Source: Anaerolinea sp. (GTDB lineage: Bacteria > Chloroflexota > Anaerolineae > Anaerolineales > Anaerolineaceae). From it: DNA of 6,210 nt. Position numbers and translations under genes: made by a program. A model generated the notes under the pieces. It was given only the letters and a program-made list of their open reading frames with translations. It ran no database searches and was not told the DNA's origin. Positions 1 to 6,210 of this stretch are shown one piece after another. Each line of letters starts with the position of its first letter. Within the stretch, counting starts at the first letter, position 1. The stretch spans positions 1 to 6,210 of the forward strand of contig PNNU01000214.1 in the NCBI GenBank assembly GCA_013824385.1, written 5' to 3'.

Positions 1-240
1 GTAAATATTATCTATGATGGGTATGAGTATTGTCTCAATATACTTCTCGATCTTATACGAAGTCCTATTCCTAAAATAATCAACAAGCCTGAAATCATTG
101 ATGCAATTGACGAACTTAGTATCGTTGTCGGAGTAAAAACAGAGCAAGAATGGTGGAATCTGGCAGTTGAAAAATTTCCAAAAGAAACGTCAAAGGCAAT
201 GAATCACATGAAAATCTGCGATGCAAAAAAATCTTCTTAA
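1..240 (+). CDS. Unknown protein, C-terminal fragment (5' end outside window)
   Basis: Frame 1 is open from the first base to a TAA at 238-240 and gives 79 residues, beginning VNIIYDGYEYCLNILLDLIR and ending MKICDAKKSS. The start lies upstream of the window. I do not recognise the family. The visible part is a small, mixed-charge soluble sequence, with a hydrophobic patch (YCLNILLDLI), a Trp-Trp pair (EQEWWNLAVEKF) and a lysine-rich tail; it has no signal peptide or membrane segment. The stop lies 10 bases before the 5' core of attC-like site A, so this looks like the cargo of the cassette upstream. That the frame is coding is inferred from its openness, the plausible amino-acid mix and its position directly before site A. 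Confidence 0.6.
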   Translation, partial: VNIIYDGYEYCLNILLDLIRSPIPKIINKPEIIDAIDELSIVVGVKTEQEWWNLAVEKFPKETSKAMNHMKICDAKKSS

Positions 241-250
241 GACGGCTAAA

Positions 251-370
251 GCCTAACACCTCATGCAGCGGATAATTGGGCTTCTTCGCGAGTGGGTTAA
301 TACAGTTCTTAAACCGCGTTTCGTCCCCGCCCACAACTGCCCCACAGGGGCATAACAAAAACCGTTAGGC
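251..370 (+). repeat. attC-like recombination site A
   Basis: The 5' core GCCTAAC (251-257) and 3' core GTTAGGC (364-370) are perfect inverted 7-mers, and both fit the attC consensus RYYYAAC / GTTRRRY. They bound about 120 bp without a gene. Inside are the box TGCAGCGGATAATTGGG (264-280), which recurs in modified form in sites B and F, and the hairpin TGCCCC-ACA-GGGGCA (338-352), which recurs in site B. ATGC occurs next to both cores (inverted), which could form part of the inner L''/L' stem. The site sits between the stop of the upstream gene and the start of the YxiG-like gene, as expected for a cassette boundary. An integron integrase would be needed for activity; none is visible. Confidence 0.75.
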
Positions 371-382
371 GTTCGAAGAGAG

Positions 383-919
383 ATGATTATGCCCGGCACA
401 GTCAAAGAGATATTAGAACGCGAAGAATTTTCTGATGCTGCAATCTTGCGTCATGGTTTTACAGATTACATGAGAGACTATGACGTTATAGTTGGCGCAC
501 GTAACGGCCCACCCAATACTGATGTTCATAAATACCAGTTTGTCGGTTGCGTCGAAGCTCGTTATGAGACAAAACTCGGTAAAGACTTCTTACTTTCTAT
601 AACTGATGATTTTGTTTTCTCCGGGCCAGATTACCCAGATAAGCCTGATCCGAATGGTTTTATCTGGGGTGTTCGCTTCGCGGAGACGTGGGTAGGAGGA
701 GGGTTAAAATACATTCACAGTGGAGAGCGAGCAAAACATTGGTCAAAAATAATTGGGCGAGAAATGCATGAGGTTATCATAGACACAAACGCCTATGTTC
801 TGCAGTTGGTTTTTGCAGATATTCGCTATGCGTTCTTGGGGCACGAACCAGAAGTTCAATTTCCAAAAGATTATCCTTTGAAGATAAGTGAAATCACAAA
901 AGATGGCGGTGTGGTTTAA
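383..919 (+). CDS. YxiG-like family small protein of unknown function
   Basis: This 178-residue soluble protein has no signal peptide or membrane helix. The segment HGFTDYMRDYDVIV (residues 24-37), the later NGFIWGVRFAETW (91-103) and HEVIIDTNAYVLQLVFADI (129-147) resemble, from memory, the YxiG-like proteins of Bacillus and actinobacteria. The function of that family is not known to me, so the name is only a family label. The first ATG (383) directly abuts a purine-rich GAAGAGAG; the ATG at 389 has better spacing (about 6 nt) and may be the true start. The gene begins 12 bases after the 3' core of site A, and its TAA (917-919) lies within the 5' core of site B, so it fills one cassette of about 700 bp. 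Confidence 0.8.
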   Translation: MIMPGTVKEILEREEFSDAAILRHGFTDYMRDYDVIVGARNGPPNTDVHKYQFVGCVEARYETKLGKDFLLSITDDFVFSGPDYPDKPDPNGFIWGVRFAETWVGGGLKYIHSGERAKHWSKIIGREMHEVIIDTNAYVLQLVFADIRYAFLGHEPEVQFPKDYPLKISEITKDGGVV

Positions 920-1072
920 CCGCAAAACACCTGAAACAGCTTGCAGCAGAGGATTGGGTTCATCGCAATTAAGGATTATTTTCCTGGCATCGAGTCTTCC
1001 TGTTCTTAAAAACGCTTCATTCTGCCCCCACTTACCCCATAGGGGCATAACCGCAAACGCAAACCGTTAGGT
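914..1072 (+). repeat. attC-like recombination site B
   Basis: The 5' core GTTTAAC (914-920) overlaps the stop codon of the preceding gene, and the 3' core GTTAGGT (1066-1072) lies 11 bases before the GNAT start. Both fit the attC consensus, but they pair with each other only imperfectly. The interior is clearly homologous to site A: a TGCAGCAGAGGATTGGG box (942-958), a shared TTCTTAAA, and a 17-base block at 1035-1051 that differs from site A (340-356) at one base. At 159 bp it is longer than site A. A and B therefore belong to one family of sites. Confidence 0.7.
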
Positions 1073-1083
1073 AACAGGTAAAT

Positions 1084-1551
1084 ATGTCGCTAATGATCCA
1101 GGAAGTTTCTGTAATAAATGCTCCAATTGAGCTGCTGCTACTTGCCGATCCCTCGGAAGACAAGATTCGCTCCTATCTTCCAGGATCAAAGTGCTTTGTT
1201 GCTTTGAGTGGTGCGGATGTGGTTGGCGCATGCGTCGTTCAGCCACGTGGCAAAGACACTTATGAGCTGATGAGCATCGCTGTTCAACCAGACCACCAGA
1301 AGTTCGGATACGGCACAGCGCTCTTGAAATGGGTGATTGATTACTATCGCATCTCTGGAGCATGGCAACTTGAGGTGGGCACCGGCACGTTTGGTTATCA
1401 ACTCGCTTTCTACCAGCGACAGGGTTTTCGGGTTACAAGCATTGACCATGACTTCTTTATCAAGAATTACCCTGAACCAATCTTTGAGGACGGAATACAG
1501 CTCTTCGACATGCTTCGCCTTACATTGAGTTATTATGGCAATGGTGCCTGA
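1084..1551 (+). CDS. GNAT family N-acetyltransferase
   Basis: This 155-residue cytoplasmic protein is one GNAT domain. GNAT enzymes transfer an acetyl group from acetyl-CoA to an amine; the substrate here is unknown. Motif A covers about residues 61-83 (ELMSIAVQPDHQKFGYGTAL), with the CoA-pyrophosphate loop Q72-x-x-G75-x-G77, where the first position is Gln as in the Q/R-x-x-G-x-G/A consensus. Motif B is represented by LAFYQRQGFR (108-116), followed by DHDFFIKNYPEPIFEDGI (121-138), a tail I associate with a common uncharacterised GNAT subgroup. The ATG at 1084 follows AGGTA (1076-1080) at short spacing; the ATG at 1093 is possible. The TGA stop falls inside the 5' core of decayed site C. GNAT genes are frequent integron cassette cargo. 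Resistance activity cannot be inferred. Confidence 0.93.
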   Translation: MSLMIQEVSVINAPIELLLLADPSEDKIRSYLPGSKCFVALSGADVVGACVVQPRGKDTYELMSIAVQPDHQKFGYGTALLKWVIDYYRISGAWQLEVGTGTFGYQLAFYQRQGFRVTSIDHDFFIKNYPEPIFEDGIQLFDMLRLTLSYYGNGA

Positions 1552-1605
1552 CAATTCATTCAAGCCGGTACCGTTTCTTGGCGCCCATTTATATAAACGA
1601 TAGAT
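1545..1605 (+). repeat. Decayed attC site C, aadA-cassette-like type
   Basis: The block starting TGCCTGACAATTCATTCAAG aligns without gaps over about 61 bases to the short attC of aadA-type cassettes as I remember it, with about two thirds of positions matching. The 5' half (1545-1563) is the best preserved. The 5' core GCCTGAC (1546-1552) overlaps the TGA stop of the GNAT gene. The position of the 3' core reads GATAGAT (1599-1605) instead of GTTAGAT, so the cleavage triplet GTT is broken and the right arm no longer pairs well. This site differs in length and sequence from sites A, B, E and F, which implies a different cassette source. The alignment is from memory. Confidence 0.6.
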
Positions 1606-1689
1606 TTTAACAATCATCACTTACCTGTAGACCGAGGAATATTACTTCAAATGTCGACACCCTTTTCTGATATTTAGTAAAATATATTT

Positions 1690-2280
1690 ATGGAAGATAC
1701 TATTGATCTGTCACTAACCCGTTGTGAATGGAATCTTAATGATGTTATCCTAACCCGTTATCATGATGAAGAATGGGGAAACCCGCTTCACAATGACCAA
1801 ATGTTGTTTGAATTCCTGGCATTGGACGGAATGCAGGCTGGATTGAGTTGGAATACCATCTTACGCAAGCGGGAGAATTTTCGGCAGGCATTTGATAATT
1901 TTGAGATTGAAGTTGTTGCTGCATATAATGAAACGAAAATTCAGGAATTGCTCGCGAACGCGGGAATTGTTCGCAATAAAGCCAAAGTCAATGCGATCAT
2001 CAATAACGCCAATCGAGTCATCGCGATCCGCGAGGAATTTGGTTCATTGGATAATTATTTATGGGGATTCACCGAAAGGAAAGTCATCCAGAATAGTTGG
2101 CAGACCTTATCCCAAATTCCTGCAACCAGCGCAATTTCAGACGCCATGAGCAAAGATATGGTTGGGCGCGGATTTAAGTTCTGCGGCAGTACCATCCTAT
2201 ATGCGTTTATGCAGGCTGCAGGAATGGTAAATGACCATATTGTTTCTTGTTTCCGATATAAGGAATTGTATAAAGATTAA
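1690..2280 (+). CDS. tag: DNA-3-methyladenine glycosylase I
   Basis: This 196-residue protein aligns along its length with E. coli Tag (187 residues), which excises 3-methyladenine from alkylated DNA in base excision repair. The zinc ligands are present: C12 (RCEW), H25 (RYHDEEWG), H183 and C187 (GMVNDHIVSC). The base-binding loop DGMQAGLSW (46-54), KRENFRQAF and RGFKFCGSTILYAFMQA are all recognisable. E. coli Glu38 is replaced by Asp46 (LDG instead of LEG), a conservative change that I believe occurs in other homologues. No Shine-Dalgarno is visible before ATG 1690, but the N-terminus matches the family, with a few extra residues. The gene has its own terminator downstream. It follows decayed site C and precedes the site D remnant, so it is either cassette cargo or a resident gene. 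Confidence 0.96.
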   Translation: MEDTIDLSLTRCEWNLNDVILTRYHDEEWGNPLHNDQMLFEFLALDGMQAGLSWNTILRKRENFRQAFDNFEIEVVAAYNETKIQELLANAGIVRNKAKVNAIINNANRVIAIREEFGSLDNYLWGFTERKVIQNSWQTLSQIPATSAISDAMSKDMVGRGFKFCGSTILYAFMQAAGMVNDHIVSCFRYKELYKD

Positions 2281-2288
2281 TTATCAAA

Positions 2289-2313
2289 GAGTAGTAATTT
2301 GTGAGTAGTAATT
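2289..2313 (+). repeat. Short tandem direct repeat after tag
   Basis: GAGTAGTAATT occurs twice (2289-2299 and 2303-2313), with a 14-base period, between the tag stop codon and the terminator hairpin. It may be a slippage duplication; no function can be assigned. Confidence 0.5.
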
Positions 2314-2316
2314 AGG

Positions 2317-2347
2317 AAGTGCCTGTCTGATGGATGGGCACTTTTTT
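2317..2347 (+). terminator. Rho-independent terminator after tag
   Basis: AAGTGCC (2317-2323) pairs perfectly with GGCACTT (2337-2343), with a 13-base loop in which TC/GA can also pair. The stem runs directly into a T tract (2342-2347). It lies 36 bases after the tag stop, on the same strand, and is the clearest intrinsic terminator in the window. It separates tag transcription from the lipoprotein gene. Confidence 0.8.
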
Positions 2348-2348
2348 G

Positions 2349-2376
2349 TTGCATCAATTGTGGAATTTTGTATAAT
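2349..2376 (+). promoter_or_regulatory. Candidate sigma70-type promoter for the lipoprotein gene
   Basis: A perfect TATAAT (2371-2376) is preceded at 16 bases by TTGCAT (2349-2354), a weak match to TTGACA. It lies just after the tag terminator and about 125 bases before the lipoprotein ATG, so a transcript would run through the site D remnant. The surrounding DNA is AT-rich, which raises the chance of a random match. Confidence 0.4.
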
Positions 2377-2428
2377 TTAATTGAAGAGAAAAAAGTTTCA
2401 ATTTCTAAATATTTTCCAAACCCACCCC

Positions 2429-2461
2429 AGCGCCATGCTTCGCGAACGCAAACCGTTGGGC
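2429..2461 (+). repeat. attC-like site D, 3' arm only
   Basis: The block AGCGCCATGCTTCGCG through the 3' core GTTGGGC (2455-2461) matches the end of site F (5549-5581) at 28 of 33 positions by eye. No 5' core GCCCAAC and no partner for the GCTTCGCGAA arm is present between the tag terminator and this block. The left arm therefore seems lost or replaced, possibly when the tag region joined the array. The 3' core itself is intact. Confidence 0.6.
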
Positions 2462-2488
2462 GGCTAAAAATATTCTTATCACATCAAA

Positions 2489-2493
2489 AGGAG
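2489..2493 (+). promoter_or_regulatory. Ribosome binding site of the lipoprotein gene
   Basis: AGGAG lies 8 bases before ATG 2502. It is a strong Shine-Dalgarno that fixes the start and matches a normal signal peptide at the encoded N-terminus. Confidence 0.8.
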
Positions 2494-2501
2494 AATAAAC
2501 C

Positions 2502-4298
2502 ATGCAACGGATTATTCCACGCCTGATGATTTGTCTTTGTTTATCGTTTACTACTGCCTGCTCACAGCAAACATCAGTCACTCCGACATCTATTATTCCA
2601 TCTACATCACCGGCAACTTATACGCCGATGAAATCACCCCAACCACCTACAGCTACGAGCCTTCCACCGACTCCTGCCATCGGAAGAGGATTAGCTCCTG
2701 GCCTGAAACTGGAAAGATTCCACGAGCCGACCATGTCGCCGGTTCTGGTGCGCTTTGGGCCAAACGATGAACTCCTGCTTTTGGATACCAATTCCTGGGA
2801 GATAGAACAACTCCAGTCCAATGGATCACTGACTGTTTATGCTTCCTTCCCGGAGTTATCAACGACAAGTGGTGCATTGGAACACTTCGGTTTCGATCCA
2901 TCCGGGCGACTATGGATCTCGACCCATCATGGCGGTACATATCGGATCGCAGACGATGGCTCCCCTGAGTGGGTTGCCAGCGCGCATCGCGTATTTGCCT
3001 TTAACTCACAGGGAATCATGTATGCAGTGGATTCCCCGTCATCCAATGTTCAAAGAATTACCCCTGAAGGTCAGGTCACTGAACTTGCTGAAGGCTTTGG
3101 AAGAGCACATAATATCGCCATAGGACCAAACGATGAAATTCTGGTCGTTGAACAAGACAGGGGAGAGCTCATTCAGGTATTTGAGGACGGTCATTGGGTG
3201 AAGATAACAGATGGACTAAGTATTGATCACAGCATCGCAGTAGCGCCTGATAGGACGGTCTATCTTATGGATTGGAGCGGTATCCAGGAGGTGGATTTAA
3301 ACGCGGGAACGAAAACGAATCTGGATTGGTACGAAAAGTATTCAAATTCTGGCGAGAAGGGAATTTTCGACAGCGCCGGATATATGTATACATTTCACCC
3401 CAATCAACCAATCTACCGCCTGGATTTTCAAACCCAGACCTGCGAAATGATATTCCATCCGCAGGGATACACCTGGGCAATGGCGGTAGGACCAGATAGT
3501 AGGGTTTTTGCTGGCTATGGGGGTTTGGTTGCTGGTTCGGAAACAACACTGTATGAAATCACCGAGGGCGATATTTTGGTACCCCTATGGACCGTACCTT
3601 ATCGTTTTCCAACCAGTATAACCTTTACTCCGGAAGGGATCGGTTTCTTAGCGGTTTATGGTCATAAAAAAGTTGAGTATGGGCAAGCGGGATTTTGGAA
3701 TGGTATGATCTATTCCTTTGATCTCGTGAACGGGTCATATGAAGAATACGCCGAAACAAAAGGGCTTCCTCATGAGATTGACGTCGACCCAACGACGGGG
3801 GATTTATGGTGGACTCTTCATCAAAGTCTTTGGGTAAAGCGCACTGATGGTCAAATCATCCAGGTAAGTTACCCTGGGGACGATCGTTCGGCACAACCTC
3901 GCCACTTGACTTTTTCCTCCGATGGAACTTTATACGCGCTGATTGATTTGCCACCAGACGGTCATTTACTCTGGCATAATCGTCTTTATAGCCGCGACAC
4001 AACTGGGAACTGGACCGAACTGGTTGTTGCAGATGGGCCACAGCTGGGACTTTTGAGCCAAGCGATATGCCCGGATGGGAGTAATTATCTTTTCGGGTAT
4101 ACATGGGAATCAGCCACGGTTGTAACCGACTCCAATCGGACTGGTCTCGTTTACGCGATCTGGAAACTGGAAGATAATGGGATACTAACCTTGCTTGGTT
4201 ATGATGCCGGCAGCGATTCGTTTGCATCAGATTGCGATCCAATTACCAATGACGTATATTTTATAACTACTGACGGGATACTCCGTCTTTCTTGGTAA
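2502..4298 (+). CDS. Secreted beta-propeller lipoprotein (NHL / SMP-30-like repeats)
   Basis: This 598-residue protein begins with a lipoprotein signal peptide (two Arg, a hydrophobic core, then FTTAC with the predicted lipidated Cys20). A Ser/Thr/Pro-rich linker follows at about 21-60, which would hold the protein away from the membrane. The rest consists of repeats with a hydrophobic strand, Pro/Gly turn and second strand. Examples are FDPSGRLWIS (131-140), IAIGPNDEILVV (205-216), IAVAPDRTVYLMD (245-257), IDVDPTTGDLWWTL (426-439) and LTFSSDGTLYALI (469-481). I count about twelve such units from residue 85 to 590, compatible with two six-bladed propellers. The fold resembles NHL, SMP-30/gluconolactonase and virginiamycin-lyase-like propellers, but I cannot identify a catalytic set, so an enzyme name is not justified. 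A binding role outside the cell is possible. Confidence 0.88.
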   Translation: MQRIIPRLMICLCLSFTTACSQQTSVTPTSIIPSTSPATYTPMKSPQPPTATSLPPTPAIGRGLAPGLKLERFHEPTMSPVLVRFGPNDELLLLDTNSWEIEQLQSNGSLTVYASFPELSTTSGALEHFGFDPSGRLWISTHHGGTYRIADDGSPEWVASAHRVFAFNSQGIMYAVDSPSSNVQRITPEGQVTELAEGFGRAHNIAIGPNDEILVVEQDRGELIQVFEDGHWVKITDGLSIDHSIAVAPDRTVYLMDWSGIQEVDLNAGTKTNLDWYEKYSNSGEKGIFDSAGYMYTFHPNQPIYRLDFQTQTCEMIFHPQGYTWAMAVGPDSRVFAGYGGLVAGSETTLYEITEGDILVPLWTVPYRFPTSITFTPEGIGFLAVYGHKKVEYGQAGFWNGMIYSFDLVNGSYEEYAETKGLPHEIDVDPTTGDLWWTLHQSLWVKRTDGQIIQVSYPGDDRSAQPRHLTFSSDGTLYALIDLPPDGHLLWHNRLYSRDTTGNWTELVVADGPQLGLLSQAICPDGSNYLFGYTWESATVVTDSNRTGLVYAIWKLEDNGILTLLGYDAGSDSFASDCDPITNDVYFITTDGILRLSW

Positions 4299-4335
4299 GC
4301 AACGGGGGCCTTATCTTAGTAAAGGACACCACACC

Positions 4336-4457
4336 GCCCAACACCGGCTCCACCTGACCGCCTTTAGCGCGGGGATGCGGCGGCCATTCGGTAGAAAAAG
4401 TGATTTTACGCAATCTCGTCTCGCCAAATCGGCGGTAGGTATGCCAAACCGTTGGGC
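4336..4457 (+). repeat. attC-like recombination site E (best-folding)
   Basis: The 5' core GCCCAAC (4336-4342) and 3' core GTTGGGC (4451-4457) are perfect inverted 7-mers. Next to the cores, the left arm reads GGCTCCACCTGACCGCC; the right arm, read as reverse complement, gives GGCATACCTACCGCC. GGC, ACCT and ACCGCC therefore pair, with an unpaired spacer after the core and an extra G bulged from the left arm. This is the R''-spacer-L'' / L'-spacer-R' layout, with an extrahelical base, that integron integrases recognise on a folded single strand. The centre (about 4365-4425) would be the variable loop. The site lies between the lipoprotein stop and the HEAT-like gene. Confidence 0.8.
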
Positions 4458-4480
4458 AAACGAGCATTGGGCATGCAAAA

Positions 4481-4485
4481 AAGGA
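4481..4485 (+). promoter_or_regulatory. Ribosome binding site of the HEAT-like gene
   Basis: AAGGA lies 7 bases before ATG 4493 and supports that start. It is 23 bases past the 3' core of site E, so the cassette carries its own translation signal. I see no promoter for this gene. Confidence 0.65.
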
Positions 4486-4492
4486 TAATAAT

Positions 4493-5146
4493 ATGGATAT
4501 ATTAACTGCGCTAAAAAACAATAAAGGAACAGTCTCAAGTGCTTTGGGAAAAGAAATAGCATCTGAAATATTGCAGGGTAAATATCAATTATTAGAAACG
4601 GTTATTCCTCTTGTCACATATAATCTAAATAATATAAAAGATAAAAATATTAGAGCTGGTGCAGCAAAAGTTGTAGAGTGTGTAGCTGAAAAAAGGGCAG
4701 ATTTGATTTCACCATATATTTCTGAATTGATAAATGCTTTAGAAGTGGAAGAACCTCAAACAAAGTGGATGATATTTATGGCTTTAGGCTATTGCGCCAA
4801 AGGTAATGAAAAGAATGTAAAACATGCCCTTGTTTATGCAAAAAAATACATTAACCAAAAAAAAGACGGGCAGTTATGTTTATTAGGAGCGATTGACCTA
4901 TTTTTAGGGCATTATGGTGAAATATCAGAAAAAAATGCAGCAGAGGTTTTTCCTTTGTTGTTAGAATCATCAGATAACACTATTTATAATGAACAAGATT
5001 GGATATTAGAAGGATTTATTAGAATTGCTCCCAATCTAACAAAAAAAGAAAAAGACGTAATTGTTCAAATTGCAAATGAATATAAAGAGAATAGCAAGAA
5101 AGCAACACAAAAAAGAGCTGAAAAACTATTAAAGATATGCGTCTAA
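4493..5146 (+). CDS. HEAT-repeat-like alpha-solenoid protein, function unknown
   Basis: This 217-residue protein has no signal peptide or membrane segment and appears all-helical. Consecutive amphipathic helices, such as YQLLETVIPLVTYNL (31-45), NIRAGAAKVVECVAEKR (52-68), LISPYISELINALEV (71-85), KWMIFMALGYCA (91-102) and VKHALVYAKKYI (109-120), are spaced as in HEAT or ARM repeats. The C-terminus (184-214) is rich in Lys and Glu. Such proteins usually bind other proteins or nucleic acids; no enzymatic motif is seen. Base composition is distinctive: four sampled 60-base lines average about 28% GC, against about 47% in sampled lines of the lipoprotein gene, which suggests a foreign origin. The TAA overlaps an attC-type 5' core (5141-5147). 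Confidence 0.85.
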   Translation: MDILTALKNNKGTVSSALGKEIASEILQGKYQLLETVIPLVTYNLNNIKDKNIRAGAAKVVECVAEKRADLISPYISELINALEVEEPQTKWMIFMALGYCAKGNEKNVKHALVYAKKYINQKKDGQLCLLGAIDLFLGHYGEISEKNAAEVFPLLLESSDNTIYNEQDWILEGFIRIAPNLTKKEKDVIVQIANEYKENSKKATQKRAEKLLKICV

Positions 5147-5169
5147 CAAAAGATTCTACCTGACTCACC
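5141..5169 (+). repeat. attC-like 5' half-site at the end of the HEAT-like gene
   Basis: GTCTAAC (5141-5147) fits RYYYAAC and contains the TAA stop. It is followed by CTACCTGACTCACC (5156-5169), which resembles CTCCACCTGACCGCC in the left arm of site E. A matching 3' core GTTRRRY at normal distance was not found. It is probably the left end of a site whose right arm was lost or displaced by the following G+T-rich DNA. Confidence 0.5.
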
Positions 5170-5199
5170 TATGTTTCAGAATTTTGATTAATGAGCGCG

Positions 5200-5420
5200 G
5201 CTCTTTATTAAGTTGCGTCGGGTTGCGGCGAAGGTTTCGGGTGATCTTTTCGGGTTTTCGCTGTCTACGTTTTGGCTGGCGGTTTAGAGTTGGCGCAGCT
5301 CAAGTTGGGAAACGAAGTGAAAAGTGCATTTTTGTGGCGGGTTCCTGCGGTGCGGGCGGTTGTCTGGTTTGGCGCGGGCTGTGGTTAATTTGGAAGGCTG
5401 GCGAAAGCGGAGCTATGTCA
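5200..5420. other. G+T-rich stretch without a recognisable gene
   Basis: By hand count, 5221-5400 contains 71 G, 28 C, 58 T and 23 A on the + strand, so about 72% is G or T. Open frames here on both strands run into site F, lack a plausible ribosome site and give low-complexity or Arg/Cys-rich products, so I do not call a gene. GTTGGG occurs at 5304-5309, but the next base is A, so it is not a full 3' core. The stretch may be a decayed site or inserted DNA. Confidence 0.5.
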
Positions 5421-5438
5421 AAAGCGTCTGTCAAAATC

Positions 5439-5581
5439 GCCCAACACCGCGTGCATCGGACAAGTTGGGATTCTGCGCGATTTACAAGCATTTCGCGAAG
5501 CTTGGCTTCGAGTTTTTCCTGCTCCCAAGCAGAATCCACGCCTGCCTTAGCGCCAAGCTTCGCGAAGGCAAGCCGCTGGGT
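5439..5581 (+). repeat. attC-like recombination site F
   Basis: The 5' core GCCCAAC (5439-5445) is perfect. The 3' core reads GCTGGGT (5575-5581), so the GTT triplet at the expected crossover point is altered. TGCATCGGA and TTGGG (5452-5469) relate it to sites A and B. The interior has strong inverted repeats: GGATTCTGC (5468-5476) with GCAGAATCC (5529-5537), and TTCGCGAAGCTTGGC (5492-5506) with its perfect 15-base complement at 5552-5566. These pairings compete, as the second arm pair crosses the first. The site ends 37 bases before the aminopeptidase start. Confidence 0.7.
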
Positions 5582-5607
5582 GCACATCTATTAAATTATC
5601 AAAGCTC

Positions 5608-5614
5608 AAGGAGA
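5608..5614 (+). promoter_or_regulatory. Ribosome binding site of the aminopeptidase gene
   Basis: AAGGAGA lies 4 bases before ATG 5619 (5 to 6 counted from the AGGAG core). It is the strongest Shine-Dalgarno near this start and agrees with the family's N-terminus. Confidence 0.8.
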
Positions 5615-5618
5615 AAAT

Positions 5619-6210
5619 ATGTCTGACTTACGTGTGACCAAGCTCGCGAATGTGCTTGTCAACTATTCGCTTGAGATCAAACCTGGGCAGAAATTTCTGA
5701 TCATTGCCAATCCGCTGGCAAGTGAATTAACGCTTGCGGTGTATGAGGAGGCAATCAAAGCAGGGGCACATGTTTATATAGACCAACCCCTGGATGAAGC
5801 TCAGGAAATCTTCTATAAACTTGCATCGGACGAACAACTGGATTTTGTTTCACCGATCGAACAACTGATCACCGGTACATTTGACGCCACTTTGTATATT
5901 GGTGCATCCTCAAACAGCCGCACTCTCAGCGGGGTTGACCCTCAATGCATGGAGCGCAATAGTAAAGCCTATTCGGAACTCATGAAAACTCATATGGAAC
6001 GTTCTGCACGAGGAGAGTTACATTGGTGCGTCACTGTTTATCCAAATAACGCTTATGCACAAGATGCCGAGATGTCGCTGCGCGATTACACAGAATTTGT
6101 ATATGGTGCAGGAATGTTAAACGAAGATGATCCAACCGTATTTTGGAAAGCACTGGGCAAACGCCAAAACAAACTCGTTGATTGGCTGAAAGGTCATAGC
6201 GGCGCAATTC
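5619..6210 (+). CDS. Peptidase family M29 aminopeptidase, N-terminal part (cut by window end)
   Basis: The frame stays open from ATG 5619 to the window end and gives 197 residues, about half of the usual 400 or so of the family. M29 enzymes (AmpS, AmpT, PepS) are cytoplasmic metal-dependent aminopeptidases that remove N-terminal residues from peptides. Recognisable segments are the N-terminal KLANVLVNYSLEIKPGQKFL (8-27), the following domain with AVYEEAIKAGAHVYID, and ERSARGELHWCVTVYPN followed by AQDAEMSLRDYTEFVYGAGM. The metal-binding Glu and His residues lie in the C-terminal half and cannot be checked here. The gene follows site F, so it is either the next cassette or the resident gene at the edge of the array. 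Confidence 0.94.
   Translation, partial: MSDLRVTKLANVLVNYSLEIKPGQKFLIIANPLASELTLAVYEEAIKAGAHVYIDQPLDEAQEIFYKLASDEQLDFVSPIEQLITGTFDATLYIGASSNSRTLSGVDPQCMERNSKAYSELMKTHMERSARGELHWCVTVYPNNAYAQDAEMSLRDYTEFVYGAGMLNEDDPTVFWKALGKRQNKLVDWLKGHSGAI

Follow-up and report, generated by a model that had tools for sequence, protein, structure and literature searches.

A probable integron cassette array with an attC family typical of the class in a metagenomic contig from the Anaerolineae (Chloroflexota)

The DNA analysed here (hereafter the window) is one metagenome contig of 6,210 bases that ends on both sides, and it is very probably the inner part of an Anaerolineae integron cassette array, in which every segment lying between 3' cores is a gene cassette, made up of a gene and the attC behind it, or derives from one. 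The source of the contig is most likely a member of the Anaerolineae, in agreement with the Chloroflexota origin proposed in a sequence-only reading of the same DNA. That reading had also described an integron-like array of unrelated cargo in a single orientation with no visible integrase, and all of these points hold: five attC sites follow one another in order on the plus strand, the cargo is unrelated and equally oriented, and no recombinase is present in the seven main ORFs scanned. Neither intI nor attI is found in the 6,210 bases; the head of the array would fall outside the contig. Directly observed are the sites, the family to which they belong, the location of this family beside integrases in relatives and the presence of one segment in a second array, where the core marks its boundary.

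Four exact copies of the motif AAACCGTTRGG, all on the plus strand, are located at 359, 1061, 2450 and 4446, and one further plus-strand copy with two mismatches at 5570, which bears out the five 3' ends with this core or a near variant that had been noted earlier. With up to two mismatches and both strands considered, the window has 8 matches against 2.88 expected, a number reached in 1 of 200 shuffles. The distances between 3' cores (702, 1389, 1996 and 1124) agree with the range of about 700 to 2000 bp given before. Nine RYYYAAC heptamers are found on the plus strand, including the four previously taken as left cores (251, 914, 4336 and 5439); all four are present, but the one at 914 (GTTTAAC) pairs with its partner at only 4/7 positions. 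Likewise, the site read as ending at 2455 does have its 3' core, but consists of a right half-site with no left half.

A search for attC by regular expression with scored arms produced 83 matches, compared with 35 in the reversed sequence of the same 486,292 bases; it was too weak, and a covariance model was used instead. This model, R1, was trained on 28 attC sites of Anaerolineae, all from outside the window: 72 BLAST pieces led to 30 delimited sites, of which 28 were aligned, leaving out L178:10968-11060 (right core apparently misassigned) and L179:4771-4923 (irregular). A covariance search had been named in the sequence-only reading as a way to check the sites and, carried out with our own model, it yielded attC matches, five of them in the window and all on the plus strand (Table 1), where the best minus-strand scores were 6.4 and 6.3. 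No match at E<=1 was obtained in 298,923 control bases, searched with default filters, whereas the filters were off for the window. As the members of R1 were selected for their likeness to site 5, the score of this site is partly a result of construction. An Rfam search of the window returned only two matches (E 0.21 and 0.28), both far under the gathering scores.

Table 1. attC sites (scores from model R1) and cargo segments of the window
Feature	Coordinates	Strand	Description
attC site 1	251-370	+	29.1 bits, E 9.5e-8; R''/R' 7/7 complementary; L arms degenerate
YxiG-like segment	365..1065	+	ORF 383-919, PF24712, Pfam 96.4 bits; between sites 1 and 2
attC site 2	929-1072	+	39.3 bits, E 7.9e-11; left core degenerate, placed at 929 by R1
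GNAT + tag segment	1067..2454	+	GNAT acetyltransferase 1084-1551, tag 1690-2280 (Pfam)
attC site 3, right half only	2420-2461	+	12.9 bits, E 0.0074
598-aa protein segment	2456..4450	+	ORF 2502-4298, lipoprotein-like start; weak Vgb_lyase match below cut-off
attC site 4	4336-4457	+	26.1 bits, E 7.5e-7; 7/7 cores, L arms paired except for one base
217-aa protein segment	4452..5575	+	ORF 4493-5146; weak HEAT-like similarity, HEAT_EZ and DVU0298 below threshold
attC site 5, Anaerolineae attC family	5439-5581	+	75.6 bits, E 8.3e-22; R' core altered to GCTGGGT
M29 aminopeptidase segment	5576..6210	+	ORF 5619 to contig end; PF02073, 124.6 bits; right end beyond contig

The five sites are unequally preserved. 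Mutual complementarity of R'' and R' is found at two of them (1 and 4), and pairing of L'' and L' with an extrahelical base is present in the attC family and in site 4, being imperfect in sites 1, 2 and 5 according to the R1 alignment. Site 4 has the best preserved architecture in the window, with relatives in three other genomes (G542, G650 and G658); site 5 has DNA matches of 71-92% in many genomes, and the region of site 3 (2430-2465) matches contig C9 of G081 at 92%. Sites 1, 2 and 3 look decayed, so the YxiG-like segment and the one with GNAT and tag probably have little mobility at present.

In the attC family, the L arms are paired with co-changing letters and carry a conserved unpaired A. 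Covariation of these arms was seen in 56 two-sided cells, compared with 24.6 in shuffled data; two of the five covariation measures were not above shuffles (pairs with two-sided change, 8 against 7.6; further pair types, 24 against 22.6). Regarding the fold of the bottom strand, sites 4 and 5 had z values of -1.80 and -1.62, that of site 4 being equalled by 13 of 200 shuffles, while sites 1 and 2 folded no better than shuffled sequence (0.26 and 0.54); one member of the family gave -1.81 for the bottom and -2.07 for the top strand. The complementarity between the two ends of one segment, as in its circular form, was evaluated with 78 of 105 R1 matches plus the five window sites. Across 62 reference segments, a segment's own ends share on average 8.23 contiguous complementary bases, and adjoining ends 4.39. 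Two of the four testable window segments have this property: the 598-aa segment (9 bases, against 7 with the neighbouring end) and the HEAT-like segment (7 against 1). The own ends of the YxiG-like and GNAT/tag segments do not complement each other (0 and 1 contiguous bases).

The M29 segment is the only one in the window found elsewhere at the DNA level as a segment. It is 87% identical to L001, from a Thermoflexales bin, where the match begins at window position 5572, that is, at the attC core, with no match upstream and with neighbours different from those in the window. The same segment thus occurs in different arrays with its left boundary at the core, its right boundary lying beyond the contig. 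L001 is itself an attC array, whose third site, directly before M29, was read by eye and has no R1 match. This contig is 4 kb long and may have been assigned to the wrong bin. The earlier suggestion that the cargo includes usually chromosomal genes (tag and perhaps the M29 peptidase) can thus be made more precise: the segment with M29 has an attC core at its boundary, and for tag the position inside the array is what is observed. The YxiG-like, GNAT, 598-aa and HEAT-like genes have no DNA match among the 396 class genomes. PF24712 was likewise found in none of the 396, but the controls are equally without a match and the count is uninformative. Six of the proteins had no match in PADLOC, the phage search gave no match, and no relatives of the M29 or YxiG-like proteins were confirmed in viral contigs; the plasmid search gave one 145-base DNA match, to the GNAT gene, and at the protein level 47 matching records, none of which reached 60% identity.

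Integron integrases above the family cut-off were found in 98 of 396 class genomes and in none of 14 controls, and the attC family (by R1) in 91 of the 396, both counts being uncorrected for kinship and bin completeness. Twelve integrase rows of relatives were chosen by eye since an attC row shared their contig; in 11 of these hand-picked rows, the nearest listed attC lies on the opposite strand at a distance of 0.8-9.4 kb, the exception being G298:C11 (90 kb apart, same strand). No core pair was found with the strict pattern in five contigs of G001, including its integrase contig, and a Vibrio plasmid stretch (L208) gave no attC either by pattern search or by R1.

Sedentary chromosomal integrons have been reported in bacteria including Chloroflexota, as described in PMC8618304 and PMC9668308. 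The window resembles them in its successive segments of unrelated, equally oriented genes, in attC sites of about 120-145 bases, in having one attC type that is frequent in the lineage and in the integrases of relatives, which are divergent from the array; it differs from them in that its contig lacks intI and attI, and its uneven, partly decayed sites contrast with the conserved attCs of sedentary arrays (PMC8618304). A CALIN is defined in PMC9668308 as two or more attCs with less than 4 kb between them and no integrase. The window likewise has five sites 0.7-2.0 kb apart with no visible integrase, although its sites were called with R1 rather than with the model of IntegronFinder and the short contig may be cut off from its integrase. 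The chances are about even that the array is a decayed one without an integrase of its own, whose segments now behave like ordinary chromosomal genes and are moved only by an integrase acting from elsewhere. The contig without integrase, the three degenerate sites out of five and the lack of an integrase at E<=1e-40 in 44 of the 91 genomes that have the attC family point in this direction; against it, the contig has just 6.2 kb, in 11 of the 12 hand-picked rows of relatives the nearest listed attC and an integrase are 0.8-9.4 kb from each other, and MAGs are incomplete, so that absent integrases are weak evidence. This reading and that of an integron cassette array differ in present activity, not in origin. 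Because the contig ends, it does not show whether the array is a sedentary integron or a cluster of attC sites that lacks an integrase, and both of these earlier proposals are kept, while the third, a repeat family resembling attC, is unlikely.

The entry of tag into the array can be explained in two ways. That a chromosomal gene landed there by a non-integron event, with loss of the left half of site 3, is as probable as its contrary. R1 detects no site at E<=1 between 1073 and 2419, hence none separating the two genes, and behind tag there is just a right half-site; moreover, tag has matches in many class genomes, five tag loci examined with flanks of about 1.5 kb have no R1 site, and the flanks of tag are AT-rich (34.1 and 28.1% GC). 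However, two-gene cassettes exist, and the decay of the site of a GNAT + tag cassette would yield an identical picture. Tag proteins with 92-97% identity (P0002-P0008) are encoded on other contigs.

A lineage-specific dispersed repeat that merely resembles attC, with no link to integrases, is very improbable: the family-bearing genomes without a detected integrase would fit it, but the paired arms with their co-changing letters and unpaired A, the place of the family next to integrases on the opposite strand, the own-end complementarity and the coincidence of the M29 boundary with the core in unrelated arrays all argue against it.

If the array works as known integrons do, an integron integrase whose gene lies, or once lay, in another part of the genome would recombine attC at the core G^TTRRRY, and cassettes would leave as circles and rejoin at new places in one orientation. 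By the same analogy, catalysis and recombination through the folded bottom strand may be supposed, and the array may still be active.

Integrons of Chloroflexota have already been published, and this array adds one more example. One of them (PMC12772301) carries sul4 in a Chloroflexota bin and has an integron integrase context reported in this phylum; the window has no sulfonamide-resistance gene or ISCR element among its scanned ORFs. The Anaerolineae-typical attC family and the M29 aminopeptidase as cassette cargo may be new. The integron literature consulted only names the phylum in a list, and a checked cassette array is now available for it, together with R1 as an attC model usable for Anaerolineae and a concrete case of a cassette-borne M29 aminopeptidase gene. 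The class counts suggest a sizeable cassette reservoir in uncultured Anaerolineae. It is somewhat more likely than not that these bacteria have their own large pool of cassettes, in which about a quarter of the species have an integron integrase, about a quarter have one class-wide attC family, and cassettes with enzymes such as an M29 aminopeptidase move between orders.

The window is a complete metagenome contig, since its own tag protein appears in the homologue search on a contig of 6,210 bases. Its plus strand is filled by seven open reading frames, and no recombinase is found among these seven main ORFs, which were the ones scanned, just as no integrase had been visible to the sequence-only reading. 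Chloroflexota, proposed there as the probable origin, is well supported as the source by sequence comparison, since the tag homologues of named lineage, among 120 listed, belong to HGW-Chloroflexi-4 at 87% and to Anaerolineaceae bacteria at 84 and 81%.

Five 3' ends had been said to carry AAACCGTTRGG or a close variant, and the motif is indeed exact at 359, 1061, 2450 and 4446 and has two mismatches at 5570, always on the plus strand. The RYYYAAC left cores announced for four sites are present at 251, 914, 4336 and 5439; their description as matching holds for the pairs 251/364 and 4336/4451 (7/7 positions complementary) but not for 914/1066 (only 4/7). In the site at 4336-4457 the L arms are paired with one base unpaired. 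When single-stranded DNA is folded, the bottom strand of site 4 gives z -1.80 and that of site 5 z -1.62 (13 and 14 of 200 shuffles equally good); the bottom strands of sites 1 and 2 (z 0.26 and 0.54) fold no more stably than shuffles. Site 5 contains a 15-base perfect inverted repeat (5492-5506 and 5552-5566), which dominates its fold instead of the usual L arms.

Window DNA was searched against 396 genomes from the class that includes G001, a Thermoflexales bin whose 4-kb contig L001 carries an M29 relative. Matches were obtained in 68 of them, many of 71-92% and confined to window 5423-5557, that is, site 5; site 4 was matched in G542, G650 and G658, site 3 in G081, and further matches concern tag (many genomes) and M29. 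From 20 fetched regions 30 sites were delimited and 28 aligned, with the common order R'', 9-base spacer (like AAAGCGTGC), L'' with an unpaired A, long middle, L', spacer (like AACGCAAACC) and R'. The inner arms L'' and L' covary, with 56 two-sided cells versus 24.6 (sd 3.9) in shuffles, the covariation score is 0.271 versus 0.129 in shuffles, and 89.4% of the cells are paired versus 26.9-41.8% for slid structures; two other measures are not above shuffles (8 pairs versus 7.6; 24 pair types versus 22.6).

The covariance model R1, made from these sites without window sequence and with members selected by likeness to site 5, recovers the attC sites of the window as five matches on one strand, the top minus-strand scores being 6.4 and 6.3. 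At E<=1 it has no match in 19 control loci (298,923 bases; 14 around M29 relatives and five around tag). At E<=0.01 there are 105 matches, training sites included, across 46 loci, most of them with attC sites or integrases, and up to 18 (L176) and 17 (L178) sites per locus.

Features of the window, with R1 scores and contiguous complementary bases between segment ends
Feature	Positions	Strand	R1 (bits)	Own ends	Local	Remark
Site 1	251-370	+	29.1			
Site 2	929-1072	+	39.3			
Site 3	2420-2461	+	12.9			in effect right half
Site 4	4336-4457	+	26.1			
Site 5	5439-5581	+	75.6			R1 members chosen by likeness to this site
ORF 1		+				cut 79-aa end
ORF 2		+				YxiG-like protein
ORF 3		+				GNAT acetyltransferase
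ORF 4		+				3-methyladenine DNA glycosylase I (tag)
ORF 5		+				598-aa protein, lipoprotein-like start
ORF 6		+				217-aa protein, weak HEAT-like similarity
ORF 7		+				M29 aminopeptidase, first 197 aa
YxiG segment				0		fails
GNAT/tag segment				1		fails
598-aa segment				9	7	
HEAT-like segment				7	1	

The integrase model NCBIfam TIGR02249 is over its cut-off in 30 of 301 phylum genomes and 98 of 396 class genomes, and in none of the 14 control genomes in either scan; only cut-off results were used, since every one of the 14 controls is matched when the limit is relaxed to E<=0.01. R1 at E<=1e-6 matches 91 of the 396 class genomes, only eight candidates being scored per genome. When integrase matches are taken at E<=1e-40, which gives 110 genomes, attC family and integrase occur together in 47 (odds ratio 4.1, Fisher p 4e-8, uncorrected for kinship and bin completeness). 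The usual layout places attC sites on the strand opposite the integrase. Twelve integrase rows that share a contig with an attC row were selected by eye; in 11 the attC is on the opposite strand at a distance of 0.8-9.4 kb, and in the remaining one it is 90 kb off on the same strand. R1 also matches two of the 43 genomes that contain M29 relatives and bear titles of other groups, with six sites in a Candidatus Aquidulcis bin (G670) and one in a Bipolaricaulota bin (G673); these perhaps reflect transfer beyond Anaerolineae or misbinned contigs.

In a segment that leaves as a circle, start and end would meet in a single attC; stronger complementarity is therefore expected between the two ends of one segment than between adjoining ends. 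In 62 reference segments the mean number of contiguous complementary bases is 8.23 for own ends, 4.39 for adjoining ends and 4.21 for shuffled starts (largest mean among 2,000 shuffles, 5.08); at least eight are found in 45 of 62 own ends and in six of 62 adjoining ends. The failed own ends of the YxiG and GNAT/tag segments are in keeping with damaged sites.

R1 finds no site between GNAT and tag in the window, only a half-site after tag, and none at the five tag loci checked. There are two explanations: an insertion of tag that destroyed the left half of the site after it, or a two-gene GNAT/tag segment whose site has decayed. The GNAT protein has relatives 75-88% identical among 120 listed of 1,097, and this gene seems, from sequence, to cross phyla, since the matches listed include, besides many metagenomes, named Niveibacterium, Pseudoxanthomonas and Opitutaceae records. 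For tag the picture differs, with matches in many genomes of the class.

The M29 segment was encountered in another genome. A genome scan with the M29 fragment gave 184 matching stretches; a relative is encoded in 147 of them, and 80 were retained. The protein of L001 (367 aa) is 86% identical and the other 79 are 35-48%. Window 5572-6197 matches L001 DNA at 87% identity, starting at the core (GCCGYTGGGTGC), and the rest of the window has no match there at E<=1e-3. Ahead of the match in L001 lies, judged by eye, an attC of a different type, along with two more sites that are both matched by R1. The sequence after the M29 gene is GCACCCAACACGG, and its first nine bases complement, again by eye, the segment's own start GTTGGGTGC. 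The placement of L001, a 4-kb contig in a bin, may be wrong; the match with its boundary at the core is independent of the bin's name. G001 has an integron integrase, in three reading frames on a single contig (L091, G001:C1444, 839-1820), owing to sequencing error or decay. Some IS elements are known to insert in attC sites; L001 carries an IS110-family transposase (3519-4019; Transposase_20, 54.2 bits), which lies about 0.2 kb beyond the left half-site of the attC that follows the M29 segment.

Chloroflexota are named among integron-bearing phyla in The Natural History of Integrons (PMC8618304) and in an archaeal integron paper (PMC9668308), sul4 is placed in a Chloroflexota bin and associated with integron integrases (PMC12772301), and the taxon-specific attC models of PMC8352920, a paper in which the word Chloroflex is absent, are for 11 taxa that do not include Chloroflexota. 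By titles and abstract openings, subscription papers being mostly outside reach, the attC family of Anaerolineae was not found described in the integron literature. Integrons in Chloroflexota are already known and the array is a further case; what may be new is the family of attC sites, together with the counts for the class.
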